This document shows positions 1 through 64,000 of a stretch of 64,000 bases of DNA, piece after piece. This DNA is from Planomonospora sp. ID82291 (GTDB lineage: Bacteria > Actinomycetota > Actinomycetes > Streptosporangiales > Streptosporangiaceae). Every line of letters begins with the position of its first letter. The stretch's first letter is position 1. Both the position numbers and the translations under genes were made by a program. The stretch is from assembly GCF_015711645.1 (NCBI RefSeq), contig NZ_JABTEX010000003.1:1054001-1118000 (forward strand). The letters run 5' to 3'. The notes under the pieces are model-generated. The model was not told where the DNA came from and did no database searches. It worked only from the letters and a program-made list of their open reading frames with translations.

Positions 1-1
1 C

Positions 2-418
2 GGCCAGGAGCCGCCCTCCTCCCCCCCGGCGCTCGTCCGCTGCATCATGGAGAGCCTGGCCCTGGGCCACCGCCGCGCGATCCGCCAGGCGGTCGCCCTG
101 TCCGGCCGCGAGGTGGAGGCCGTCCACCTGGTCGGCGGCGGCTCCCGCAACGCGCTGCTGTGCCGGCTCACCGCCGACGCCTGCGGCCTGCCGGTGGTGG
201 CCGGTCCCGCCGAGGCGACCGCGCTGGGCAACGTGCTGGTCCAGGCGCGGGCGGCCGGCGAGGTCGCCGGCCTCGCCGAGATGCGCGCCCTGGCGGCGCG
301 CGTCGAACCGCTGCGCCGCTACGAGCCCTCCGGCGACGCCGCGGCCTGGGACGAGGCGGAGGCCCGGGTCACAGGGCGCGGAGGCAGATCTTTCCCGGGT
401 AGTGCGTGTCACCGGTGA
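2..418 (+). CDS. rhaB: Rhamnulokinase (FGGY family), C-terminal part
   Basis: The reading frame is already open at the window edge, so only the last 138 codons are present. FGGY kinases phosphorylate sugars with ATP; rhamnulokinase makes L-rhamnulose-1-phosphate in rhamnose breakdown. The visible part is the C-terminal ATPase lobe: 'RCIMESLA', then the hallmark 'HLVGGGSRN', 'LTADACGLPV' and 'AGPAEATALGN', the order seen in RhaB-type kinases. The last dozen residues are not conserved and overlap the 3' end of the convergent lipoprotein gene by 50 bp. Rhamnulokinase is favoured over xylulokinase from the 'TADA..PV.AGP.EATALGN' wording, but the N-terminal half would be needed to be certain. Confidence 0.8.
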   Translation, partial: GQEPPSSPPALVRCIMESLALGHRRAIRQAVALSGREVEAVHLVGGGSRNALLCRLTADACGLPVVAGPAEATALGNVLVQARAAGEVAGLAEMRALAARVEPLRRYEPSGDAAAWDEAEARVTGRGGRSFPGSACHR

Positions 419-1241
419 CCTCACGCGTGGCGCGTGCGGGGCAGGGCTGCTCACTCACGGTGCCGAGGACCTCCGCCCAGGCCTCCTCGTCACCGCAGGA
501 GACCTGGTCGAGCCCTCCGAAGACCATGTCGCCGAGGGGCAGGTCGAGGACGGCCGGCTCGGCGACGCACGTGCCGTCCTCGAACTCCGGTCCGGGCTCG
601 CGGACGCCGGCACCGTCCCCGTGGCAGATCACCCGGCGCGACGAGTAATCGCGCCTGGTGGTGTTGTACTCGGTGACGGAGCCCTCCCGGTCACGGCACT
701 GCGACTTCTTCTTCAGGAAGCTCCTGATCTTCCCCGGCCCGTGGGGGTCGTAGCAGGGCCGTTCCGCCGGCTCCAGGGACTCGTCGTCGCCGTCGGCGTA
801 GAGGCAGTCGCCCACCCGCAGGATGCCGCTGCCGCCGCCGGGGTCACCCGGGTGCGGCGCGGTCAGGTTGCGGGCGCAGATCCAGCCGCCGTCAGGCGCC
901 GGCCGGATCTTGTCGGTCGCGATCGGGCACGACGCGAGCGCCGCGTCCTCGTCGCCGCCGACGGCCTTGAGGATCCGGGCGGCGGCCTGGCCCGACGAGC
1001 AGGGCACGGCGTCGACTCCGATGGCCGACGCGGTGCTGTCGAGGTCGTGTCCGTGGACGTCCCAGCGTGCGTCGATGCACTGACCCGCGACCCACTGCGC
1101 CGTCGGCGCGGCCGTGGTGGGCGGCGCCGATGCGACGGTGGTGGGCGGCGTGGCGGCACGACCGGGCTCAGGCCCCTGCGAACACGCCGCGCCCGCCGTC
1201 ACGACCGCAAGGGCCACGAACGCGCGGATGATCGTACGCAC
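369..1241 (-). CDS. Putative lipoprotein of unknown function
   Basis: A 290-residue protein with a short basic N-terminus (MRTIIR), a hydrophobic stretch and Cys at residue 20 (context AGAAC-S), so it is probably a lipoprotein, although the -3 residue Gly is not the classic Leu/Val. A Pro/Thr/Ala-rich linker follows (about residues 22-48). The mature part is Cys-rich (for example 'GQCIDARWDV', 'AVPCSSGQAAARI', 'VGDCLYADGD', 'ERPCYDPHG'), suggesting repeated small disulfide-bonded units like the septum-formation-type or LppU-like repeats of actinomycetes. No enzymatic motif is seen. It converges on the rhamnulokinase gene and overlaps it by 50 bp. I do not recognise a named family. Confidence 0.75.
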   Translation of the reverse strand: MRTIIRAFVALAVVTAGAACSQGPEPGRAATPPTTVASAPPTTAAPTAQWVAGQCIDARWDVHGHDLDSTASAIGVDAVPCSSGQAAARILKAVGGDEDAALASCPIATDKIRPAPDGGWICARNLTAPHPGDPGGGSGILRVGDCLYADGDDESLEPAERPCYDPHGPGKIRSFLKKKSQCRDREGSVTEYNTTRRDYSSRRVICHGDGAGVREPGPEFEDGTCVAEPAVLDLPLGDMVFGGLDQVSCGDEEAWAEVLGTVSEQPCPARATREVTGDTHYPGKICLRAL

Positions 1242-1484
1242 CTCATCGAATCCCTCAGTGGACCACCATTACGCACATACTGATCGATGCCAGACCTCCT
1301 GACAACGACTCCGTCTCTCGCGGAAGAACGAGTCCGGTGACGCTCCCAACGTCGGCGACCCGGTCCCCAACATGATCGACTGGCCAGAGCTGCGATTCCA
1401 AGCCGGAACGACCGGCTGACGGCTCGGTCCGCCGACTTCCCGGTAGGTGACGGCGTACCGCCTCTTCCCTCGACTCGCCGTCTT

Positions 1485-1498
1485 CAGAACGCATTCTG
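1485..1498. promoter_or_regulatory. Palindrome upstream of the toxin-antitoxin pair
   Basis: CAGAA-CGCA-TTCTG ends 15 bp before the antitoxin GTG start. Type II toxin-antitoxin operons are usually autoregulated through such a palindrome; this role is inferred from position only. Confidence 0.4.
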
Positions 1499-1513
1499 AC
1501 TTACGATGGCGAG

Positions 1514-1984
1514 GTGAGCACCAGCAATGCCGACGCCGTCACCTTTTCGGACCTGTCGAGAAATCCCCGAGCCGTCGCGGAACGCGCCGCCCGCCTCGGC
1601 CGGGTGCGCATCACCCACCGTGACGCCCCCGATTTCTACCTGACCGCCGCCGACCGCGAAGATCAGCGAGGGCAGACGCTGGCCACCGCGTCCCGGCTCT
1701 TCCTGGCCCTCCTCAAGCACGACCCGACCGCCCGAACGCTGGTCGTCGCCATGCCCGAGGTCTTCCCCTGGGTCCGCCACCTCACCTCCGACGAGCTCCG
1801 CTCCTTCACCCTGGAGCTGGTCGAGGCGCTTTCCGACGCCGCGGAGCTGGATGTCGACGTCACCGCACAGGAGGTCATCGCGGGCTGGAGGGCCACCGCT
1901 CGGATCAAGGCCGACCCCGCACACCACGCCCAAGCACGTCAGGCCACCAGCGGCGACTTCGGTCCGGTCGAGGTCTCAGCGTGA
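1514..1984 (+). CDS. Antitoxin-like protein (Phd/YefM-like N-terminus)
   Basis: A 156-residue acidic protein starting at GTG 1514. An upstream ATG at 1505 runs into a stop at once, so GTG is the only reasonable start. The N-terminus 'VTFSDLSRNPRAVAERAARLGRVRITHRDAPDFYLT' region reads like a prevent-host-death DNA-binding fold: a strand, a helix, then 'I..RD.P...LT'. A C-terminal part of about 100 residues would neutralise the toxin. Its stop overlaps the next start as GTGA, the usual translational coupling of antitoxin to toxin. The family is common in actinomycetes beside the downstream protein. The function is inferred from architecture and coupling. Confidence 0.75.
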   Translation: MSTSNADAVTFSDLSRNPRAVAERAARLGRVRITHRDAPDFYLTAADREDQRGQTLATASRLFLALLKHDPTARTLVVAMPEVFPWVRHLTSDELRSFTLELVEALSDAAELDVDVTAQEVIAGWRATARIKADPAHHAQARQATSGDFGPVEVSA

Positions 1985-2337
1985 GCCCGAAGCGCGGGGA
2001 CCGGGTCACGGTCCCACCTCCGGATGACGAATGGGATCTCCGATTCGGCAGCAGCGATGCGGTCAAAGGATGGGAGGAGTTGTGCCGCCACGCGCTGGCC
2101 AACACCCGCCGGTGTTTTGAGACGCTGCGTGCCGATCCACGCTCACGGGTCGATCACGAGCGCCAGCATCGCCTACGCGGCGACCTCGCGACCCATCGCC
2201 ATAATGGCCATGAGATGGAGCAGTGGGAATTCGAGGTCACCAGCGGCGGACGCGTCCGCTACGCCATCGATGACACCGCCCGTACCGTCTGGATCATTTA
2301 CGCCTCACCCCGTCACCCCAAGGACACCGACGGCTGA
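1981..2337 (+). CDS. Toxin of a type II toxin-antitoxin pair (RelE/ParE-like)
   Basis: A 118-residue basic protein whose GTG start overlaps the antitoxin stop by 4 bp. Motifs 'KGWEELCRHALANTRRCFETLRADP', 'HRLRGDLATH' and 'EQWEFEVTSGGRVRYAID..ARTVWIIYASPRHPK' match the layout of RelE/ParE-type toxins: two helices, then a beta sheet with basic residues and a C-terminal 'HPK'. I recognise this as the actinomycete partner of the antitoxin above. The likely role is inhibition of translation or replication when free of antitoxin; the target cannot be told from sequence. The gene ends directly at a relic of another gene (2338-2423). Confidence 0.75.
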   Translation: MSPKRGDRVTVPPPDDEWDLRFGSSDAVKGWEELCRHALANTRRCFETLRADPRSRVDHERQHRLRGDLATHRHNGHEMEQWEFEVTSGGRVRYAIDDTARTVWIIYASPRHPKDTDG

Positions 2338-2423
2338 GTGCGCACGATCTCGTCGCCCGAGCCGAACCCGCGCACGCCGTACACCAGCAGGACCGCGACC
2401 GCGTAGCAGGCGGCGAGCAGCCA
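2338..2423 (-). pseudogene. Relic of a paralogue of the 2913-3947 membrane-protein gene
   Basis: These 86 bp align without gaps to 3031-3116 (constant offset 693) with 11 mismatches. Read on the minus strand in the gene frame it gives 'WLLAACYAVAVLLVYGVRG' then 'FGSGDEIVR', against 'WLLAGCYAVAVAAVYGVRG' and 'FGSLDEIVR' in the intact gene. It has no start or stop and is bounded by the toxin stop codon on one side and an unrelated AT-richer stretch on the other. It is a leftover of a second gene copy. Confidence 0.8.
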
Positions 2424-2511
2424 TTACCGGGAAAGGTCGGTTCTTCTTTCCGGTCGGCAGGCCAGGCCGTAAGCTCGGCCCGTCGAGCGGACAGTGACGG
2501 GGAGGTGCCGG

Positions 2512-2901
2512 ATGACGGCGTTGCCGGACGACAGCTGGCTTCTCGGCATCCGTCCTCAGCCCGCCCGCGTCACCGCCGAGGAGTACGAGGCGCTTCCCGA
2601 GGAGATCGCCAAGGCCATCGAGATCGTCGACGGCTACGTGGTCTACTGCGCGGCGCCCACACCCGATCACCGGACGGCCGGCAGGCGACTGGCCGACCTG
2701 CTGGAGAGTCATGCCCGCGCCGCGATGAGCAAGGGGCATGAGTGCCTCACCGTGAACAACGACGTCGACCTGCGGCTGAGGGACCTGCCGCTGCTCACCC
2801 GGCGGCCCGACGTCGCGCTCCACCGGTGCCTGGATCGAGGGCGGGGCGAACGGCTCCGCGCCGAGCACGCCCTGCCCGTCGTGGAGATCGTGTCACCGGG
2901 G
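2512..2901 (+). pseudogene. Uma2-family (DUF820) endonuclease-like gene, 3' truncated
   Basis: ATG 2512 follows GGGGAGG at a good distance. The first 130 residues are typical Uma2: 'VTAEEYEALPEEIAKAIEIV', 'DGYVVYCAAPTPDH', 'LTVNNDVDLRL', 'RRPDVALHR' and 'PVVEIVSPG'. In intact members the restriction-endonuclease-like fold continues past 'EIVSPG' with 'S..tD...K...Y..aGip.YW', carrying further core residues. Here homology stops at 2901 and the frame runs on into antisense of the neighbouring gene, whose stop codon lies at 2913. The C-terminal third is therefore missing and the product is probably inactive. Uma2 proteins are abundant in actinomycetes and of unclear function. Confidence 0.75.
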
Positions 2902-2912
2902 CGGTTACGGGA

Positions 2913-3947
2913 TCATCCCTCGTCCTGCGACGCGCCGGCGGGCCTGCGGCGGCGCACGAGCCCGGCCGCTCCCAGCCCCGCCCAGACCAGCGCGGCCAGC
3001 ACGCCGACGAGCAGGTACTCGATGACCGGGATGCGGACGATCTCGTCGAGCGAGCCGAAGCCGCGCACGCCGTACACCGCCGCCACCGCGACCGCGTAGC
3101 AGCCGGCGAGCAGCCACCGGGCGGTCGCCGACAGGCCGAGCCCGTGCATCTGGGTGACGACGAAGACGCCCAGGAAGCCGAAGAGGAACATCGGCCAGGC
3201 GCCGCCGGGACCGGAGGCCATGACGGCCACCAGGGTGCCGTGCACCGCCACCATGGCCTCCAGGGTGAAGGTCCACCAGCGGCCGGTGTGCGCCCGGGTC
3301 AAGAAGAGGCTGCCCTGCAGCAGGAGCAGGAACATGTAGAAGAAGCCGATCAGGTGCCCGCTGGTGGCCTCCATCGGGTGGTACCAGAAGGTGTAGACGG
3401 CCGCCCAGCTGAACAGGTAGCCGTGGTAGCGGCGGACGAAGGCCGTCACCCGCTCGCCGATCGGCGCGGGCCTGCCGAGGAACAGGCCCCGGCGCCGGTT
3501 CTCCATCAGCAGGACCGCGACCAGCAGCAGGACCACCGACCCCTGCGAGCTGAAGATCGACACGTCCTGGGCCAGGCCGTCGTAGAACAGGTGGGTCTGC
3601 ACGGTGTGCAGCAGGATGAAGCCGAGGTTCACCGCCAGGGCCGCGACGTTGACCGGGTGCAGGCCGGAGGTGTAGCGGCGGACCCGGGTCTGGGCGTGGT
3701 GGATCAGCCCCCACAGCGCCGCCTGGTGGGCCGCGTAGCCGAGCCAGGCCGAGGCGCGGGTCCACACCGTCGGCTCGGGCAGCTTCCAGTAGTACCAGGA
3801 CGCGCCCTGGTCGGGCAGCAGGCGGATGCCCTGCAGCCGCTGGCCGAGCAGCCACACCATCCCGGTGAGCAGCGCGCTGGCCGCGACGCCGAGGAGGAGG
3901 GCGCGGCGGGCGTTGCGCTCGTCCGAAATGTTCAGCATGCTGACCAT
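2913..3947 (-). CDS. Polytopic membrane protein, unknown family
   Basis: A 344-residue protein with about eight to nine hydrophobic segments: 'ALLLGVAASALLTGMVWLL', 'AALAVNLGFILLHTV', 'VVLLLVAVLLM', 'LIGFFYMFLLLLQGSLFL', 'LEAMVAVHGTLVAVMAS', 'MFLFGFLGVFVVTQM', 'LLAGCYAVAVAAVYGV' and 'YLLVGVLAALVWAGLGAAG'. A conserved-looking His/Tyr-rich loop, 'YTFWYHPMEATSGHLIGFFY', lies mid-protein. The C-terminal tail is basic and cytosolic. No catalytic signature that I recognise. It diverges from a MarR regulator, with two identical-pattern palindromes between and over the start, so it is the likely regulatory target. A second ATG at 3938 is an alternative start. An 86-bp relic of a paralogue lies at 2338-2423. 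Confidence 0.7.
   Translation of the reverse strand: MVSMLNISDERNARRALLLGVAASALLTGMVWLLGQRLQGIRLLPDQGASWYYWKLPEPTVWTRASAWLGYAAHQAALWGLIHHAQTRVRRYTSGLHPVNVAALAVNLGFILLHTVQTHLFYDGLAQDVSIFSSQGSVVLLLVAVLLMENRRRGLFLGRPAPIGERVTAFVRRYHGYLFSWAAVYTFWYHPMEATSGHLIGFFYMFLLLLQGSLFLTRAHTGRWWTFTLEAMVAVHGTLVAVMASGPGGAWPMFLFGFLGVFVVTQMHGLGLSATARWLLAGCYAVAVAAVYGVRGFGSLDEIVRIPVIEYLLVGVLAALVWAGLGAAGLVRRRRPAGASQDEG
3932..3943. promoter_or_regulatory. MarR operator candidate, site 1
   Basis: TCAGC-AT-GCTGA, a perfect palindrome overlapping the first codons of the membrane-protein gene. It has the same arms and spacing as site 2, 27 bp away. Confidence 0.5.
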
Positions 3948-3958
3948 TATTCAGATCA

Positions 3959-3970
3959 TCAGCGGGCTGA
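3959..3970. promoter_or_regulatory. MarR operator candidate, site 2
   Basis: TCAGC-GG-GCTGA, in the 66-bp gap between the divergent membrane-protein and MarR genes. Two copies of one palindrome in a divergent gap are typical of local repressor control; binding is inferred. Confidence 0.5.
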
Positions 3971-4013
3971 ACAACGGCGGAGGCCGAGAACGTGCGTCTG
4001 GGACAATGGGCCG

Positions 4014-4472
4014 GTGGCCGACGGGGACGAGCAGTACATCGCACAGGATCCGGACGCGGTGCGCGCCGACATCCGCTCCTGGCCCACCGGCCGGCTGCTC
4101 TCGGTGGCGGCCCGCGTGGTGGAGGGGCGCTTCCACGCCTTCCTGGCGGCGCACGGCCTCACCCACGCGGGGCTGATCGTCCTGCACCACGTCGCGGAGG
4201 GCCGGCTGCCCCAGCGCGAGCTCGCCGCGCTGTGCCGGGTCACCGACCAGACCATGAGCCGGACCGTCGACCACCTGCGGCGCTGCGGTCACGTGGTCAC
4301 GGAGACGGACCCGCGGGACCGCCGCCGCGCCCTGGTCGGCATCACCCCCCCGGGGCTGCGGGTGCTGGCCGCGGCGCGCGAGGAGGAGCGCGGCTCCGAC
4401 ACCCTCTTCGGCGCGCTGGAGGACTACTCCGGGTTCCGCGAGCAGCTGATCACCCTGATCACCTCGGTCTGA
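4014..4472 (+). CDS. MarR-family transcriptional regulator
   Basis: A 152-residue protein from GTG 4014. It has a dimerisation helix ('LLSVAARVVEGRFHAFLAAHGL') followed by a winged helix: 'HAGLIVLHHVAEGRLPQREL', 'ALCRVTDQTMSRTVDHL' as the recognition helix, then the wing 'VVTETDPRDRRRALVGITP', which is the DxRDRR signature of MarR proteins. It diverges from the 2913-3947 membrane gene over two TCAGC-N2-GCTGA palindromes, and so probably represses that gene and itself, released by an unknown ligand or oxidant. There are no cysteines in positions suggesting an OhrR-type redox sensor. Confidence 0.9.
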   Translation: MADGDEQYIAQDPDAVRADIRSWPTGRLLSVAARVVEGRFHAFLAAHGLTHAGLIVLHHVAEGRLPQRELAALCRVTDQTMSRTVDHLRRCGHVVTETDPRDRRRALVGITPPGLRVLAAAREEERGSDTLFGALEDYSGFREQLITLITSV

Positions 4473-4509
4473 GCCGCCCGTACGGCCCCGCGCCGCACCG
4501 CCCGCCGAC

Positions 4510-4545
4510 GGAACGGCCTGCGGAACGGCCTGCGGAACGGCCTAC
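4510..4545. repeat. 12-bp tandem repeat, three copies
   Basis: Unit GGAACGGCCTGC at 4510, 4522 and 4534 (third copy GGAACGGCCTAC), between the MarR stop and the SDR ribosome binding site. Noncoding; probably replication slippage. Confidence 0.7.
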
Positions 4546-4566
4546 GGAACGCAGGAGGGGAACGCG

Positions 4567-5328
4567 ATGAGCACGATCGTGGTGACCGGCGGATCGCGAG
4601 GCCTCGGCCTCGGCCTGGTCCGGTGCCTGGCGGCGCGCGGCCACCGGGTGGCCCTGTGCGGCAGCCGGGCCGAGACGGTGCGCGAGGCCGCGGCCGGGCT
4701 CGACGTCCTGGCGATGGTCGCCGACGTCACCGACCGCGCCCGGCTCCAGGAGCTGTGGGACGCCGCGGTGGAGCGCCACGGCCGGGTCGACGTCTGGATC
4801 AACAACGCCGGCGTCTCCCACGCCCGCACCCCGCTGTGGCGGCTCCCGGAGGAGGAGGCCCGCGCCGTCGTCGAGGTGAACCTCCTGGGCGCCCTCAACG
4901 GCTCCGCGGTCGCCGTGGCGGGCATGGCCGCCCAGGGCGGCGGCCACGTGTGGAACATGGAGGGCCTGGGCAGCGACGGCCGCACGGTGCCCGGCCTGGG
5001 GGTCTACGGCGCCACCAAGCGCGCGCTCACCTACCTCACCCGCGCGCTGGCGCAGGAGGCGCCCCCCGGCGTCTCGGCGGGCCTGCTCAGCCCCGGCATG
5101 GTGGTCACCGACCTGCTGACCCACGGGTACGGCCCGGCGGAGCTGGAACGGGCGAAGAAGATCTTCTCGATCCTGGCCGACCCGGTCGACGTCGTCGCCC
5201 CCTGGCTGGCCGAGCGGGTGGTCGCCCGCGCCCGCAACGGCGCGCACGTCCGCCGGCTCACCCCGGCCAGGGTCGCGGCCCGCTTCGCCCTCGCCCCCTT
5301 CCGCAGGCGCGACCCGTTCGCCGGCTGA
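4567..5328 (+). CDS. Short-chain dehydrogenase/reductase
   Basis: A 253-residue classical SDR. Visible signatures are the nucleotide-binding 'VVTGGSRGLGLGL' (TGxxxGxG) at residues 5-17, 'NNAGVSH' near residue 80, and the catalytic 'YGATKRA' (YxxxK) near residue 147. The Ser position upstream is unusual: the strand before it reads 'VWNMEGLGSDGR', so the catalytic Ser is probably the one in 'GSDG'. 'SPGMVVTDL' follows as usual. It should reduce or oxidise an unknown carbonyl/alcohol with NAD(P)(H) in the cytosol. The start has GGAGGGG 6 bp upstream. It lies alone after the MarR gene and may or may not be in its regulon. Confidence 0.85.
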   Translation: MSTIVVTGGSRGLGLGLVRCLAARGHRVALCGSRAETVREAAAGLDVLAMVADVTDRARLQELWDAAVERHGRVDVWINNAGVSHARTPLWRLPEEEARAVVEVNLLGALNGSAVAVAGMAAQGGGHVWNMEGLGSDGRTVPGLGVYGATKRALTYLTRALAQEAPPGVSAGLLSPGMVVTDLLTHGYGPAELERAKKIFSILADPVDVVAPWLAERVVARARNGAHVRRLTPARVAARFALAPFRRRDPFAG

Positions 5329-5350
5329 GCGGCCGGCCGGGGACCGGGGC

Positions 5351-5524
5351 CTACCAGCGGTTCGCCGGGGGGCGGTGGCTCCGGCCGCCGCGCAGGCGGG
5401 CCAGCAGCCCGCGCGCCTTCTGCTGGTTGCGCGGGTCGCGCGCCATCGCCTTGGCCTTCTCCACGTTCCGCCGCCCCTGCGGGCTGCTCAGGTAGCCGCG
5501 GATGCGGGATATCAGGGATGCCAT
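5351..5524 (-). CDS. Small basic conserved protein
   Basis: A 57-residue, strongly basic protein (about a quarter Arg/Lys) with 'RGYLSSPQGRRNVEKAKAMA' and 'RDPRNQQKARGLLARLRG'. Similar small proteins are widespread in actinomycetes, with no known role; the amphipathic basic helices suggest nucleic-acid or membrane contact. ATG 5524 was chosen because GGAGGAG lies just upstream; a longer frame to 5575 lacks a site. Confidence 0.65.
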   Translation of the reverse strand: MASLISRIRGYLSSPQGRRNVEKAKAMARDPRNQQKARGLLARLRGGRSHRPPANRW

Positions 5525-5620
5525 GTCTCCTCCATCTGTCGAGGACGTACGGCTACCCCGGACGGCGCCTCCCAATCAGCCCGCCGCGCGCCGGCCGTCC
5601 GCCGGCGACGTCCTCCGGGA

Positions 5621-5678
5621 CCGCACGGCGGGCCGCTCGGCCGTACGGCGGGCCGCTCGGCCGTACGGCGGGCCGCTT
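5621..5678. repeat. 20-bp GC-rich tandem repeat, almost three copies
   Basis: Unit CCGTACGGCGGGCCGCTCGG (first copy CCGCACGG..., third partial) between the small basic gene and the stop codon of the kinase-like gene. Each unit can form short GC hairpins, so it may act as a crude transcription end for the upstream minus-strand gene. Confidence 0.65.
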
Positions 5679-6616
5679 CAGGAGTCGACGAAGTCCTGCG
5701 GGACCATCACCCGCAGGCCGTTGGGCACGGTCCTGATCGTCAGGGGGGTCATCAGGCGGACCTCGCCGTCGACGTCGGCGGCCATCGGGGGGTCGGTCTC
5801 CAGGTACATCTCGGTGCCGATCACGAAGGGGCCGCCGGCCAGGCTGCGCCAGCGCCCGGTGGCGGCCCGGACCAGGGTCTCCACCAGCAGCCGGAACCGC
5901 TTGCCGGAGCCGAGCTGGTAGGCGACCAGGAGGCCGTCGTCGATGCTGATGTCGCGGGCGACCTGCCAGCCGCCGTGGAAGCGGCCGTTGGCGATGTTGA
6001 GCTGGTGGGTGAGCAGCTCGTGGCGGCGGCCCTTGACCGTGATGAACGCGCGGAACGGCCGGTGCCCGGGCAGGATCGTCAGGGCGGTCAGCGGGTAGGC
6101 GGCCCGGCCGAGCAGCCGCTTCAGCCACGGCCGGACCGTCCCGGCGACCTCGACCGAGACGCCGAAGCTGGCCAGGTTGGCGAACTCCCGGTCCCCGGCG
6201 ACGCCCAGGTCGATGTCGGCGACCTTGCCGGTGCGCAGCACCCGGATCGCGCCGGCCAGGTCCAGCGGGAGGCCGAGGCTGCGGGCGAAGTTGTTGGTGG
6301 TGCCCAGCGGCAGCACGCCGAGGGCGACGTCGCGGTGGGCGACGTGCTTGACGGCGGCGCTGAGCGTGCCGTCCCCGCCGCCGACGACGAGCACGTCGGG
6401 GCCGGCCTCCAGGGCGGCGTCGAGGATCTCGCGCAGCCGCCCGGGGTCGTCCACCGGGAAGACGCCGAGGAGGTCGAAGCCCCCGGCCCGGAGCATGCGG
6501 AGCACCTGGGGGTAGCGGCGGCGGCCCCGGCGCGAGCGCGTGTTGACCACCACGCAGGCCCTGCGCCCGGCCCGAACGGCCTCGGTGTGCTCGGCCTTGC
6601 TGCGAAGCTCTCCCAC
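5678..6616 (-). CDS. Diacylglycerol kinase-like lipid kinase (DAGKc)
   Basis: A 312-residue DAGK catalytic-domain protein. 'CVVVNTRSRRG' opens the fold, 'DVLVVGGGDGTLSAAV' is the nucleotide-binding GGDGT motif, and 'LGVLPLGTTNNFARSLGLP' is the 'PlGTxNdfAR' motif. Family members (YegS/DgkB-like) phosphorylate diacylglycerol or related lipids at the inner membrane face. GTG 6616 was preferred over ATG 6661: it has GAGGGG 4 bp upstream, whereas ATG 6661 lies inside the terminator hairpin of the upstream protease gene. The C-terminal beta-sandwich lobe is complete. Confidence 0.85.
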   Translation of the reverse strand: MGELRSKAEHTEAVRAGRRACVVVNTRSRRGRRRYPQVLRMLRAGGFDLLGVFPVDDPGRLREILDAALEAGPDVLVVGGGDGTLSAAVKHVAHRDVALGVLPLGTTNNFARSLGLPLDLAGAIRVLRTGKVADIDLGVAGDREFANLASFGVSVEVAGTVRPWLKRLLGRAAYPLTALTILPGHRPFRAFITVKGRRHELLTHQLNIANGRFHGGWQVARDISIDDGLLVAYQLGSGKRFRLLVETLVRAATGRWRSLAGGPFVIGTEMYLETDPPMAADVDGEVRLMTPLTIRTVPNGLRVMVPQDFVDS

Positions 6617-6654
6617 GCTGCCCCTCTTCGTCCTGGTCCTCCCTGCAAATCGTA

Positions 6655-6687
6655 GGGCCACGCCGTCGCACCGACGGCGTGGCCCTG
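6655..6687 (-). terminator. Strong hairpin after the M6 protease gene
   Basis: A perfect 15-bp stem (AGGGCCACGCCGTCG and its complement) with a 3-nt loop, 66 bp past the protease stop codon. No long T run follows, as is usual in actinomycetes. It separates the protease from the downstream lipid-kinase gene. Confidence 0.75.
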
Positions 6688-6752
6688 ATCCCGCGGCGGG
6701 CCCTGCGGGCCGGTCTATCCGCCCGGTGTCACCACCGGGTTCCCTTCTCCGT

Positions 6753-9530
6753 TCACTTCTTGGCCGGGGTCACCTGGACGACGACGCCCAGGTTCGCCGG
6801 GAGCGGGGAGATCAGCTTGAGCTGCACGCCCAGCGCCTTGCCCTCGTCGCCGGGGTTGCCGGTGCCCAGGACGTGGCCGCCGCCGATGTCGGTGCCGTAC
6901 AGCTCCGTGGCCGGGGTGCCGTCGGGGTTGACGACCCGGGTGGAGTACGGCTGGTCGCCCTTGGAGGGGACGACGGCCGAGGCGTCGCGGTGGCGGTAGA
7001 ACAGGTTGCCGTCGCGGACCTCCAGACCCGGGTACCAGGTCGTGGCGTCGGTGAAGGTCTTCACCGCCGGCAGGGCCGGGAACTTCGTGCAGTACTCGGT
7101 GAACGGCTCGCCCTCGATGCACTCGGTGAACGGGTAGGTCCTGCCGAAGGTGAAGGCCGCGTTGGAGGACTGCGGGCGCGAGGGGATGTTCTTCAGCGCC
7201 GACGGGTCCTTCTCGGCCGCCTCACCGCTGCGGCGCAGCGGCTCGTAGTGCGAGTCGACGACGAGGATCTCGCCCTTGGGGCCGACCGACGGGAGCGCGA
7301 AGGTGTGCGCGTCGCCGTTGTTGGCCGGGTAGGCCGCGTCGCGGTACCAGACCAGCAGGCCGGGCGCGTTGTACTTGACCCGCTCGACCTTCCAGGCGTT
7401 CTCGTGCGACCAGGTGGTGTCGTAGGTGTACTGCAGGCCCTTGTCGAAGCCGTCGAAGTTGCGCCACTCGGCCAGGTAGTACTGGGCGGTCTGCAGGCTG
7501 CCGCTGTGGGTGTGCCAGCCGGTGCCGGAGGTGTCGGTGAAGGTGCCCTTGACGGCGGTCCAGCCGTTGTCGCCGCCCTCGACGTCGTCGCTCCACACCG
7601 TGGCGCCGCCGGCGGTCACCGCGAAGTCGTCGGCGAACCAGCCGGTGTCCTCGAAGCCGGCGTCGGTGACGTAGCGCAGGCGGATCTGGACCGTCTTGCC
7701 GGCGAACGGCGCCAGGCTGACGTAGTCGTGCCGCCAGCCGTCGGTCGCGCCGGTGAGGCCGTACTTCTTGTCGCCGAAGTCGTGCATGCGGCTGTTGGGG
7801 TCGTCGTAGCCGTCGTCGGTGGTGACCAGCGTCCCGGCCTCGTCGTAGACCTTCTGCTCGGCCCAGGTGGCGCCGCCGTCGGCGGAGACCTCGACGAAGC
7901 CGTAGTCCCAGTCGGCCTCGATGGCGTACTGGTTCCACATCCAGAAGCGCGGGTCGCCCTCGGCGGGGACGTCGATCGTGCGGGTCAGCTTGACGTCGGC
8001 CCAGCTCTGGTCGTTGCCGGACCACCACAGCTTGGCGCCGCTGTGCGGCACGGCCATCGTGACGTTCTTGTCGGGCAGGTTGACGCGCAGGCCGTCCGCG
8101 GTGTGCTTGGGCGTGCGCGAGGACTGGCCGACGGTCACCAGCTGCTTGCGGTCACCCGGGTCGACGATCTTCGGGTCGGCCCAGCCGAGCACCCACTTGG
8201 CGTACAGGCCCATGTGGGTCGGCATCGCCTGCATGATCGGGCCGGCGTGCGAGCCGGAGGACATCAGGTCCCAGAAGTCCACGCTGGTGTCGCCGCCGCC
8301 GGAGGCGTCGTAGAAGTCCGGCAGGCCCAGGTCGTGGCCGTACTCGTGGGCGAAGACGCCGACGCCGGAGTCCTCGGGCTGCACGATGTAGTTGGAGATC
8401 TTCATGTTCGTGCCGGGGATCGTGTAGCCGCCGGCGATGGCGCTGGAGTGCGCCCAGATGGCGTAGGGGCCCTCGGCGCCGCCGCCGCCCGACTTGTCGG
8501 CGCCCGCGTGGACCAGGACGAGGTGGTCGACCACGCCGTCCGGCTCCAGGGTGTTGCCGTCGCCGTCGGCGTCGCCGGTGTCCTCGACGTCGTAGTCGGC
8601 CCAGGGGAAGTCGGGGTTCTGCTGCGCCAGGACGTTGACCGCGTCGACGCCGAGCGCGGCGGGGCCGGCCGGGTTGTCGGGGTGGCCGGACATGTCCTGC
8701 GGGATGGTGCCGCAGCGGCCGGCGCCGTACCAGGCCTCCGAGTGCGGGACCTTGATCCAGCCGATCGCCTCACCGGTGACGGTGTAGGCGCCCTTGGACA
8801 TCTCCTCGTACATCTTCTTCATGGTGTGGCCGGAGATGTCGATGCCCTTCTTACCGTCCCGGGGGTCGGTGAGGTCGGTCCGGACGCGCTGGGTGATCCC
8901 CTTGTCCGAGTAGAGCATCTTGTTGTAGTGCTCCGGGCTGAAGTCCGGAACCCACATGGTGTTGTTGTCCCGGCCCGCGCCGGAGGCGGCGGGGTCGGGG
9001 ATCCGGTTGTGCAGCGGGCCGTTGAGCTTGGTGCCCGGCGGCTCGGTCACGCAGTCGTTGACGTCGTCGATCGACTTGGGCCGGCTGAAGCCGGAGAAGT
9101 CGTCGCCTGCGTTCTCGTCGAACTCGATGAGGAGGGTGAGCAGCTTCGCCTGCTGGGTCTGGCCCGCCTTCTTGAAGATGAAGTCGAAGGGGTTCTTGCC
9201 CGTCCTGATCGCCCGGGTCTCCCGCGAGGCGAGCGTCTTGGCGGCGACCGGGTTGCCCTCGGCGAACTTCCGGTCGACCTCCTGCGCGTGGGCCAGACCC
9301 GACCGCTTGGCTGCGCCGCGCTGGAAGCGCTCGTCGATGGCCGTGCTGTCGCTCTGGACCCGCGGCGGCGCGTAGTTGATGTAGTAGTCGCTCGATGACG
9401 GGACATATCGCGCGGCCGAGGTGTCGGCCTGGGCCGACACGCCGCTGACGGACAGTCCCGCGGCGGCGAGCCCGAGAACGGGCACGATCGCGAGAAGGCG
9501 CCTGCGCGCGCCTCTGCCTCTGCTGGACAA
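6753..9530 (-). CDS. Secreted M6-family metalloprotease (immune inhibitor A type)
   Basis: A 925-residue exoprotease. TTG 9530 has GGGAGGG 6 bp upstream. A signal peptide follows (SRGRGARRR, then a hydrophobic core, cleavage near 'VSAQA-DT'). An N-terminal propeptide-like region ends near 'TLLIEFDENAGDD'. The Zn site is 'HEYGHDLGLPD' (HExxHxxGxxD, about 8319-8348). Further on are beta-rich domains with 'YDDPNSRMHDFGDKKYGLTG' and two MAM/jelly-roll-like stretches with 'DTGWFADDFAVTAGG', as in InhA proteins. Immune inhibitor A proteases degrade extracellular proteins and peptides; in a soil actinomycete this is likely nutritional or developmental. Monocistronic, followed by a strong hairpin. 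Confidence 0.92.
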   Translation of the reverse strand: MSSRGRGARRRLLAIVPVLGLAAAGLSVSGVSAQADTSAARYVPSSSDYYINYAPPRVQSDSTAIDERFQRGAAKRSGLAHAQEVDRKFAEGNPVAAKTLASRETRAIRTGKNPFDFIFKKAGQTQQAKLLTLLIEFDENAGDDFSGFSRPKSIDDVNDCVTEPPGTKLNGPLHNRIPDPAASGAGRDNNTMWVPDFSPEHYNKMLYSDKGITQRVRTDLTDPRDGKKGIDISGHTMKKMYEEMSKGAYTVTGEAIGWIKVPHSEAWYGAGRCGTIPQDMSGHPDNPAGPAALGVDAVNVLAQQNPDFPWADYDVEDTGDADGDGNTLEPDGVVDHLVLVHAGADKSGGGGAEGPYAIWAHSSAIAGGYTIPGTNMKISNYIVQPEDSGVGVFAHEYGHDLGLPDFYDASGGGDTSVDFWDLMSSGSHAGPIMQAMPTHMGLYAKWVLGWADPKIVDPGDRKQLVTVGQSSRTPKHTADGLRVNLPDKNVTMAVPHSGAKLWWSGNDQSWADVKLTRTIDVPAEGDPRFWMWNQYAIEADWDYGFVEVSADGGATWAEQKVYDEAGTLVTTDDGYDDPNSRMHDFGDKKYGLTGATDGWRHDYVSLAPFAGKTVQIRLRYVTDAGFEDTGWFADDFAVTAGGATVWSDDVEGGDNGWTAVKGTFTDTSGTGWHTHSGSLQTAQYYLAEWRNFDGFDKGLQYTYDTTWSHENAWKVERVKYNAPGLLVWYRDAAYPANNGDAHTFALPSVGPKGEILVVDSHYEPLRRSGEAAEKDPSALKNIPSRPQSSNAAFTFGRTYPFTECIEGEPFTEYCTKFPALPAVKTFTDATTWYPGLEVRDGNLFYRHRDASAVVPSKGDQPYSTRVVNPDGTPATELYGTDIGGGHVLGTGNPGDEGKALGVQLKLISPLPANLGVVVQVTPAKK

Positions 9531-9830
9531 CGGATACCCTCCCTGCCCGGGTTCGCCGGGCGCGGACGCTCCCCGGCGCGCGTATTTGCGCACCGTGCGG
9601 GACGTTAGAGGACGGGATAAAGCAGAGGTAAACCGTCCGACTGATGTTGTAAAAATGTGATCAATCGGTTTGTTGGAAGATATCTCACAACTAGGACATA
9701 AAGGACGAGCATTAATTAACGGGATCATGTTGGGCGATCGCGTGATGCCGGGGCGCACGCCTGCGGCGGGCCCGCAACCGGGCTTACGGGCGGTACGGGG
9801 GCGGGTTCCGCGGGCCGTACAGTCCGGAGG
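9531..9830. other. Divergent intergenic region, locally AT-rich
   Basis: 300 bp between the protease (minus) and the GlcD-like gene (plus). About 9600-9735 is markedly richer in A/T than anything nearby and should hold the promoters of both genes. I see no clear palindrome, RNA gene or small reading frame. Confidence 0.5.
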
Positions 9831-11192
9831 GTGACCGCTATCGCTGAACTCACCGCCGTGCTCGGTTCGCCGAAGGTGCTGACCGACCCCGACGTCACCG
9901 ACTCCTACGCCCGCGACCGGACGTTCCTGGAGCCGGGCGGCCCGCTGGCCGTCGTGCTCGCCGAGCGCACCGCCGACGTCGTCGCCGTCATGGAGTGGGC
10001 CACCCGCCACCGGGTCCCGGTGGTGCCCCGCGGGGCCGGGACGGGACTGGCCGGCGGCGCGACGGCCGTGCAGGGGTGCGTCGTGCTGGCGCTGCAGAAG
10101 ATGACCGCGATCACCGAGCTCTCCCCCGCCGACGAGATCGCCGTGGTGGAGCCCGGCGTCATCACCGCCGACCTGGACCGCGCGGCCCGCGGGCACGGCC
10201 TGATGTACGCCCCCGACCCCTCCTCCTACGAGATCTCCACCATCGGCGGCAACCTGGCCACCAACGCCGGCGGCCTGCGCTGCGTGAAGTACGGCGTGAC
10301 CCGCGACTCGGCCCTGGGCCTGGAGGTCGTGCTGGCCGACGGGCGGATCCTCACCACCGGCAGGCGGACGGTCAAGGGGGTGACGGGCTACGACCTGACC
10401 GGCCTGTTCGTCGGGTCCGAGGGCACCCTCGGCGTGATCACCTCCGCCACCGTACGGCTGCGCCGCGCCCCCCTGGCCCCGCCGGCCACGATCGCCGCGG
10501 AGTTCGGCTCCCTGCGCGACGCGGCGGCGGCCGTGGCGGCGATCATCGCGGCCGGCTGCCAGCCGTCGCTGCTGGAGATGCTCGACCGGGCCACCCTCCA
10601 GGCCATCGACGACTGGCGGAACATCGGCCTGGAGCCCGCCGTCCAGGCGATGCTGATCGCGCAGTCCGACGCGGTGGACGGGCCCGCGGTGGCCGGGCGG
10701 ATGCGCGAGCTGTGCGAGGAGAACGGGGCCTCGTTCGTCGCGGTGGCGGCCGATCCCCGGGAGTCCGAGGAGCTGATCGCCCTGCGGCGGATGGCCTACC
10801 AGGCCAAGGAGCGGCTCGGCGCCTGCCTGGTCGAGGACGTGTGCGTGCCGCGCTCGGCGCTGCCGGACATGATCTCCGCCATCGAGGCGATCGCGGCCCG
10901 GCACGGCGTGCCGATCTGCACGGTGGCGCACGCCGGGGACGGCAACCTGCACCCGGTGTTCGTCTTCGACCGCGGACTGCCCGAGCCGCCGCCCGAGGTC
11001 TGGGCCGCCGCCGACGAGGTCTTCCGGGAGGCCCTGAGCCGCGGCGGCACCCTCACCGGCGAGCACGGGGTGGGACTGCTCAAGCGGCGCTGGCTGGCGC
11101 TGGAGGCGGGGCCGGTCACCGAGGAGGTCCACCTCGGCATCAAGCGGGTCTTCGACCCGCTCGGCATCCTCAACCCGGGCAAGGCCATCTGA
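9831..11192 (+). CDS. FAD-linked oxidase, GlcD/D-lactate dehydrogenase-like
   Basis: A 453-residue flavoprotein of the GlcD/Dld family. The FAD-binding PCMH domain shows 'PVVPRGAGTGLAGGA' (residues 60-75), 'APDPSSYEISTIGGNLATNAGG' region and 'VKYGVTRD'. The C-terminal FAD-oxidase cap ends with 'HAGDGNLHP' and 'GGTLTGEHGVGLLKRRWL', which carry the conserved His residues, and 'FDPLGILNPGK'. It should oxidise a 2-hydroxyacid (glycolate or D-lactate) and pass electrons to quinone or a partner. No GlcE/GlcF partner is adjacent, so a stand-alone D-2-hydroxyacid dehydrogenase is likely. GTG start with GGAGG 3 bp upstream. Confidence 0.9.
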   Translation: MTAIAELTAVLGSPKVLTDPDVTDSYARDRTFLEPGGPLAVVLAERTADVVAVMEWATRHRVPVVPRGAGTGLAGGATAVQGCVVLALQKMTAITELSPADEIAVVEPGVITADLDRAARGHGLMYAPDPSSYEISTIGGNLATNAGGLRCVKYGVTRDSALGLEVVLADGRILTTGRRTVKGVTGYDLTGLFVGSEGTLGVITSATVRLRRAPLAPPATIAAEFGSLRDAAAAVAAIIAAGCQPSLLEMLDRATLQAIDDWRNIGLEPAVQAMLIAQSDAVDGPAVAGRMRELCEENGASFVAVAADPRESEELIALRRMAYQAKERLGACLVEDVCVPRSALPDMISAIEAIAARHGVPICTVAHAGDGNLHPVFVFDRGLPEPPPEVWAAADEVFREALSRGGTLTGEHGVGLLKRRWLALEAGPVTEEVHLGIKRVFDPLGILNPGKAI

Positions 11193-11286
11193 GACCGGGA
11201 TTCCGATAGATCATCCGTCCCGCCTCCCGCACTGGTAGCGTTCTGCACCACTTAACCGAATTATTGGGTTTTGCCGGGGGGTCATC

Positions 11287-13317
11287 GTGGTGCAGCCGCT
11301 CACGGCGGAGGATCCTCGACGGCTGGGACCGTTCGAGCTCACCGGGCGGCTCGGGGAGGGCGGTCAGGGCGTCGTCTACCTGGGGCGGGGGCCCCAAGGG
11401 GAGCAGGTGGCCGTCAAGCTCCTCCACCAGGGGCTGACGACGGACCCCGACGCCCGGACGCGATTCCTGCGGGAGGTCGCGGTCGCCCGGCGGGTGGCGC
11501 GGTTCTGCACCGCGCCGGTCCTGCACGCCGACCTGGCGGGCAGCCGGCCGTACATCGTCAGCGAGTACGTGCCCGGCCCGTCGCTGCGGCGGCTCGTCGA
11601 CACCGAGGGCCCGCGCCGCGGCGCCTCGCTGGAGCGCCTGGCCGTCAGCACGGCCACCGCCCTGTCGGCCATCCACCGCGCGGGCATCCTGCACCGCGAC
11701 TTCAAGCCCGCCAACGTGCTGATGGGTCCCGAGGGCCCGGTCGTCATCGACTTCGGCATCGCCAGGGCCCTGGACTCCCCCGGCACCACCGCCACCGGGA
11801 CGTCCGTGGGAACGCCGTCCTACCTGGCCCCCGAGCAGCTCAGCGGCGGCGAGGCCACGCCCGCCGTCGACGTGTTCGCCTGGGGGGTGACCATGGTCTT
11901 CGCCGCCACCGGGACGCCCGCGTTCGGCCAGGACTCCATCCCCGTGGTGATGAACCGGATCCTGACCGTCGAGCCGGACCTGAGCCGGCTGGACCCCGGA
12001 CCGCTGCGCGACCTGATCGCCGCCGCCCTGGCCAAGGACCCGGCGCTGCGGCCCACCGCCGAGCAGCTCGTCGGCCACCTCATGTCGGGCACCGCCCCGC
12101 CCGGAAGGCACGACCTCCGGGCCCCGCACCCCGGGTCCGCCGCGCCCACCGGGCAGACCGGGGCCCTCGGATCGGGCGGGCCTCCAGCGGTTCCCGGATC
12201 CGCCGCGCCCTCCGGAGGGCCCGCTGGATCCGCCGGAGGGCCCGCCGCGCCCACCGGGCCTTCCGGAGCGGTCGCGCCGCGGACCGCGCCTCCCGGAGGG
12301 GCCGGCCCCCGGGCCGTCGCCGCGGAGCGGCCGTCCCGGCCGCGGCGCCCGACGGGCCTGCTGCTGGCCGGGGTGGCGGCCGTGGCCGTCCTCGGCGTGG
12401 CCACCGGGACCGTGGTCGTCCTGCGCAACGGCGAGGAGGCCGCCGCCTCCCGGGCCACCGGTCCGGCGGCCTCCTCCGCGGCGGCGCGGCAGGAGGCCGC
12501 CGGGGAACCGGCCGGCGATCCGGCCGGGGAACCCGTCGGCGACCCGGCCGGAACCTCTACCGGAGCCCCGATCGGAGAGCCGGTCCCCGAGCTCGTCCCC
12601 GGCGAGCCGTCCGCGGCCGCGGAGTCCTCCGAACCGGCTCCGGAGAGGAGCTCCGCACCGGAGTCCGCGGGCGACCCGGAGGAGTCCGCGGCGCCGGCGG
12701 ACGACTCCCGGACCCGTCCGGACGACGGCGGGCGATCGGCGAAACCGACGCCGCGCCCGACGCGGAAGGCCACCTCCCGCCCGGACGACGGGATGCTGCA
12801 GCCGGGCGACGAGGCCGCGCAGCCGACGGAGGTCGGCGGCTCCTCCGCGCCCTCCCCCTCCCCGGCCAGGAGCGGCGCCAAGTCCGCCGCGAAACCGACG
12901 ACCAGGCCCACGGCCACCGCGAAGGCCACGCCCAGGCCCACCGCCACCGCGAAGGCCACGCCCAAACCCACCGCCAAGCCGGCGTTGAAGCCGAACCCCT
13001 ACACCGCCGCCCAGGTGTGCGGGACGGGCTTCAAGCAGATCGACTCCCACGCGCTCGGCGGCAGCGCGACGATCCACCTGCTCTACAACGCCACCAGCAA
13101 GCAGAACTGCGTCGTCACCCTGTCCCGGTACGTCCACCCCGGCAAGGTCAGGATGAACGCGATCCTCCAGGTGAAGGGCGGCTCGTCGGGAAGCAACCCC
13201 GGCGGCTTCACCGCCTACGCGGGCCCGGTACGGCTCGCCGCCGCCAAGAAGTGCGTCATCTGGGGCGGTTCGCACGGCTCGCTGTCCTGGAAGAGCGGAT
13301 GGAGCCACTGCGGCTGA
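11287..13317 (+). CDS. Transmembrane Ser/Thr protein kinase with extracellular Cys-containing domain
   Basis: A 676-residue PknB-like kinase. The kinase domain (about residues 10-260) has 'LGEGGQGVVYLG', the Lys in 'VAVKLLH', the catalytic loop 'ILHRDFKPANVLM', 'VIDFGIA' and 'GTPSYLAPEQLSG'. HRDF replaces the common HRDL. A Gly/Pro/Ala-rich linker leads to one membrane helix, 'GLLLAGVAAVAVLGVATG' (about 355-375), then about 200 residues of low-complexity Glu/Ala/Pro and Lys/Pro/Thr repeats that could span peptidoglycan. A compact C-terminal domain (about 575-676) has cysteines at 'AQVCGTGF', 'QNCVVTL', 'KKCVIWG' and 'SHCG', probably an extracellular sensor. No PASTA repeats are present. Confidence 0.9.
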   Translation: MVQPLTAEDPRRLGPFELTGRLGEGGQGVVYLGRGPQGEQVAVKLLHQGLTTDPDARTRFLREVAVARRVARFCTAPVLHADLAGSRPYIVSEYVPGPSLRRLVDTEGPRRGASLERLAVSTATALSAIHRAGILHRDFKPANVLMGPEGPVVIDFGIARALDSPGTTATGTSVGTPSYLAPEQLSGGEATPAVDVFAWGVTMVFAATGTPAFGQDSIPVVMNRILTVEPDLSRLDPGPLRDLIAAALAKDPALRPTAEQLVGHLMSGTAPPGRHDLRAPHPGSAAPTGQTGALGSGGPPAVPGSAAPSGGPAGSAGGPAAPTGPSGAVAPRTAPPGGAGPRAVAAERPSRPRRPTGLLLAGVAAVAVLGVATGTVVVLRNGEEAAASRATGPAASSAAARQEAAGEPAGDPAGEPVGDPAGTSTGAPIGEPVPELVPGEPSAAAESSEPAPERSSAPESAGDPEESAAPADDSRTRPDDGGRSAKPTPRPTRKATSRPDDGMLQPGDEAAQPTEVGGSSAPSPSPARSGAKSAAKPTTRPTATAKATPRPTATAKATPKPTAKPALKPNPYTAAQVCGTGFKQIDSHALGGSATIHLLYNATSKQNCVVTLSRYVHPGKVRMNAILQVKGGSSGSNPGGFTAYAGPVRLAAAKKCVIWGGSHGSLSWKSGWSHCG

Positions 13318-13437
13318 CCGGCCGGTCCCGCGCGCCTGCGGCCCGGTGCGGAGCGCCCCGACCGGCGGGGCGGAAGGCCCGGTGCCGGTCACGGCGCCAC
13401 GACCGGGATCGTGCTCACGGTGTCTCATGAGGCAGGC

Positions 13438-13797
13438 GTGTGCGCTCGCCCGCTCAGCGACGACGGGGCCGCCGCGACGGGCATGACGCTGCCGATCCCC
13501 GGGAACGAGACCACCGACTGCGGGCCGGCGGTCCTGGACGGCGAGGACCGGCGGTGCGTGCAATTGCTGATCGAGCTGAGGCGGCTGGTCACCGGCCTGG
13601 CTCCCGGCACCGTCGTGCATCTGATCACGGCCGACCCGGCCGCGCCGATCGACCTGCCCGCCTGGTGCCATCTGACCGGCCACGCCTACCTCGGCCCCAC
13701 CGGCGCCTACGCTCCCCACGCGGCCTACGCCCTGGCGGTGGCCGCCGACGCCCGCTCCACCGCGGCCGACCGGCCGTGGCATTCCGGCGAGCGCTGA
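13438..13797 (+). CDS. TusA/SirA-like sulfurtransferase-domain protein
   Basis: About 119 residues. The core 'RRCVQLLIELRRLVTGLAPG', 'TVVHLITADPAAPIDLPAWC' and 'HLTGHAYLG' matches the TusA fold: a Cys at the start of the first helix, 'L..G..v.v...DP.a..Dl..wc..tGh'. The usual Cys-Pro-x-Pro is altered to Cys-Val-Gln, so classical sulfur relay is not assured. GTG 13438 has GAGG 5 bp upstream; GTG 13411 and ATG 13483 are alternatives. It lies between the kinase and the sigma-factor gene, with which it converges. The function is unknown. Confidence 0.6.
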   Translation: MCARPLSDDGAAATGMTLPIPGNETTDCGPAVLDGEDRRCVQLLIELRRLVTGLAPGTVVHLITADPAAPIDLPAWCHLTGHAYLGPTGAYAPHAAYALAVAADARSTAADRPWHSGER

Positions 13798-13827
13798 GGA
13801 GGCCGCGGCCGCAGAGCCGGGGCCGGA

Positions 13828-15030
13828 TCAGTCCCAGCGCAGCCGCTCTTCCAGCAGGGCCTGCTGGGCGGGGTTGGCGGTCAGCTCCAGCGCCCGCGCG
13901 TCGGCCTGACGCGCCTCGGCGTGGCGGCCCAGGTCCCGCAGCAGTTCGGCACGGGTGGCGTGGAGGAGCGGGTAGCGCTCCAGCGCCCCACCCAGCTGCT
14001 CCAGCTCGGCCAGTGCCGCCTCGGGTCCGGCGGTGTAGCGCAGTGCGACGGCTCGGTGCAGCCGGGTCACCGGGGACGGTGCCAGAGCCAGCAGCAGGTC
14101 GTACAGCACCGTGATCTGCCGCCAGTCGGTGGCGGCGAAGGACGCCGCCTCGGCGTGGCAGGCGACGATCGCGGCCTGCAGCTGGTACGGCCCCGGCCGC
14201 CGGTGCGTGCGGGCGGTGCGGATGAGCAGCGCGACCGCGTCCTCTATCGCCTTGCGGTCCCACAGGGTGCGGTCCTGGTCGGCCAGCAGCACCAGGCGGC
14301 CGGCCGCGTCGAAGCGGGCGGCGGCGCGCGCCCGGTGCAGCCGGATCAGCGCCAGCAGCCCGGAGGCCTCGGGCTCTTTGGGCAGCAGGTTCACCAGCAG
14401 CGCGGCCAGCCACTCGGCGTCGGCGACCAGGGCGCGCGCCTGGGCGCGCTCGGTGGTGCTGGACAGATATCCCTCGTTGAACAGCAGGTAGACGACCGCC
14501 AGCACCTGCTCCAGCCGCGTCGGCAGCTCGTGCGCGGCCGGGATCCTGTAGGGGATCCCGGCCTCGGTGATCTTCTTCTTGGCGCGGGTGATCCGCTGGG
14601 CCACCGTGGCCTCGGGCACCAGGAACGCCGCGGCGATCTGCGCGGTGCTCAACCCGCACACCACGCGCAACGTCAGCGCGATCTGCGCGCTCCGGGACAG
14701 CGCCGGGTGGCAGCAGGTGAACACCAGCCGCAGCCGGTCATCCGGCTGCGCGGGGACCGGCCAGGTCAACTGAACCAGTTTGGCCCGGTAGGTCGACTCG
14801 CGGCGCAGCACGTCCAGGCCGCGCCGCCGAGCCACGACCAGCAACCAGGCGTCCGGCCGCTCGGGCACGCCCTCGACCGGCCAGCGCTCGAGCGCGGTCT
14901 CGATGGCGTCCTGCACCAGGTCCTCGGCAGCGGAGAAGTCGCCCAGCAGCGACGTCAGGGACGCGGCCAGCCGGCCCGCGTGCTCGCGCACCACGCGGGC
15001 CAGCGCCTCGTGCGCTTCCTGCTCACCCAC
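13828..15030 (-). CDS. ECF42-type sigma factor with C-terminal TPR-like extension
   Basis: A 400-residue sigma factor, far longer than plain ECF sigmas. Region 2 holds 'DFSAAEDLVQDAIETALERW' and 'DAWLLVVARRRGLDVLRR'. Region 4 holds 'LRVVCGLSTAQIAAAFLVPE' and 'ATVAQRITRAKKKI'. The DUF6596/TPR-like C-terminus follows: 'LFNEGYLSS', 'RDRTLWDRKAIEDA', 'GPYQLQAAIVACHAEA'. This layout is that of the ECF42 group, whose genes typically sit beside DGPF (YCII) protein genes; two such genes follow here. There is no anti-sigma factor. GTG 15030 was chosen because GGGAGG lies 7 bp upstream; GTG 15054 has none. Confidence 0.9.
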   Translation of the reverse strand: MGEQEAHEALARVVREHAGRLAASLTSLLGDFSAAEDLVQDAIETALERWPVEGVPERPDAWLLVVARRRGLDVLRRESTYRAKLVQLTWPVPAQPDDRLRLVFTCCHPALSRSAQIALTLRVVCGLSTAQIAAAFLVPEATVAQRITRAKKKITEAGIPYRIPAAHELPTRLEQVLAVVYLLFNEGYLSSTTERAQARALVADAEWLAALLVNLLPKEPEASGLLALIRLHRARAAARFDAAGRLVLLADQDRTLWDRKAIEDAVALLIRTARTHRRPGPYQLQAAIVACHAEAASFAATDWRQITVLYDLLLALAPSPVTRLHRAVALRYTAGPEAALAELEQLGGALERYPLLHATRAELLRDLGRHAEARQADARALELTANPAQQALLEERLRWD

Positions 15031-15069
15031 GCCCCGGCCTCCCGCTCGCCGCACCGGCTGCGATTCCGG

Positions 15070-15411
15070 TCATGAGGCGGGGCGGATCTCCACCACCGGA
15101 CACGCCGGCCAGGATCTCGCCAGGGCCAGCGCCTCGTCCAGGTCGGCCACCTCGATCTCGGCGAACCCGCTGACCACCTCCTTGCCCTCCACGAACGGCC
15201 CGTCGGTGACGATCGGCTCCGCGCCGCCGTCCAGCCGGACCGTGGTGGCGGTGTGCACCGGGTGCAGACGGGTATGGTGGGTGATCTTGTCGGCGTGCTC
15301 GGCGAACCAGCGGCCCACCGCCTCGTACGCCGCCTCCCGCCCGGCCTCGTCCGTCGCCTCCAGATCTCCGGCGAACTGCTCGGTCTCGACGAACATCAGC
15401 ACGTACTTCAT
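15070..15411 (-). CDS. DGPF/YCII-domain protein 1
   Basis: A 113-residue YCII-fold protein: 'MKYVLMFVETEQF' at the N-terminus, then 'VTDGPFVEGKEVVSGFAEIE' (the DGPF signature) and 'EALALARSWP'. Such proteins are usually co-encoded with ECF42 sigma factors and belong to their target genes; their biochemical role is unsettled (YciI-like hydrolase or dehydratase has been suggested). It lies upstream of the sigma gene on the same strand, 39 bp away. Confidence 0.85.
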   Translation of the reverse strand: MKYVLMFVETEQFAGDLEATDEAGREAAYEAVGRWFAEHADKITHHTRLHPVHTATTVRLDGGAEPIVTDGPFVEGKEVVSGFAEIEVADLDEALALARSWPACPVVEIRPAS

Positions 15412-15443
15412 GCGCGTTATCCTCACGGGTCGAAGGGCCGGGG

Positions 15444-15647
15444 TCAGGTGGCGGGCAGGGCGGCGTACAGGTCGATACCGGTGCCGTCCGGGTCCGCCAC
15501 GGTGGCGTACCGCATCCCCCGGAACGCGTCGAACGGCTCGGCGGTGTTCGGATCGAGCGTGAACTCCGGCCCGAGCCGGGCGTAGAAGGCGATGGCCGCC
15601 TGCCTGCCGGACACCACGATGTCGACGGTGTTCATCGTCGGGTTCAT
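15444..15647 (-). pseudogene. VOC (glyoxalase/bleomycin-resistance) gene with internal in-frame deletion
   Basis: A 67-codon frame beginning 'MNTVDIVVSGRQAAIAFYAR', the first beta-alpha element of a VOC domain, and ending 'TVADPDGTGIDLYAALPA', the last strand of the same module. Normal members are about 115-130 residues with a long stretch between these parts, including a metal ligand. Here only about 20 residues separate them, so about 50 residues are missing while the frame is kept. It is the third gene of the sigma/DGPF group. It is probably non-functional, although a shortened structural protein cannot be excluded. Confidence 0.6.
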
Positions 15648-15938
15648 GACCTGCTCCGTTTCGAGGAATCGTTGATCTGTTCCGGCTCGGTGACGGCCGC
15701 CGCTCCGGCGGGGTGATCGGATGGTGGTCCCCTCGTCCGTCCCCCTGCCGGGCGGTCTGCTCACCTGTCTCATCAGTAAGACGATTCGCGGCCAGGCCGG
15801 TACGACACTTCCGGTGAAGATCGGGGATCGCCGCGTCGCGGCGGGCGATTTCTCCGGGGCCGTGTCGATCCGCGGGCTGCTCGTTCGACCTGGAGGTGGG
15901 AGGGTCGAGAGGCGGCCCCACCGGATGAGGAGAACACG

Positions 15939-16310
15939 ATGCCGAAGTACCTGCTGATCATGCGGGGCACCGACGAGTCGAACGCGGCCATGATGGCCGA
16001 CATCGACGCGATGATGACCGCGACCCACCAGTTCGTCGAGGAGACGGCCAAGGCCGGCGTCCTCCTCGCGGCGGAGGGGCTGGACGACCCGGGCCAGGGC
16101 GTCGTGGTCGACTTCAGCGGCGAGGTCCCGGTGGTCACGGACGGGCCGTACGGCGAGACCAAGGAACTGTTCGGGGGCTTCTTCCTGCTCGACGTCGCCT
16201 CGAAGCAGGAGGCGGTCGAGTGGACCAAGCGGGTCCCGGCGGCCCCCGGGTCCAAGATCGAGGTCCGGCGGGTGCCCGGGAGCGACGAGGTCCCGCAGGC
16301 CGACGGGTGA
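15939..16310 (+). CDS. DGPF/YCII-domain protein 2
   Basis: A 123-residue YCII protein: 'MPKYLLIMRGTDES', 'VVTDGPYGETKELFGGFFLL' (DGPY, the DGPF signature) and 'EAVEWTKRVP'. AGGAGA lies 5 bp before the ATG. It diverges from the VOC/DGPF-1/sigma group, suggesting that the whole set 13828-16310 is one ECF42 regulon with a divergent control region at about 15650-15935. It is closer in length to PhnB-associated YCII proteins than protein 1. Confidence 0.85.
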   Translation: MPKYLLIMRGTDESNAAMMADIDAMMTATHQFVEETAKAGVLLAAEGLDDPGQGVVVDFSGEVPVVTDGPYGETKELFGGFFLLDVASKQEAVEWTKRVPAAPGSKIEVRRVPGSDEVPQADG

Positions 16311-16644
16311 TCGTGCGGGGCCGGGCGCCGGGGCAGCGGCCGGATCCGATGGGTGCGGCCGCGGCCGTCCGGGGGATCGGGTCACCGCCGGGCGGGTGAT
16401 CGTGGTATGAGAGGCGAGGAGGGTGGAACGCCGGATCGCCGCGCCCGCCGCGGGCGCGGTGATCCGGCCGGAGGCGCCGATCGGGCCGCCGGGCCGAGAC
16501 GGGAGCCGTGCCGGCCGCGATCGGGGGAGCCGGAGCCGAGGACTCCGGACCGAGAGCCGGGGCCTTCACGCTGGAAGCGATTGTGAACGCGCCGGGCGGG
16601 ACGGGAGACGCGTCCGCGGCGCGCCGACGAGGGAAGTGGGCGGA
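16311..16644. other. Intergenic region with nothing recognised
   Basis: 334 bp before the enoyl-CoA hydratase gene. It stays open in the hydratase frame from 16423 but encodes only low-complexity Arg/Gly/Pro sequence without a ribosome binding site. I see no RNA, repeat or palindrome that stands out. Confidence 0.5.
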
Positions 16645-17487
16645 ATGAACACCGACGGAGGTTGGCCGGTGGAGCGGCTGGTGCGCAAGGAGGTGTCCGG
16701 CGGGGTCGCCACCATCACGCTCGACTCGCCGCGCAACCGCAACGCGCTGTCCGTGCGGCTGCTCGGCGACCTGGAGGACCGGCTCAACTGGGCGCTGGCC
16801 GACGAGAGCGTGCGGGTGATCGTCCTGACCGGGACCGGGCCGGTGTTCTGCGCCGGAGCGGACCTGAAGGAGCAGCGGTCCGAGCCGGGCGGCGCGCACG
16901 AGGCGCCGGTGACGGCGTCGTTCCCGGAGATCATGAGCATGATCTGGGAGAGTCCCAAGCCGGTCGTCTGCCGGTTGAACGGCACCGCGCGCGCCGGAGG
17001 GCTCGGTCTGGTCGCGGCGTGCGACTTCGCGATCGCCCCGGACTCGGCCTCGTTCGCGTTCACCGAGGTCCGGCTGGGCGTGGTCCCCGCCATGATCGCG
17101 GTGACCGTGCTGCGGCGGCTCGACCCGCGGGCCGCGGCCGAGTACCTCCTCACCGGCGAGGTCTTCGACGCCGCCCGCGCCCAGGAGATCGGCCTGCTCA
17201 CCCGGGCCGTCCCGGAGGAGGAGCTGGACGCCACCGTCGCCCGCTACACCGACATGCTGCTGCGCGGCGGCCCCGAGGCGCTGGCGATCACCAAGCAGCT
17301 GGTGCGGACCGTGCCGGCCCTGCCGGTGGAGGAGGGCATGCGCCGGATGGCCGAGCTGTCGGCCCAGCGCTTCACCTCCGCCGAGGGGCAGGAGGGCATC
17401 GCCGCCTTCATGGAGAAGCGCCTGCCGTCCTGGGTCCCGCGCCCGGAGCCGTCGGCGGAGGCCGAAAAGCCCGTCCGGGGCGTCTGA
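16645..17487 (+). CDS. Enoyl-CoA hydratase/isomerase family protein
   Basis: A 280-residue crotonase-fold protein. Signatures: 'GVATITLDSPRNRNALS', the oxyanion-hole 'VFCAGADLKE', then 'RLNGTARAGGLGLVAACDFA' and 'FAFTEVRLGVVPAMIA'. The catalytic Glu of hydratases is probably the one in 'TEVRLG'; the second acid position reads Ala/Val, so isomerase or other crotonase chemistry is possible. A role in branched-chain catabolism (methylglutaconyl-CoA hydratase) is an option because the leucine operon at 36.5-42.6 kb lacks this step, but the two are 20 kb apart. ATG 16645 has GGAAGTGGGCGG just upstream. Confidence 0.85.
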   Translation: MNTDGGWPVERLVRKEVSGGVATITLDSPRNRNALSVRLLGDLEDRLNWALADESVRVIVLTGTGPVFCAGADLKEQRSEPGGAHEAPVTASFPEIMSMIWESPKPVVCRLNGTARAGGLGLVAACDFAIAPDSASFAFTEVRLGVVPAMIAVTVLRRLDPRAAAEYLLTGEVFDAARAQEIGLLTRAVPEEELDATVARYTDMLLRGGPEALAITKQLVRTVPALPVEEGMRRMAELSAQRFTSAEGQEGIAAFMEKRLPSWVPRPEPSAEAEKPVRGV

Positions 17488-17548
17488 CCTCCCCGCGTTC
17501 CCGAAAGTTCATCGATTCACCCCGTTCTCCCCCTGTGATCCATTTAGG

Positions 17549-17563
17549 ATTGCGCGCAATTGC
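17549..17563. promoter_or_regulatory. Candidate XRE operator upstream of the first small protein
   Basis: ATTGCGCGCAAT (17549-17560, perfect palindrome) runs into CGCAATTGC (17555-17563). The nonamer recurs at 18844-18852, before the second small gene flanking the XRE gene. Confidence 0.4.
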
Positions 17564-17593
17564 GTTGCGATGCCGTGCGGGGAAGGACCCATC

Positions 17594-17800
17594 ATGCGTT
17601 TGCGGTTTCTCGGCTCCACCTCCGAGGCGGGCGCCTGCCCCTCCCTCTACGAGACCGACCGCGGCACCGTCGTCGTCCAGGGCCTCCTGGTGACCGACCC
17701 CGAGGCCCTGTCCGGACTCCGGCACGTCCTGGAGGGGGAGACCGCCGTCGAGGTCCCCCGCGAGCTCCTCGTGGACATCGCCCGGCGGGTGCTCCCCTGA
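17594..17800 (+). CDS. Small protein associated with XRE regulator
   Basis: 68 residues from ATG 17594 (GGGGAAGGA upstream): 'MRLRFLGSTSEAGACPSLY', 'TDRGTVVVQGLLVTDPEAL' and 'AVEVPRELLVDIARRVL'. This short family is common beside Scr1-like XRE genes in actinomycetes ('F.G..S....P.LY.TD...yvvQG..v.d'). It is thought to be the partner or effector of the regulator; the mechanism is unknown. It lies 187 bp before the XRE gene on the same strand. Confidence 0.7.
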   Translation: MRLRFLGSTSEAGACPSLYETDRGTVVVQGLLVTDPEALSGLRHVLEGETAVEVPRELLVDIARRVLP

Positions 17801-17987
17801 ACCGGCCCCGGGCCGCCCCGGACCGCGGCCGGGCCGCCCGCGGACCGCCCGCGGGTCGCCGCGATCCCGCGGGGGCCGGCCGCGGAGCACGCCCGCCGCA
17901 CATGTCGATCACGATTGCGACAGCCCTATGGCATGATCCTCACCTGGCGTCTACCCTCGTGCAGGCCGCCCACCAGGAGGACGACGG

Positions 17988-18839
17988 ATGAGCGAGTTCC
18001 AGCAGGCCCGCACCGAGATGGGCGTGCGGCTCAGGCAGTTGCGGGAGGACTCCCGCCTGTCGGGCAAGGAACTCGCCGAGCGGCTGGGCTGGCAGGCCTC
18101 CAAGGTCTCCCGCATCGAGAACGCCCGCCAGACCGCCACCGTCGACGACATCCGCGCGTGGGGACGGGCCGTGGAGGCCGCTCCCGAGATCGTCGAGGAG
18201 CTCACCGAGGAGCTCACCGGGTTGCTGGAGCGCCAGGACTCCTGGCGGCAGCGGCACCGCAGCGGCCTGGCCGCGCTCCAGGAGGACATCCGCGACCTGG
18301 AGGCGCGGACCACACTGCTGCGGGCGTTCGAGCCGGGCCTGGTCATCGGCCTGCTGCAGACGACCGAGTACGCCCGGAGCGTCTTCAACCGGCTCAAACG
18401 CCTCTACAAGGCCCCCGACGAGGTCGACGCGGCCATCCGGGTCCGCATGCAGCGCCAGGAGATCCTCTACGACCAGCGCAAGCGGTTCCGCTTCGTCCTG
18501 CCCGAGGCGGCACTGCGCTACCGGCTGGCGCCGCTGGACGTGATGTGCGGCCAGCTCGACCGGCTGCTCGCCGTGACCGCGCTGCCGAACGTGGAGTTCG
18601 GCGTCGTCCCCTTCGAGGCGCCCCTGCCCTCCGCGCTGCTCAACGGTTTCTGGATCTACGACCGGGAGCAGGTCGCGGTGCCCACCCGTACCCGGAACCT
18701 GGTCCTGCGCGACTCGGAGGACGTCACCTTCTACGAACAGGCCTTCGAGGAGTTCTGCGAGGTGGCGGCCTTCCGCGAGGACGCGCGGGCGGTGATCGTC
18801 CGGGTTCTGGAGGATCTCACCAGGCAATCGACGGAATGA
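17988..18839 (+). CDS. XRE-family regulator with DUF5753 (Scr1-like)
   Basis: A 283-residue protein. The N-terminal helix-turn-helix reads 'RLRQLREDSRLSGKELAERL', then 'GWQASKVSRIENARQ'. The rest is the DUF5753 effector domain, with 'QEDIRDLEARTTLLRAFEPG', 'LVIGLLQTTEYARSVF', 'RMQRQEILYD' and 'FVLPEAALRY'. Such regulators (Scr1, WhiJ-like, BldB-associated families) control development or antibiotic output with small acidic or basic partners. Here it is flanked by two small genes preceded by a shared CGCAATTGC element. ATG 17988 has GGAGGACGACGG upstream. Confidence 0.9.
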   Translation: MSEFQQARTEMGVRLRQLREDSRLSGKELAERLGWQASKVSRIENARQTATVDDIRAWGRAVEAAPEIVEELTEELTGLLERQDSWRQRHRSGLAALQEDIRDLEARTTLLRAFEPGLVIGLLQTTEYARSVFNRLKRLYKAPDEVDAAIRVRMQRQEILYDQRKRFRFVLPEAALRYRLAPLDVMCGQLDRLLAVTALPNVEFGVVPFEAPLPSALLNGFWIYDREQVAVPTRTRNLVLRDSEDVTFYEQAFEEFCEVAAFREDARAVIVRVLEDLTRQSTE

Positions 18840-18843
18840 TCTC

Positions 18844-18852
18844 CGCAATTGC
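18844..18852. promoter_or_regulatory. Second copy of the CGCAATTGC element
   Basis: It lies 54 bp before the 18906 gene, matching 17555-17563. Sharing by the two small genes around the XRE gene suggests common control. Confidence 0.4.
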
Positions 18853-18905
18853 TTGATTAAGTTCCGAAGATCGTGCAATCCTCGGGGGGACGGAGGTGAG
18901 GCACG

Positions 18906-19166
18906 ATGCTCGACACGCTGTCCTGTCTGGAGAGGTTCGCCACGGCGACCCGTTCGCACGCCGACCTGTCCCTGTCAGGGGTCTCGTTCGGGGATCCGGC
19001 CTACGTCCGCGTCCGCAACCGGTTCAGCGAGACCCTGGCGGAGACCGTCACCTGCTCGCCGGACGGCGGGTTCATCACCTCGTGGGGATACCGGCTCGGC
19101 AGCACCGACGACGTCGAGGCCGCCGCGGCCCGCCTGGCCTACCTCCTGGCGGCCATGCCCGCCTGA
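18906..19166 (+). CDS. Small protein downstream of XRE regulator
   Basis: 86 residues: 'MLDTLSCLERFATATRSHAD', 'YVRVRNRFSETLAETVTCSP', then 'FITSWGYRLGSTDDVEAAAA' and 'RLAYLLAAMPA'. The ATG follows GGGACGGAGGTGAGGCACG. It is typical of small partners encoded after Scr1-like XRE genes. It has no transmembrane segment or known catalytic motif. The function is inferred only from context. Confidence 0.65.
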   Translation: MLDTLSCLERFATATRSHADLSLSGVSFGDPAYVRVRNRFSETLAETVTCSPDGGFITSWGYRLGSTDDVEAAAARLAYLLAAMPA

Positions 19167-19294
19167 GCGCGGCGCTCCGCCCCGATCCCGCTCGGATCCC
19201 GCTCGGATCCCGTCCGGAGGGGTTCCCGCCGCGTTCTCCCGCGCGCCTGCGGAGGATCCGGACCCGCCCGCGGGCGGCGGGGAAGGGCCCCGCC

Positions 19295-19933
19295 TCAGGA
19301 GACGGGGAAGACCGAGGGGTCCAGGCCGACCTCGCGGGCGGCGGCGACGCGGGCGTGGTGCAGCAGCCGGCTCCTCGACATGTTCCCCGCGTCCAGGGTG
19401 TAGCGGATGGCCAGGCCGTCGAGCATGCCGTCCAGGCGCTCGGCCGCGCCCTGCGGGTCGTCGCACGCGAACTCCCCCAGCGTCACGCCCTGGGTGATGA
19501 CCTCGCGGAGGATCTCGATCCAGGCGCCCTCGAACTCCAGCAGGATGGTCCGGACGTGCTCCTCGCGCACTCCGACCGCCCAGGCGTCCAGCCAGAGGAT
19601 CCAGCCCTGGTCGTCCCTGGAGGCGGGGATGCACAGGCGCAGGACGCTGTCCAGCCGCTGCACCGCCGTCCCCGGGCCGTCGACGATCTCCCTGAGCCGC
19701 TGGATCTCCGACTCGGTCGTGCTGCGGAGCATCTCGGTGATGAGATCGTCCTTGGTGGCGAAGTGGTAGTGGATCAGTCCGCCGCTCACGTTCGTCGCCC
19801 GGGCGATGTCGGCGACGCGGGTGCCGGCCAGTCCTCGCTCCAGCACGACCCTCCGGGCGGCGTCGAGCAGTTCCGCCCGCCGCTGGTCCGCCTGGTCCGC
19901 GCGGCTGCCGCGCGCCCCTTCTCCGCTCTGCAC
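19295..19933 (-). CDS. TetR-family regulator
   Basis: 212 residues. The DNA-binding domain is complete: 'QRRAELLDAARRVVLERGLA', 'GTRVADIARATNVSGGLIHY', 'HFATKDDLITEML'. The C-terminal ligand domain has 'WILWLDAWAVGVREEHVR' and 'RLDGMLDGLAIRYTLDAG', as in BetI-like TetR proteins. GTG 19933 has no visible Shine-Dalgarno sequence and could be leaderless. It is separated by 130 bp from the end of the glycosyltransferase gene; no obvious divergent target exists, so its regulon is unknown. Confidence 0.88.
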   Translation of the reverse strand: MQSGEGARGSRADQADQRRAELLDAARRVVLERGLAGTRVADIARATNVSGGLIHYHFATKDDLITEMLRSTTESEIQRLREIVDGPGTAVQRLDSVLRLCIPASRDDQGWILWLDAWAVGVREEHVRTILLEFEGAWIEILREVITQGVTLGEFACDDPQGAAERLDGMLDGLAIRYTLDAGNMSRSRLLHHARVAAAREVGLDPSVFPVS

Positions 19934-20063
19934 GGCGCAAGACTACAACAGCGCGCCTCCCCCGCCCCGCCCCGCGACGACCGCCGGGGCCGCCGGTACG
20001 GCCGGGGCCGGCGGTCCGCCGGGGACGGGGAGGCACGCCTGTTCAGCGGCGGGGCGCGCCGGT

Positions 20064-22106
20064 TCAACCGCAGCGGTAGAGGGACCGGTCGGCGGCGCTC
20101 TCCTGGGTGCCGCCGTACTCGGCGGCGCTCTCCTGGGTGCCGCCGTACTCGGCGGCGGCGACGACGGTGCAGTTGGCCTGCACCCAGGCGCTCACCTCCG
20201 AGGAGCCCCCGCCGTCGGGGCCGCCCCGCCCTCCGCCCCGCCCTCCGCCGGGCACCACGTACCGCAGCCGCCCGGAGGCGACGAGCTCCTGGAGGCGGTC
20301 CGCGGTCATGGCGGGGTCGCTTCCGGTGAATCCGCCCATCGCGATGACGGGCAGGCCCGTCGAGAGGATGGCCGACGAGGCGCTCTGCGCGCTGCCCACC
20401 GCCACCAGCCAGGTCGCCCCGCCCCGGTTCTCCTTCAGGTAGGCGATCATCTCCGCGCTCAGGGACCCGCCGGGACCGCCTCGCATCCCGCCGTCTCCGG
20501 GCGGGCCCTCCGGCGGGACCGGCCGCGTCCCGTCGCCGGGGAAGCCCTCCCGCGCGCCGCCCGGCATCCCCCCGAAACCGCGCATGCCTCCGAGACCACC
20601 GCTTCCGGCGGGGCCCGCGGTCGGGTTCGTCCCGTTGACGGGAGCACCGAGCGGGGTCAGCGCGTAGGCGGCGGGACCGGCCAGGGCGCCGAGAACCCCC
20701 GTCAGCAGCGCGACCGCGGCGATCCGCTGCCGGACCCGCCGCCCGAGGCGGGCCGCGGCCAGCCCGAGCACCGCCGCCGCGCTCGCCCCCGCCACGGCCC
20801 AGGCCAGCCAGGGCACGAAGTCCGCGGTGCGGCGCAGCACGGTGAACGACCACGCCCCGGTGACCGCGATCCCGAGCGGGAGCGCCCACGCCCAGGCCGG
20901 GGACTCGCGGTAGGCCCGCCACATCAGCACCCCGCCGATCCCGGTGAGCGCGGCGACGGCCGGGGCCATCGCGGTGGTGTAGTACGGGTGGAAGGTGCCG
21001 CTGGAGAAGCTGAAGACCGCGTAGTGCACGACCAGCCAGCCGCCCCACAGCAGCAGGGCCGCGCGGGCGCCGGTCAGGGACCGGCGGGTGGCCAGGACCA
21101 GGCCGCAGACCAGCGCCAGGGCCGCGAAGGGCAGCAGCCAGGAGATCTGACCGGCCATGACGTCGTTGAACAGGCGTCCCGCGCCCGCCTCCCCGCCGAA
21201 CCCGCCGCCGCCTCCGCCGCCTCCCCCGCCGCTCCCGCCGAAGATCCGGCCGAGCCCGTTGTACCCGATGACCAGGTCCCGGACGGAGTTGTCGGTGCTG
21301 CCGCCGACGTAGGGACGGCTCCCGGCCGGCCACAGGTCGACCGCGAGCATCCACCACCCGCTGGAGACGGCCAGGGCCGCGCCCGCGGCCAGCAGGCGGC
21401 CGAACCGCCGCGGTACCGTGCCCGGCGCCAGCGCCAGATAGGTCAGGGCGAAGGCCGGGACCACCAGGTAGGCCTGGAGCATCTTGGTGTTGAAGGCGAA
21501 GCCGACGAGGACGGCCGAGACGACCAGCGTGCGCGTCCGGCCGTCGCGCACCGCCTCCAGGCAGAACCAGGCGGCCAGCACCAGGAGCAGCACCAGGACC
21601 GTGTCGGGGTTGTTGTCCCGGTTGATCGCGACCGTGATCGGGGTCAGCGTCATCACCAGGGCCGCGGCCAGCCCGGCGGCCCACGGCAGGCGGCCCGGCA
21701 GTTCCGCCAGGGAGCGCCGCACCGCCGCGTGCACGGCCCAGACGGAGGCGACGCCCGCGGCCGCCTGGGGCAGGAGCATGCTCCACGTGCCGTAGCCGAA
21801 GATCCTCGCCGACAGGCCCATCACCCACAGGGCGACCGGCGGCTTGTCCACGGTGATGAACGACCCGGCGTCCAGCGCGCCGAAGAAGAACGCCTTCCAG
21901 CTCTGCGTGCCCGACAGGATCGCGGCGGCGTAGTAGTCGTTGGCGTCGCCGTTCCGGCCGAGCGCCCAGGTGTACAGGAAGGCCGCCAGCGCCAGCACCG
22001 CCCACAGGCCGGGACGCGCCCACCGGGGCGCGCCGGCGGCCGCTCCGGGACCGGTGGAGGCGACGGGCGCGGGACCGGTGGAGGCGACGGGCGCGGGGCC
22101 GTTCAT
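20064..22106 (-). CDS. GT39/ArnT-like membrane glycosyltransferase
   Basis: A 680-residue polytopic protein with the family layout: N-terminal helix, then 'NDYYAAAILSGTQSWKAFFF', 'VDKPPVALWVMGLSARIFG' (the conserved D-K-P-P after the first loop), and 'INRDNNPDTVLVLLLVLAAW'. It has about 11-12 membrane helices in total. The C-terminal 200 residues are extracytoplasmic, with a Gly/Met/Pro-rich stretch and 'SLSAEMIAYLKENRGGATWL'. Near 20098-20157 a 30-bp unit is duplicated (AAEYGGTQES twice). It probably transfers a sugar from a polyprenyl-phosphate donor to a surface acceptor. Its start overlaps the stop of the GT2-GtrA gene (ATGA), so the two are translationally coupled: the GT2 makes the lipid-linked sugar and GtrA/GT39 use it. 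Confidence 0.9.
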   Translation of the reverse strand: MNGPAPVASTGPAPVASTGPGAAAGAPRWARPGLWAVLALAAFLYTWALGRNGDANDYYAAAILSGTQSWKAFFFGALDAGSFITVDKPPVALWVMGLSARIFGYGTWSMLLPQAAAGVASVWAVHAAVRRSLAELPGRLPWAAGLAAALVMTLTPITVAINRDNNPDTVLVLLLVLAAWFCLEAVRDGRTRTLVVSAVLVGFAFNTKMLQAYLVVPAFALTYLALAPGTVPRRFGRLLAAGAALAVSSGWWMLAVDLWPAGSRPYVGGSTDNSVRDLVIGYNGLGRIFGGSGGGGGGGGGGFGGEAGAGRLFNDVMAGQISWLLPFAALALVCGLVLATRRSLTGARAALLLWGGWLVVHYAVFSFSSGTFHPYYTTAMAPAVAALTGIGGVLMWRAYRESPAWAWALPLGIAVTGAWSFTVLRRTADFVPWLAWAVAGASAAAVLGLAAARLGRRVRQRIAAVALLTGVLGALAGPAAYALTPLGAPVNGTNPTAGPAGSGGLGGMRGFGGMPGGAREGFPGDGTRPVPPEGPPGDGGMRGGPGGSLSAEMIAYLKENRGGATWLVAVGSAQSASSAILSTGLPVIAMGGFTGSDPAMTADRLQELVASGRLRYVVPGGGRGGGRGGPDGGGSSEVSAWVQANCTVVAAAEYGGTQESAAEYGGTQESAADRSLYRCG
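20098..20157. repeat. 30-bp in-frame tandem duplication in the glycosyltransferase C-terminus
   Basis: Two adjacent copies of a 30-bp unit encoding AAEYGGTQES, differing at the edge of the second copy only. It lies just before the C-terminal 'ADRSLYRCG'. Confidence 0.8.
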
Positions 22107-23305
22107 CGGGAGGTCTCCTTCGTGCGGCGGGGGTGGAAGACCCAGGCGCGCAGCAGCAGGAAGCGCACCAGGGTGGCGAGGGCGTTGGCGGCGATGACCG
22201 CGGCGGCCTCGGCGGCGGTGGACGCGTCCGGCACGATCAGGTCCAGCAGGGCGAGGCCGCCGGTGCTCAGCGCGAGGCCGACGGCCAGGGCCAGGCCGCC
22301 TTCGAGCTGGTGACGCAGCGCCCCGGCGCGTCCGGTGACGCCGAAGGTGAAGCGGCGGTTGGCCGCGGTGTTCGCGACGGCGGTGACGACCAGGGCGAGG
22401 CCGTTGGCGAGCACCGCGGGCATCAGCAGCCGCATCGCGACGAAGAGCAGGAGGTGCGCCAGGGTGCTGACCAGGCCGATGGCGACGAAGCTGGGCAGCT
22501 GGCGGGCCATGCCGCTGGGCAGCCGGGCGTTCCCGACCCGCGGCGGGACCGGGATGCGGGCCGGGCCCGACAGGGTCCTGCGGGCCACGCGCGCCATGCC
22601 CTTCAGGTCGTCCATGACGGTCCTGACGATGTCCACCCGGCTGTCGGGGTCGTCCACCCAGTCCACCGGCACCTCGTGGATGCGCAGCCCGTGCCGCTCG
22701 GCGAGCAGCAGCAGTTCGGTGTCGAAGAACCACTCCTCGTCCTCGACCGCCGGCAGCAGCGCCTGGGCGATCTCGGTGCGGACCGCCTTGAACCCGCACT
22801 GGGCGTCGGAGAAGCCCGCGCCCATCGCCCCGCGGAGCATCAGGTTGTAGGTCCGCGAGATGAACTCCCGCTTGGGCCCGCGCACCACGTTCGCGCCCCG
22901 GGACAGGCGGGTGCCGATGGCCAGGTCGCTGTGGCCCGACAGCAGCGGGGCCACCAGCGGCAGGAACGCGTCCAGGTCGGTGGACAGGTCCACGTCCATG
23001 TAGGCGACCACGTCCGCGGCGCTCTCCGACCAGACCCTGCGCAGCGCCCGGCCCCGGCCCTTGGCGTCCAGGTGGACGGCGTGCACGTGCGGCAGCTCCC
23101 GGCTCAGGTCCAGGGCGATCCGCCAGGTCGCGTCGGTGCTGGCGTTGTCGGCGACGGTGATGCGGAAGCCGTACGGGAAGGTGCCGGTCAGGTAGGCGTG
23201 CAGGCGGCGGACGCTCTCGGCCAGCACCCGCTGCTCGTTGTGCACGGGCACGACGACCTCGACCAGCCGGATGCGCACCGGCGCCGGAACCGTCAGCTGA
23301 TCCAT
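22103..23305 (-). CDS. Bifunctional GT2 glycosyltransferase with GtrA domain
   Basis: 400 residues. The N-terminal GT2 (dolichyl-phosphate mannose synthase-like) domain has 'EVVVPVHNEQRVLAESVRRL', 'VADNASTDAT', 'VAYMDVDLSTDL' (DxD) and 'SDAQCGFKAVR'. The C-terminal 130 residues form four membrane helices of GtrA ('FVAIGLVSTLAHLLLFVAMR', 'NTAANRRFTFG', 'ALATLVRFLLLRAWVF'). It should load a sugar on polyprenyl phosphate and help flip it for the coupled GT39 enzyme. The promoter region 23306-23420 has a GCGTTAACGC palindrome between two GAGGnGAG repeats, a likely site for the adjacent OmpR-type regulator. Confidence 0.9.
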   Translation of the reverse strand: MDQLTVPAPVRIRLVEVVVPVHNEQRVLAESVRRLHAYLTGTFPYGFRITVADNASTDATWRIALDLSRELPHVHAVHLDAKGRGRALRRVWSESAADVVAYMDVDLSTDLDAFLPLVAPLLSGHSDLAIGTRLSRGANVVRGPKREFISRTYNLMLRGAMGAGFSDAQCGFKAVRTEIAQALLPAVEDEEWFFDTELLLLAERHGLRIHEVPVDWVDDPDSRVDIVRTVMDDLKGMARVARRTLSGPARIPVPPRVGNARLPSGMARQLPSFVAIGLVSTLAHLLLFVAMRLLMPAVLANGLALVVTAVANTAANRRFTFGVTGRAGALRHQLEGGLALAVGLALSTGGLALLDLIVPDASTAAEAAAVIAANALATLVRFLLLRAWVFHPRRTKETSR

Positions 23306-23374
23306 GCTTCCCCCCGCGGATGGCGACTCTGCTCTCTCATGGCCCCAGATTCGGCACGCGGTCTGGGGCGATCC

Positions 23375-23400
23375 TGAGGCGAGCGTTAACGCGAGGTGAG
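23375..23400. promoter_or_regulatory. Repeat-palindrome element upstream of the GT2-GtrA gene
   Basis: TGAGGCGAG (23375-23383) and CGAGGTGAG (23392-23400) flank the palindrome GCGTTAACGC (23383-23392). The spacing of direct repeats suits an OmpR/PhoB-type regulator; regulation by the adjacent two-component system is inferred. Confidence 0.45.
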
Positions 23401-23420
23401 AAAAGCGGACCCGCCGGGGC

Positions 23421-24872
23421 TCAGGACCCGCCGCCCGCCGCCGGGGTGCCGGGAAGGCGCAGCCGGGCGACGGCCCCGCCGCCGGCGGCGTTCTCCAGGG
23501 CGACCTCTCCCCCGGCCTCCCGTACGGCCTGCGCCACGATCGCCAGGCCCAGGCCCGAGCCCGGCATGCTCCGCGCCGAGGGCGAGCGCCAGAACCGGTC
23601 GAAGACGTAGGGCAGTTCCTCCCGGTCGATGCCGGGACCGTGGTCGCGCACGGTCAGCTCGCCGTCGCGGAGCCGTACCACCACCGGCTCCCGCGCCGCG
23701 CCGCCCGCCGCGCCGCCGCCGGAGTCGGGGCCGGAGTCGGGGCCGGGACCGGAGTCGGGGCCGGAGTCGGAGTCGGGGTCCGCGGAGAACTTCACCGCGT
23801 TGTCGAGCAGGTTGACCACCGCGCGCTCCAGCGCGGCCGGGTCCGCGTGGACGTACCAGGGCCCGAGGTCGGTCTCGATCGGCAGGTCGCGGGCGCGCAG
23901 CCGGGCCCGCTGCACGGCCGCCCCGACCACCTCGTGGAAGGCCACCTCGACGCGCGGCGCGTGCTCGCTGTCACCCCGGGAGAGCTGGAGCAGCGCCCCG
24001 ACCAGCGCGGACATCTCCTCGAACTGGGCCTTGAGGCTGGCCAGCAGCCTGCGCTTGGGGGCGGGCTGCAGCGGGCGGCCGGAGCCCTCGCTGCGCAGCA
24101 GCAGGTCGATGTTGGTGCGCAGGCTGGTCAGCGGGGTGCGCAGCTCGTGCCCGGCGTCGGCGACCAGCCGCCGCTGGCGCTCCCGGGACCCGGCCAGCGC
24201 GGCGGTCATCGCGTTGAAGGAGGCGCCGAGGCGGGCGAGCTCGTCGGTGCCCTCGACCGGGATGCGGGTGCCGAGGTCCTCGGTCCTGGCGATGTGCTCC
24301 ACCGCCCCGGTCAGCCGCTCCACCGGCCGCAGCGCCGTACGGGCGATGAGCCGGCCCGCGGTCGCCGCGCCCACCACGCCGAGCGCGGCGACCCCGGCCA
24401 GGATCCCGGCGAGCGTGGTCAGCGTGGACTGGAACTCCCCCAGCGGCCGGGACTCCATCATCACCAGGCCGCCGCCGACGCTCTCGGCCAGCACCCGGAC
24501 CTCGTCGCCGTCCGCGGTCACCCCGTCGCGGATCGCCTCCGTGCCCCGGGGCGCCCCCGCCAGTTCCCGGTCGGCGGGGACGACCTCGACCTCGGTGCCG
24601 ATCGCGCACGTCCGTCCCGCCGCGTCGACCAGCTGGAGGAGGGCCAGCCGGGGCGGCGGCGGGCGGTCCGGCCCCGCCCCGGAGCAGTACCGCTCGATCC
24701 ACTCGACGCCCTGCGGCCCCTTCGGGCTCCGCAGGGAGCGGTCCACCTGGTCCAGCAGCTCGGAGCGGACGAGGAACCAGCAGGCGCCCGCGCACACCGC
24801 GATCGCCACCGCGACGGCCGTCGCGACCAGCAGGGTCAGCCGCGAGCGCAGGGAGCGGGGGGCCGTCCTCAC
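23421..24872 (-). CDS. Sensor histidine kinase (HAMP-HisKA-HATPase)
   Basis: 483 residues. Two membrane helices (about residues 11-33 and 155-178) enclose an extracytoplasmic sensor loop with two Cys ('RYCSGAG', 'GRTCAIG'). HAMP follows ('TALRPVERLTGAVEHIART'), then the phospho-His box 'LVADAGHELRTPLTSLRTNI', the N box 'ERAVVNLLDNAVKFS', a Gly/Pro/Asp/Ser insert of about 20 residues, and the G boxes 'VRDHGPGID' and 'GSGLGLAIVAQAV'. It lies 18 bp after the response regulator gene and forms a CutS-like pair with it. The insert, encoded by GGxCCGGAGTC repeats at about 23718-23780, is unusual within the ATPase fold. Confidence 0.92.
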   Translation of the reverse strand: MRTAPRSLRSRLTLLVATAVAVAIAVCAGACWFLVRSELLDQVDRSLRSPKGPQGVEWIERYCSGAGPDRPPPPRLALLQLVDAAGRTCAIGTEVEVVPADRELAGAPRGTEAIRDGVTADGDEVRVLAESVGGGLVMMESRPLGEFQSTLTTLAGILAGVAALGVVGAATAGRLIARTALRPVERLTGAVEHIARTEDLGTRIPVEGTDELARLGASFNAMTAALAGSRERQRRLVADAGHELRTPLTSLRTNIDLLLRSEGSGRPLQPAPKRRLLASLKAQFEEMSALVGALLQLSRGDSEHAPRVEVAFHEVVGAAVQRARLRARDLPIETDLGPWYVHADPAALERAVVNLLDNAVKFSADPDSDSGPDSGPGPDSGPDSGGGAAGGAAREPVVVRLRDGELTVRDHGPGIDREELPYVFDRFWRSPSARSMPGSGLGLAIVAQAVREAGGEVALENAAGGGAVARLRLPGTPAAGGGS

Positions 24873-24890
24873 GGCGTGCTCACGGCGTGC

Positions 24891-25601
24891 TCACGGCGAC
24901 GTCCGCAGCACGTAGCCGACGCCGCGGACGGTGTGGATCAGCCGGGGCAGCCCGCCCGTCTCGGTCTTGCGCCGCAGGTACATCACGTAGACGTCGAGGG
25001 AGTTGGACGACGGCTCGAAGTCGAAACCCCACACCTCGCTGAGGATCTGCTCGCGGGTGAGCACCTGCCGGGGGTGCACCATGAACAGCTCCAGCAGCAG
25101 GTACTCGGTCCGGGTCAGCTCCAGCGGGACGCCCGCCCGGACGACCTCCCGGCCGGCGGTGTCCATCCGCAGGTCGCCGCAGACGAGCACGCCGGGCTCC
25201 TCCTCCGCCGCCGGGGCGGCCAGCGCCCCGCGCCGCAGCAGGGCCCGGACCCGGGCCAGCAGCTCGTCCAGCTCGAACGGCTTGACCAGGTAGTCGTCGG
25301 CCCCGGCGTCCAACCCGGACACGCGGTCGCCCACGGCGTCGCGCGCGGTCAGCATGAGCACCGGCACGTGGTTCCCGGCCGCGCGGAGCCTGCGGCAGGC
25401 GGTCAGCCCGTCCAGGCGGGGCATCATCACGTCCAGCAGCACCACCTCGTACGGCTCCCGCTCCAGGACCTCCAGCGCGGCCTGCCCGTCGCCGGCCAGG
25501 CCCACCCGGTAGCCCTCGTACTCCAGGCTGCTCTGCAGCGCCTCCCTGAGCGCGGGCTCGTCGTCCACGACCAGCACCCGCGCCGCCTCACCGTCGCCCA
25601 T
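24891..25601 (-). CDS. OmpR-family response regulator
   Basis: 236 residues. The receiver has 'VLVVDDEPALREALQ', the phospho-acceptor Asp in 'VVLLDVMMPRLDGL', 'LMLTARDAV' and 'DDYLVKPFELDELLAR'. A winged-helix output domain follows: 'LELTRTEYLLLELFMVHPRQ', 'VLTREQILSEVWG', 'SNSLDVYVMYLRRK', 'VRGVGYVLR'. It is the partner of the downstream sensor kinase. Immediately upstream, 25619-25643 holds a perfect 11-bp inverted repeat containing two TCATGA words 11 bp apart, fitting autoregulation. Confidence 0.93.
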   Translation of the reverse strand: MGDGEAARVLVVDDEPALREALQSSLEYEGYRVGLAGDGQAALEVLEREPYEVVLLDVMMPRLDGLTACRRLRAAGNHVPVLMLTARDAVGDRVSGLDAGADDYLVKPFELDELLARVRALLRRGALAAPAAEEEPGVLVCGDLRMDTAGREVVRAGVPLELTRTEYLLLELFMVHPRQVLTREQILSEVWGFDFEPSSNSLDVYVMYLRRKTETGGLPRLIHTVRGVGYVLRTSP

Positions 25602-25618
25602 GCCTGCAACGCTAGAGA

Positions 25619-25643
25619 CCCTTCATGAGAGGCTCATGAAGGG
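25619..25643. promoter_or_regulatory. Perfect inverted repeat upstream of the response regulator gene
   Basis: CCCTTCATGAG-AGG-CTCATGAAGGG, 17 bp before the start codon. TCATGA also recurs as a direct repeat with an 11-bp period, the spacing that OmpR-type dimers bind. Confidence 0.55.
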
Positions 25644-25719
25644 ACCCCGAGGTTCGCGCACGAAGGCCCGCGGCCGTCACGGCGGCGGCACCGTCGGCCC
25701 GCGGCCGTCACGACAGTCG

Positions 25720-26009
25720 AGGCGAGGGTCGCGCGCACCGCCTCCTCCCGCGCCCCGGCGGGGTCGGCACGGAACAGCCGTGCGGGCATGTGCAGGCCGA
25801 ACAGGGTCATCGTCCGGGCTCCGGCCGCGCGCAGTTCCGGGCCGAGGATGGAGGGGTCGGTCAGCGAGTGGCAGTACACCTCGGCCGGCGGCCGGCGCGG
25901 GCGAGGTAGGCCGCGGCGACCAGGCCGTTGTGGCCGCCTCCGGCGACGGCGACGTCGTAGCGGGAAGCCCGGGGGACCGGACCGGGTGCGCCACCTCGGC
26001 AGCTGCCAT
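25720..26009 (-). pseudogene. Phytoene dehydrogenase-like flavoenzyme gene with large internal deletion
   Basis: From ATG 26009 the frame-shifted N-terminus reads 'SRYDVAVAGGGHNGLVAAAY' then 'LARAGRR', the FAD-binding GxGxxG of phytoene-desaturase-like NAD(P)/FAD oxidoreductases. At about 25888 the sequence jumps, in a CCGGCCG-rich repeat, to 'AEVYCHSLTDPSILGPELRA' and 'AGARTMTLFGLHMPARLFRA', which is near the C-terminus of the same family. About 400 residues between are gone and the two parts are in different frames (ATG frame versus motif frame). The 3' end is further scrambled by a 30-bp repeat. Non-functional. Confidence 0.7.
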
Positions 26010-26071
26010 GCCGGGCACCCTACCTCGAAAAGGACAAACAGGTCCATAGTTCCCGCATGTCCGGTCCGCCC

Positions 26072-26167
26072 CGACTCCGCACCCGCCTCTCGACCCGACT
26101 CCGCACCCGCCTCTCGACCCGACTCCGCACCCGCCTCTCGGCCGGACCCCGCACCCGCCTCTCGGCC
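26072..26167. repeat. 24-bp tandem repeat, four copies
   Basis: Units begin at 26072, 26096, 26120 and 26144; the shared core is ACCCGCCTCTCG after CCGC, with small changes in copies 3 and 4. It lies between the pseudogene start and the LysR stop codon. 24 bp keeps a reading frame but no plausible gene covers it. Confidence 0.8.
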
Positions 26168-26200
26168 GGACCGCGTGCGGTCGCGCACAGGGCCGCGCAC

Positions 26201-27106
26201 TCAGCCCCTGGCCGCGCCGAGGGCGATCGCGAGCAGGACCGCGGCGGGACCGGTGGGCGGGCGCCCCCGGCGCCAGACCGCCCGCAGGCGGCGCTCCAGG
26301 TCGATGCCGGCGGTCGCCACCTCGGCCAGTCGCCCGGTGGCCAGCTCCCCCTCGACCGCGTACCCGCTCAGCGCCGCCGGGGCCGAGCCCTGGCGGGCGG
26401 CGCCCTTGACCGCGGCGTTCGAGCCGAGCTCCAGCCGGGGGGCCGCGACGGCGTGCCCGGCCAGCGCCCGGTCGAGGGTCTCCCGGGTGCCGGAGCCGCG
26501 CTCGCGGACCACCAGGGGGGTCGCGGCCAGCTCCGCGGCGAGCAGCGGCGTACGGCGGCGCGCCCACGGATGGCCCGGCGCGACCACGACCACCAGCCGG
26601 TCGGCGGCCACCACCCGGGAGGCCAGCCCCTGCGGCACCGAGGGCCCCTCCACGAACCCGAGCTCGATCCCGCCCGCCTCGCCGCCGACCAGCCTGGCCA
26701 CCTCCGCCGAGTTCTGCACCTCCAGCCCGACCTGGACCTGCGGCTCCCGGCTCTGCAACTCCCCCAGCCAGCGCGGCAGGAGGTACTCGGCCACGGTCAT
26801 GCTCGCCGCGATGTGCAGGTGCGCCGCCCGCGCGTGCCGTACGGCCTCCGCCCCGCGCATCAGCTCCTCGGCCGCCGCGAGCACCTGCGCCGCCCAGGCC
26901 GCGACCATCGTCCCCTGGGAGGTGAGCGTGGAGCCCCGGGGGGTGCGCTCCAGCAGGGTCAGGCCCAGGCGGCGCTCCAGGAGCGCGATCCGCTTGCTCG
27001 CCGAGGGCTGGGCGATGCCCGCCGCCCGCGCCGCCTGCCCCAGGCTGCCCAGCCTCTCGACGTCGACGAGCAACCGCAGGGACTCCAGGTCGGGCAGGGT
27101 GCTCAT
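26201..27106 (-). CDS. LysR-family regulator
   Basis: 301 residues. The N-terminal winged helix is canonical: 'DLESLRLLVDVERLGSLGQA', 'ARAAGIAQPSASKRIALLER', 'RLGLTLLERTPRGSTLT'. The effector-binding domain is of the type with 'LHIAASMTVAEYLLPRWLGE' and 'ELGFVEGPSVPQGLASRVV'. A palindrome with the LysR T-N11-A pattern overlaps its start (27105-27119). The divergent neighbour psuG begins 229 bp away; whether it is the target is unclear because psuG lies well outside the palindrome. Confidence 0.9.
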   Translation of the reverse strand: MSTLPDLESLRLLVDVERLGSLGQAARAAGIAQPSASKRIALLERRLGLTLLERTPRGSTLTSQGTMVAAWAAQVLAAAEELMRGAEAVRHARAAHLHIAASMTVAEYLLPRWLGELQSREPQVQVGLEVQNSAEVARLVGGEAGGIELGFVEGPSVPQGLASRVVAADRLVVVVAPGHPWARRRTPLLAAELAATPLVVRERGSGTRETLDRALAGHAVAAPRLELGSNAAVKGAARQGSAPAALSGYAVEGELATGRLAEVATAGIDLERRLRAVWRRGRPPTGPAAVLLAIALGAARG

Positions 27107-27126
27107 AGCCCCAGGCTATGGCCTGG
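27105..27126. promoter_or_regulatory. LysR-box-like palindromes at the lysR start
   Basis: ATAGCC-CCA-GGCTAT (27105-27119, contains T-N11-A) interleaved with CCAGGC-TATG-GCCTGG (27111-27126). They overlap the lysR start codon, suggesting autoregulation and a leaderless or short 5' end. Confidence 0.45.
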
Positions 27127-27335
27127 CGCCGGATGCCCGCGGTTCCCCCCGAGGCCGCGCCCGGATCCCTCCTTTACGATGTAGATTATTTTTCTTCCGG
27201 AGAGGTCCCGGCCCGACCTCCGGGCGGACGCCGCCGCGCCATGCCGTAACGTGCTTGTTCGAAGCGGAAAACAACCGTTCGCACTGTTCCGGCCGGGTGA
27301 TCCCCGGCCCCGGACCCGGGAGGCAGAACCCGCCC

Positions 27336-28274
27336 ATGCGTACCACCCAGCAGCCGCCCGACAACGTCCTCCGCCCCTCCGAGGAGGTGGCCGAGGCGCT
27401 GGCGCAGGGCTCCCCCGTCGTGGCGCTCGAGTCCACGATCATCTCGCACGGCCTCCCCCAGCCCCGCAACCTGGAGGTCGCGGCCGAGCTGGAGGAGATC
27501 GTCCGCGAGGAGGGGGCCGTCCCCGCGACCATCGCGGTGCTGGACGGGGTCGCGCACATCGGCCTGGACGCCGCCGGGCTCCAGCGGATCGCCTCCGAGT
27601 CCGGCCTGCGCAAGCTGGGCCTGCGCGACCTGCCCCTGGCCGCGGCGCTGAAGGCGAGCGGCGCGACCACGGTCTCGGCGACCTCGTTCCTCGCCGCCCG
27701 GGCCGGCATCCGGGTCTTCGCCACCGGCGGGCTCGGCGGCGTGCACCGCGAGTGGACCGCCGACCAGGACGAGTCGGCCGACCTCGACGCGCTCAGCCGT
27801 ACCCGCATCACCGTCGTGTGCGCGGGCGTGAAGTCGATCCTGGACGTCCCGGCCACCCTGCAGCGGCTGGAGACCCGGGGCGTCACCGTCGCGGGGTTCC
27901 GCACCGACGAGTTCCCCGGCTTCTACCTGCACACCTCCGGCCGGCCGGTCGAGTGGCGGATCGAGACCCCGCAGGAGGCCGCCGCCGCCATGCGGGCCCA
28001 GGACGCCCTCGGCGGCCCGGAGACCGCCCTGATCGTGGCCAACCCGGTCCCCCGCGACCAGCAGCTCGATCCCGGCCTGCACGACCGCGTGCTCGCCGAG
28101 GCCCTCGCCGCGGCGGAGCGGGAGGAGGTCACCGGCCAGGCGATCACCCCGTTCCTCCTCGGCTACCTGGTGCGCGGCACCGGCGGCGCCTCCCTGGAGG
28201 CGAACCTGGCCGCCGTGCGCGGGAACGTCCGCCTGGCCGCCGGGATCGCCCGGTCCTGGAGCCGGGGGGACTGA
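27336..28274 (+). CDS. psuG: Pseudouridine-5'-phosphate glycosidase
   Basis: 312 residues matching PsuG throughout: 'VVALESTIISHGLPQPRNLE', 'VPATIAVLDGVAHIGLD', 'ATTVSATSFLAARAGIRVFA', 'TGGLGGVHR', 'VVCAGVKSILDVPATLQRLE', 'GFRTDEFPGFY' and 'ANPVPRDQQL'. The conserved Lys in 'GVKSILD' forms the Schiff base in this family, and Glu/Asp residues bind Mn. It splits pseudouridine 5'-phosphate into uracil and ribose 5-phosphate in the cytosol. It is followed after 6 bp by the kinase that supplies its substrate. ATG 27336 has GGGAGGCAG upstream. Confidence 0.95.
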   Translation: MRTTQQPPDNVLRPSEEVAEALAQGSPVVALESTIISHGLPQPRNLEVAAELEEIVREEGAVPATIAVLDGVAHIGLDAAGLQRIASESGLRKLGLRDLPLAAALKASGATTVSATSFLAARAGIRVFATGGLGGVHREWTADQDESADLDALSRTRITVVCAGVKSILDVPATLQRLETRGVTVAGFRTDEFPGFYLHTSGRPVEWRIETPQEAAAAMRAQDALGGPETALIVANPVPRDQQLDPGLHDRVLAEALAAAEREEVTGQAITPFLLGYLVRGTGGASLEANLAAVRGNVRLAAGIARSWSRGD

Positions 28275-28280
28275 GATCCC

Positions 28281-29399
28281 GTGAAGGACCCCGTGGAAGG
28301 CCCCGCGGACAGCCCCGCGGAAGGCCCCGTGGAGGACGCAGGGAGCACCGAGGACACCGGAGGCACCCGGAGCACCGGGACGGCCGCGCCCGGTGAGGCC
28401 GCCGGGCGTGCGGCGGGCGCCGGAGGGACCGCCGCCGGAGACGGGACCGCGGGCCGCGGGGGCCTGCTGGTGGTCGGCGACGTGGTCACCGACGTCGTGG
28501 CGCTGCACGGCCAGGCCGGGTTCTCGGGTCTGGCCGCCGGAACGGACACCGCCGCCGACATCGAGCTGCGTCCGGGCGGCTCGGGGGCCAACACCGCCGC
28601 CTGGGCCGCCCGCCTGGGCGCGGACGTGTGCTTCCTGTCCCGGGTCGGCGCCGACACCGGCGGCTGGCACGAGGCCGAGCTGCGGCGCGCCGGGGTCCGG
28701 CCGCACCTGCGCCCGGACCCGGACCGTCCGACCGCCGTGGTGATCGCCGTGGTCGACGGGACCGGGGAGCGCTCCATGCTCACCAACCGGGGCGCGGGCG
28801 GCCGTCTCGGCCCCGCCGACTGGGACCCGGCCCTGCTCGACGGGGTGGCCCACGTCCACCTGTCCGGCTACCTCCTCTTCGCCGAGCCCGGCCTGCTCCT
28901 GGCCCGCCTGCTCCTGGCCGAGGCCGGCCGGCGCGGCCTGTCCAGCAGTGTGGACCCCGCCTCGACGGGTTTCCTGCGCGACTTCGGGATCGAGCGGTTC
29001 GTCCGCGAGACCGAGCCGGCCGGGCTGCTGATCCCCAACCGGGACGAGGCGCTGCTGCTGACCGGCGAGACCGCGCCCGAGCGGGCCGCCGAGCGGCTCA
29101 GCCTCCGGTACGGCGCGGCGGCGGTGAAACTCGGCTCCCGGGGAGCCGTGATGGCCAGGCGCGGACGCCTGACCGCCCGGGTTCCCGGTCTCGCCGTCCA
29201 GGCCGTGGACTCCACCGGGGCGGGGGACGCGTTCGCCGCCGGGCTGCTCACGGCTCTGCTGGCGGGGGCCGACGACGAGGCCGCACTGGAAGCCGGGAGC
29301 CGGGCGGGCGCCGAAGCTGTTACGGTCATCGGTGGTCGTCCGCGTATCCTACGGTCTGATCTGGGTTCCAACCAGCTTTACCCTCTTAAGACCAATTGA
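28281..29399 (+). CDS. psuK: PfkB-family kinase, probable pseudouridine kinase
   Basis: 372 residues. The ribokinase fold begins near residue 57 with 'GGLLVVGDVVTDVVALHG', then 'ADIELRPGGSGANTAAWAAR', 'SGYLLF', 'LIPNRDEALLLTG' and the catalytic 'DSTGAGDAFAAGLLTALL'. It would phosphorylate pseudouridine for PsuG. The first 55 residues (Glu/Gly/Thr/Ala-rich, low complexity) are not part of the fold; GTG 28281 gives the coupled start, but a later start is possible. With psuG it makes a two-gene salvage operon; no transporter is adjacent, so the substrate probably comes from RNA turnover. Confidence 0.85.
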   Translation: MKDPVEGPADSPAEGPVEDAGSTEDTGGTRSTGTAAPGEAAGRAAGAGGTAAGDGTAGRGGLLVVGDVVTDVVALHGQAGFSGLAAGTDTAADIELRPGGSGANTAAWAARLGADVCFLSRVGADTGGWHEAELRRAGVRPHLRPDPDRPTAVVIAVVDGTGERSMLTNRGAGGRLGPADWDPALLDGVAHVHLSGYLLFAEPGLLLARLLLAEAGRRGLSSSVDPASTGFLRDFGIERFVRETEPAGLLIPNRDEALLLTGETAPERAAERLSLRYGAAAVKLGSRGAVMARRGRLTARVPGLAVQAVDSTGAGDAFAAGLLTALLAGADDEAALEAGSRAGAEAVTVIGGRPRILRSDLGSNQLYPLKTN

Positions 29400-29463
29400 T
29401 AGCTTGCGGCGTAGGCTGCACCATTAGCCACATGTGTCACTTTGGGGAGGTTGCGGTCAACCG

Positions 29464-31197
29464 ATGGACGCCGAGTCATCGATCTGCCTGAGTGATCTGG
29501 TCCCGGCCCTGCGCTGGAGCCGGCAGCAGCAGGTCGCCGAAGCCCTGGCCGACCCGCGCCTGCCCGCGGGCTGGTGGTCCTCCGTCACCCTCCCCAAAGC
29601 CCTCGGCGCCGCCGGGCTCGACTGGGTCTGCGACCGGCTGGCCCGGCTCTCGGTCGCCCGGTGGGAGCACCTGCCGCTGAGCGACGTGCTGCCCGCCCTG
29701 CACGTGCACACCGTCGACCCCACCCTCCCCGACTGGCCGGAGCCCGCGCGCTCGGCCATCGCCGGCCTGGGCGGCTGGTCCCGGCTGCGCCGCCTGACCG
29801 CCGGCGACCTCACCGGGTCCGCCGTGCCCGCCTCCCCCGAGGTCGTGGTCACCGCGATGTTCCGCGAGGTGCTCGGCCGGATCCCGGGCCTCACCGAGCA
29901 GGTCGCCCCGGCCGCGCCCGCCGCCGCGCAGGCCGCTCCTCCCGCGCCCGCCGGGGCTCCCGTCTCCGCTCCGCAGGCCGCCCCGGCCCAGGCTCCTCCC
30001 ACCGTCCCGGTGCCCGCGCAGGCCCCGCCGACCGTCCCGGTGCCCGCGCAGGCCCCGCCTCCGGCGCCGGCCGCCCCGGCCCCCGCTCCGGCGGCTCAGG
30101 CCCCGCTGCCCCAGCGGCCCGCCGCGCCCCGGGTCGACATCAGCGACTACCCGCTGGTCCGCCTGGTGGACAACATGTTCCGCGACTGGAGCCCGCTGGA
30201 GCGGGCCGTCGCCGTGGACCGCCTCTTCGCCGTCGACCCGATCAGCCTGCGCGCGCTGGCGCACAAGCTCAACGCCGACCTCGGTGCCCTGTCGGCGGCC
30301 CAGCGCGCCGCCGAGGAGCGCATCCTGCTCTGGCTGCGCTCCTCGGAGTCGGCCCCGCTGACCGGTCACATGTTCGGCCTCACCGAGTGGCTGGGCGCCG
30401 CCGCCACCGAGGACCAGCTCATCGGCGCCGATCCCGCGCACCCCGTCGAGGTCCCCACGCTCGGCACCCCGCTCTGGCGGGTGCTGGTCACCCTCATGCC
30501 CGACCGGAGGCTCCAGGACGGCTGGCTCGTCGTCGGCGACCTGGGCGGCCTGCGGGAGCGGACCACCCGGCTGCTGGCGAGCAAACCGGCCGACGCCGAC
30601 CTCTTCGCGCTCATGGAGCACCAGCTCGGCATCCGCACCCACTCCGCGCAGGCGTGGCTGGACGCGCTCGCCGCGGTCGCGGCGCCCGGGGAGTCCTCCG
30701 CCTCGTCCGACGGCGCGGGCGCCAAGCAGCTGCCCCGCCGTACGCCGGGGGCCAACGGCCACCACCGCGGCGGTCAGCCGATCCCGCAGGTCGACGCCGG
30801 CTCGATCGACCCCCGTGCGGCCCTGGCCGCGCTCTCGGCGCTGTCCGGCAGCAGCCGGCCGCACCTGATCACCAGCCACCGGGAACGCGCGCCGATGCCC
30901 CCGCCGCCCAACCCGGCCACCGACCCCGGCCGCTGGCAGCGGATCGAGGTCACCAGCGAGCACCTGCGCGGGGCGCCGGTGGCCGTGCCCGAGGGGTACG
31001 CCACCCGTCTCGGCATGCGTCCCGGCACGCTGCTGTCGGTGACCGGCCCCGGTGACAACGCGGTGGTCCTCGTCTGGCGGGACCACCCGGTCTTCGACTC
31101 GCTCCAGCCCGTGCTGATGCGCCTCAACGCCCGGCCGGGCGACCAGGTCTACGTGACCGTGGACGGCTACCGGCTGGAGGCCCAGCTGCCCAGCTGA
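29464..31197 (+). CDS. Large protein of unknown function with Pro/Ala-rich linker
   Basis: 577 residues from ATG 29464. The N-terminal about 150 residues are helical ('LVPALRWSRQQQVAEALADP', 'LAGLGGWSRLRRLT'-like), then an Ala/Pro linker of about 75 residues includes a tandem duplication of 'VPVPAQAPPT' (about 30001-30060). A second helical domain follows: 'LVRLVDNMFRDWSPLERAVA', 'RALAHKLNADLGALSAAQRA'. This looks like a DNA-polymerase/sigma-type helical repeat but has no family I can name. A C-terminal beta-rich domain reads 'GYATRLGMRPGTLLSVTGPG', 'VLVWRDHPVFDSLQP'. No signal peptide, membrane helix or catalytic motif. A strong hairpin ends it. Confidence 0.75.
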   Translation: MDAESSICLSDLVPALRWSRQQQVAEALADPRLPAGWWSSVTLPKALGAAGLDWVCDRLARLSVARWEHLPLSDVLPALHVHTVDPTLPDWPEPARSAIAGLGGWSRLRRLTAGDLTGSAVPASPEVVVTAMFREVLGRIPGLTEQVAPAAPAAAQAAPPAPAGAPVSAPQAAPAQAPPTVPVPAQAPPTVPVPAQAPPPAPAAPAPAPAAQAPLPQRPAAPRVDISDYPLVRLVDNMFRDWSPLERAVAVDRLFAVDPISLRALAHKLNADLGALSAAQRAAEERILLWLRSSESAPLTGHMFGLTEWLGAAATEDQLIGADPAHPVEVPTLGTPLWRVLVTLMPDRRLQDGWLVVGDLGGLRERTTRLLASKPADADLFALMEHQLGIRTHSAQAWLDALAAVAAPGESSASSDGAGAKQLPRRTPGANGHHRGGQPIPQVDAGSIDPRAALAALSALSGSSRPHLITSHRERAPMPPPPNPATDPGRWQRIEVTSEHLRGAPVAVPEGYATRLGMRPGTLLSVTGPGDNAVVLVWRDHPVFDSLQPVLMRLNARPGDQVYVTVDGYRLEAQLPS

Positions 31198-31237
31198 CCG
31201 CCGCGCCCTCCGCTCGCCGACCGCCGCGCTCCCCGGT

Positions 31238-31282
31238 CCGGTACGGCCCGCGGGGATGCGCGTCGGACGCGGGCCGTACCGG
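31238..31282. terminator. Bidirectional terminator hairpin
   Basis: A perfect 15-bp stem CCGGTACGGCCCGCG / CGCGGGCCGTACCGG with a 15-nt loop, between the convergent unknown gene (ends 31197) and cellulase gene (ends 31301). Confidence 0.75.
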
Positions 31283-31300
31283 GTCGCGGGCTCCGCCCGG

Positions 31301-32668
<1,368 letters not shown>

Positions 32669-32680
32669 TTAGGGGGTGGA

Positions 32681-32694
32681 TGGGAGCGCTCCCA
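32681..32694. promoter_or_regulatory. CebR-type operator
   Basis: TGGGAGCGCTCCCA, a perfect 14-bp palindrome identical to the operator known for the cellobiose/cellotriose-responsive repressor CebR of actinomycetes. It lies 25 bp upstream of the GH6 start codon, so the gene should be induced by cello-oligosaccharides. Confidence 0.9.
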
Positions 32695-32793
32695 AGTTAG
32701 CCGCACGCCTTTCCCCCACCTAGCCGCGCACGGCCCCCGTCCGGACGTCGGGTTCCTGAACTGCACGGACGCCGTAACCGACAGGTGAAAGTT

Positions 32794-33222
32794 TCAGCCC
32801 CGGCGGGAGCGCATCGCCCGGCGGACCACGACGTCCGGAACGGAGCCGTCGACGATCCGGCGGTAGTCCTCCGACTCCATCGGGCACAGCGTGATACGGC
32901 CCCGCGCGTCGAACAGCAGGCCCCAGCCGTACCTCTTCGGCAGGGGCGAGGCCCGCAGGCACGCCTGCGGCTTGACGAAGAGACGCGCCCGCAGCTCCGC
33001 GCGCTCATCCTCCGTCACCGCACCGAGCCCTTCCTGCCGCCGCACCCAGGTCTCGAACAGCACGTCCTCCTGGGTGAGCCCGCCCGGGTCGCCGGAGAGC
33101 ATCTCGAACTGCACGGCGGCGATCGTCTTCTTCCCGTCCCGGCCCGCAGGCGGCACCGCGCTCTCGTCGACCGGGCAGTCCTCGGCGACCGCGATGAGCG
33201 TGTCGTAGTAGTTGAGATCCAC
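32794..33222 (-). CDS. DUF6157-family protein
   Basis: 142 residues: 'MDLNYYDTLIAVAEDCPVDE', 'KKTIAAVQFEMLSGDPGGLT', 'QEDVLFETWVRR', 'FVKPQACLRASPLPKRYGWG', 'CPMESEDYRRIVDG' and the basic end 'VVRRAMRSRRG'. This is a complete member of DUF6157, found widely in actinomycetes, function unknown. The start is taken at GTG 33222, where conservation begins; a TTG at 33267 would add 15 unconserved residues and would overlap the operator region. The 'GGGGAG' directly before GTG 33222 is too close for a standard site, so the start is not firm. Confidence 0.7.
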   Translation of the reverse strand: MDLNYYDTLIAVAEDCPVDESAVPPAGRDGKKTIAAVQFEMLSGDPGGLTQEDVLFETWVRRQEGLGAVTEDERAELRARLFVKPQACLRASPLPKRYGWGLLFDARGRITLCPMESEDYRRIVDGSVPDVVVRRAMRSRRG

Positions 33223-33268
33223 CTCCCCATCATGCCGGAACGCCCCGGACGGGACAGCCGTCGCCAAT

Positions 33269-33287
33269 CGTCAACCTGGAGTTGACG
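33269..33287. promoter_or_regulatory. HTH-Clp-N operator candidate, site 1
   Basis: CGTCAAC-CTGGA-GTTGACG, 7-bp perfect arms. It pairs with site 2, 28 bp away, in the divergent gap. Confidence 0.6.
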
Positions 33288-33296
33288 TTTCGGGAT

Positions 33297-33315
33297 CGTC
33301 AACCTATGGTTGACG
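33297..33315. promoter_or_regulatory. HTH-Clp-N operator candidate, site 2
   Basis: CGTCAAC-CTATG-GTTGACG, same arms and spacing as site 1. It ends one base before the ATG of the downstream gene, so it leaves no room for a ribosome binding site. Confidence 0.6.
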
Positions 33316-33316
33316 C

Positions 33317-34063
33317 ATGACGAAACCTGTCCAGCTCACCAATCCCGTCCGCCTCGACGACCTCATCGAGGCCATCAAGAAGGTCCACCCCGACGTCCTC
33401 GACCAGCTCTCCGACGCGGTCATCGCCGCCGACGCCCTCGGCGACGTGGCCGACCACCTGATCGGCCACTTCGTGGACCAGGCGCGGCGCTCGGGCGCGT
33501 CCTGGACGGACATCGGCCGGAGCATGGGCGTCAGCAAGCAGGCGGCCCAGAAGCGCTTCGTCCCCAAGGACCCCGGCGACCCCTCCGACCTCGACCCCGG
33601 CCAGGGGTTCCAGCGGTTCACCCCCCGGGCGAGGAACGTCGTGATGGCGGCGACGAACGCGGCCACGGCGGCGGGCAACGCCGAGATCGGCCCCGCGCAC
33701 CTGGTGCTGGGGCTGCTGAGCGAGCCGGAGGCGATCGCCGCCCGGCTGTTCGTCGCCCAGGGCGTGCCGCTGGAGACCGTGCGGCAGGCCGCCACCGAGG
33801 CGCTGCCCCCGGCGTCCGAGCAGGTGCCCGACCTCGTCCCGTACGGCCCGCAGGCCCGCAAGGCCCTGGAGCTCACCTTCCGGGAGGCCCTGCGGCTGGG
33901 CCACAACTACATCGGGACCGAGCACATCCTGCTCGCGCTGCTGGAGCTCGAGGACGGCACGGGCGTGCTCTCCGGCCTCGGCGTCACCAAGGCCGCCGCC
34001 GAGGCCTACATCGGCGAGGCCCTCGCCGCCGCGGTCGCGGCGGCGGCCCGCGAACAGGAGTGA
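33317..34063 (+). CDS. HTH-type protein with Clp N-terminal repeats
   Basis: 248 residues. The N-terminal half has a helix-turn-helix-like segment 'ASWTDIGRSMGVSKQAAQKR', resembling sigma/AsnC-type recognition helices. The C-terminal half has the two Clp-N repeats: 'FTPRARNVVMAATNAATAAG', 'IGPAHLVLGLLSEPEAIAAR', then 'YGPQARKALELTFREALRLG', 'HNYIGTEHILLALLELEDG'. There is no AAA+ domain, so it is not an unfoldase; it probably binds DNA and either a Clp/ClpS-type partner or a ligand in the Clp-N groove. Two identical-pattern palindromes end at its start codon, fitting autorepression and a leaderless transcript. Confidence 0.85.
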   Translation: MTKPVQLTNPVRLDDLIEAIKKVHPDVLDQLSDAVIAADALGDVADHLIGHFVDQARRSGASWTDIGRSMGVSKQAAQKRFVPKDPGDPSDLDPGQGFQRFTPRARNVVMAATNAATAAGNAEIGPAHLVLGLLSEPEAIAARLFVAQGVPLETVRQAATEALPPASEQVPDLVPYGPQARKALELTFREALRLGHNYIGTEHILLALLELEDGTGVLSGLGVTKAAAEAYIGEALAAAVAAAAREQE

Positions 34064-34246
34064 CCCCGGCGGGACCGGTCTCCTGCTCGCCCGGGCGGAC
34101 GGCGCCTCGGAGGCGGTCCGGGTCCCCGGCGGGCGGGAAACCCTGCGCCCGCCGGGGACCCGGACCGCAAGAGCGTCCCAAGCGTCCTCCAAGCGCGACC
34201 TCCTAACGTCGTCCGCAATGGCCGTACGTGAGGAAGGGCGGGTCGC

Positions 34247-34942
34247 ATGGGTGAGGTAGTGATCGTCGGGGGCACCGGCGGAATCGGGTTGGAGCTGGCG
34301 CGGCACTTCGTGCGGCGGGGCCGGGCGGTCGTGGTGACCGGCCGCCGGGCCGACCGGGCCGCCCGGGTCGCCGCCGGGCTCGACGGCCCCGGCACGGCCC
34401 GCGGGATCGCCCTGGACCTGACCGAGCCCGGCGCCACGGCCGCCGCGCTCGCCGACGTGGGCGAGGTGGACCGGCTGGCCCTGGTGGCCGTGGACCGCGA
34501 TCAGAACACCCTCGCCGACTACGACCACGGGCGGGCGACCGGGCTGACGATCCTGAAGCTGGTCGGTTACACCGAGGTGGTGCACACGCTGGCGCCACGC
34601 CTGTCCCGGGACGCCTCGATCCTGCTGTTCGGCGGGATCGCCCGGGAGCGGCCGTACCCCGGCTCCACGACCGTGTCCATCGTCAACGGCGGGATCACCG
34701 GCATGGTGGCCACGCTGGCGGCGGAGATGGCGCCGGTGCGGGTCAACGCGATCCATCCGGGCGTCGTGGCCGACACCCCGTCCTGGACGGGCAGGGCCGC
34801 GCTGCTGGAGGTCGTCGCCGAGCGGACCCTCACCGGCCGCGTCCCGACCATGGCCGAGGTGGTCGACGCATCGGTCTTCCTGCTGGAGAACCGCGCCGTC
34901 AACGCGGTCGACCTGACCGTGGACGGCGGCTGGCGCGCCTGA
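34247..34942 (+). CDS. Atypical short-chain dehydrogenase (no YxxxK)
   Basis: 231 residues with the SDR nucleotide fold 'VVIVGGTGGIGLELARHFVR' and the C-terminal 'VRVNAIHPGVVADTPSW' and 'AVDLTVDGGWRA'. Where classical enzymes have YxxxK it reads 'PYPGSTTVSIVNGGITGMVA', with no Lys four residues after a Tyr, and 'NNAG' is also absent ('VALVAVDRDQNTL'). Related actinomycete proteins show the same wording, so it is a real subfamily rather than damage. It may bind NAD(P) without classical catalysis. ATG 34247 has GAGGAAGGG upstream. Confidence 0.8.
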   Translation: MGEVVIVGGTGGIGLELARHFVRRGRAVVVTGRRADRAARVAAGLDGPGTARGIALDLTEPGATAAALADVGEVDRLALVAVDRDQNTLADYDHGRATGLTILKLVGYTEVVHTLAPRLSRDASILLFGGIARERPYPGSTTVSIVNGGITGMVATLAAEMAPVRVNAIHPGVVADTPSWTGRAALLEVVAERTLTGRVPTMAEVVDASVFLLENRAVNAVDLTVDGGWRA

Positions 34943-34971
34943 ACCGCCCGCCCCGGTCCATCACGGCCTCC

Positions 34972-35212
34972 TAATGGGAACTACCGGGTCCGCCTCACTG
35001 GCAGACTCGATGCCTGGTAGCCGCTGGTGAGTGAGCACTCTCGCCTCCTGGACCGTGAGTCCTAGGGTCAGATCGTGCCCTCGCCGGTGGTCAGGGGTCT
35101 TGATCGCTGATGGGATGTCGTGCCCCCCGCGGGTTGGGGTGAGCACTGGTCCATTAGGTCGCCGACCGGCTCCTGCGGGCTGCTGAAACCGGTGTCGATC
35201 ACGGAGGTTCGA
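34972..35212 (+). ncRNA. Possible bridge RNA region of the IS110 element
   Basis: Noncoding 5' end of the IS110 element. IS110-group recombinases are guided by a structured bridge RNA encoded between the left end and the transposase gene. The region has self-complementary-looking segments such as 'CTGGACCGTGAGTCCTAGG' and repeated 'TGAGCACT' words (about 35033 and 35140). I cannot fold it or identify the guide loops here. Confidence 0.35.
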
Positions 35213-36433
35213 ATGCTGTTCGTCGGAGATGACTGGGCTGAGGATCACCACGATGTGGAGGTCCAGGACGAGCAGGGCCGGGTGTTGAAGCGGGTCCGGT
35301 TGCCCGAGGGGATGGCCGGGATGTCCCGCTTCCACGAGCTGGTGGGCCGGTTCGTGCCGGAGGACGGCGAGCCGGCGCAGGTGCTGGTGTGCATCGAGGT
35401 CGATCGGGGCCCGTGGGTGCGGGCGCTGCGGGCGGCGGGATACCGGGTGTTCGGGGTGGACCCCAAGCAGGCCGCCCGGCACCGGGAGATCCTCGGCTCG
35501 TCGGGGGCCAAGAGCGACAAGGGCGACGCGCACGCGCTGGCCGACATGATCCGTACCCGCCGTAACCAGCTGCGGGAGGTCGCCGGCGACTCCGAGGTCG
35601 CCGAGGCGGTCAAGGTCGTCACCCGCGCCCATCAGACGCTGTTGTGGGAACGCACCCGCCACATGCTCCGGCTGCGGGTGGCGTTGCGGGACTACTTCCC
35701 CGCCGCTCTGGAGGCCTACAAGCCCCTCGGCCTGACCTCGGATGCTGCGCTGAAACTCCTGGTCAAGGCCCCCACTCCGGCGACAGCGGCGAAGCTCACC
35801 GCCGTCCAGATCGCTGCCGCGCTGAAGGGGCGGCGGGATATCCCGGCCAAGGCCGAGACGATCAAGCAGGTGCTGCGGTCCGAGCAACTGGGCCAGGCCG
35901 ATCTGGTCACCGCTGCCTACGCCTCGACCGTGCGGGCACTGGCCGCGGTCATCGCCACCCTCAACACGGAGATCAAGACCCTGGAAGACGAGGTCGAGGC
36001 GCATTTTGGCCGGCACCCGGACGCTGAGGTCATCCTCAGTCAGCCCGGCATCGGCGTCGTTCTCGGCGCCCGGGTGCTCGCCGAGTTCGGAGACGCTCCC
36101 GGGCGTTATGCCAGCGCGAAGGCACGCAAGAACTATGCCGGTACCTCGCCGGTCACCCGGCAGTCCGGTAAGACGCGGACCGTTCACGCCCGGTTCGTCC
36201 ACAACGATCGGCTCGTCGACGCCCTGCACCTGCAAGCCTCCTGCGCCCTCCTGCACGACGTGGACGCCCGCGCCTACTACGACCAGATCAGAGCCCGCGA
36301 CGTCAGCCACAACGCCGCCCTGCGCCAGGTCGGCAACCGCCTCGTCGGCATCCTCCACGGCTGCCTCAAGAACCACACCCTCTACGACCGGGCGACCGCC
36401 TGGTCACACCGCAACCACGACCTCGCCGCTTGA
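35213..36433 (+). CDS. IS110-family transposase (DEDD recombinase)
   Basis: 406 residues from ATG 35213 (ACGGAGG upstream). The RuvC-like N-terminal DEDD domain has 'MLFVGDDWAEDHH' (first Asp), 'VLVCIEVDRGPW' (Glu) and 'GAKSDKGDAHALADMIRTRR' (the two closing Asp). The C-terminal transposase_20 domain has 'ILSQPGIGVVLGARVLAEFG', 'RYASAKARKNYAGTSPVTRQ', 'SGKTRTVHARFVHN' and the conserved Ser in 'GTSPVTRQSG', the nucleophile in current models. Full length, no frameshift, so probably active. It lies between the SDR and the acyl-CoA dehydrogenase gene without breaking either. Confidence 0.93.
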   Translation: MLFVGDDWAEDHHDVEVQDEQGRVLKRVRLPEGMAGMSRFHELVGRFVPEDGEPAQVLVCIEVDRGPWVRALRAAGYRVFGVDPKQAARHREILGSSGAKSDKGDAHALADMIRTRRNQLREVAGDSEVAEAVKVVTRAHQTLLWERTRHMLRLRVALRDYFPAALEAYKPLGLTSDAALKLLVKAPTPATAAKLTAVQIAAALKGRRDIPAKAETIKQVLRSEQLGQADLVTAAYASTVRALAAVIATLNTEIKTLEDEVEAHFGRHPDAEVILSQPGIGVVLGARVLAEFGDAPGRYASAKARKNYAGTSPVTRQSGKTRTVHARFVHNDRLVDALHLQASCALLHDVDARAYYDQIRARDVSHNAALRQVGNRLVGILHGCLKNHTLYDRATAWSHRNHDLAA

Positions 36434-36457
36434 CATCCAAGCTCCAGGGATGTCTGA

Positions 36458-36490
36458 CCCGCCCGGTCTCGATCGGGACGGCCGGGCGGG
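36458..36490 (-). terminator. Hairpin downstream of the branched-chain operon
   Basis: CCCGCCCGG / CCGGGCGGG, 9-bp stem with a 15-nt loop, about 70 bp past the acyl-CoA dehydrogenase stop codon. Confidence 0.5.
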
Positions 36491-36559
36491 CGGCGGCGGT
36501 CCGTCACCGCGGGCAAGGGACGTACCGGCTCTCGCCCCGCCCCTTCCGCGCGCCCCGGG

Positions 36560-37714
36560 TCACAGGTCGGACAGGCCCAGCTCGCGGGCGATCAGCATGC
36601 GCTGCACCTCGCTGGTGCCCTCGCCGATCTCCAGGATCTTCGCGTCGCGGTAGAAGCGGCCGACGGGGTACTCGTTCATGAACCCGTAGCCGCCGAAGAT
36701 CTGGGTGGCGTCGCGGGCGTTGTCCATCGCGGCGTTGGAGGAGACCAGCTTGGCGATGGCGGCCTCCTTCTTGAACGGCTCGCCCGCCAGCATCCTCTCC
36801 GCCGCGTGGTAATAGGCCAGGCGGGCGGTGTGCGCGCGGACCTCCATATCGGCGATCTTGAACTGGATGGCCTGGTAGTGGCCGATCGGGTGGCCGAACG
36901 CCTGGCGCTCGCGGACGTGGCCCAGGCACTCGTCCACGCAGCCCTGGGCCAGGCCCACCGAGAGGGCGGCGATCGCGATGCGGCCCTCGTCGAGGGTCTG
37001 CAGGAACTGCGCGTAGCCGCGGCCCCGCTCGCCCAGCAGGTTCTCCGCCGGGACCCGGCAGTCGGTGAAGGAGAGCTCGCGGGTGTCGGAGCAGTTCCAG
37101 CCGACCTTGGAGTACTTCTTGGCGACGGTGAAGCCGGGGGTGCCGGCCGGGACCAGGATGGTGGAGATCTCCGGACGGCCGTCCGCGCGCCGCCCGGTGA
37201 TCGCGGCCACGCCGACCACGCCGGTGATGTCGGTGCCGGAGTTGGTGATGAACGCCTTCGAGCCGTTGATCACCCACTCGTCGCCGTCGAGCACGGCGGT
37301 GGTGCGCATGCCGCCCGGCACGTCGGAGCCGCCGCCCGGCTCGGTCAGGCCGAACGCGCCCAGCATCTCGCCGCTCGCCAGCTTCGGCAGCCACCGCGCG
37401 CGCTGCTCGGCCGTGCCGAAGCGGTAGATCGGCATGGCGCCCAGCGAGACGGCCGCCTCGACGGTGATGGCCACGCTGGAGTCGACCCGGGCCAGTTCCT
37501 CCAGAGTGAGGCAGAGCGCGAAGTAGTCGCCGCCCATGCCGCCGTGCTCCTCGGGGATGGGCAGGCCGAACAGGCCCATCCGGCCCATCTGGCGGACGAG
37601 GTCGTAGGGGAACTCCTCGCGTTCGTACAGCTCCCCGATCACCGGGGCGACCGCGTCGCGGGCGAACGCCTCGACGGTCTTGCGCAGGTCCTCGTACTCT
37701 TCGGTCAGCTTCAT
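36560..37714 (-). CDS. Acyl-CoA dehydrogenase (branched-chain operon)
   Basis: A 384-residue ACAD of normal length. 'LGAFGLTEPGGGSDVPGGMR' and 'WVINGSKAFITNSGTDI' are the FAD/substrate signatures; 'ATQIFGGYGFMNEYPVGRFY' and 'RDAKILEIGEGTSEVQRMLI' close the protein. The Glu in 'GEGTSE' occupies the MCAD-type catalytic position, whereas isovaleryl-CoA dehydrogenase usually has Gly-Ala-Gly there and its base elsewhere; so this is more like the actinomycete branched/short-chain AcdH group. Last gene of the operon beginning with the carboxylase beta subunit, 8 bp after HMG-CoA lyase. Confidence 0.92.
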   Translation of the reverse strand: MKLTEEYEDLRKTVEAFARDAVAPVIGELYEREEFPYDLVRQMGRMGLFGLPIPEEHGGMGGDYFALCLTLEELARVDSSVAITVEAAVSLGAMPIYRFGTAEQRARWLPKLASGEMLGAFGLTEPGGGSDVPGGMRTTAVLDGDEWVINGSKAFITNSGTDITGVVGVAAITGRRADGRPEISTILVPAGTPGFTVAKKYSKVGWNCSDTRELSFTDCRVPAENLLGERGRGYAQFLQTLDEGRIAIAALSVGLAQGCVDECLGHVRERQAFGHPIGHYQAIQFKIADMEVRAHTARLAYYHAAERMLAGEPFKKEAAIAKLVSSNAAMDNARDATQIFGGYGFMNEYPVGRFYRDAKILEIGEGTSEVQRMLIARELGLSDL

Positions 37715-37722
37715 CGCTGCGG

Positions 37723-38772
37723 TCACTCCTCGGTCGGGACTGCGGACGGGGCCTCGGACAGTGCCGTGGACGGGGCCGTGGACGGGGCCGTGGACGGGGC
37801 CGTGGACAGGGCCTGGACGACCCGGGACGGGCTGGGGCGGCCGAGCCTTCCGGCCAGCCAGGTGCTGGTCTCCACCAGGGCGCCGAGGTCGAGGCCGGTT
37901 TCCACGCCGAGGCCGTGCAGCATCCAGACCAGGTCCTCGGTGGCGAGGTTGCCGGTGGCGGACTCGGCGTACGGGCAGCCGCCGATGCCGCCGGTGGAGG
38001 CGTCGACCACCCGCACCCCGGCGCGCAGCGCGGCCAGCGTGTTGGCCAGGGCCTGGCCGTAGGTGTCGTGGAAGTGCACCGCCAGCCGCTCGGGCCCGCC
38101 GAACGCCTCGATCAGCGCGGCCACGTGGCCGGGGGTGCCGACGCCGACGGTGTCGCCGAGGGAGAGCTCGTGGCAGCCGAGGCCGAGCAGCCGACGGCCG
38201 ACCTCGACGACCTGGCCGATCGGGGTGGGGCCCTCCCACGGGTCGCCGAAGCACATCGACACGTACGCCCGCACCTTCAGGCCGTGCTCCAGCGCCCGTG
38301 CGACGACCGGCTCGAACATCGCGAACTGCGACTCCAGCGTCCTGTTGAGGTTCCTGGCGGCGAACGTCTCGGTGGCGCTGGCGAAGACCGCGATCTCGGT
38401 GACGCCGTGCTCCAGCGCCCGCTCCAGGCCGCGCTCGTTGGGCACCAGCACCGGGTAGCGCACCCCGGGGACCTTCTCGACGGCGGCGAGCAGCTCGGCG
38501 GCGTCGGCGAGCTGCGGCACCCACCTCGGGTGCACGAAGCTGGTCGTCTCGATCACCGTGTGCCCGGCGGCGGCGAGCCGGGCCACGAACTCGGCCTTGA
38601 CCTCGACGGGGACGACCACCGGCTCGTTCTGCAGCCCGTCGCGCGGCCCGACCTCGTAGACCGTGACCCGCTCCGGCAGGCCCTCCGCCCGGTACGGCGC
38701 GGGCCGTGCCTTCCCGGCCGTCCCCCGGGTCGCTCCGCCGGCCGTCCCCTCTGTCGTCCCCCTGGCCGTCAC
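37723..38772 (-). CDS. Hydroxymethylglutaryl-CoA lyase
   Basis: 349 residues; the core is a complete HMGL: '[20 protein letters not shown]' (catalytic Arg-Asp), '[19 protein letters not shown]', '[20 protein letters not shown]', '[12 protein letters not shown]', '[17 protein letters not shown]' (metal His) and '[20 protein letters not shown]' (catalytic Cys loop). It cleaves HMG-CoA to acetyl-CoA and acetoacetate, the last step of leucine breakdown. Both ends are low complexity: a Thr/Gly/Ala N-terminus and a C-terminal (S-T-A-P) repeat encoded by a 12-bp GCCGTGGACGGG unit. Its start overlaps the carboxylase alpha stop by 4 bp. Confidence 0.93.
37764..37811. repeat. 12-bp tandem repeat in the HMG-CoA lyase tail
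   Basis: Unit GCCGTGGACGGG, about four copies, in frame; encodes STAP repeats of the C-terminal tail outside the enzyme fold. Confidence 0.75.
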
Positions 38773-40826
38773 GGCTCCTCCTCCCGCCGGACGACGGCGA
38801 GCACGGCGTCCATGTCGACCGCCTGCCCGGCGCGCACCGGCAGCTCGGCGACCGTCCCGCCGACGGGGGCGGTCACGGTGTGCTCCATCTTCATCGCCTC
38901 GACGATGACCAGCGGCTGCCCTTCGGACACCCGCTCCCCCACCGCCGTCTTCACCACGAGCACGGTGCCGGGCATCGGGCTGCGGACCGCGCCGTCGCCG
39001 GCCGCCCCGGCGCCCGCCCGGTCCCCGGGGTCGCCCAGGTGGTGGCGGGTCAGGGCCCAGGCGCTCCCCTCCCGGCCGAGCCAGACGGTGTCGCCGTCGC
39101 GGGCGGCGGTGTAGCGCCGCCGGACGCCGTCCAGGGTGACGAGCAGGGTGACGGGTGTGCCGGAGCCGTCCACGGCCAGCTCCGCGCGCAGGACCCGGCC
39201 CGCGCCCGCCGTACCGGCGCCGTCGCCGTCGCCGTCACCGCCGCCGGACGGCAGGCGGACCTCGGCGGCCCCGCTCCCGGCGCCGGGCAGCCCGCGCACC
39301 CCGACCGCGGTCACGCCGCCGGGGCCCTCCAGGCGCCAGACGGTCCACGCGGCCCCGGCGCCGGGCCGCCAGCCGTCGGGCACGTCCCACGGGTCGGCCG
39401 GGGCGGCGGGCACGAGGTCGTGCTGCAGCAGCAGGGCGGCGGCGGCCAGGACGTCGTCCGGGGTGCCCGCGGGCGGGACCAGCTCGCCGAGACGGCGCTC
39501 GACCAGGCCGGTGTCGAGGTCTCCGGCGGCCACCTCGGGGTGGGCGACCAGCGCCCGCAGGAAGGCGATGTTCGTCGTCACGCCCAGCACGGTGGTGTCG
39601 GCGAGCGCCCGGTCGAGGGTCCGCAGCGCGCGCGGCCGGTCGTGCCCCCAGGCGATGACCTTCGACAGCATCGGGTCGTAGTCGCTGCCGACGACCGCGC
39701 CGGCCGCGAGGCCGGAGTCGACCCGGACGGTCCCGTCGGTGGCGGGCCGGCCGGGGCCGGGGAGTCCGGGCTCGTGCAGGGCGAGGATCCGGCCGCCGGT
39801 CGGCAGGAACCCGCGGGCGGGGTCCTCGGCGTAGACGCGGGCCTCGACGGCGTGGCCGTGCAGCCGCACGTCGTCCTGGGCGAGCGGGAGCGGCTCCCCG
39901 GCCGCCACCCGCAGCTGGAGCTCGACCAGGTCCAGGCCGGTGACCAGCTCGGTGACGGGGTGCTCGACCTGCAGGCGGGTGTTCATCTCCATGAAGTAGT
40001 AGTCGGCCGTGGAGCCCTGGACGATGAACTCCACCGTCCCGGCCCCGACGTAGCCGACGGAGCGGGCCGCCTCGACCGCCGCCGCGCCCATCCGGGCCCG
40101 CGTCTCCGGGTCCAGCAGCGGGGACGGCGCCTCCTCGACGATCTTCTGGTGGCGGCGCTGCAGGCTGCACTCGCGCTCGCCGAGGTGGATCACGTTGCCG
40201 TGGGCGTCGGCCAGCACCTGGATCTCGATGTGCCGGGGATCCTGCACGAACCGCTCGACCAGCAGGGTCGCGTCGCCGAACGCGGCGGCGGCCGTACGGC
40301 GGGCGGACTCCAGTGCCTCCGGCAGCTCGGCGGCCGAGCGGACCAGCACCATGCCCTTGCCGCCGCCGCCCGCCGACGGCTTGATCAGCGCGGGGAAGCC
40401 GACGTCGGCGGTGAGCAGGTCGTCGTCCGGCTCGGCGGCGCCGGGCACCACCGGCACCCCGGCCGCCGAGACGGTCGCCTTGGCGCGGATCTTGTCGCCC
40501 ATGGCCTCGACGGCCTCGGCGGGCGGTCCGACGAAGACCAGGCCGGCCTCGGCGCAGCGCCGGGCGAAGGCGGTGTTCTCCGCCAGGAAGCCGTAGCCGG
40601 GATGGACGGCCTGGGCCCCGGTGGCCGCGGCGGCGGCGACGACCGCCTCGATGTCGAGGTAGCCGCCGGGCAGCCGGACCGCGGCGTCGGCCGCGCGGGC
40701 GTGCGGCGCGCCGGCGTCGGCGTCGGCGTACACGGCGACGGAGCGGATGCCGAGCCGCCGGAGCGTGCGGATGATCCGCAGGGCGATCTCGCCCCGGTTG
40801 GCGATGAGGACGGTGTGGAAGAGCAT
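38769..40826 (-). CDS. Acyl-CoA carboxylase alpha subunit (biotin carboxylase + BCCP)
   Basis: 685 residues. Biotin carboxylase domain: '[20 protein letters not shown]', '[20 protein letters not shown]', '[20 protein letters not shown]' (ATP-grasp), '[20 protein letters not shown]', '[20 protein letters not shown]'. A linker domain precedes the C-terminal BCCP with the biotin Lys in '[10 protein letters not shown]'. With the beta subunit it should form methylcrotonyl-CoA carboxylase. The linker contains a Gly/Asp-rich insert ([11 protein letters not shown]) that is not conserved. Start ATG overlaps the stop of the preceding small frame as TGATG. Confidence 0.93.
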
Positions 40827-41032
40827 CAGGGGTGCCCCCGGCGGAGCGGGCGGGCCGTGACCGGGGTCACGCCCGCGGTGGAGGTCGCGGTCAGGGTCGT
40901 CGTCGCGGTCAGGGTCGTCGTCGCGGTCAGGGTCGTCGTCGCGGTCAGGGTCGTCGTCGCGGTCAGGGTCGTCGTCGCGGTCAGGGTCGCGGTCGCCGTC
41001 ATGGTCGCGGTCATGGTCATGGTCGCGGTCAC
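40826..41032 (-). CDS. Repeat-built small frame between carboxylase subunits
   Basis: A 68-codon frame whose GTG overlaps the beta-subunit stop (GTGA) and whose TGA overlaps the alpha-subunit ATG (TGATG). It reads '[17 protein letters not shown]' followed by repeats of LTATTT and ends '[14 protein letters not shown]'. The repeats are an 18-bp tandem array. There is no homology with the carboxylase epsilon subunit (AccE), which sits at this place in some relatives, and no Shine-Dalgarno sequence except via coupling. It may be a translated linker that carries ribosomes from beta to alpha, or a chance frame. Expression is unproven. Confidence 0.35.
40884..40988. repeat. 18-bp tandem repeat between carboxylase genes
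   Basis: Five full copies of GTCGCGGTCAGGGTCGTC from 40884 to 40973 plus a partial copy to 40988. The period is a multiple of three and keeps the small frame open. Confidence 0.9.
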
Positions 41033-42597
41033 ATCCGGAAGACGCCGTAGCCGACGGGGTCGAGGGGGGCGCCCGCGGCGGCCGACAGGGCCAGGCCGAG
41101 GACGGTGCGGGTGTCGAGCGGGTCGATGACGCCGTCGTCCCAGAGGCGGGCGGTGGAGTAGTAGGGGCTTCCCTGCTCCTCGTACTGCCGCCGGATCGCG
41201 TCGGGGTCGGCGTCGCCGACGGTGGACAGCACGTTGGCGGCCTGCTCGCCGCCCATCACCGAGATCCGGGCGTTCGGCCACATCCATAGGAAGCGGGGCG
41301 AGTAGGCCCGGCCGGCCATCGCGTAGTTGCCCGCGCCGAACGAGCCGCCGATGACGACGGTGAACTTCGGCACCCGGGCGCAGGCGACCGCGGTGACCAT
41401 CTTGGCGCCGTGCTTGGCGATGCCGCCGGCCTCGTAGGCCCGGCCGACCATGAAACCGCTGATGTTCTGCAGGAAGACCAGCGGGGTGTCGCGGCGGTCG
41501 CACAGCTCGATGAAGTGCGCGCCCTTGAGCGCGGACTCGGCGAACAGGATGCCGTTGTTGGCGATGATCCCGACGGGGTGGCCGTGGACGCGGGCGAAGC
41601 CGGTCACCAGCGTCGTGCCGTACTCGGCCTTGAACTCCAGGAACCGGGAGCCGTCGACGAGGCGGGCGACGACCTCCCGGACGTCGTACGGCGTGCGGGT
41701 GTCGGCGGGCACGATGCCGTACAGGTCGCGGGGGTCGTGCGCGGGCTCCTCGGCGGGCAGGCGCTCCCAGGGGGCCTGCGGGCGGGGGGGCAGGGTGGCC
41801 ACGATGTCGCGGACGATCCGCAGGGCGTGCGCGTCGTCCTCGGCGAGGTGGTCGGTGACCCCACTGGTCCGGGAGTGCAGCTCGCCGCCGCCGAGCTCCT
41901 CGGCGGTGACCTCCTCGCCGGTGGCGGCCTTCACCAGCGGTGGCCCGCCCAGGAAGATGGTGCCCTGGTTGCGGACGATCACGGCCTCGTCGCTCATCGC
42001 CGGGACGTAGGCGCCGCCGGCGGTGCAGGAGCCGAGGACGGCGGCGATCTGCGGGATGCCGCGCGCCGACATGGTGGCCTGGTTGTAGAAGATCCGGCCG
42101 AAGTGCTCGCGGTCGGGGAAGACCTCGTCCTGCCGGGGCAGGAACGCGCCGCCGGAGTCGACGAGGTAGACGCACGGCAGCCGGTTGTCGAGGGCCACCT
42201 CCTGGGCCCGCAGGTGCTTCTTGACCGTCATCGGGTAGTAGGTGCCGCCCTTGACCGTCGCGTCGTTGGCGACCACCACGCACTCGCGGCCGGAGATCCG
42301 GCCGACGCCGGTGATGATCCCGGCCGCGGGGGCGTCGCCGCCGTACAGGCCGGTGGCGGCGAGCTGCGAGAGCTCCAGGAAGCGGGAGCCGGGGTCGAGC
42401 AGCGCGTCCACCCGCTCGCGGGGCAGGAGCTTGCCGCGGGCGGTGTGCCGGGCCCGGGAGCGCTCCGGTCCGCCCAGCGCGGCGGCGGCGACCCGCTCCC
42501 GCAGCTCGGCGGCGAGCCGCCCGTTGACCTCGGCGTTCGCCGCGAAGGCGACCCCGCCCGGATCGCAGGTGCTGCGCAGCACCGGCCAGCTGCCCAA
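41029..42597 (-). CDS. Acyl-CoA carboxylase beta subunit, methylcrotonyl-CoA type
   Basis: 522 residues, carboxyltransferase with two crotonase-fold halves. '[20 protein letters not shown]', '[20 protein letters not shown]', '[20 protein letters not shown]', '[20 protein letters not shown]' and '[19 protein letters not shown]' match MCC beta subunits more closely than propionyl-CoA ones. '[20 protein letters not shown]'-like and '[14 protein letters not shown]' finish the second half. It is first in the leucine-type operon. TTG 42597 with GGAGG 6 bp upstream. The divergent TetR gene and two palindromes lie directly upstream. Confidence 0.93.
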
Positions 42598-42640
42598 TGC
42601 GGGCCTCCTTCGAGATCACCGCCCGGCGCCGTTGCCGGGG

Positions 42641-42656
42641 GTTAACGGCCGCTAAC
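42641..42656. promoter_or_regulatory. TetR operator candidate 1 (GTTA-N8-TAAC)
   Basis: GTTAACGGCCGCTAAC, one mismatch from a perfect 16-bp palindrome, 44 bp upstream of the carboxylase beta start, in the divergent promoter gap. Confidence 0.65.
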
Positions 42657-42668
42657 TCCACCGGAGAT

Positions 42669-42684
42669 GTTAGTCATCGTTAAC
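42669..42684. promoter_or_regulatory. TetR operator candidate 2 (GTTA-N8-TAAC)
   Basis: GTTAGTCATCGTTAAC, same outer arms, 13 bp before the tetR start. The two sites would block both divergent promoters. Confidence 0.65.
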
Positions 42685-42697
42685 GCCACCGTCTACC

Positions 42698-43297
42698 ATG
42701 CGAGTCGTGACGACCGCCCGTACCCCTACCCGCGAACGCCGCTCCCGGCGCACGGAGATCCTGGACGCCGCCGCGGAGCTGTTCGCGGCGCGCGGCTTCC
42801 ACGGTGTCTCCATCGAGGACATCGGCGGCGCGGTCGGCACCTCCGGCCCGGCGCTCTACCGGCACTTCAGCGGCAAGGAGGCGCTGCTGGCGGAGATGCT
42901 GCTGGACGTCAGCGAGCGCCTGCACACCTCGGCGGCCGAGCGCGTCACCACCGCGCCCGACGCCGAGAGCGCGCTGGACGCCCTGCTGGCCGGGCAGATC
43001 GCGTTCGCGCTCGGCCATCCGGCGCTGATCACCGTGCACGACCGCGAGCTGGGCAACGTCCCCGAGCCGGCCCGCCGCCGGATCCGCCGGCTGCAGCGGC
43101 TGTACGTGGAGGAGTGGGTGACCGTGCTGAGCGAGCTGCACCCCGGCTGCCCGCCGTCCCGGCTGCGCGCGGCCACCCACGCGGTCTTCGGCCTGCTCAA
43201 CTCGACCCCGCACAGCGCGGGCGAGCTGCCGCCGGAGGCGATGGCCCCGCTGCTGCACGCCATGGCCCGCGCGGCCCTGGCCGCGGCACGGAGTTAA
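42698..43297 (+). CDS. TetR regulator of the branched-chain operon
   Basis: 199 residues. DNA-binding domain: 'RERRSRRTEILDAAAELFAA', 'RGFHGVSIEDIGGAVGTSGP', 'ALYRHFSGKEALLAEML'. The C-terminal domain 'ALDALLAGQIAFALGHPALI', 'TVHDRELGNVPEPARRRIRR' is that of TetR proteins that sense acyl-CoA metabolites in acyl-CoA carboxylase/dehydrogenase operons. It diverges from the operon over two GTTA-N8-TAAC sites, and a third such site overlaps its own stop codon (43293-43308). It is therefore expected to repress both itself and the leucine-type operon. Confidence 0.92.
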   Translation: MRVVTTARTPTRERRSRRTEILDAAAELFAARGFHGVSIEDIGGAVGTSGPALYRHFSGKEALLAEMLLDVSERLHTSAAERVTTAPDAESALDALLAGQIAFALGHPALITVHDRELGNVPEPARRRIRRLQRLYVEEWVTVLSELHPGCPPSRLRAATHAVFGLLNSTPHSAGELPPEAMAPLLHAMARAALAAARS

Positions 43298-43308
43298 GAA
43301 CCGTTAAC
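43293..43308. promoter_or_regulatory. TetR operator candidate 3 overlapping the tetR stop codon
   Basis: GTTAAGAACCGTTAAC; the TAA stop of tetR (43295-43297) is part of the site. It matches the GTTA-N8-TAAC pattern of sites 1 and 2. Confidence 0.5.
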
Positions 43309-43314
43309 TTCACT

Positions 43315-43407
43315 CCCCGGAGAGGGGACGCCGGTGCGGGCCCCGGAGAGGGGACGCCGGTGCGGGCCCCGGAGAGGGGACGCCGGTGCGGGCGCCCCCT
43401 CTCCGGG
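43315..43407. terminator. Three 26-bp repeats ending in a terminator hairpin
   Basis: 26-bp units at 43315, 43341 and 43367, each with CCCGGAGAGGGG; the sequence then gives CCCCTCTCCGGG (43396-43407). The last unit and this arm make a 12-bp stem between the convergent tetR and secreted-protein genes. The two earlier copies could pair with the same arm. Confidence 0.7.
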
Positions 43408-43423
43408 CCGCGTCACGGCGGGG

Positions 43424-44506
43424 TCAGCGCTTGACCCTGACGTGGTCGGCGCGGCTGGAGTCGCCGTAGAAGTCCGCGTCCCCCTTGAAGACGAGCCTCC
43501 AGTGGCCCGACCGGTAGGCCCTGGCCTTGGTGTAGATCTTCCCGCTCCCGGTGGACCACGTGTTCTTCACGTGGTGCCACCGTCCGGCGCCGTCGGGCTT
43601 GAAGTACAGCCGGACCTTGGCCCGGTGCCCCTCCCGGCCCCAGCCGTCGCCGACCTGAAGCGTGCCGCGGAACCTCAGGTACCGGCCGTGGCGGACCGGT
43701 TCCGGCGAGGCGTTGAAGGAGGAGATCCGGCTCTCGCCGCGCTCGGGCTCCGGCTCGGGTGCGGGTTCGCGGACCGTCACGTGGTCGACGGGGCTGCTCG
43801 CGCCCTCGGCCCCGGAGTCGCCGCCGAACTCGGCGCGCCAGCTTCCGGACCGCACGGCGGCGGTGTCGACGCTGAAGCGGCCGTCGGCGTCGGTCCGGTC
43901 CGCGGCGACGCGCGTCCACCGGGACGAGCCGTCGGCGCGGAACAGGATCGCGACCTCGCGGTCGGCGCGGCCGTCCCAGCCGAGCGTGCCGTCGGCCTGC
44001 AGGCGGCCCCGGACGGTCAGCGTGTCCCCCCGGTCGATCGGGTCGGGCCGGGCGCCGAAGTCGACGATCCTGGTGTCGAGGACCTTCCTGGACTCGACGG
44101 TGAACTTGCCGCTCGCCGTGTCGTCCGGCTTGCCCGCGGCCCGGGCGACCGCGACGTAGCTCCACTGCCCGGCGGCGGCGGCGCCGAACTCCTTGGACGC
44201 GGTCCACCGGGTCTCCAGGCCGTGCGGCGCCGGGGTGAGCTTGACGGTCGCCCAGGCGGCCCCGGGCGCCCTGAGTCGGAACTCGACGTCGCCCGTGTGC
44301 CGGGTGGTGAAGGTGAACTTGACCGTGACCGGCGACCCGGTCACCACGACCGGGTTGGGGGCGATCGCCACGTTGGAGACGACGGGGTCCGGTGCGGTCC
44401 TGGCCGCGGCGGCCGCGAGGGGGGCCGCGGCGGCGGGGGGAGCCAGGGCGATCGCCCCGGCTCCCACGGCCACCGCGACGGCGGCGGCTCGGGTGCGGTG
44501 CAACAT
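43424..44506 (-). CDS. Secreted protein with Ig-like repeats
   Basis: About 360 residues. Signal peptide 'MLHRTRAAAVAVAVGAGAIA' then Ala-rich cleavage region. The mature part has about three Ig-like beta-sandwich repeats: 'VVSNVAIAPNPVVVTGSPVT', 'RIVDFGARPDPIDRGDTLTV' and 'RISSFNASPEPVRHGRYLRF', each of the form 'I..f.a.P.pv..G..l...G.L' with Trp in the later strands ('SGSWRAEFGGD', 'SGHWRLVFKGD'). These recall repeats in secreted actinomycete proteins of unknown function, often annotated as calcium-binding or cell-surface. The upstream ATG at 44518 sits directly on GGGAGG; ATG 44506, 12 bp on, is preferred. Confidence 0.75.
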   Translation of the reverse strand: MLHRTRAAAVAVAVGAGAIALAPPAAAAPLAAAAARTAPDPVVSNVAIAPNPVVVTGSPVTVKFTFTTRHTGDVEFRLRAPGAAWATVKLTPAPHGLETRWTASKEFGAAAAGQWSYVAVARAAGKPDDTASGKFTVESRKVLDTRIVDFGARPDPIDRGDTLTVRGRLQADGTLGWDGRADREVAILFRADGSSRWTRVAADRTDADGRFSVDTAAVRSGSWRAEFGGDSGAEGASSPVDHVTVREPAPEPEPERGESRISSFNASPEPVRHGRYLRFRGTLQVGDGWGREGHRAKVRLYFKPDGAGRWHHVKNTWSTGSGKIYTKARAYRSGHWRLVFKGDADFYGDSSRADHVRVKR

Positions 44507-44726
44507 TCGGGTGTCCATCCTCCCGTGGGCTGGACGCGGCGGTGAGGGTGCCACGTCGGTACACCAAGTAGACGCATATACCGGTCGATCGGTTGATAAA
44601 ACGCCCGAATTGGTGTCAGGAGCAGGTCCACCGGAGCCCGCCGTCCCCGGGCCCGGGGAAAGATCCGGTGGACGAAAGAGGCCAAGGACGGCGACGGGGA
44701 CGGCTCTGCGGGACATAATCAGCCGT

Positions 44727-46943
44727 GTGGCGCGCGACACTGTTGAGACTCATTTCGCCGAAGCGGTGGCGGACCTGACCGTCGGGACCCGGCGCGACCC
44801 GGCGCTGCCGGTGCGCGAGGGCACGAGTCTGACGGGAGCCCGCTGCCGGGAGCTGTTCGAGTTCCAGCTCGGCAGCCGGCTCCTGGACGTCACCGCCCGC
44901 CTCCTGCGCGAACGCGGCGAGGGCTTCTACACCATCGGCTCCGCCGGTCACGAGGGCAACGCCGCGGTCGCCGCGGCCCTGCGCACGACCGACCCGGCGC
45001 TGCTGCACTACCGCTCCGGCGCCTTCTACCTGGCGCGCTCGGCGATGGCCGGGCGGCTGCCCGAGCAGGGCCTGCGGGACGTGCTGCTCGGCCTGGTCGC
45101 CTCGGCGGAGGAGCCGATCGCGGGCGGCCGGCACAAGGTCTTCGGCCATCCGGACCTCGCGGTGATCCCGCAGACCTCGACGATCGCCAGCCATCTGCCG
45201 CGCGCGGTGGGCGTGGCCTTCGCGATCGAGCGCGCCCGCCAGCTCGGCGTGCGGGGGGCCTGGCCGGACGACGCCGTCGCGGTGTGCAGCTTCGGCGACG
45301 CCTCGGTCAACCACGCCAGCGCCCTGTCGGGCCTCAACACCGCCGCCTACGGCTCCTACCAGGGTCTGGGGCTGCCGATCCTGTTCGTCTGCGAGGACAA
45401 CGGGCTGGGCATCAGCGTGCGGACCCCGAGCGGCTGGGTGGAGGCCTCCCGCCACCCCCTGCTCACGTACTTCGCGGCCGACGGCTGCGACCTGGCCGAC
45501 GCGCACGACGCGGCCAGGGCGGCCGCCGACCACGTGCGCGCCACCCGCTCCCCCGCCCTGCTGCACCTGGGCACCGTCCGGCTGATGGGCCACGCCGGCT
45601 CCGACGTGGAGCTGTCCTACCGGACCAAGCGGGAGATCAACGCCGACCTCGCCCGCGACCCGCTGGCGGCCACGGCCCGCCTGCTCGTCGAGGCCGGGCT
45701 GGCCACCCCCGACGAGCTGCTCACCCGCTACGAGACGATGCGCGAGCACCTGCTCCGGATGGCCCTGGAGAGCTCCCGGCGGCCGAGGCTGACCTCCGCC
45801 GTCGACATCATGGAACCGCTGGCCCCGCGCACCCCCGGGGCCGTGGCCGCGGCGGCGGCGTCCCCCGCCCCCGCCGCGGCCCGCGAGCGGGCCTTCGGGG
45901 GTCGGCTGCCCGAGGACGAGGGGCCGCTGACCCTCTCCCAGGCGATCAACCGGACCCTGGCCGACGAGCTGGCCGCCCGTCCCGACGTCCTGGTCTTCGG
46001 CGAGGACGTGGCCCGCAAGGGCGGCGTCTACGGCGTCACCCGCGGCCTGCAGAAGCGCTTCGGCGCGAACCGGGTGTTCGACACGCTCCTGGACGAGCAG
46101 ACGGTGCTCGGCCTGGCGCTGGGCTCGGGCGTGTCCGGCCTGCTCCCGGTCCCCGAGGTCCAGTACCTCGCCTACCTGCACAACGCCCTCGACCAGATCC
46201 GGGGCGAGGCCGCCACCCTGCAGTTCTTCTCCCGCGGCGCCTTCCGCAACCCGATGGTGCTGCGCCTGCCCTCCTACGCCTACCAGAAGGGCTTCGGGGG
46301 CCACTTCCACAACGACGACTCCGTGGCCGCGCTGCGCGACATCCCCGGCCTGGTCGTCGCCTCCCCGGCCCGGCCCGACGACGCCGCCGCGATGCTGCGC
46401 ACCTGCCTGGCCGCCGCGCGCACCGACGGCAGCGTCTGCGTCTTCCTCGAACCGATCGCCCTCTACACCGCGCGCGACATGTTCGAGGACGGCGACGGCG
46501 GCTGGCTCGCGCCGTACGCGCCGCCGTCCCGCTGGGCCGAGACGCACGTCCCGATCGGCCGCGCCCGCAGCTACGGCGACGGCCGCGACCTGACCATCGC
46601 GACCTTCGGCAACGGCCTGCGGATGAGCCTGCGCGCCGCGGTCAGGCTCACCGCGGAGGGGTACGGCTGCCGGGTGCTCGACCTGCGCTGGCTGTCCCCG
46701 CTGCCGGTCGAGGACCTGCTGCGCGCGGCCGAGCTGACCGGCAACGTGCTGATCGCCGACGAGACCCGCCGCAGCGGCGGCGTCTCGGAGGGGATCGTCG
46801 CGGAGCTGCTGGACGCGGGGTTCGGCGGGAGGATCGCCCGGGTCACCTCCTCCGACAGCTTCGTCCCGCTGGGGGATGCGGCCAAGCACGTGCTGCTCTC
46901 GGAGGACGAGATCGAGGAGGCGGCCCGCAAGCTCCTCGGCTGA
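44727..46943 (+). CDS. Fused alpha/beta E1 of a 2-oxoacid dehydrogenase
   Basis: 738 residues. The N-terminal half is an E1 alpha-type ThDP domain: 'FYTIGSAGHEGNAAVAAALR', 'LHYRSGAFYLARSAMAGRLP', 'AVCSFGDASVNHASALSGLN' (ThDP motif GDxS...N) and 'ILFVCEDNGLGISVRTPSG'. The C-terminal half is an E1 beta: 'LTLSQAINRTLADELAARPD', 'VLVFGEDVARKGGVYGVTRG' and 'NVLIADETRRSGGVSEGIVA'. This single-chain form suits branched-chain or related 2-oxoacids; E2/E3 are not adjacent. GTG 44727 lies 7 bp after CATAAT (44714-44719), so the transcript is probably leaderless. It complements the branched-chain operon upstream. Confidence 0.88.
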   Translation: MARDTVETHFAEAVADLTVGTRRDPALPVREGTSLTGARCRELFEFQLGSRLLDVTARLLRERGEGFYTIGSAGHEGNAAVAAALRTTDPALLHYRSGAFYLARSAMAGRLPEQGLRDVLLGLVASAEEPIAGGRHKVFGHPDLAVIPQTSTIASHLPRAVGVAFAIERARQLGVRGAWPDDAVAVCSFGDASVNHASALSGLNTAAYGSYQGLGLPILFVCEDNGLGISVRTPSGWVEASRHPLLTYFAADGCDLADAHDAARAAADHVRATRSPALLHLGTVRLMGHAGSDVELSYRTKREINADLARDPLAATARLLVEAGLATPDELLTRYETMREHLLRMALESSRRPRLTSAVDIMEPLAPRTPGAVAAAAASPAPAAARERAFGGRLPEDEGPLTLSQAINRTLADELAARPDVLVFGEDVARKGGVYGVTRGLQKRFGANRVFDTLLDEQTVLGLALGSGVSGLLPVPEVQYLAYLHNALDQIRGEAATLQFFSRGAFRNPMVLRLPSYAYQKGFGGHFHNDDSVAALRDIPGLVVASPARPDDAAAMLRTCLAAARTDGSVCVFLEPIALYTARDMFEDGDGGWLAPYAPPSRWAETHVPIGRARSYGDGRDLTIATFGNGLRMSLRAAVRLTAEGYGCRVLDLRWLSPLPVEDLLRAAELTGNVLIADETRRSGGVSEGIVAELLDAGFGGRIARVTSSDSFVPLGDAAKHVLLSEDEIEEAARKLLG

Positions 46944-46988
46944 CGGGCCCGACGGCTCCGCGCTCCGGACGGGGAATCCCGGCGCCGA

Positions 46989-47005
46989 CCGGGCGGAGCG
47001 CCCGG
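46989..47005. terminator. Small hairpin between convergent genes
   Basis: CCGGGCG-GAG-CGCCCGG, 7-bp stem and 3-nt loop, between the E1 gene (ends 46943) and the SnoaL-like gene (ends 47023). Confidence 0.5.
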
Positions 47006-47022
47006 ACCCGGGCGGGGCGGTG

Positions 47023-47499
47023 TCAGGCGGGGGCCATCGACTCCTTGAGTCCTTCCATGGCCTGGCTCCGGATCCGCGCCCGGAGCGCCGGGGTCCAGCC
47101 GACGACGAGCCCCACCGGCCGGCCGAGGGCCATCTTCGACCAGTGCTTGAAGTCGAAGTCGTCGTGCTGCCGGACGATCAGCCCGCTCTCGAACCGGAAC
47201 AGCGAGTCGATCTGGTTGACGACCCTCCTGCCGGTCGCGGCGAAGGTGTATCCGGCGGTCCAGTCGGCGGTCACCTCGTGGCGGCCGGCGCTCACCCGCC
47301 CGAGCGAGACGTCCAGGCCGGTGCCGTACCCCATCAGCAGGCGCCACATGCCCATGATCCGGGCCCGGCCCTCCAGCTCCTGGAAGATCGGATCGCCGAA
47401 GGTGACGTCGGGGTGGTAACAGCGTTCCATGGCGTCGAGGTCGCGGCGCGCGAGCGCGTCGTAGAAGGTCCTGACGAGTGTGGCGTGGGTGTCGCTCAC
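47023..47499 (-). CDS. SnoaL-like/NTF2-fold protein
   Basis: 158 residues of the NTF2-like fold: 'VRTFYDALARRDLDAMERCY', 'HPDVTFGDPIFQELEGRARI', 'MGMWRLLM', 'ADWTAGYTFAATGRRVVNQI', 'DSLFRFESGLIVRQHDDFDF', 'KHWSKMALG'. Members act as polyketide cyclases, ketosteroid isomerase-like enzymes or ligand binders; the exact role is not clear. GTG 47499 was chosen because GGGAG is 6 bp upstream of it, whereas the ATG at 47505 is directly adjacent to that site. It is divergent from the M50 protease gene. Confidence 0.82.
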   Translation of the reverse strand: MSDTHATLVRTFYDALARRDLDAMERCYHPDVTFGDPIFQELEGRARIMGMWRLLMGYGTGLDVSLGRVSAGRHEVTADWTAGYTFAATGRRVVNQIDSLFRFESGLIVRQHDDFDFKHWSKMALGRPVGLVVGWTPALRARIRSQAMEGLKESMAPA

Positions 47500-47652
47500 G
47501 GGCATCTCCCGATCATTGCCATTCTGCACTTCGAGCTTAATAACGGCAGATACTTCACAGGTATACAGCACCCCGGGCCTGTCTCCACCAGACTTGTTCC
47601 CGTGGGACGCTTTGCTCTGGCGTTCCGGGACGTCTGCGAGGGGAAGTGACCG

Positions 47653-48366
47653 TTGAGCGAGGTGTGGGTGACTCTCACCACAGCCCATCCGGGGCCGCCC
47701 GCGTGGGTCGTGCTGCTGTCCGCGCTGACCGCCCTGGCGGTGGTGGCGTGGTCCACCTCGTGGCAGCTCTCCCGGGGCCTGGTCACCATCGCCCACGAGG
47801 GCGGGCACGCGGTGATGGCGCTGCTCACCCGGCGCAGGCTGCAGGGCATCCGGTTGCACTCCGACACCTCGGGCGTGACGCTCACCCGCGGCAGGCCCAC
47901 CGGTCCCGGCATGATCCTGACGGCCGCCGCCGGTTATGTCGCCCCCTCCCTGCTGGGACTGGGCGGGGCGTGGCTGACCTCCGCCGGCTACGTCGCCGTG
48001 CTCATCGCCGTCGTGATCACGCTGCTCGTCTGCATGCTGGTGGTGATCCGCAACCTGTTCGGGGCGGTGAGCCTGCTGGCCGTCGGCGGAGCGATCACCG
48101 CGCTCACCTGGTACGCCCCCGCGGACGTCGACGCGGTCATCGCCTATCTGACCGTCTGGTTCCTGCTGTTCGGCGGGATCCGGCCGATCCTCGAACTGGG
48201 CCGCAAGCGCCGCCACGGCCGCGCCCCCGACTCCGACGCCGACCAGCTCGCCCGGCTGACCTTCCTGCCCGGCGGATTCTGGGTGCTGCTCTTCCTGCTG
48301 GTCTCGGGAGCCGCCCTGCTGGCCGGCGCCTACCTGCTGGTGCCGCTGCCGCTCAGCCTGCCCTGA
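47653..48366 (+). CDS. M50-family site-2-like membrane metalloprotease
   Basis: 237 residues, mostly membrane helices. 'LVTIAHEGGHAVMALLTRRR' gives the HExxH zinc site in the second helix. Later segments include 'LTAAAGYVAPSLLGLGGAWL', 'VAVLIAVVITLLVCMLVVIR' and 'AVIAYLTVWFLLFGGIRPIL'. There is no PDZ domain, as in the compact actinomycete M50B subfamily. These proteases cut membrane-bound regulators or have unknown roles. TTG 47653 follows GAGGGGAAGTGACC. It sits just upstream of the lanthipeptide cluster but I see no direct evidence that it belongs to it. Confidence 0.85.
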   Translation: MSEVWVTLTTAHPGPPAWVVLLSALTALAVVAWSTSWQLSRGLVTIAHEGGHAVMALLTRRRLQGIRLHSDTSGVTLTRGRPTGPGMILTAAAGYVAPSLLGLGGAWLTSAGYVAVLIAVVITLLVCMLVVIRNLFGAVSLLAVGGAITALTWYAPADVDAVIAYLTVWFLLFGGIRPILELGRKRRHGRAPDSDADQLARLTFLPGGFWVLLFLLVSGAALLAGAYLLVPLPLSLP

Positions 48367-48382
48367 GCGGTCCTGTCGGCTT

Positions 48383-48453
48383 TCCCGGCGAACCCCGGCG
48401 AACCCCGGCGAACCCCGGCGAACCCTGGTGAACCCCGGCGAACCCTGGTGAAC
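48383..48453. repeat. 10-bp tandem repeat (AACCCCGGCG)
   Basis: Six units from 48391 to 48450 plus a partial one before, two of them AACCCTGGTG. It lies after the M50 stop; the period is not a multiple of three, so it is noncoding. The next 100 bp turn AT-rich, probably the promoter of the lanthipeptide cluster. Confidence 0.8.
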
Positions 48454-48602
48454 GAAAAGCCGTGAATATTACATATCAGGCGATCATGACCGGTGTTGAC
48501 TTGTCGGATTCATTGACATAGCCGAGCATTATTTGGTTTTGTTGACAGTTAACTTGGTTGATGGTTTTATGGCGGAGTTGTTCCCCTCCGGCGAGAGTCG
48601 GC

Positions 48603-49403
48603 ATGCTGTCTCACATCCATCCCGCGGTGACGATCACGACACTGCTTTTCCCCGCCTCGTTGAGCATAACGGTCCTTCTCTGGCTGCGGCTCCGACGGCT
48701 CCGGAGGGAGCAGGCGGCCGAGCGGGACAGGGCCGTGGCGCGGGCGCGCGAGGACTTCACCCGCGACATGCACGATCTCGTGGGCCACTGGCTCTGGCTC
48801 GCGTCGATCAAGAGCGAGCTGGCCTACCGGCAGGCGCGCGACGACGCCCGGCTCCGCGGCGAACTCGCCGAGGCCCTCCAGGCGGTACGGCACGCCGCCC
48901 ACGCCGTGCGCAACGCCTCCCGGTCCCAGCGGACCCTCTCCCTGCACGGTGAGGCCGTACGGGCCGAGGCGCTGCTGTGGAGCCTGGGAGCCTACTGCCT
49001 GACCCGGGTGGACGCCGCCGGCCTGCCATCGGACCTGAACAGGGCGCTGGGCGCCGTGGTCAGGGAGGGCGTCACCAACATGCTGCGGCACAGCGCGGTC
49101 CGCAAGTGCGTGATCGAGACGGCCCGGCACGACGGCCGGCTGCGGCTGACCGTCGCCAACGACGGCGCGGCCGGTCCGGGGCGGTTCCCCGCCGGCCGCT
49201 CCCGTCCGGCGGCCCCGTCCGGCGCCCTCGCCGCCGAGCCCGCCGCCGGCTCCCCGCCCGTCCCCGGAACGCGTTCGCGAGCCGGGGGCCTGGCCAACCT
49301 CCGGCAGCGGATGGCCCGTCTCGGGGGCACCGTGGAGGCCGCGGCCGGACCGGACGGATGGTTCCGGCTGGTCGTCGACGTCCCCGTGGACTTTTCCGAA
49401 TAA
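48603..49403 (+). CDS. NarL-type sensor histidine kinase of the lanthipeptide cluster
   Basis: 266 residues. One N-terminal membrane helix ('HPAVTITTLLFPASLSITVL'), a coiled linker of Arg/Glu, then the HisKA_3 box 'FTRDMHDLVGHWLWLASIKS' with the phospho-His in 'MHDLVGH'. The ATPase part shows the N box 'REGVTNMLRHS' and 'GGLANLRQRMARLGGTVEAA'; it has a Pro/Ala-rich insert of about 30 residues before the last G box. It opens the lanthipeptide cluster and no response regulator follows; the nearest, of the matching LuxR type, is at the far end of the cluster (58390-59046). Confidence 0.85.
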   Translation: MLSHIHPAVTITTLLFPASLSITVLLWLRLRRLRREQAAERDRAVARAREDFTRDMHDLVGHWLWLASIKSELAYRQARDDARLRGELAEALQAVRHAAHAVRNASRSQRTLSLHGEAVRAEALLWSLGAYCLTRVDAAGLPSDLNRALGAVVREGVTNMLRHSAVRKCVIETARHDGRLRLTVANDGAAGPGRFPAGRSRPAAPSGALAAEPAAGSPPVPGTRSRAGGLANLRQRMARLGGTVEAAAGPDGWFRLVVDVPVDFSE

Positions 49404-49549
49404 CTTTCACTTCAACGGCTCCACCTCGCGCGACGCATATCTTCACCATCGGACCTGTGAATTATGCATATGCGAGCGGTGGAACTTGTAACTGGAAATA
49501 GCCCCCTACGTCCGGGATTCTCTTCATGGAAGCCAGCAAGGAGATCCCC

Positions 49550-52186
49550 GTGAACGACCAGTACGAGCTTTACTGCCTCGCGGATCCGCTCTTTTACGAC
49601 ACGCTCGACGGCAGCCGCGGCGGCCACCCCGATTTCCCCCTCGCGTCACGGGAGGTCCCGGACGGCTGGGCGCACCAGGCGACCGACACGTGGATGCACT
49701 ACGCGCCCGCCGAGGCGGCGGTGCCGCCGCAGGGCTGGAAGATCCACGTGTCGGCGTGCGTGGAGGACGCCGAGCGCGCCATGGAAGCGGTGTGGGACTA
49801 CTGCGTGCCGCGGGACATCCCGTTCAAGTTCCTGCGCAGCCGGCCGGTCATGACCATGCTGAACTCCAAGGCCGCCGCGCGGGGATCGAGCGGCAAGCTG
49901 GTCACGGTCTACCCGCTGGACGACAGCCAGCTCGAACTCGTCCTGAAGGAGCTCGACGTCCTGCTGCGGGGGGTGCGGGGGCCCTACATCCTCAGCGACC
50001 TCCGGTACGGCGACGGCCCGCTCTTCGTGCGGTACGGCGGTTTCGTCCCGCGCCACTGCCCGGGGAAGGACGGCGAGCCGGTGCTGGCCCTGGAGGACGG
50101 GAACGGCGATCTCGTCCCGGACGTCCGGGGGCCCTCCTTCAGCCTCCCTCCGTGGATGACGCTGCCGGCCTTCCTCGAACCCCACCTGGCCGCGCGCAAC
50201 GCCGTCACCACCTCGGGCCTGCCGTACGAGATCGAGAGCGTCATCCAGTTCTCCAACGGCGGCGGGGTCTACCTCGGCCGGGAGACGCGGACCGGCCGGC
50301 GGGTGGTGCTGAAGGAGGCGCGCCCGCACGCCGGGCTCGACACCATGGACCGGGACGCCGTGACCCGGCTGGCGCACGAGCGGGACATGCTGGAGCGGCT
50401 GTCGGGGCTGGAGGCCGTGCCCGCGCTCGTCGACCACTTCACTCTGGGCGACCACCACTTCCTGGTCCAGGAGTTCGTCGACGGCAACCCGCTGCAGCGG
50501 CTCCTCGTGCAGAGGTACCCGCTGACCCGCGCCTCCTGCGGTCCCCGTGAGCTCGCCGACTACACCGCCTGGGTGCTCGACGTGCTGCCCGCGGTCCGGG
50601 CGGCCGTCGCGTCCCTGCACGGGCGCGGGGTGGTCTTCGGCGACCTGCACCCGAACAACATCCTCGTCACCGCCGAGGGCCGCATGGTCCTGATCGACTA
50701 CGAGGTCGCCACCCTCGCCGAGGACCGCGGACGCGCCACGCTCGGTCACCCCGCCTTCGCCGCGCCCCGCGACCGGCACGGCGTCGAGACGGACGCCTAC
50801 GCCCTGGCCTGCCTCTGCATCGGGCTGTTCGCCCCCCAACTGATGATCATGCAGATGCTCGACCGGGGCAAGGCCGTCCAGCTGGCGGGCCTGATCAAGG
50901 AGGCCTTCCCCGTCCCGCCCGAGGTGATCGACGACGCGGTCCGGACGATCACGGGTCCGGAGCCGGTGACGTCGCGGCCGGCACCCCGGCCGGGCCACGA
51001 CGACTGGCCCGAGGTCCGCGACGCGATGGTCCGCGCCATCCTGGCGAGCGCCACCCCCGACCGCGACGACCGGCTCTTCCCCGGCGACCCCGCCCAGTTC
51101 GAACCCGGTGGCGGCCTCGCCTTCGCCCACGGGGCCGCCGGCGTGCTCTACGCGCTGGACGCCGCCGGGGCCGGGCGCTTCCCCGAGCACGAGGAGTGGC
51201 TGCGGCGCCGGGCGCGCGACCTGGGACGGGGGGCGCGCATCGGCTTCTACGACGGGCTGCACGGGGTGGCGCACGTCCTGGACCGGCTCGGCCACCGCCA
51301 GGACGCGCTGGACATCCTGGACAGGTGCCTGCGCGAGAGATGGGAGCTGCTCGGCACCGGCCTGTTCGGCGGCGTGGCCGGGATCGGCCTGAACCTCCTG
51401 CACCTGGCCCGGACCACCGGCGAGCCCGCGCTCGCGGACACCGCGCTGCGCGCCGCCGGCATCTGCGCCGACCGGCTCGGCGGCCCCGAGGACGTGCCCG
51501 AGCTCAGCGGCGGAACCGGCCCCCGCGCCGGTCTGATGTACGGCTCGGCCGGCTCCGCCCTGCTCTTCCTGCACGCCTACGAGCACACCGGCGACACCGC
51601 GCTGCTGGAGTACGCCGCCGTGGCGCTCCGCCAGGATCTGCGGCGGTGCCGGACCACCCAGGACGGAACGCTCCAGGTCGACCAGGGCTGGCGCACCCTG
51701 CCCTATCTCGACGAGGGGTCCGTGGGCATCGGCCTGGTCCTCGCCCGCTACCTGGCCCACCGCGACGACGAGGGGTTCACGGCCGCGCTGGACGCCTGCC
51801 GGCTCGTCACCCGCGGGAGATACTTCGTGCAGCCCGGCCTGTTCACCGGCCGGGCCGGCATGATCGCGGCTCTCGGCGGAGGGCTGGGCCCCTTCCCCGA
51901 CGACCCCGGCACCGACCTGGCCGAGCAGATCCGGGGGCTGGGCTGGCACGCGCTGCGTCACGGCGGCGGACTGGCCTTCCCCGGCGACCAGTTGCTCCGG
52001 CTCTCCATGGACTTCGCGACCGGCACGGCCGGAGTCCTGTTCGCGATGAGCACCGCGCTGAACGACCGCCCGGTGTTCCTCCCCTTCATCCAACCGCCCG
52101 GCGGTGCAGGCGCTCCGGCAACGGTGTCGCCTGCGCACGAACCCGCCGAGCGGTCCCGTCCCGACGAGCAACCGAAGGAGGTGTGA
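49550..52186 (+). CDS. Class III lanthipeptide synthetase LanKC (RamC-like)
   Basis: 878 residues from GTG 49550, which has AAGGAG 6 bp upstream; the ATG at 49526 has no site. Three domains: an N-terminal lyase (about 1-200; 'YELYCLADPLFYDTLDG', 'KFLRSRPVMTMLNSKAAARG'), a kinase (about 220-450; 'VVLKEARPH', 'VVFGDLHPNNILVTAEGRMV', 'LIDYEVA') and a LanC-like cyclase (about 520-850; 'GFYDGLHGVAHVL', 'GLFGGVAGIGLNLLHLA', 'GLMYGSAGSALLFLHAYEHT'). The cyclase lacks the Cys-Cys-His zinc ligands, marking class III rather than class IV. It phosphorylates Ser/Thr of the precursors, eliminates them and forms lanthionine/labionin rings. Confidence 0.95.
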   Translation: MNDQYELYCLADPLFYDTLDGSRGGHPDFPLASREVPDGWAHQATDTWMHYAPAEAAVPPQGWKIHVSACVEDAERAMEAVWDYCVPRDIPFKFLRSRPVMTMLNSKAAARGSSGKLVTVYPLDDSQLELVLKELDVLLRGVRGPYILSDLRYGDGPLFVRYGGFVPRHCPGKDGEPVLALEDGNGDLVPDVRGPSFSLPPWMTLPAFLEPHLAARNAVTTSGLPYEIESVIQFSNGGGVYLGRETRTGRRVVLKEARPHAGLDTMDRDAVTRLAHERDMLERLSGLEAVPALVDHFTLGDHHFLVQEFVDGNPLQRLLVQRYPLTRASCGPRELADYTAWVLDVLPAVRAAVASLHGRGVVFGDLHPNNILVTAEGRMVLIDYEVATLAEDRGRATLGHPAFAAPRDRHGVETDAYALACLCIGLFAPQLMIMQMLDRGKAVQLAGLIKEAFPVPPEVIDDAVRTITGPEPVTSRPAPRPGHDDWPEVRDAMVRAILASATPDRDDRLFPGDPAQFEPGGGLAFAHGAAGVLYALDAAGAGRFPEHEEWLRRRARDLGRGARIGFYDGLHGVAHVLDRLGHRQDALDILDRCLRERWELLGTGLFGGVAGIGLNLLHLARTTGEPALADTALRAAGICADRLGGPEDVPELSGGTGPRAGLMYGSAGSALLFLHAYEHTGDTALLEYAAVALRQDLRRCRTTQDGTLQVDQGWRTLPYLDEGSVGIGLVLARYLAHRDDEGFTAALDACRLVTRGRYFVQPGLFTGRAGMIAALGGGLGPFPDDPGTDLAEQIRGLGWHALRHGGGLAFPGDQLLRLSMDFATGTAGVLFAMSTALNDRPVFLPFIQPPGGAGAPATVSPAHEPAERSRPDEQPKEV

Positions 52187-52190
52187 ACCC

Positions 52191-52319
52191 ATGGTCCTTC
52201 TCGACCTGCAGTCCCTCGAGGCCCCCACCGGCGGCGGCCACGGCGGCGGCAGCACGCTGACCGCGCTGACCTGCAACTCCGGCAAGCCCAGCAACCTCAG
52301 CGTCGCGCTCTGCCACTAG
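52191..52319 (+). CDS. Class III lanthipeptide precursor, copy 1
   Basis: 42 residues; ATG 52191 follows the synthetase stop by 4 bp with AAGGAGGTG just upstream. The leader has the class III box 'LLDLQSLEAP' (residues 3-12), as in RamS-type leaders. The core has Thr13, a Gly-rich stretch 'GGGHGGG' (14-20) and two ring motifs, S21-xx-T24-xxx-C28 and S34-xx-S37-xxx-C41, joined by 'NSGKP'. This is the SapB-like two-ring layout for labionin or lanthionine. The likely leader cut is after Pro12 by the cluster's prolyl oligopeptidase. Confidence 0.92.
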   Translation: MVLLDLQSLEAPTGGGHGGGSTLTALTCNSGKPSNLSVALCH

Positions 52320-52372
52320 TCCGCGGTTCCCGATCCATCCCCCGAACGACCACCAGAACTGGAGTGATCCCC

Positions 52373-52501
52373 ATGGTCCTTCTCGACCTGCAGTCCCTCG
52401 AGGCCCCCACCGGCGGCGGCCACGGCGGCGGCAGCACGCTGACCGCGCTGACCTGCAACTCCGGCAAGCCCAGCAACCTCAGCGTCGCGCTCTGCCACTA
52501 G
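52373..52501 (+). CDS. Class III lanthipeptide precursor, copy 2 (identical)
   Basis: Identical to copy 1 over all 129 bp, including synonymous positions and the TAG stop; only the intervening 53 bp and its own ribosome site (GGAG before ATG 52373) differ. Identity at nucleotide level points to recent duplication or gene conversion and should double the dose of one peptide rather than give two products. A perfect hairpin 10 bp after the stop separates it from the transporter genes. Confidence 0.92.
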   Translation: MVLLDLQSLEAPTGGGHGGGSTLTALTCNSGKPSNLSVALCH

Positions 52502-52510
52502 CGGCGTGAG

Positions 52511-52544
52511 TGTCCGGGACGGCCTGCGCAGGCCGTCCCGGACA
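52511..52544 (+). terminator. Perfect hairpin (attenuator) after the precursors
   Basis: TGTCCGGGACGGCCTGC joined directly to its complement GCAGGCCGTCCCGGACA: a 17-bp perfect inverted repeat, followed by TTTCCTTT. It probably lets the precursors be expressed more strongly than the downstream transporters, as between ramS and ramA in streptomycetes. Confidence 0.85.
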
Positions 52545-52580
52545 TTTCCTTTGCGGACGGCACCGGGAGAGGAGGGATGC

Positions 52581-54467
52581 GTGCGATCGTCGGATCGGCT
52601 GGTCGCCCGGATCGTGCGGCGCAGCGGCCCGTGGCTCGGCGTCCTGGCGGTCACCGCCGTGACCGGTGCGCTCGCGCAGCTGGCGCTCCCGTTCGTCCTG
52701 GGCCGGACGGTCGACGCCCTCGTCTCGGCCGCGCCCTCCCGCGGGACGTGGCTGGGCGCCTGCGTCACGGTCGTGGCCGCGGCCGTGGCGTGCGACGCCC
52801 TCGGGGTGTGGGCGACAGGGGCGTCCAGCACCCGGGCCTCGGAATGGCTGCGCCACCTGACCGTCCGGCACGTGCTCGGCGTCGGCCCGGCGCTGAGCCG
52901 GCGCTTCTCCGAAGGGGAACTGGCCACCCGGGCGGGTGTCAACGCCGAAGAGGCGGGCCGCGCACCGGAGACCCTCGTCACCGGGGCGGCGCTGGTCATC
53001 CCCACCGCGGGGGGCCTGGTGGCGCTCACCCTCATCGACCTGTGGCTGACGCTGACCCTGGCCGTCGGCCTCGTCGCCATCGTGCTCGTGCTCCGGACCT
53101 TCCTGCGGGTGAGCACCACCCTGGCCGGCGGTTACCAGGAGGCGCAGGGCGACATCGCGGCTCGGCTGACCGACGCCCTGGCCGGGGCGCGCACGATCGC
53201 CGCCGCCGGGACCCTCGCCGAGGAGAAGGCGCGGGTGCTGGCCCCGCTCCCCCGGCTGCGCGCGCACGCCATGGAGATGTGGCGGACCAACGCCCGCGCG
53301 GGCGTGCGGGCCGGCGTCGTGGTGCCGCTGCTGGAGGTGGCCGTGCTCGGAGTCGGAGGATTCCGCCTCGCCGCGGGCGACCTGTCCGCGGGAGAGCTGT
53401 ACTCGGCCGCCCGCTACGTCGTCCTCGGCGCCGGACTCGGTGCGGCGCTGGGCTACGCGGGCCGCCTGGCGCGGGCGCGGGCCGCCGCGGGACGGATCGG
53501 CGAGCTGCTCTCCGAACCGCGCAGGACCCACGGCCGCCACCGCCTGCCCCCCGGCCCCGGCACCCTGGAGCTGAGAGGCGTCACCGCCGACGGCCTGTCC
53601 GAGGTCGACCTGCTGGTCCCGGGCGGATGCGCGGTGGCCGTGGTCGGCCGGTCGGGTGCGGGCAAGTCGGTCCTCGCCGCCCTCGCGGGCCGCCTGGCCG
53701 ACCCCTCCGCCGGCGTGGTGCTCCTCGACGGCGTCGCGCTGCCGGAGTTGTCCCGGGAGGCGCTGGGCGGGGCCGTCGGGTACGCCTTCGAGCGCCCCGT
53801 CCTGATCGGTGAGACCGTCGCCGACGCCATCGGCCTCGGCCTGCGGGAGACCGGCCCCGGACCTGCTCCCGGGGCGCCGGCCGGCCCGCCCGCCCCGGAG
53901 CGGGTGGAGGCGCTGCGCGCGGCCGCCCGCGCCGCGTGCGCCGACGCCTTCGTCAGGAGGCTCCCGGCGGGGTACGGCACCCCGCTCGCCGACGCCCCGA
54001 TGTCCGGCGGGGAGCGGCAGCGGCTCGGCCTGGCCCGCGCCTTCGCGCACGGCCGGCGCCTGCTCGTCCTGGACGACGCCACCTCCAGTCTGGACACCCT
54101 GACCGAGCACCGGGTGAGCGAGACGCTCGCCGGTGAGCTGGGAGGCCGTACCCGGCTGATCGTGACCCACCGGGTCGCGACCGCGGCGGCGGCCGACCGG
54201 GTGGTCTGGCTGGAGGACGGCCGGGTCCGCGGTTACGACCGGCACCACCGCCTCTGGGACGATCCCGGTTACCGGGCCGTCTTCGAGGTACGGCCGTCCG
54301 GGCCGGGCGAACCGGAACCCCGTCCGAGCCGGACCGGCGGGACGGACCGGACCGGCGGAACGGAGCACGCCGACGGGACGGACCGGACCGGCGGAACGGA
54401 CCGGACCGGTGCCGCGGCACCCCGTCCGAGCCGGACGGACGCCGCCGAGCGGGCGGGCAGACCGTGA
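52581..54467 (+). CDS. ABC exporter half-transporter 1 (lanthipeptide cluster)
   Basis: 628 residues. GTG 52581 with GGAGG 5 bp upstream. N-terminal six-helix membrane domain ('LGVLAVTAVTGALAQLALPF' at first), then the ATPase: Walker A 'VVGRSGAGKSVLAA', signature 'MSGGERQRLGLARAF', Walker B 'LLVLDDATSSLD' and the H-loop 'IVTHRVATA'. The C-terminal about 50 residues are a Thr/Gly/Arg/Asp tail built of short repeats (GGTDRTGGTE-like). It corresponds to RamA of the SapB locus and probably forms a heterodimer with the next gene. It overlaps that gene by GTGA. Confidence 0.93.
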   Translation: MRSSDRLVARIVRRSGPWLGVLAVTAVTGALAQLALPFVLGRTVDALVSAAPSRGTWLGACVTVVAAAVACDALGVWATGASSTRASEWLRHLTVRHVLGVGPALSRRFSEGELATRAGVNAEEAGRAPETLVTGAALVIPTAGGLVALTLIDLWLTLTLAVGLVAIVLVLRTFLRVSTTLAGGYQEAQGDIAARLTDALAGARTIAAAGTLAEEKARVLAPLPRLRAHAMEMWRTNARAGVRAGVVVPLLEVAVLGVGGFRLAAGDLSAGELYSAARYVVLGAGLGAALGYAGRLARARAAAGRIGELLSEPRRTHGRHRLPPGPGTLELRGVTADGLSEVDLLVPGGCAVAVVGRSGAGKSVLAALAGRLADPSAGVVLLDGVALPELSREALGGAVGYAFERPVLIGETVADAIGLGLRETGPGPAPGAPAGPPAPERVEALRAAARAACADAFVRRLPAGYGTPLADAPMSGGERQRLGLARAFAHGRRLLVLDDATSSLDTLTEHRVSETLAGELGGRTRLIVTHRVATAAAADRVVWLEDGRVRGYDRHHRLWDDPGYRAVFEVRPSGPGEPEPRPSRTGGTDRTGGTEHADGTDRTGGTDRTGAAAPRPSRTDAAERAGRP

Positions 54468-56206
54468 ACCGGCCGGTCCGCCGGGCGCTCCGCCGGGATC
54501 CGCGCCTCCTGGTCCGGCTCGGCCTCTGGTCCGTTCTGGAGAGCGCGCCCGCGCTCGTCATCGGCCTCGCCATCGCGGGGGCGATCGACGACGGCTTCGC
54601 CGCGGACCGGCCGGTCACCGCCCTGGTCTGGCTGGCGGTCCTCGGCGGGGCCTGGCTGGTCGCCGCCCTCGGCGCGCAGCAGGTCGTCCTGGCCGTCGCC
54701 GCGATCGTGGAACCGTTCCGGGAGGATCTGCTCGGCCACGTCGTCGAGGCCGCGCTGGACCGGTCGGCCGCGCCGGGACCGGGCACGGAGTCCTCGGCGG
54801 TGGCCCGCTCGAACCTCCAGGTGGAGCTGGCCCGGGACGCGCTGGCCTCGGTCGTCGCGGTCGTCAGGTCCTTCGCCTTCACCGCGGTGAGCGTGCTGAT
54901 CGGGCTGACGGCGCTGATCCCGCAGGTGCTGGCCCTCGTGCTGCCGCCCTTCGTCGCCGGTCTCGGCCTCTTCCTGCTCTCGCTGCCGGCGCTGGCCCGG
55001 CGGCAGCGGGCGTTCCTGCTGGCCGACGAGCGGACGGCGGAGTCGGTCACGGCCGTGGCCGGAGGACTGCGCGATATCACGGCCTGCGCGGCGCAGGAGC
55101 GGGTGGCCGCCGCGGTGGGACGCCGGGTGACGGAGCAGGCCGAAGCGGGGCGCGCACTCGCGCGGGTGACCGCCGTCCGCACGCTGTCGCTGGCGGTGGG
55201 AGGCTGGGCCCCGGTCGTGCTGGTGCTGGCCGGCACCCCCTGGCTGCTGTCCGAGGGGGCCGGCCCCGGTGCGGTCCTGGGCGCCCTGGCCTACGTCACG
55301 CAGTCGCTGGCGCCGGCTCTGGACACCCTCGTGGAGGGGCTGGGCGTCAGCGGGGTCCGGCTGTGGGTCGCCCTCGACCGCATCGGGGAGCCGGCGCGGG
55401 CCGCCGCGGACCGGCCGCGCACGGCGGGCGACCGCCGCCCCGCCGTGCACGGGGGGGCCGAACTGCGCGGCGTGACGTTCGCCTACGGGCCGCACGCCGA
55501 ACCGGTGATCGCCGGTCTCGACCTGTCCGTCCCCGAGGGGGACCACCTCGCGGTGGTCGGGCCCAGCGGCATCGGCAAGTCCACGCTGGCCGGGCTCCTC
55601 GCCGGCGTGCTCCGGCCGGACGCCGGCGAGGTCCTGGTCGGCGGCGTGCCCGCCGACCGCCTCGACCCGGCCGAGCGGGTGCTCATCCCCCAGGAGGCGT
55701 ACGTCTTCCGGGGCTCCCTCATGGAGAACCTGACCTACCTCGCGCGGGCCGGCGCGCGGGAGGTGGACGGGGCGGTGGCGGCGATCGGCCTGACCGGGCT
55801 GGTGGAGCGGCTGGGCGGCTACTCCGCCGAGATCCGCCCCTCCCTGCTCTCCCCGGGCGAACGCCAGCTGGTCGCGCTGGCCCGGGCCTACCTGGCCCCG
55901 GCCCGCCTGGTCGTCCTCGATGAGGCGACCTGCCATCTCGATCCGGTGGCCGAGGCCCGCGCGGAGGAGGCGTTCGCCCGCCGCGGGGGCACGCTCCTCG
56001 TCATCGCCCACCGGCCGGCCTCCGCCCTGCGCGCCCGGCGCGTCCTCGTCATGGACGGCACCCGCGTGCGGCTGGGATCGCACGGGGAGCTGCTCTCCTC
56101 GTCCCCCCTCTACGCCGACCTGGTCGGCCGGTGGGACCCCCGGACCGCCTCCGCGCCGGACGCGTCCGCCGCCCGCCCGGACGCGTCCCGCGGGCACGCG
56201 GCCTGA
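54464..56206 (+). CDS. ABC exporter half-transporter 2 (lanthipeptide cluster)
   Basis: 580 residues. Membrane domain, then Walker A 'VVGPSGIGKSTLAGLL', a signature altered to 'LSPGERQLVALARAYL' (LSPGE instead of LSGGQ), and Walker B 'LVVLDEATCHLD' with 'VIAHRPAS'. The degenerate signature suggests an asymmetric heterodimer with half-transporter 1, as for many exporters. It corresponds to RamB. The start overlaps the previous stop by 4 bp. It exports the modified peptide; no peptidase C39 domain is present, so leader removal must be by another protease. Confidence 0.92.
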   Translation: MNRPVRRALRRDPRLLVRLGLWSVLESAPALVIGLAIAGAIDDGFAADRPVTALVWLAVLGGAWLVAALGAQQVVLAVAAIVEPFREDLLGHVVEAALDRSAAPGPGTESSAVARSNLQVELARDALASVVAVVRSFAFTAVSVLIGLTALIPQVLALVLPPFVAGLGLFLLSLPALARRQRAFLLADERTAESVTAVAGGLRDITACAAQERVAAAVGRRVTEQAEAGRALARVTAVRTLSLAVGGWAPVVLVLAGTPWLLSEGAGPGAVLGALAYVTQSLAPALDTLVEGLGVSGVRLWVALDRIGEPARAAADRPRTAGDRRPAVHGGAELRGVTFAYGPHAEPVIAGLDLSVPEGDHLAVVGPSGIGKSTLAGLLAGVLRPDAGEVLVGGVPADRLDPAERVLIPQEAYVFRGSLMENLTYLARAGAREVDGAVAAIGLTGLVERLGGYSAEIRPSLLSPGERQLVALARAYLAPARLVVLDEATCHLDPVAEARAEEAFARRGGTLLVIAHRPASALRARRVLVMDGTRVRLGSHGELLSSSPLYADLVGRWDPRTASAPDASAARPDASRGHAA

Positions 56207-56242
56207 CCCCATCCCGGACGACCAGGACCAGGAGCCGATCAG

Positions 56243-58258
56243 ATGATCTATCCCCCCGCCGAGCGGCAGCCGGTCACCGACCTCCTCCACGGGCGCGCCG
56301 TACCCGATCCCTACCGGTGGCTGGAGGACCCGGCGAGCCCGCGGACCCGCGGATGGGCGGCCGCCCAGGAGGAGCTGTGGCGGGCGCACGCCGCCGCCCT
56401 GCCGGGCCGCGACCGCTGGCACGCCCGCGTGGCCGAACTCGGCTCCGCCGGAACGGTCACACCGCCGCTGTGGCGGGGGACGCGCCGCTTCTTCCTGCGC
56501 CACGACCCGGGGCGGGCGCACCCGGTGCTGTACACCGCCGGTCCGGACGGGGCGGAGGAGGCGCTGGTCGACCCCGAGGAGATCGATCCCTCCGGGTCGA
56601 CGGTCCTGGACGCCTGGCAGCCCGACCTGACCGGCCGGCTGCTGGCCTACCAGCTGTCGCGGGGCGGGGACGAGCGGTCGGAGCTGCACGTCATGGACGT
56701 CGGCGCCCGGCGGACCGTGGACGGCCCGATCGACCGCTGCCGCTACGCGCCGGTGGTCTGGCTCCCGGACGGCACGGCGTTCTTCTACGTCCGCGACCGG
56801 CGGGTGTGCCTGCACCGGCTCGGCACGCCCGCCGACGAGGACGCCGTCGTCTGTGCGGCGGAGCGCTCCTACGGCCTGGGCTCCAGCCCCGACGGCCGCT
56901 GGCTGACGGTCGCGGCGCCGGCCGGGGCCGGCAACGACGTCTGGCTGGCCGACCTGGCCGCGGGCCCGCCCGAGCGGCCCGGCCTGCGGACGGTGCAGGA
57001 GGGGACGGGCGCGGTCACGGTGCCCGCCGTGGGCCGCGACGGCCGGCTGTACCTGCTCACCACCCTGGACGCGCCCACGGGCCGGCTCTGCGTCGCCGAC
57101 CCGGCCGACCCCGGTCCGGGGGGCTGGCGGGAGCTGGTCGGCCCGGACCCCGAGGCGGTGATCTCCGACTTCGCGCTCCTGGACGGTCCCGGCCGCCCGG
57201 TGCTCCTCGTCGGCCGGACCCGGCACGCGATCAGCGAGATCGGGGTGCACGACCCGGTCACCGGCGAGCGGGTGGGCGGGGTCCCGCTGCCCGGGCTCGG
57301 CGCCGTGGGCCGGATGTCCGCGCGCCCCGAGGGCGGCTGCGAGGTGTGGTTCTCCTACACCGACGGCGTCACCCCGGGCGGCGTGCACCGCTACGACGCG
57401 CGCACCGGGCGGACCGCGCTCTGGGCCGCCGCGCCCGGCGCCGTCGACGTGCCCGAGCTGGAGTCCCGCCAGATCGTCTACACCTCGGCCGACGGCACGC
57501 CGGTGCGGATGGTCGTGCTCGCCCGGCCCGGGACCGGGCCCCGCCCGGCGATCCTGTACGGCTACGGCGGGTTCGGGATCCCGCTGACCCCCTCCTACTC
57601 GGCCTACATCCTGCCGTGGGTGGAGGCCGGCGGCGTCTTCGCGCTCGCCCAGGTGCGCGGGGGCGGCGAGGAGGGGGCGGCCTGGCACCGCGACGGCATG
57701 CTGGAGCGCAAGCAGAACTCCTTCGACGACTTCACCGCCGCCGCGGAGCGCCTGATCGCCGACGGCTGGACCACGGCCGGGATGCTGGCGGCCTGCGGGG
57801 AGTCCAACGGCGGGCTGCTGGCCGGGGCCGCGATCACCCAGCGGCCCGAGCTGTTCGCCGCCGCCGCCTGCTCGGCCCCGCTGCTCGACATGGTCCGCTA
57901 CGAGCGCTCCGGCCTGGGCCCGTCCTGGCGAGGGGAGTACGGCTCCGCGGAGGACCCGGAACAGCTGGGGCACCTGCTGGGCTACTCGCCGTACCACCGG
58001 GTCCGCGAGGGCGTGGACTATCCGGCGACGCTGCTGGCCTCCTTCGGCGGCGACTCCCGGGTGGACCCTCTGCACGCGCGGAAGATGTGCGCGGCGCTGC
58101 AGCACGCCACGTCGGGCCGGCGGCCGATCCTGCTCCGCCACGAGGACGGCGTCGGGCACGGCGTCCGGGCCGCCGGCCGGGCGGCCGGCCTGGCGGCGGA
58201 TCTGCTGGCCTTCCTCGCGGCGCACACCGGGCTGGAGCCCCCGCCGGCCGGGCGGTGA
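56243..58258 (+). CDS. Prolyl oligopeptidase, probable lanthipeptide leader protease
   Basis: 671 residues, S9A family. The N-terminal beta-propeller has several 'GxWL..sPDG'-like blades; the C-terminal hydrolase has 'PAILYGYGGFGIPLTPSYSA', 'GGEEGAAWHRDGMLERKQNS', the catalytic Ser in 'ACGESNGGLLAGAA', the Asp in 'FGGDSRVDPLHARKM' and the His in 'DGVGHGV'. No signal peptide, so it is cytosolic. It follows half-transporter 2 by 36 bp in the same direction. Prolyl oligopeptidases encoded in class III clusters (FlaP-type) cleave modified leaders after Pro; here Pro12 of the precursor fits. Its size leaves only small substrates access. Confidence 0.92.
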   Translation: MIYPPAERQPVTDLLHGRAVPDPYRWLEDPASPRTRGWAAAQEELWRAHAAALPGRDRWHARVAELGSAGTVTPPLWRGTRRFFLRHDPGRAHPVLYTAGPDGAEEALVDPEEIDPSGSTVLDAWQPDLTGRLLAYQLSRGGDERSELHVMDVGARRTVDGPIDRCRYAPVVWLPDGTAFFYVRDRRVCLHRLGTPADEDAVVCAAERSYGLGSSPDGRWLTVAAPAGAGNDVWLADLAAGPPERPGLRTVQEGTGAVTVPAVGRDGRLYLLTTLDAPTGRLCVADPADPGPGGWRELVGPDPEAVISDFALLDGPGRPVLLVGRTRHAISEIGVHDPVTGERVGGVPLPGLGAVGRMSARPEGGCEVWFSYTDGVTPGGVHRYDARTGRTALWAAAPGAVDVPELESRQIVYTSADGTPVRMVVLARPGTGPRPAILYGYGGFGIPLTPSYSAYILPWVEAGGVFALAQVRGGGEEGAAWHRDGMLERKQNSFDDFTAAAERLIADGWTTAGMLAACGESNGGLLAGAAITQRPELFAAAACSAPLLDMVRYERSGLGPSWRGEYGSAEDPEQLGHLLGYSPYHRVREGVDYPATLLASFGGDSRVDPLHARKMCAALQHATSGRRPILLRHEDGVGHGVRAAGRAAGLAADLLAFLAAHTGLEPPPAGR

Positions 58259-58299
58259 CGCCGGGCGGCGACGGAGGGCGACCGCGCGGGGGCGGGCGC

Positions 58300-58385
58300 G
58301 CGCGGTCGCGAGGACGGGCGCACGCGGTCGCGAGGGGGGCGGGGCACGGTCGCGAGGGCAGGGCGGGCGCACGGTCGCGGGGGCG
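58300..58385. repeat. GC-rich imperfect repeats (CGGTCGCGAGG-like)
   Basis: Four or so imperfect copies of GCACGCGGTCGCGAGG between the convergent prolyl oligopeptidase and response-regulator genes. Noncoding; may end transcription from both sides. Confidence 0.55.
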
Positions 58386-58389
58386 GGGC

Positions 58390-59046
58390 TCAGACGCGCG
58401 AGCGGTGGCGGACCAGTCCCACCTCGCTGAGGTCGTCCGGCCAGAGCCAGCCGTCCTGCTTGGCGATCCTGATCGCCTCCACGCGGGTCCTCGCGCCGAC
58501 CTTCGCCAGGATCCGCGAGAGGTAGTTGCGGACGGTGCCCCCCGACAGGTAGAGCCGGTCGGCGATCTCCTCGACCGGGGCCCCCTCGGCGGCCACCTTC
58601 AGCACCTCCAGTTCCCGGCAGGTCAGCGGGTTCTCCCTGGCGCTGAGCGCGGCGACGGCCAGGTCGGGGTCGACGACCTGCTCGCCGCGCGCGACCCGGC
58701 GCACCACCCCGGCGAGCTGGCCGGCCGGGGTGTCCTTGACGACGAAGCCGCGCGCCCCGGCCTCCAGTGCCCTGCGCAGCGCGGCCGGCGTCGCGAGGCC
58801 GGTGAGGATGACCGCGCGGCAGCCGGGCAGGGCGCGCCGCAGCTCCGCCGCCGCGGTGATGCCGTCGGCGCCGGGCAGGCCGATGTCGATCAGCGCGACG
58901 TCGGGACGGTGGCGCAGGCACGCCTCCACCACCTCGTCGCCGTGCCCCGCCTCTCCGACGACCTCGATGTCCTCCTCCGTCGAGAGCAGGGCGGCCATCG
59001 CCCCCCGAACCAGGTGCATGTCCTCGGCTATCAGGACATCTATCAC
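58390..59046 (-). CDS. LuxR-type response regulator (RamR-like)
   Basis: 218 residues. Receiver: 'VIDVLIAEDMHLVRGAMAAL', the phospho-Asp in 'DVALIDIGLPGADGI', 'AVILTGLATPAALRRALEAG', 'GFVVKDTP'. LuxR helix-turn-helix: 'NPLTCRELEVLKVAAEGAPV', 'EEIADRLYLSGGTVRNYLSR', 'ILAKVGARTRVEAIRIA'. It resembles RamR, activator of SapB genes, but unlike some orphan regulators it keeps its phospho-acceptor. GTG 59046 has GAGAGGGAG upstream; the ORF to 59064 lacks one. It faces the cluster end and may pair with the kinase at 48603-49403. Confidence 0.9.
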   Translation of the reverse strand: MIDVLIAEDMHLVRGAMAALLSTEEDIEVVGEAGHGDEVVEACLRHRPDVALIDIGLPGADGITAAAELRRALPGCRAVILTGLATPAALRRALEAGARGFVVKDTPAGQLAGVVRRVARGEQVVDPDLAVAALSARENPLTCRELEVLKVAAEGAPVEEIADRLYLSGGTVRNYLSRILAKVGARTRVEAIRIAKQDGWLWPDDLSEVGLVRHRSRV

Positions 59047-59157
59047 GCGCAGTCTCCCTCTCACGGCGACACACGGTCCGTCTCCCGGGCCCCGGTGCCA
59101 CCCAGGGGAACCGGCCGACTACGGCGTTACCCGAATTCGGCCCGCAGGAACGGCGGA

Positions 59158-59179
59158 TGCTGGCCGGTTCCGGCCAGCA
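59158..59179. promoter_or_regulatory. Near-perfect palindrome in the divergent gap
   Basis: TGCTGGCCGG-TT-CCGGCCAGCA, 10-bp arms with a 2-nt centre, between the response-regulator gene and the SMC-type operon. It is a candidate operator for either direction. Confidence 0.45.
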
Positions 59180-59280
59180 CGGCATTCGATCAGACAGAAT
59201 GTCCAATTTCGTCAGGGTTCGGCGGGGCCCGGAGGACGCGGAGGACGGGATTGTCGGACGCAAGCCTTACGGTAGGGCGC

Positions 59281-60498
59281 GTGCCGGAGACGAACCACGA
59301 GATCACGCTGGACGCGGCCCTCAGCGAGGAGGCCGTGCTCACCACCTACCGCCGGATGTTCGCCGCGCTCGCACGCGACAGCGGTGCGGTGGTGGACGAT
59401 CCCGCCCTCGTCGACATCGCCGAGACCCTGTTCACGGCGTTCGCCGAGGCCGGGGAGGAGTGGCTGACCCACGAGCAGATGCGGCACGCCTGCCGGGCCC
59501 ACCCCCCGGAGATGTTCGAGAACCGCCTGCGGGTGCTCAAGGGCCTCGGCGCGGTCCGCGAGGTCTTCCCCAAGCCCCACCAGCTCCGCTACCGGGCGTC
59601 GTTCACCAGCATGGTGGGCCTGATGTTCATCCGGCGCATGCTCCACGACGGCGGCCAGTCCGAGGTGCACCGGCTCCTCGCCCTGGAGGACCTCAACGCC
59701 GCCGACCCGGGCACGACCATGGAGGAGGCGCGCGCCAGCGCGCAGAACCTGGCGCGGGCCTTCCGGCTCTGGGCGCTGGAGCTGATCACCCTGACCGGCG
59801 GCACCATCGAGGAGCTGCGGGAGCAGGCCCCGACGCTCTGGGGCACCGAGGAGATCGCCCGGCGGGCGCAGAGCCTGCACGCCACGATCCTGACCCGCTG
59901 GCCCGGCCTCGACCGCACCTGCACCGAGCTGCGCGCGGCGATCTACGCCTACAGCGACGCCTCCCGCCGCGCCGCCGGGCGGCTCGCCGACTCCGCGGGC
60001 ACGACGAGGAACCTGACGCTGCTGCCCGCCGAGACGTGGCGGACGTTCGCCCGGACGGCGGGCAGGGAGCGCCTGGCCGCGGTGCTCGACGGATTCGTCT
60101 TCGACGCCCCGGCCCCGTGGCACGATCCGGCGGCGATCGTCCGCGCGGTCGACGAGAGCCCCCGCCCCGCGCCGGTCCAGCCCACCCCTCCGCGCCCCGC
60201 GCTGCCCGATCCCGGCCCGGCGGACTCCTACGAGCCCGGCGCCGACGGGCTCGACCGCCTGGCCTCGGTGGCCGAGACCGCGCTCGGCGGGCGCTCCTCG
60301 GCCCGGCTGGAGGAGCTGCTCACCGCCGACGGCGAGTGGGTCTCGGTCCGCCGCCTGCTCGCCGACCTCGTCGCCGCCGATCTGCGTCCCGAGTCGCCCT
60401 ACCGCCTGCGCTGGTCCGACGGCCTGTCCGCCGCGCCCGGAGCCGAGCCGGCCTGGCTCTCCCACGGCGTGCTGGAGAGGACCGGCCATGACCTCTGA
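59281..60498 (+). CDS. Accessory protein of an SMC-type operon (first gene)
   Basis: 405 residues from GTG 59281. An N-terminal winged-helix-like part ('GEEWLTHEQMRHACRAHPPE', 'MFENRLRVLKGLGAVREVFP', 'KPHQLRYRASFT') is followed by a long helical region ('EEARASAQNLARAFRLWALE', 'LITLTGGTIEELREQAPTLW', 'HATILTRWPGLDRTCTELRA') and a Pro-rich linker to a small C-terminal domain. This composition recalls kleisin-like partners (MukF/JetA) of MukBEF/Wadjet systems, but I cannot show homology from sequence. Overlaps the next gene by 11 bp. The operon order is this, a second non-SMC gene, then the SMC-like ATPase. Confidence 0.6.
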   Translation: MPETNHEITLDAALSEEAVLTTYRRMFAALARDSGAVVDDPALVDIAETLFTAFAEAGEEWLTHEQMRHACRAHPPEMFENRLRVLKGLGAVREVFPKPHQLRYRASFTSMVGLMFIRRMLHDGGQSEVHRLLALEDLNAADPGTTMEEARASAQNLARAFRLWALELITLTGGTIEELREQAPTLWGTEEIARRAQSLHATILTRWPGLDRTCTELRAAIYAYSDASRRAAGRLADSAGTTRNLTLLPAETWRTFARTAGRERLAAVLDGFVFDAPAPWHDPAAIVRAVDESPRPAPVQPTPPRPALPDPGPADSYEPGADGLDRLASVAETALGGRSSARLEELLTADGEWVSVRRLLADLVAADLRPESPYRLRWSDGLSAAPGAEPAWLSHGVLERTGHDL

Positions 60499-61711
60499 GA
60501 CCGGCGGCGCCGCCGAGACCTCCTGGGCCTCCGGGACGGCGGCGCTCGCGCACGTCCGGGCCCGGTCCACCGGCCCCCTCCCCCTGGGCCCCGGCGAGCC
60601 CGCGCCCCCGGGCATGGCGCGGCTGGGCTGCGGCGACGGCACCGGACTGGCGCTGCCCTTCTGGCCGGACGGGGCGACCCCCTCGCTCCTGGCCGAGTAC
60701 CAGGTCGCGCCGGTGGCCGTGGAACGGTCCGGGGAGACCCGCCGGGTGCTGGCCGCCGCCCTGAAGTGCTGCTGGAGCGACCTTGCCGCCGACCCGTGGC
60801 CGGGGACGCCCGCACCGATCGACGACGTGCTGGCGGTCTACCGGGCGCTGATCGGCCGCTCCGACGACCTCATGCGCAACTGGGCCGTCGGCGCCCTGCG
60901 CCGCCTGCACGACTCGGCCTGGCTGGTGGTGGCCGACGGCACCGTACGGCTCGGCCCCCGGTGCGCCTGCTGGCCCGCCGCCGCCCACGCGCAGCTGCGC
61001 GAGCTGGTGCTGCGCCTGCCCGGTCCGGGCGAGGAGGGCGTCCCGGCCGTGCTGCCCGTGGCCGGCGAGGTCCGGCACGAGGCGGTCGCGAGCCTGGACG
61101 CCCCCGAGGGCGCGGACGACGACCTGCTCGGCCCGTTCGACGAGCGCCACCGCGCCGAGCTCGTCGCCGCGTTCATGGCGGTGGAGCACGCGGCCGAGCC
61201 GGTGCACGAGGCCCGGTTCCCCGCGCTGCGCGATCCGGTCCTGCGCCGGGCGCTGGCGGAGATGCTCCGGCGCCGGGGCCGGGTCCTGGTCTCCGGCCGG
61301 GAGACGTGGACCTCCGGCTACGCCGACGACGTGGCCGCCGGGGCGGGCACCGCCCTGGGCGAGGCCGAGCGGGCCGTCCTGGTGCTGGTCCTGCTCCACT
61401 CGGTGGCCATCCCCCGGGCCGAAGGGCTGCTGCCCGCCGACAGCTGGCTGTCGCCGTTCCCCGCCCAGGCGGAGGAGCTGCGGCGGCACACCCTGCTGCC
61501 GATCGGCGAGCTGGAGGCGGCGCTGCGGGTGCTGCGCCACGCGGGACTGGTCACCCAGGTGAAGTCCGGCGAGGAGGCGGGGGGCTACGTGCCGGGGCCG
61601 CAGTTCCACCGGCTGACCCCGGCGGCCAGGCGCCGCCTGCAGGAGGAGCTGATCCTCGCCGCGGGACCGCACACCCCGCTGGCCGCCGCCGTCCGGGCAC
61701 GGCGCGGATAG
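60488..61711 (+). CDS. Accessory protein of an SMC-type operon (second gene)
   Basis: 407 residues. The middle is mostly helical and Ala/Leu/Arg-rich. The C-terminal third looks like tandem winged helices: 'VLVLVLLHSVAIPRAEGLLP', 'AEELRRHTLLPIGELEAALR', 'VLRHAGLVTQVKSGEEAGGY', 'VPGPQFHRLTPAARRRLQEE', the arrangement expected of a MukE/JetB-like subunit although it is longer than JetB (about 200 residues). Start ATG 60488 lies inside the end of the first gene. It has four Cys in two pairs ('KCCW', 'RCAC'), with no obvious metal motif. Homology to a named family is not shown. Confidence 0.6.
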   Translation: MTSETGGAAETSWASGTAALAHVRARSTGPLPLGPGEPAPPGMARLGCGDGTGLALPFWPDGATPSLLAEYQVAPVAVERSGETRRVLAAALKCCWSDLAADPWPGTPAPIDDVLAVYRALIGRSDDLMRNWAVGALRRLHDSAWLVVADGTVRLGPRCACWPAAAHAQLRELVLRLPGPGEEGVPAVLPVAGEVRHEAVASLDAPEGADDDLLGPFDERHRAELVAAFMAVEHAAEPVHEARFPALRDPVLRRALAEMLRRRGRVLVSGRETWTSGYADDVAAGAGTALGEAERAVLVLVLLHSVAIPRAEGLLPADSWLSPFPAQAEELRRHTLLPIGELEAALRVLRHAGLVTQVKSGEEAGGYVPGPQFHRLTPAARRRLQEELILAAGPHTPLAAAVRARRG

Positions 61712-61794
61712 GGCGGGGGACGCCTCCCGCCCGGTCCGGCGCGTCCCGCGCCGGGATCGGCGCCCGCAGGTCCCGGCGGGCGCCTCGCACAGGT

Positions 61795-64000
61795 ATGACG
61801 AAAGGAACGACGAGGTTGGCCGAGCAGTCGAGCCGTACGATGGGGGACTCGTCCGGGAGCCAGGCGAGCCTGGTGCCGGTGGAGGTCCGGACGGGTGAGC
61901 CGAGCCGGGACGTGGTCGGCGACCGGGCGCTGATCGCCGTGCAGGCGGTGAACATCTCCCGCCTGTCCACCCATCCCGTGCCGATCGTCCCCGGCACGCT
62001 CGTCGTGGTCGCCGGCGCCGGCCCGAAGGACTCCAACGGGGCGGGCAAGTCCTCGTTCATCGCGATGATCACGGCCCTGCTCGGCGACGAGCAGTGGCGT
62101 TTCGCCTCCGGCGCCAAGTCGGTCGCGGAGCTGCTGTTCAACGCCGAGCTCGCGGCCGGAGGCGGCGGGCGGACGTGGGCCAGCGCCGGGCACGGCTACA
62201 TCGTGGGCGTCTTCGACCACCCCCGCGTCCGGGAGGCCGGACTGCCCGACGCGGTGACCGTGTGGCTGCGGGTCAACCAGGAGGCGCCGCACCTGGAGGT
62301 CCGGTGGACCCGGGGGGTGCGGATGGCCGCCGCCGCCTCGGAGGCCGAGCGGGTGGTCCGGGCCGACGAGATCTGGGCGGGCCTGCCGCGGTCGGCGGGG
62401 CGGCGGGACGTGGTCGCGCGCGACCTGACCAGGTTCCTGTACGGCGACCGCGTGCGGTGCGTGTCGTTCCTGTCCACCTCGGTGCGGAGCAAGGTCGCCA
62501 CGAACCTGCTCTCCCAGCCGCTCAACGAGATCTCCCCCGAGCGGGTCTTCGAGGCCGTCGCCGCGCTGACCGGGCTGGACGCCGAGCTCGACCAGGAGCG
62601 GGAGGCCCGCCGCGACGAGCACGCCAAGCGGGTGCGGGCGGCGCGGGCCGTCGAGACGCTCAAGGAGTTCGAGGACGAGTCCCGGGCCCTGCTGGAGACC
62701 TTCGACCGGCGCGACCGCGCCCGGGTGCGGCTGGCGGACGCGCTGCGCTGCTGGAGGGGGCGGCAGGCGCGCAGGCTCGGCGACGCGGTGCTGCGGGACG
62801 AGGCGCTCGCCGCCGACCTGGAGGACCTGCGCCGGTCGGGCGAGCGGGCGGCCGGGGAGATCGAGGCCGTCCGCGCGGAGATCGCCGCGTTGAAGGACGA
62901 CACGCTGGACCGGAGCCTGGCCGAGGCCCGTGCGGAGCTGGCCGCCCTGCAGGCCCGCGCGGCCCGGCTCGACGCCGACCGGGCGGTGGCGGAGAGCGCG
63001 GCGGACGAGCTGCGCGGCCGGATCCCCGGCCTGGAGGAGCGGCGGCGGCTGGCCGACGGCCGCGACGTGCCCGCCGCCGAGGACGGGCTGGCCCGGGCCC
63101 GGGCCCGGCTGGGCGAGGCGCTGAAGGCGCTGGGCGTGGCCGACCGCGAGGTCGCGGACGCCGGGGCCGCGCTCGGCGACGCCGAGAGCGGTCCGGCCGC
63201 CGCCCAGCTTCGGGCGCTCGCCGAGGCGGGCGTGGGCGCGACCGGGCTGCTCGACGCGATCGACGTGGCCGAGCACGCCCGGGACGGCGGACCGGCGGGA
63301 GAGGCCCCGGCGGGCGGACTCTCCCGGGGAGGCGCTCCGGCGGGCGCTCCGGCAGGCGCTCCGGCAGGTGGGGACGCCGCGCCGGGGAGCGGGGCGGCGG
63401 TTCCGGCCGCCGTCACGGGCGCCCGGGGCTGGCCGCAGGAGCACGCGGTCGTCGTGGACGCCGCCGACCTGGAGGCGGCGGCGCGGGCCCTGTCCGCACT
63501 GCCCGGCTCGGTGCTGGTCAGCGCGGCGGGCGTCACCGTGGTGGGAGCCTTCGCCGCGGTGGCCACCGGCCGGGAGAGCCGGATCAAGGCCGCCGAGCTG
63601 CGCCTGCACCGGGCGCGCGACCTGCAGGAGGAGGCCGCCGAGGCCGTGCGGGCCGCCGAGGACGCGGTGGCCGAGGCCGGGCGGCGGCTGGAGGGCGCCC
63701 GGGCCGCCGTGCAGCTGGCCGACGTCGAGCGGCGGCTGGCCGACCGCAGGGCCCGGTTGACCGAGCTGACCGGGGCGCTGGCCGAGATCTCCCCGGCGGT
63801 GGCGGAGGCCGAGCGGCGGGCGGGCGCACTGGACTTCCGCTCCCGGACCAGGAACATGGAGATCGAGCGGCTGGAGGGGCTGCGCGCCCGGCACGCGGCC
63901 GACCGGGACCGGGCCGGGGCGCAGGCCGCCGCGGTCGCGGCCGAACGCGAGGCGCTCGGCCTGGAGGCGCTGACCCGCGAGTGGGGCGGCACGGCCGAGC
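61795..64000 (+). CDS. SMC-like coiled-coil ATPase (runs off the window)
   Basis: 735 codons visible. An N-terminal ATPase head with 'VVVAGAGPKDSNGAGKSSFI' (residues 71-90; P-loop GxxxxGKS) is followed by 'ALLGDEQWRF' and 'TRFLYGDRVRCVSFLSTSV'. From about residue 280 a long Ala/Glu/Arg/Leu coiled coil runs to the window end. In its middle (about 480-590) it breaks into a hinge-like region: 'LRALAEAGVGATGLLDAIDV', a Gly/Ala/Pro insert of about 45 residues, then 'VVVDAADLEAAARALSALPG', 'SVLVSAAGVTVVGA'. The second coil and C-terminal head with Walker B lie outside. The P-loop spelling matches SMC/MukB/JetC-type proteins. Confidence 0.75.
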   Translation, partial: MTKGTTRLAEQSSRTMGDSSGSQASLVPVEVRTGEPSRDVVGDRALIAVQAVNISRLSTHPVPIVPGTLVVVAGAGPKDSNGAGKSSFIAMITALLGDEQWRFASGAKSVAELLFNAELAAGGGGRTWASAGHGYIVGVFDHPRVREAGLPDAVTVWLRVNQEAPHLEVRWTRGVRMAAAASEAERVVRADEIWAGLPRSAGRRDVVARDLTRFLYGDRVRCVSFLSTSVRSKVATNLLSQPLNEISPERVFEAVAALTGLDAELDQEREARRDEHAKRVRAARAVETLKEFEDESRALLETFDRRDRARVRLADALRCWRGRQARRLGDAVLRDEALAADLEDLRRSGERAAGEIEAVRAEIAALKDDTLDRSLAEARAELAALQARAARLDADRAVAESAADELRGRIPGLEERRRLADGRDVPAAEDGLARARARLGEALKALGVADREVADAGAALGDAESGPAAAQLRALAEAGVGATGLLDAIDVAEHARDGGPAGEAPAGGLSRGGAPAGAPAGAPAGGDAAPGSGAAVPAAVTGARGWPQEHAVVVDAADLEAAARALSALPGSVLVSAAGVTVVGAFAAVATGRESRIKAAELRLHRARDLQEEAAEAVRAAEDAVAEAGRRLEGARAAVQLADVERRLADRRARLTELTGALAEISPAVAEAERRAGALDFRSRTRNMEIERLEGLRARHAADRDRAGAQAAAVAAEREALGLEALTREWGGTAE

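What the first reader, a model, noticed from the sequence alone, without database searches (positions are those of the whole stretch)
52191..52501. Two nucleotide-identical precursor genes
The 129-bp frames match at every base, while the spacer does not. Silent-site identity implies recent duplication or ongoing conversion and a pressure for dose. Most multi-precursor clusters have diverged copies.
Basis: seen in the sequence. Interest (0 to 1): 0.65.

Follow-up and report, generated by a model that had tools for sequence, protein, structure and literature searches.

The report
Twin lanthipeptide genes kept identical
Two neighbouring copies of a gene for a small developmental-type peptide are letter-for-letter identical because the bacterium keeps copying one over the other, an old duplication held uniform by recombination, in an otherwise ordinary peptide gene cluster.

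Summary
Two 129-nt genes (52191-52319, 52373-52501) are identical at every base; identity starts 3 nt before the ATG and ends exactly at the stop codon. They encode the precursor of a SapB/AmfS-type, flavipeptin-like class III lanthipeptide in a complete cluster: LanKC, two ABC exporters, prolyl oligopeptidase, response regulator. Codon bias does not explain the identity (P about 1e-9 to 1e-11). Nor is it a recent duplication: flanks and spacer are orthologous to those of two-copy relatives, while species-specific changes are shared by both copies within a genome. The sister Planomonospora parontospora has three copies with identical spacers; its copy 1 differs from its later copies at four diagnostic codons, and both window copies carry the later-copy state. 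So copy 1 was overwritten from copy 2 (or lost in a copy-number cycle) after the split: concerted evolution of an old tandem array. Relatives' copies are under purifying selection. 'Dose' is plausible but untested. 'Most clusters have diverged copies' fails here: near-identity is common. Identical class III precursors are already published (PMC7268733). Ordinary system, unusually clear evolutionary footprint.

The parts
52191..52319 (+). precursor gene copy 1 (SapB/AmfS-family, flavipeptin-like class III lanthipeptide precursor, 42 aa)
   Evidence: NF033212 55.0 bits (cut-off 25), Pfam RamS 51.2 bits; carries copy-2 type alleles at codons 2, 9, 10, 14
52373..52501 (+). precursor gene copy 2, nucleotide-identical to copy 1
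52188..52190 (+). CCC before copy 1 ATG, shared with copy 2 and unlike orthologous copy-1 flanks; likely 5' edge of the conversion tract
   Evidence: copy-1 flanks end GAACGA (P. parontospora), AAGCAC (P. rosea), GAACAG (G057); window GAACCC
52175..52183 (+). ribosome binding site of copy 1, AAGGAGGTG, overlapping the 3' end of the LanKC gene
   Evidence: sequence; conserved upstream of copy 1 in relatives
52361..52364 (+). weaker ribosome binding site of copy 2 (GGAG)
   Evidence: sequence; orthologous in relatives
52320..52372 (+). 53-nt spacer, orthologous to the spacers of P. rosea and G057, unrelated to the outer flanks
52511..52544 (+). perfect inverted repeat / hairpin after the array (no T-run), probable terminator, attenuator or 3' stabiliser separating precursors from exporter genes
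   Evidence: z -5.3; a hairpin in the same place, often of different sequence, in nearly all relatives
49526..52186 (+). class III lanthionine synthetase LanKC (lyase-kinase-cyclase)
   Evidence: NF038151 1095 bits, cut-off 575
52581..54467 (+). ABC exporter 1 (start chosen after AGGAGG; the mechanical ORF begins at 52506)
   Evidence: PF00664 and PF00005
54464..56206 (+). ABC exporter 2
   Evidence: PF00005
56243..58258 (+). prolyl oligopeptidase (S9), probable leader protease (FlaP-like)
   Evidence: PF02897 and PF00326; present with every LCH-type precursor whose locus could be read, absent with the others
58390..59064 (-). LuxR-type response regulator (AmfR/RamR-like by position; homology to them not tested)
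   Evidence: PF00072 and PF00196
48558..49403 (+). histidine kinase-like protein next to the cluster, conserved in close relatives; membership uncertain
   Evidence: PF07730

Best explanation
The two genes are an old tandem duplication of the precursor of one flavipeptin-like (SapB/AmfS-family) class III lanthipeptide. They are kept identical by recombination between the copies (gene conversion or template switching, with occasional gain and loss of a copy), and the last event in this lineage wrote the copy-2 sequence over all of copy 1. The homologous stretch is only the coding sequence, because spacer and flanks have long diverged, so the identity ends at the gene edges. Both genes are transcribed behind lanKC (inferred), translated from two different ribosome sites, and give the same peptide. 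LanKC dehydrates and cyclises two SxxTxxxC / SxxSxxxC ring motifs (inferred from family), the prolyl oligopeptidase cuts after Pro12 (inferred from FlaP), and the exporters release it. Benefit (inferred): more of a single product, with mutations in one copy erased by the other.
For: Family and cluster. Old duplication: upstream, spacer and downstream of window vs P. rosea z = 17.9, 9.4, 27.7; vs G057 13.7, 7.6, 13.2; paralogous flanks at chance. Flanks group by position, CDS by genome: upstream 0.52 within vs 0.70-0.79 orthologous, CDS 0.987 within vs 0.886 orthologous. Paralogue-shared vs orthologue-shared sites in the window clade 32:1, 14 of the 32 silent. Topology test rejects copy-wise grouping, AU p = 5e-5. 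Sister P. parontospora (LanKC 93%): copy 1 GTA, CTG, GAA, GGG, later copies GTC, CTC, GAG, GGC, both window copies the latter; sister has S17 and ACC in copies 1 and 2 (and the aligned third), window H17 and ACG in both. Expansion intermediates with identical spacers: P. parontospora (46 nt twice), Streptosporangium. Footprint: 8 nt TAAACCGC from copy 1's end sits after copy 2 in P. rosea. Codon 2 GTA in 13 of 23 first copies and 0 of 30 later ones, GTC in a first copy only in the window. Purifying selection between copies in relatives: nonsyn/syn 0.46 (leader) and 0.38 (core) vs neutral 2.75 and 3.13.
Against: Dose benefit, transcription and processing are not tested. Conversion cannot be separated from loss of the original copy 1 out of a three-copy array, nor proved by read data. 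Exchange reaching codon 2 and the bases before the ATG needs a breakpoint at the very edge of homology. Site-pattern counts over many genome pairs are not independent. Synonymous divergence from the sister is modest (0.094 per codon), so from that split alone zero differences has P = 0.017.
Confidence: 0.82

Rival explanations
1. Copy-number cycling alone: the ancestor had three copies as in P. parontospora, and unequal exchange deleted the original copy 1 with one spacer, leaving the two already identical later copies behind copy 1's flank.
For: P. parontospora copies 2 and 3 differ only by a 6-nt glycine-repeat indel and have identical spacers; three- and four-copy arrays with repeated spacers occur in Streptosporangium.
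Against: The crossover must lie left of codon 2, where copies 1 and 2 share only a few bases; several relatives show partial overwriting (core but not leader) without a change of spacer, which fits conversion better.
Confidence: 0.3
2. Fresh duplication: the second copy arose very recently and has had no time to diverge.
For: Zero differences between copies.
Against: Identity stops at the CDS edges, whereas a new tandem copy would bring flank with it; spacer and both ribosome sites are orthologous to those of two-copy relatives.
Confidence: 0.04
3. Constraint: codon bias or a conserved RNA or coding element keeps both copies identical without exchange.
For: GC3 is 0.945; the protein is strongly conserved.
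Against: Silent sites differ between species while agreeing within genomes; codon-usage null 1e-9 to 1e-11.
Confidence: 0.02
4. Assembly or polishing artefact: one copy, or two copies with a few differences, made falsely identical.
For: Read data not available.
Against: Unique flanks for each copy; orthologous two-copy or three-copy loci in independent assemblies; a 129-nt repeat is bridged by ordinary reads.
Confidence: 0.04

Closest known systems
Flavipeptin cluster (FlaA/FlaKC/FlaP) of Kribbella, class III lanthipeptide with prolyl oligopeptidase
   Same: LanKC, prolyl oligopeptidase, leader LLDLQ..E.P followed by a Gly/His-rich linker and a STLT..C..PSNLS..LCH core; Kribbella relatives found here have Pro exactly 12 residues before the core, as published for FlaP cleavage (PMC10885120)
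   Different: Kribbella loci read here have one precursor; the window has two identical ones, a shorter linker (Pro at -9) and closer kin in Streptosporangiaceae. FlaA's own sequence was not compared.
SapB (RamS) / AmfS morphogens of Streptomyces
   Same: same precursor family models (NF033212, PF19402), two Ser/Thr-x-x-Ser/Thr-x-x-x-Cys motifs, LanKC plus two ABC genes plus LuxR regulator
   Different: prolyl oligopeptidase present; two precursor copies; morphogen activity unknown
[quoted passage not shown] 2020, PMC7268733)
   Same: identical precursors in one class III cluster
   Different: Firmicute; identity of the peptides is reported, no analysis of DNA identity or conversion seen in the passages read
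Concerted evolution of duplicated genes by gene conversion (e.g. the mtrA pair of methanogens, PMC4632066, abstract only)
   Same: paralogues kept alike by exchange over an old duplication
   Different: here the unit is a 129-nt RiPP precursor, 53 nt apart, with array expansion intermediates

Membership tests
SapB/AmfS-family class III lanthipeptide precursor | match above curated cut-off to NF033212 / PF19402 | tested here: met
   55.0 bits (cut-off 25) and 51.2 bits (cut-off 24.3)
SapB/AmfS-family class III lanthipeptide precursor | LxLQ leader motif and two S/T-x2-S/T-x3-C ring motifs | tested here: met
   LLDLQ; S21-x-x-T24-x-x-x-C28 and S34-x-x-S37-x-x-x-C41 in the translation
SapB/AmfS-family class III lanthipeptide precursor | adjacent three-domain LanKC synthetase | tested here: met
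   NF038151 1095.5 bits; RamC_N, kinase and LanC-like domains
SapB/AmfS morphogen | mature peptide with lanthionine rings that promotes aerial growth | not testable with these tools
   needs mass spectrometry and a bioassay
Flavipeptin-type (FlaP-processed) subgroup | prolyl oligopeptidase in the cluster and Pro in the leader before a Gly-rich linker | tested here: met
   POP at 56243-58258; 27 of 27 readable LCH-type loci have it, 0 of 26 others
Flavipeptin-type (FlaP-processed) subgroup | cleavage after that Pro by the clustered protease | not testable with these tools
   needs enzyme assay
Gene pair in concerted evolution | paralogues more alike than orthologues while the duplication predates the species split | tested here: met
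Gene pair in concerted evolution | direct observation of exchange | not testable with these tools
   footprints only

The most novel reading that the evidence does not exclude
Recombinational homogenisation is a selected, lineage-specific mode of RiPP precursor evolution: in Streptosporangium and Planomonospora-type genomes arrays are kept uniform in the product-coding core (leaders may differ) for dose of one peptide, while in Microbispora the same arrays are released and diverge copy by copy.
Probability: 0.3. Interest if true: 0.5.

Novelty: new member of a known kind. Interest (0 to 1): 0.38.

Why it matters
It shows how a bacterium can hold several copies of a natural-product precursor at one sequence instead of letting them diversify. 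Searching the held library for 'concerted evolution' or 'gene conversion' with lanthipeptide or RiPP found no paper that by title or abstract treats this. The locus set gives expansion, overwritten and diverged states side by side, so whether copy number serves dose or diversity becomes directly testable. For genome mining it warns that identical precursors are real and should not be collapsed as artefacts.

Tried and rejected
Sigma-70 promoter and T-run terminator scans around the array gave nothing; the hairpin was found by fold and repeat search. Fresh duplication, codon bias and sequence constraint were tested and rejected. Checked whether Pro12 tracks the protease: it does not strictly, since POP-less Microbispora-type leaders also have Pro; the core type tracks it. 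My copy finder required strict leader motifs and missed precursors in several loci (L086, L116-L118, L122, L123), which were left out of the counts. Spacer orthology to Streptosporangium could not be shown (z 1.0 and -0.3), so the age claim rests on P. rosea, G057, P. parontospora and the conserved codon 2.

Full report
WHAT IS THERE. The two frames at 52191-52319 and 52373-52501 are identical over 129 nt; the identical stretch is 132 nt (52188-52319 and 52370-52501) and ends exactly at the stop codon. The 42-aa product MVLLDLQSLEAPTGGGHGGGSTLTALTCNSGKPSNLSVALCH matches the SapB/AmfS-family model NF033212 (55.0 bits, cut-off 25) and Pfam RamS. Around it lie LanKC (49526-52186, NF038151 1095 bits), two ABC exporters, an S9 prolyl oligopeptidase (56243-58258) and a LuxR-type response regulator on the minus strand. 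The whole genome contains no further copy.

IS IDENTITY MORE THAN CHANCE? Two independent codon draws for this protein would agree everywhere with P of about 10^-11.3 using the cluster's own codon usage (GC3 0.945) and 10^-9.4 using that of 108 homologous precursor genes. Silent sites are free to change: the CDS differs from Planobispora rosea at silent sites that both copies within each genome share.

OLD DUPLICATION, RECENT IDENTITY. So the two-copy state is older than those splits. Yet within this trio base differences are shared by both copies of a genome (32 paralogue-shared against 1 orthologue-shared site), and a tree that groups copies by position is rejected (AU p = 5e-5). Upstream regions group by position and CDS by genome.

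DIRECTION AND INTERMEDIATES. The closest relative found, Planomonospora parontospora JCM 3093 (L125, LanKC 93%), has three copies separated by two identical 46-nt spacers, a tandem expansion caught in place. Its copy 1 carries GTA, CTG, GAA, GGG at codons 2, 9, 10 and 14, its later copies GTC, CTC, GAG, GGC; both window copies carry the later-copy set. The bases just before the window's first ATG (CCC) also look like those before copy 2 and unlike those before orthologous first copies. P. parontospora copies have Ser in the glycine linker and ACC at codon 22 where both window copies have His17 and ACG. Copy 1 was therefore overwritten from copy 2, or lost from a three-copy array, after the split. 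In P. rosea an 8-nt piece TAAACCGC from the end of copy 1 sits behind copy 2 in front of the old stop region, a footprint of exchange in the other direction (interpretation inferred).

HOW GENERAL. In 341 genomes of the family 193 have this precursor family. I read 43 genomes with two or more tandem copies. Many pairs differ by few bases inside the CDS while flanks are at chance; the window pair is the only one with no difference at all. Streptosporangium (g6) homogenises the core (412 paralogue-shared against 55 orthologue-shared codons) but keeps leader differences (66 against 116); Microbispora (g65) shows almost only orthologue-shared changes. These counts pool overlapping genome pairs, so they describe and do not test. 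Relatives' copies are under purifying selection (nonsynonymous/synonymous 0.46 and 0.38 against 2.75 and 3.13 expected), so both copies probably make product.

HOW IT WORKS. Shown: two copies, two distinct ribosome sites (AAGGAGGTG overlapping the end of LanKC; GGAG), and a strong hairpin after copy 2 (52511-52544, z -5.3) with a hairpin in the same place in nearly all relatives. Inferred: co-transcription with LanKC, the hairpin raising precursor over exporter message, ring formation at two S/T-x2-S/T-x3-C motifs, leader cleavage after Pro12 by the prolyl oligopeptidase as FlaP does after Pro(-12) (PMC10885120), trimming of the Gly-rich remainder by an M1 aminopeptidase, of which the genome has three candidates. 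Every readable LCH-type locus among L065-L124 has the oligopeptidase (27 of 27) and no other type does (0 of 26). The gain from two identical genes is most simply dose of one peptide; that is not proved here.

KNOWN OR NEW. The system is a flavipeptin-like member of the SapB/AmfS class III lanthipeptides. Identical class III precursors were reported before (13 in Bacillus cereus, PMC7268733). Concerted evolution is a known process; I found no paper in the held library on it for lanthipeptide or RiPP precursors, which is weak evidence of absence because most subscription journals are missing.

Noticed in passing
56243-58258; L065-L124, L125-L181: The prolyl oligopeptidase gene is present with every readable PSNLS..LCH-type precursor (27 of 27 in L065-L124) and absent with the ENSSLS..CG and other core types (0 of 26), where a response regulator often follows the second ABC gene directly.
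   Followed up: partly
52511-52544 and the same place in relatives: A strong hairpin without a T-run follows the last precursor in nearly all relatives, with different sequence in different genera (e.g. CCGAGCCCTGAGCTG in Acrocarpospora).
   Followed up: partly
L120 / L130 (Planomonospora sp. ID67723): A syntenic cluster with a 74% identical LanKC carries a quite different single precursor lacking Pro12 (MALLDLQALESATKGGPDSTVSLLLCSHHDSTLSAVC) and lacks the oligopeptidase, suggesting joint swap of precursor and protease.
   Followed up: no
L125 6001-9200 (P. parontospora): Three precursor copies; the third has two extra glycines in the linker while spacers are identical, so glycine-repeat slippage adds length variants.
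   Followed up: no
47653-49403: An M50B-type metallopeptidase and a histidine kinase upstream of LanKC are conserved in Streptosporangium, Planobispora and Planomonospora relatives; their link to the cluster is unknown.
   Followed up: no
L133, L137, L140 and other Nonomuraea loci: Nonomuraea has a single precursor with a different linker (..DVASGG) but the same core type and oligopeptidase.
   Followed up: no
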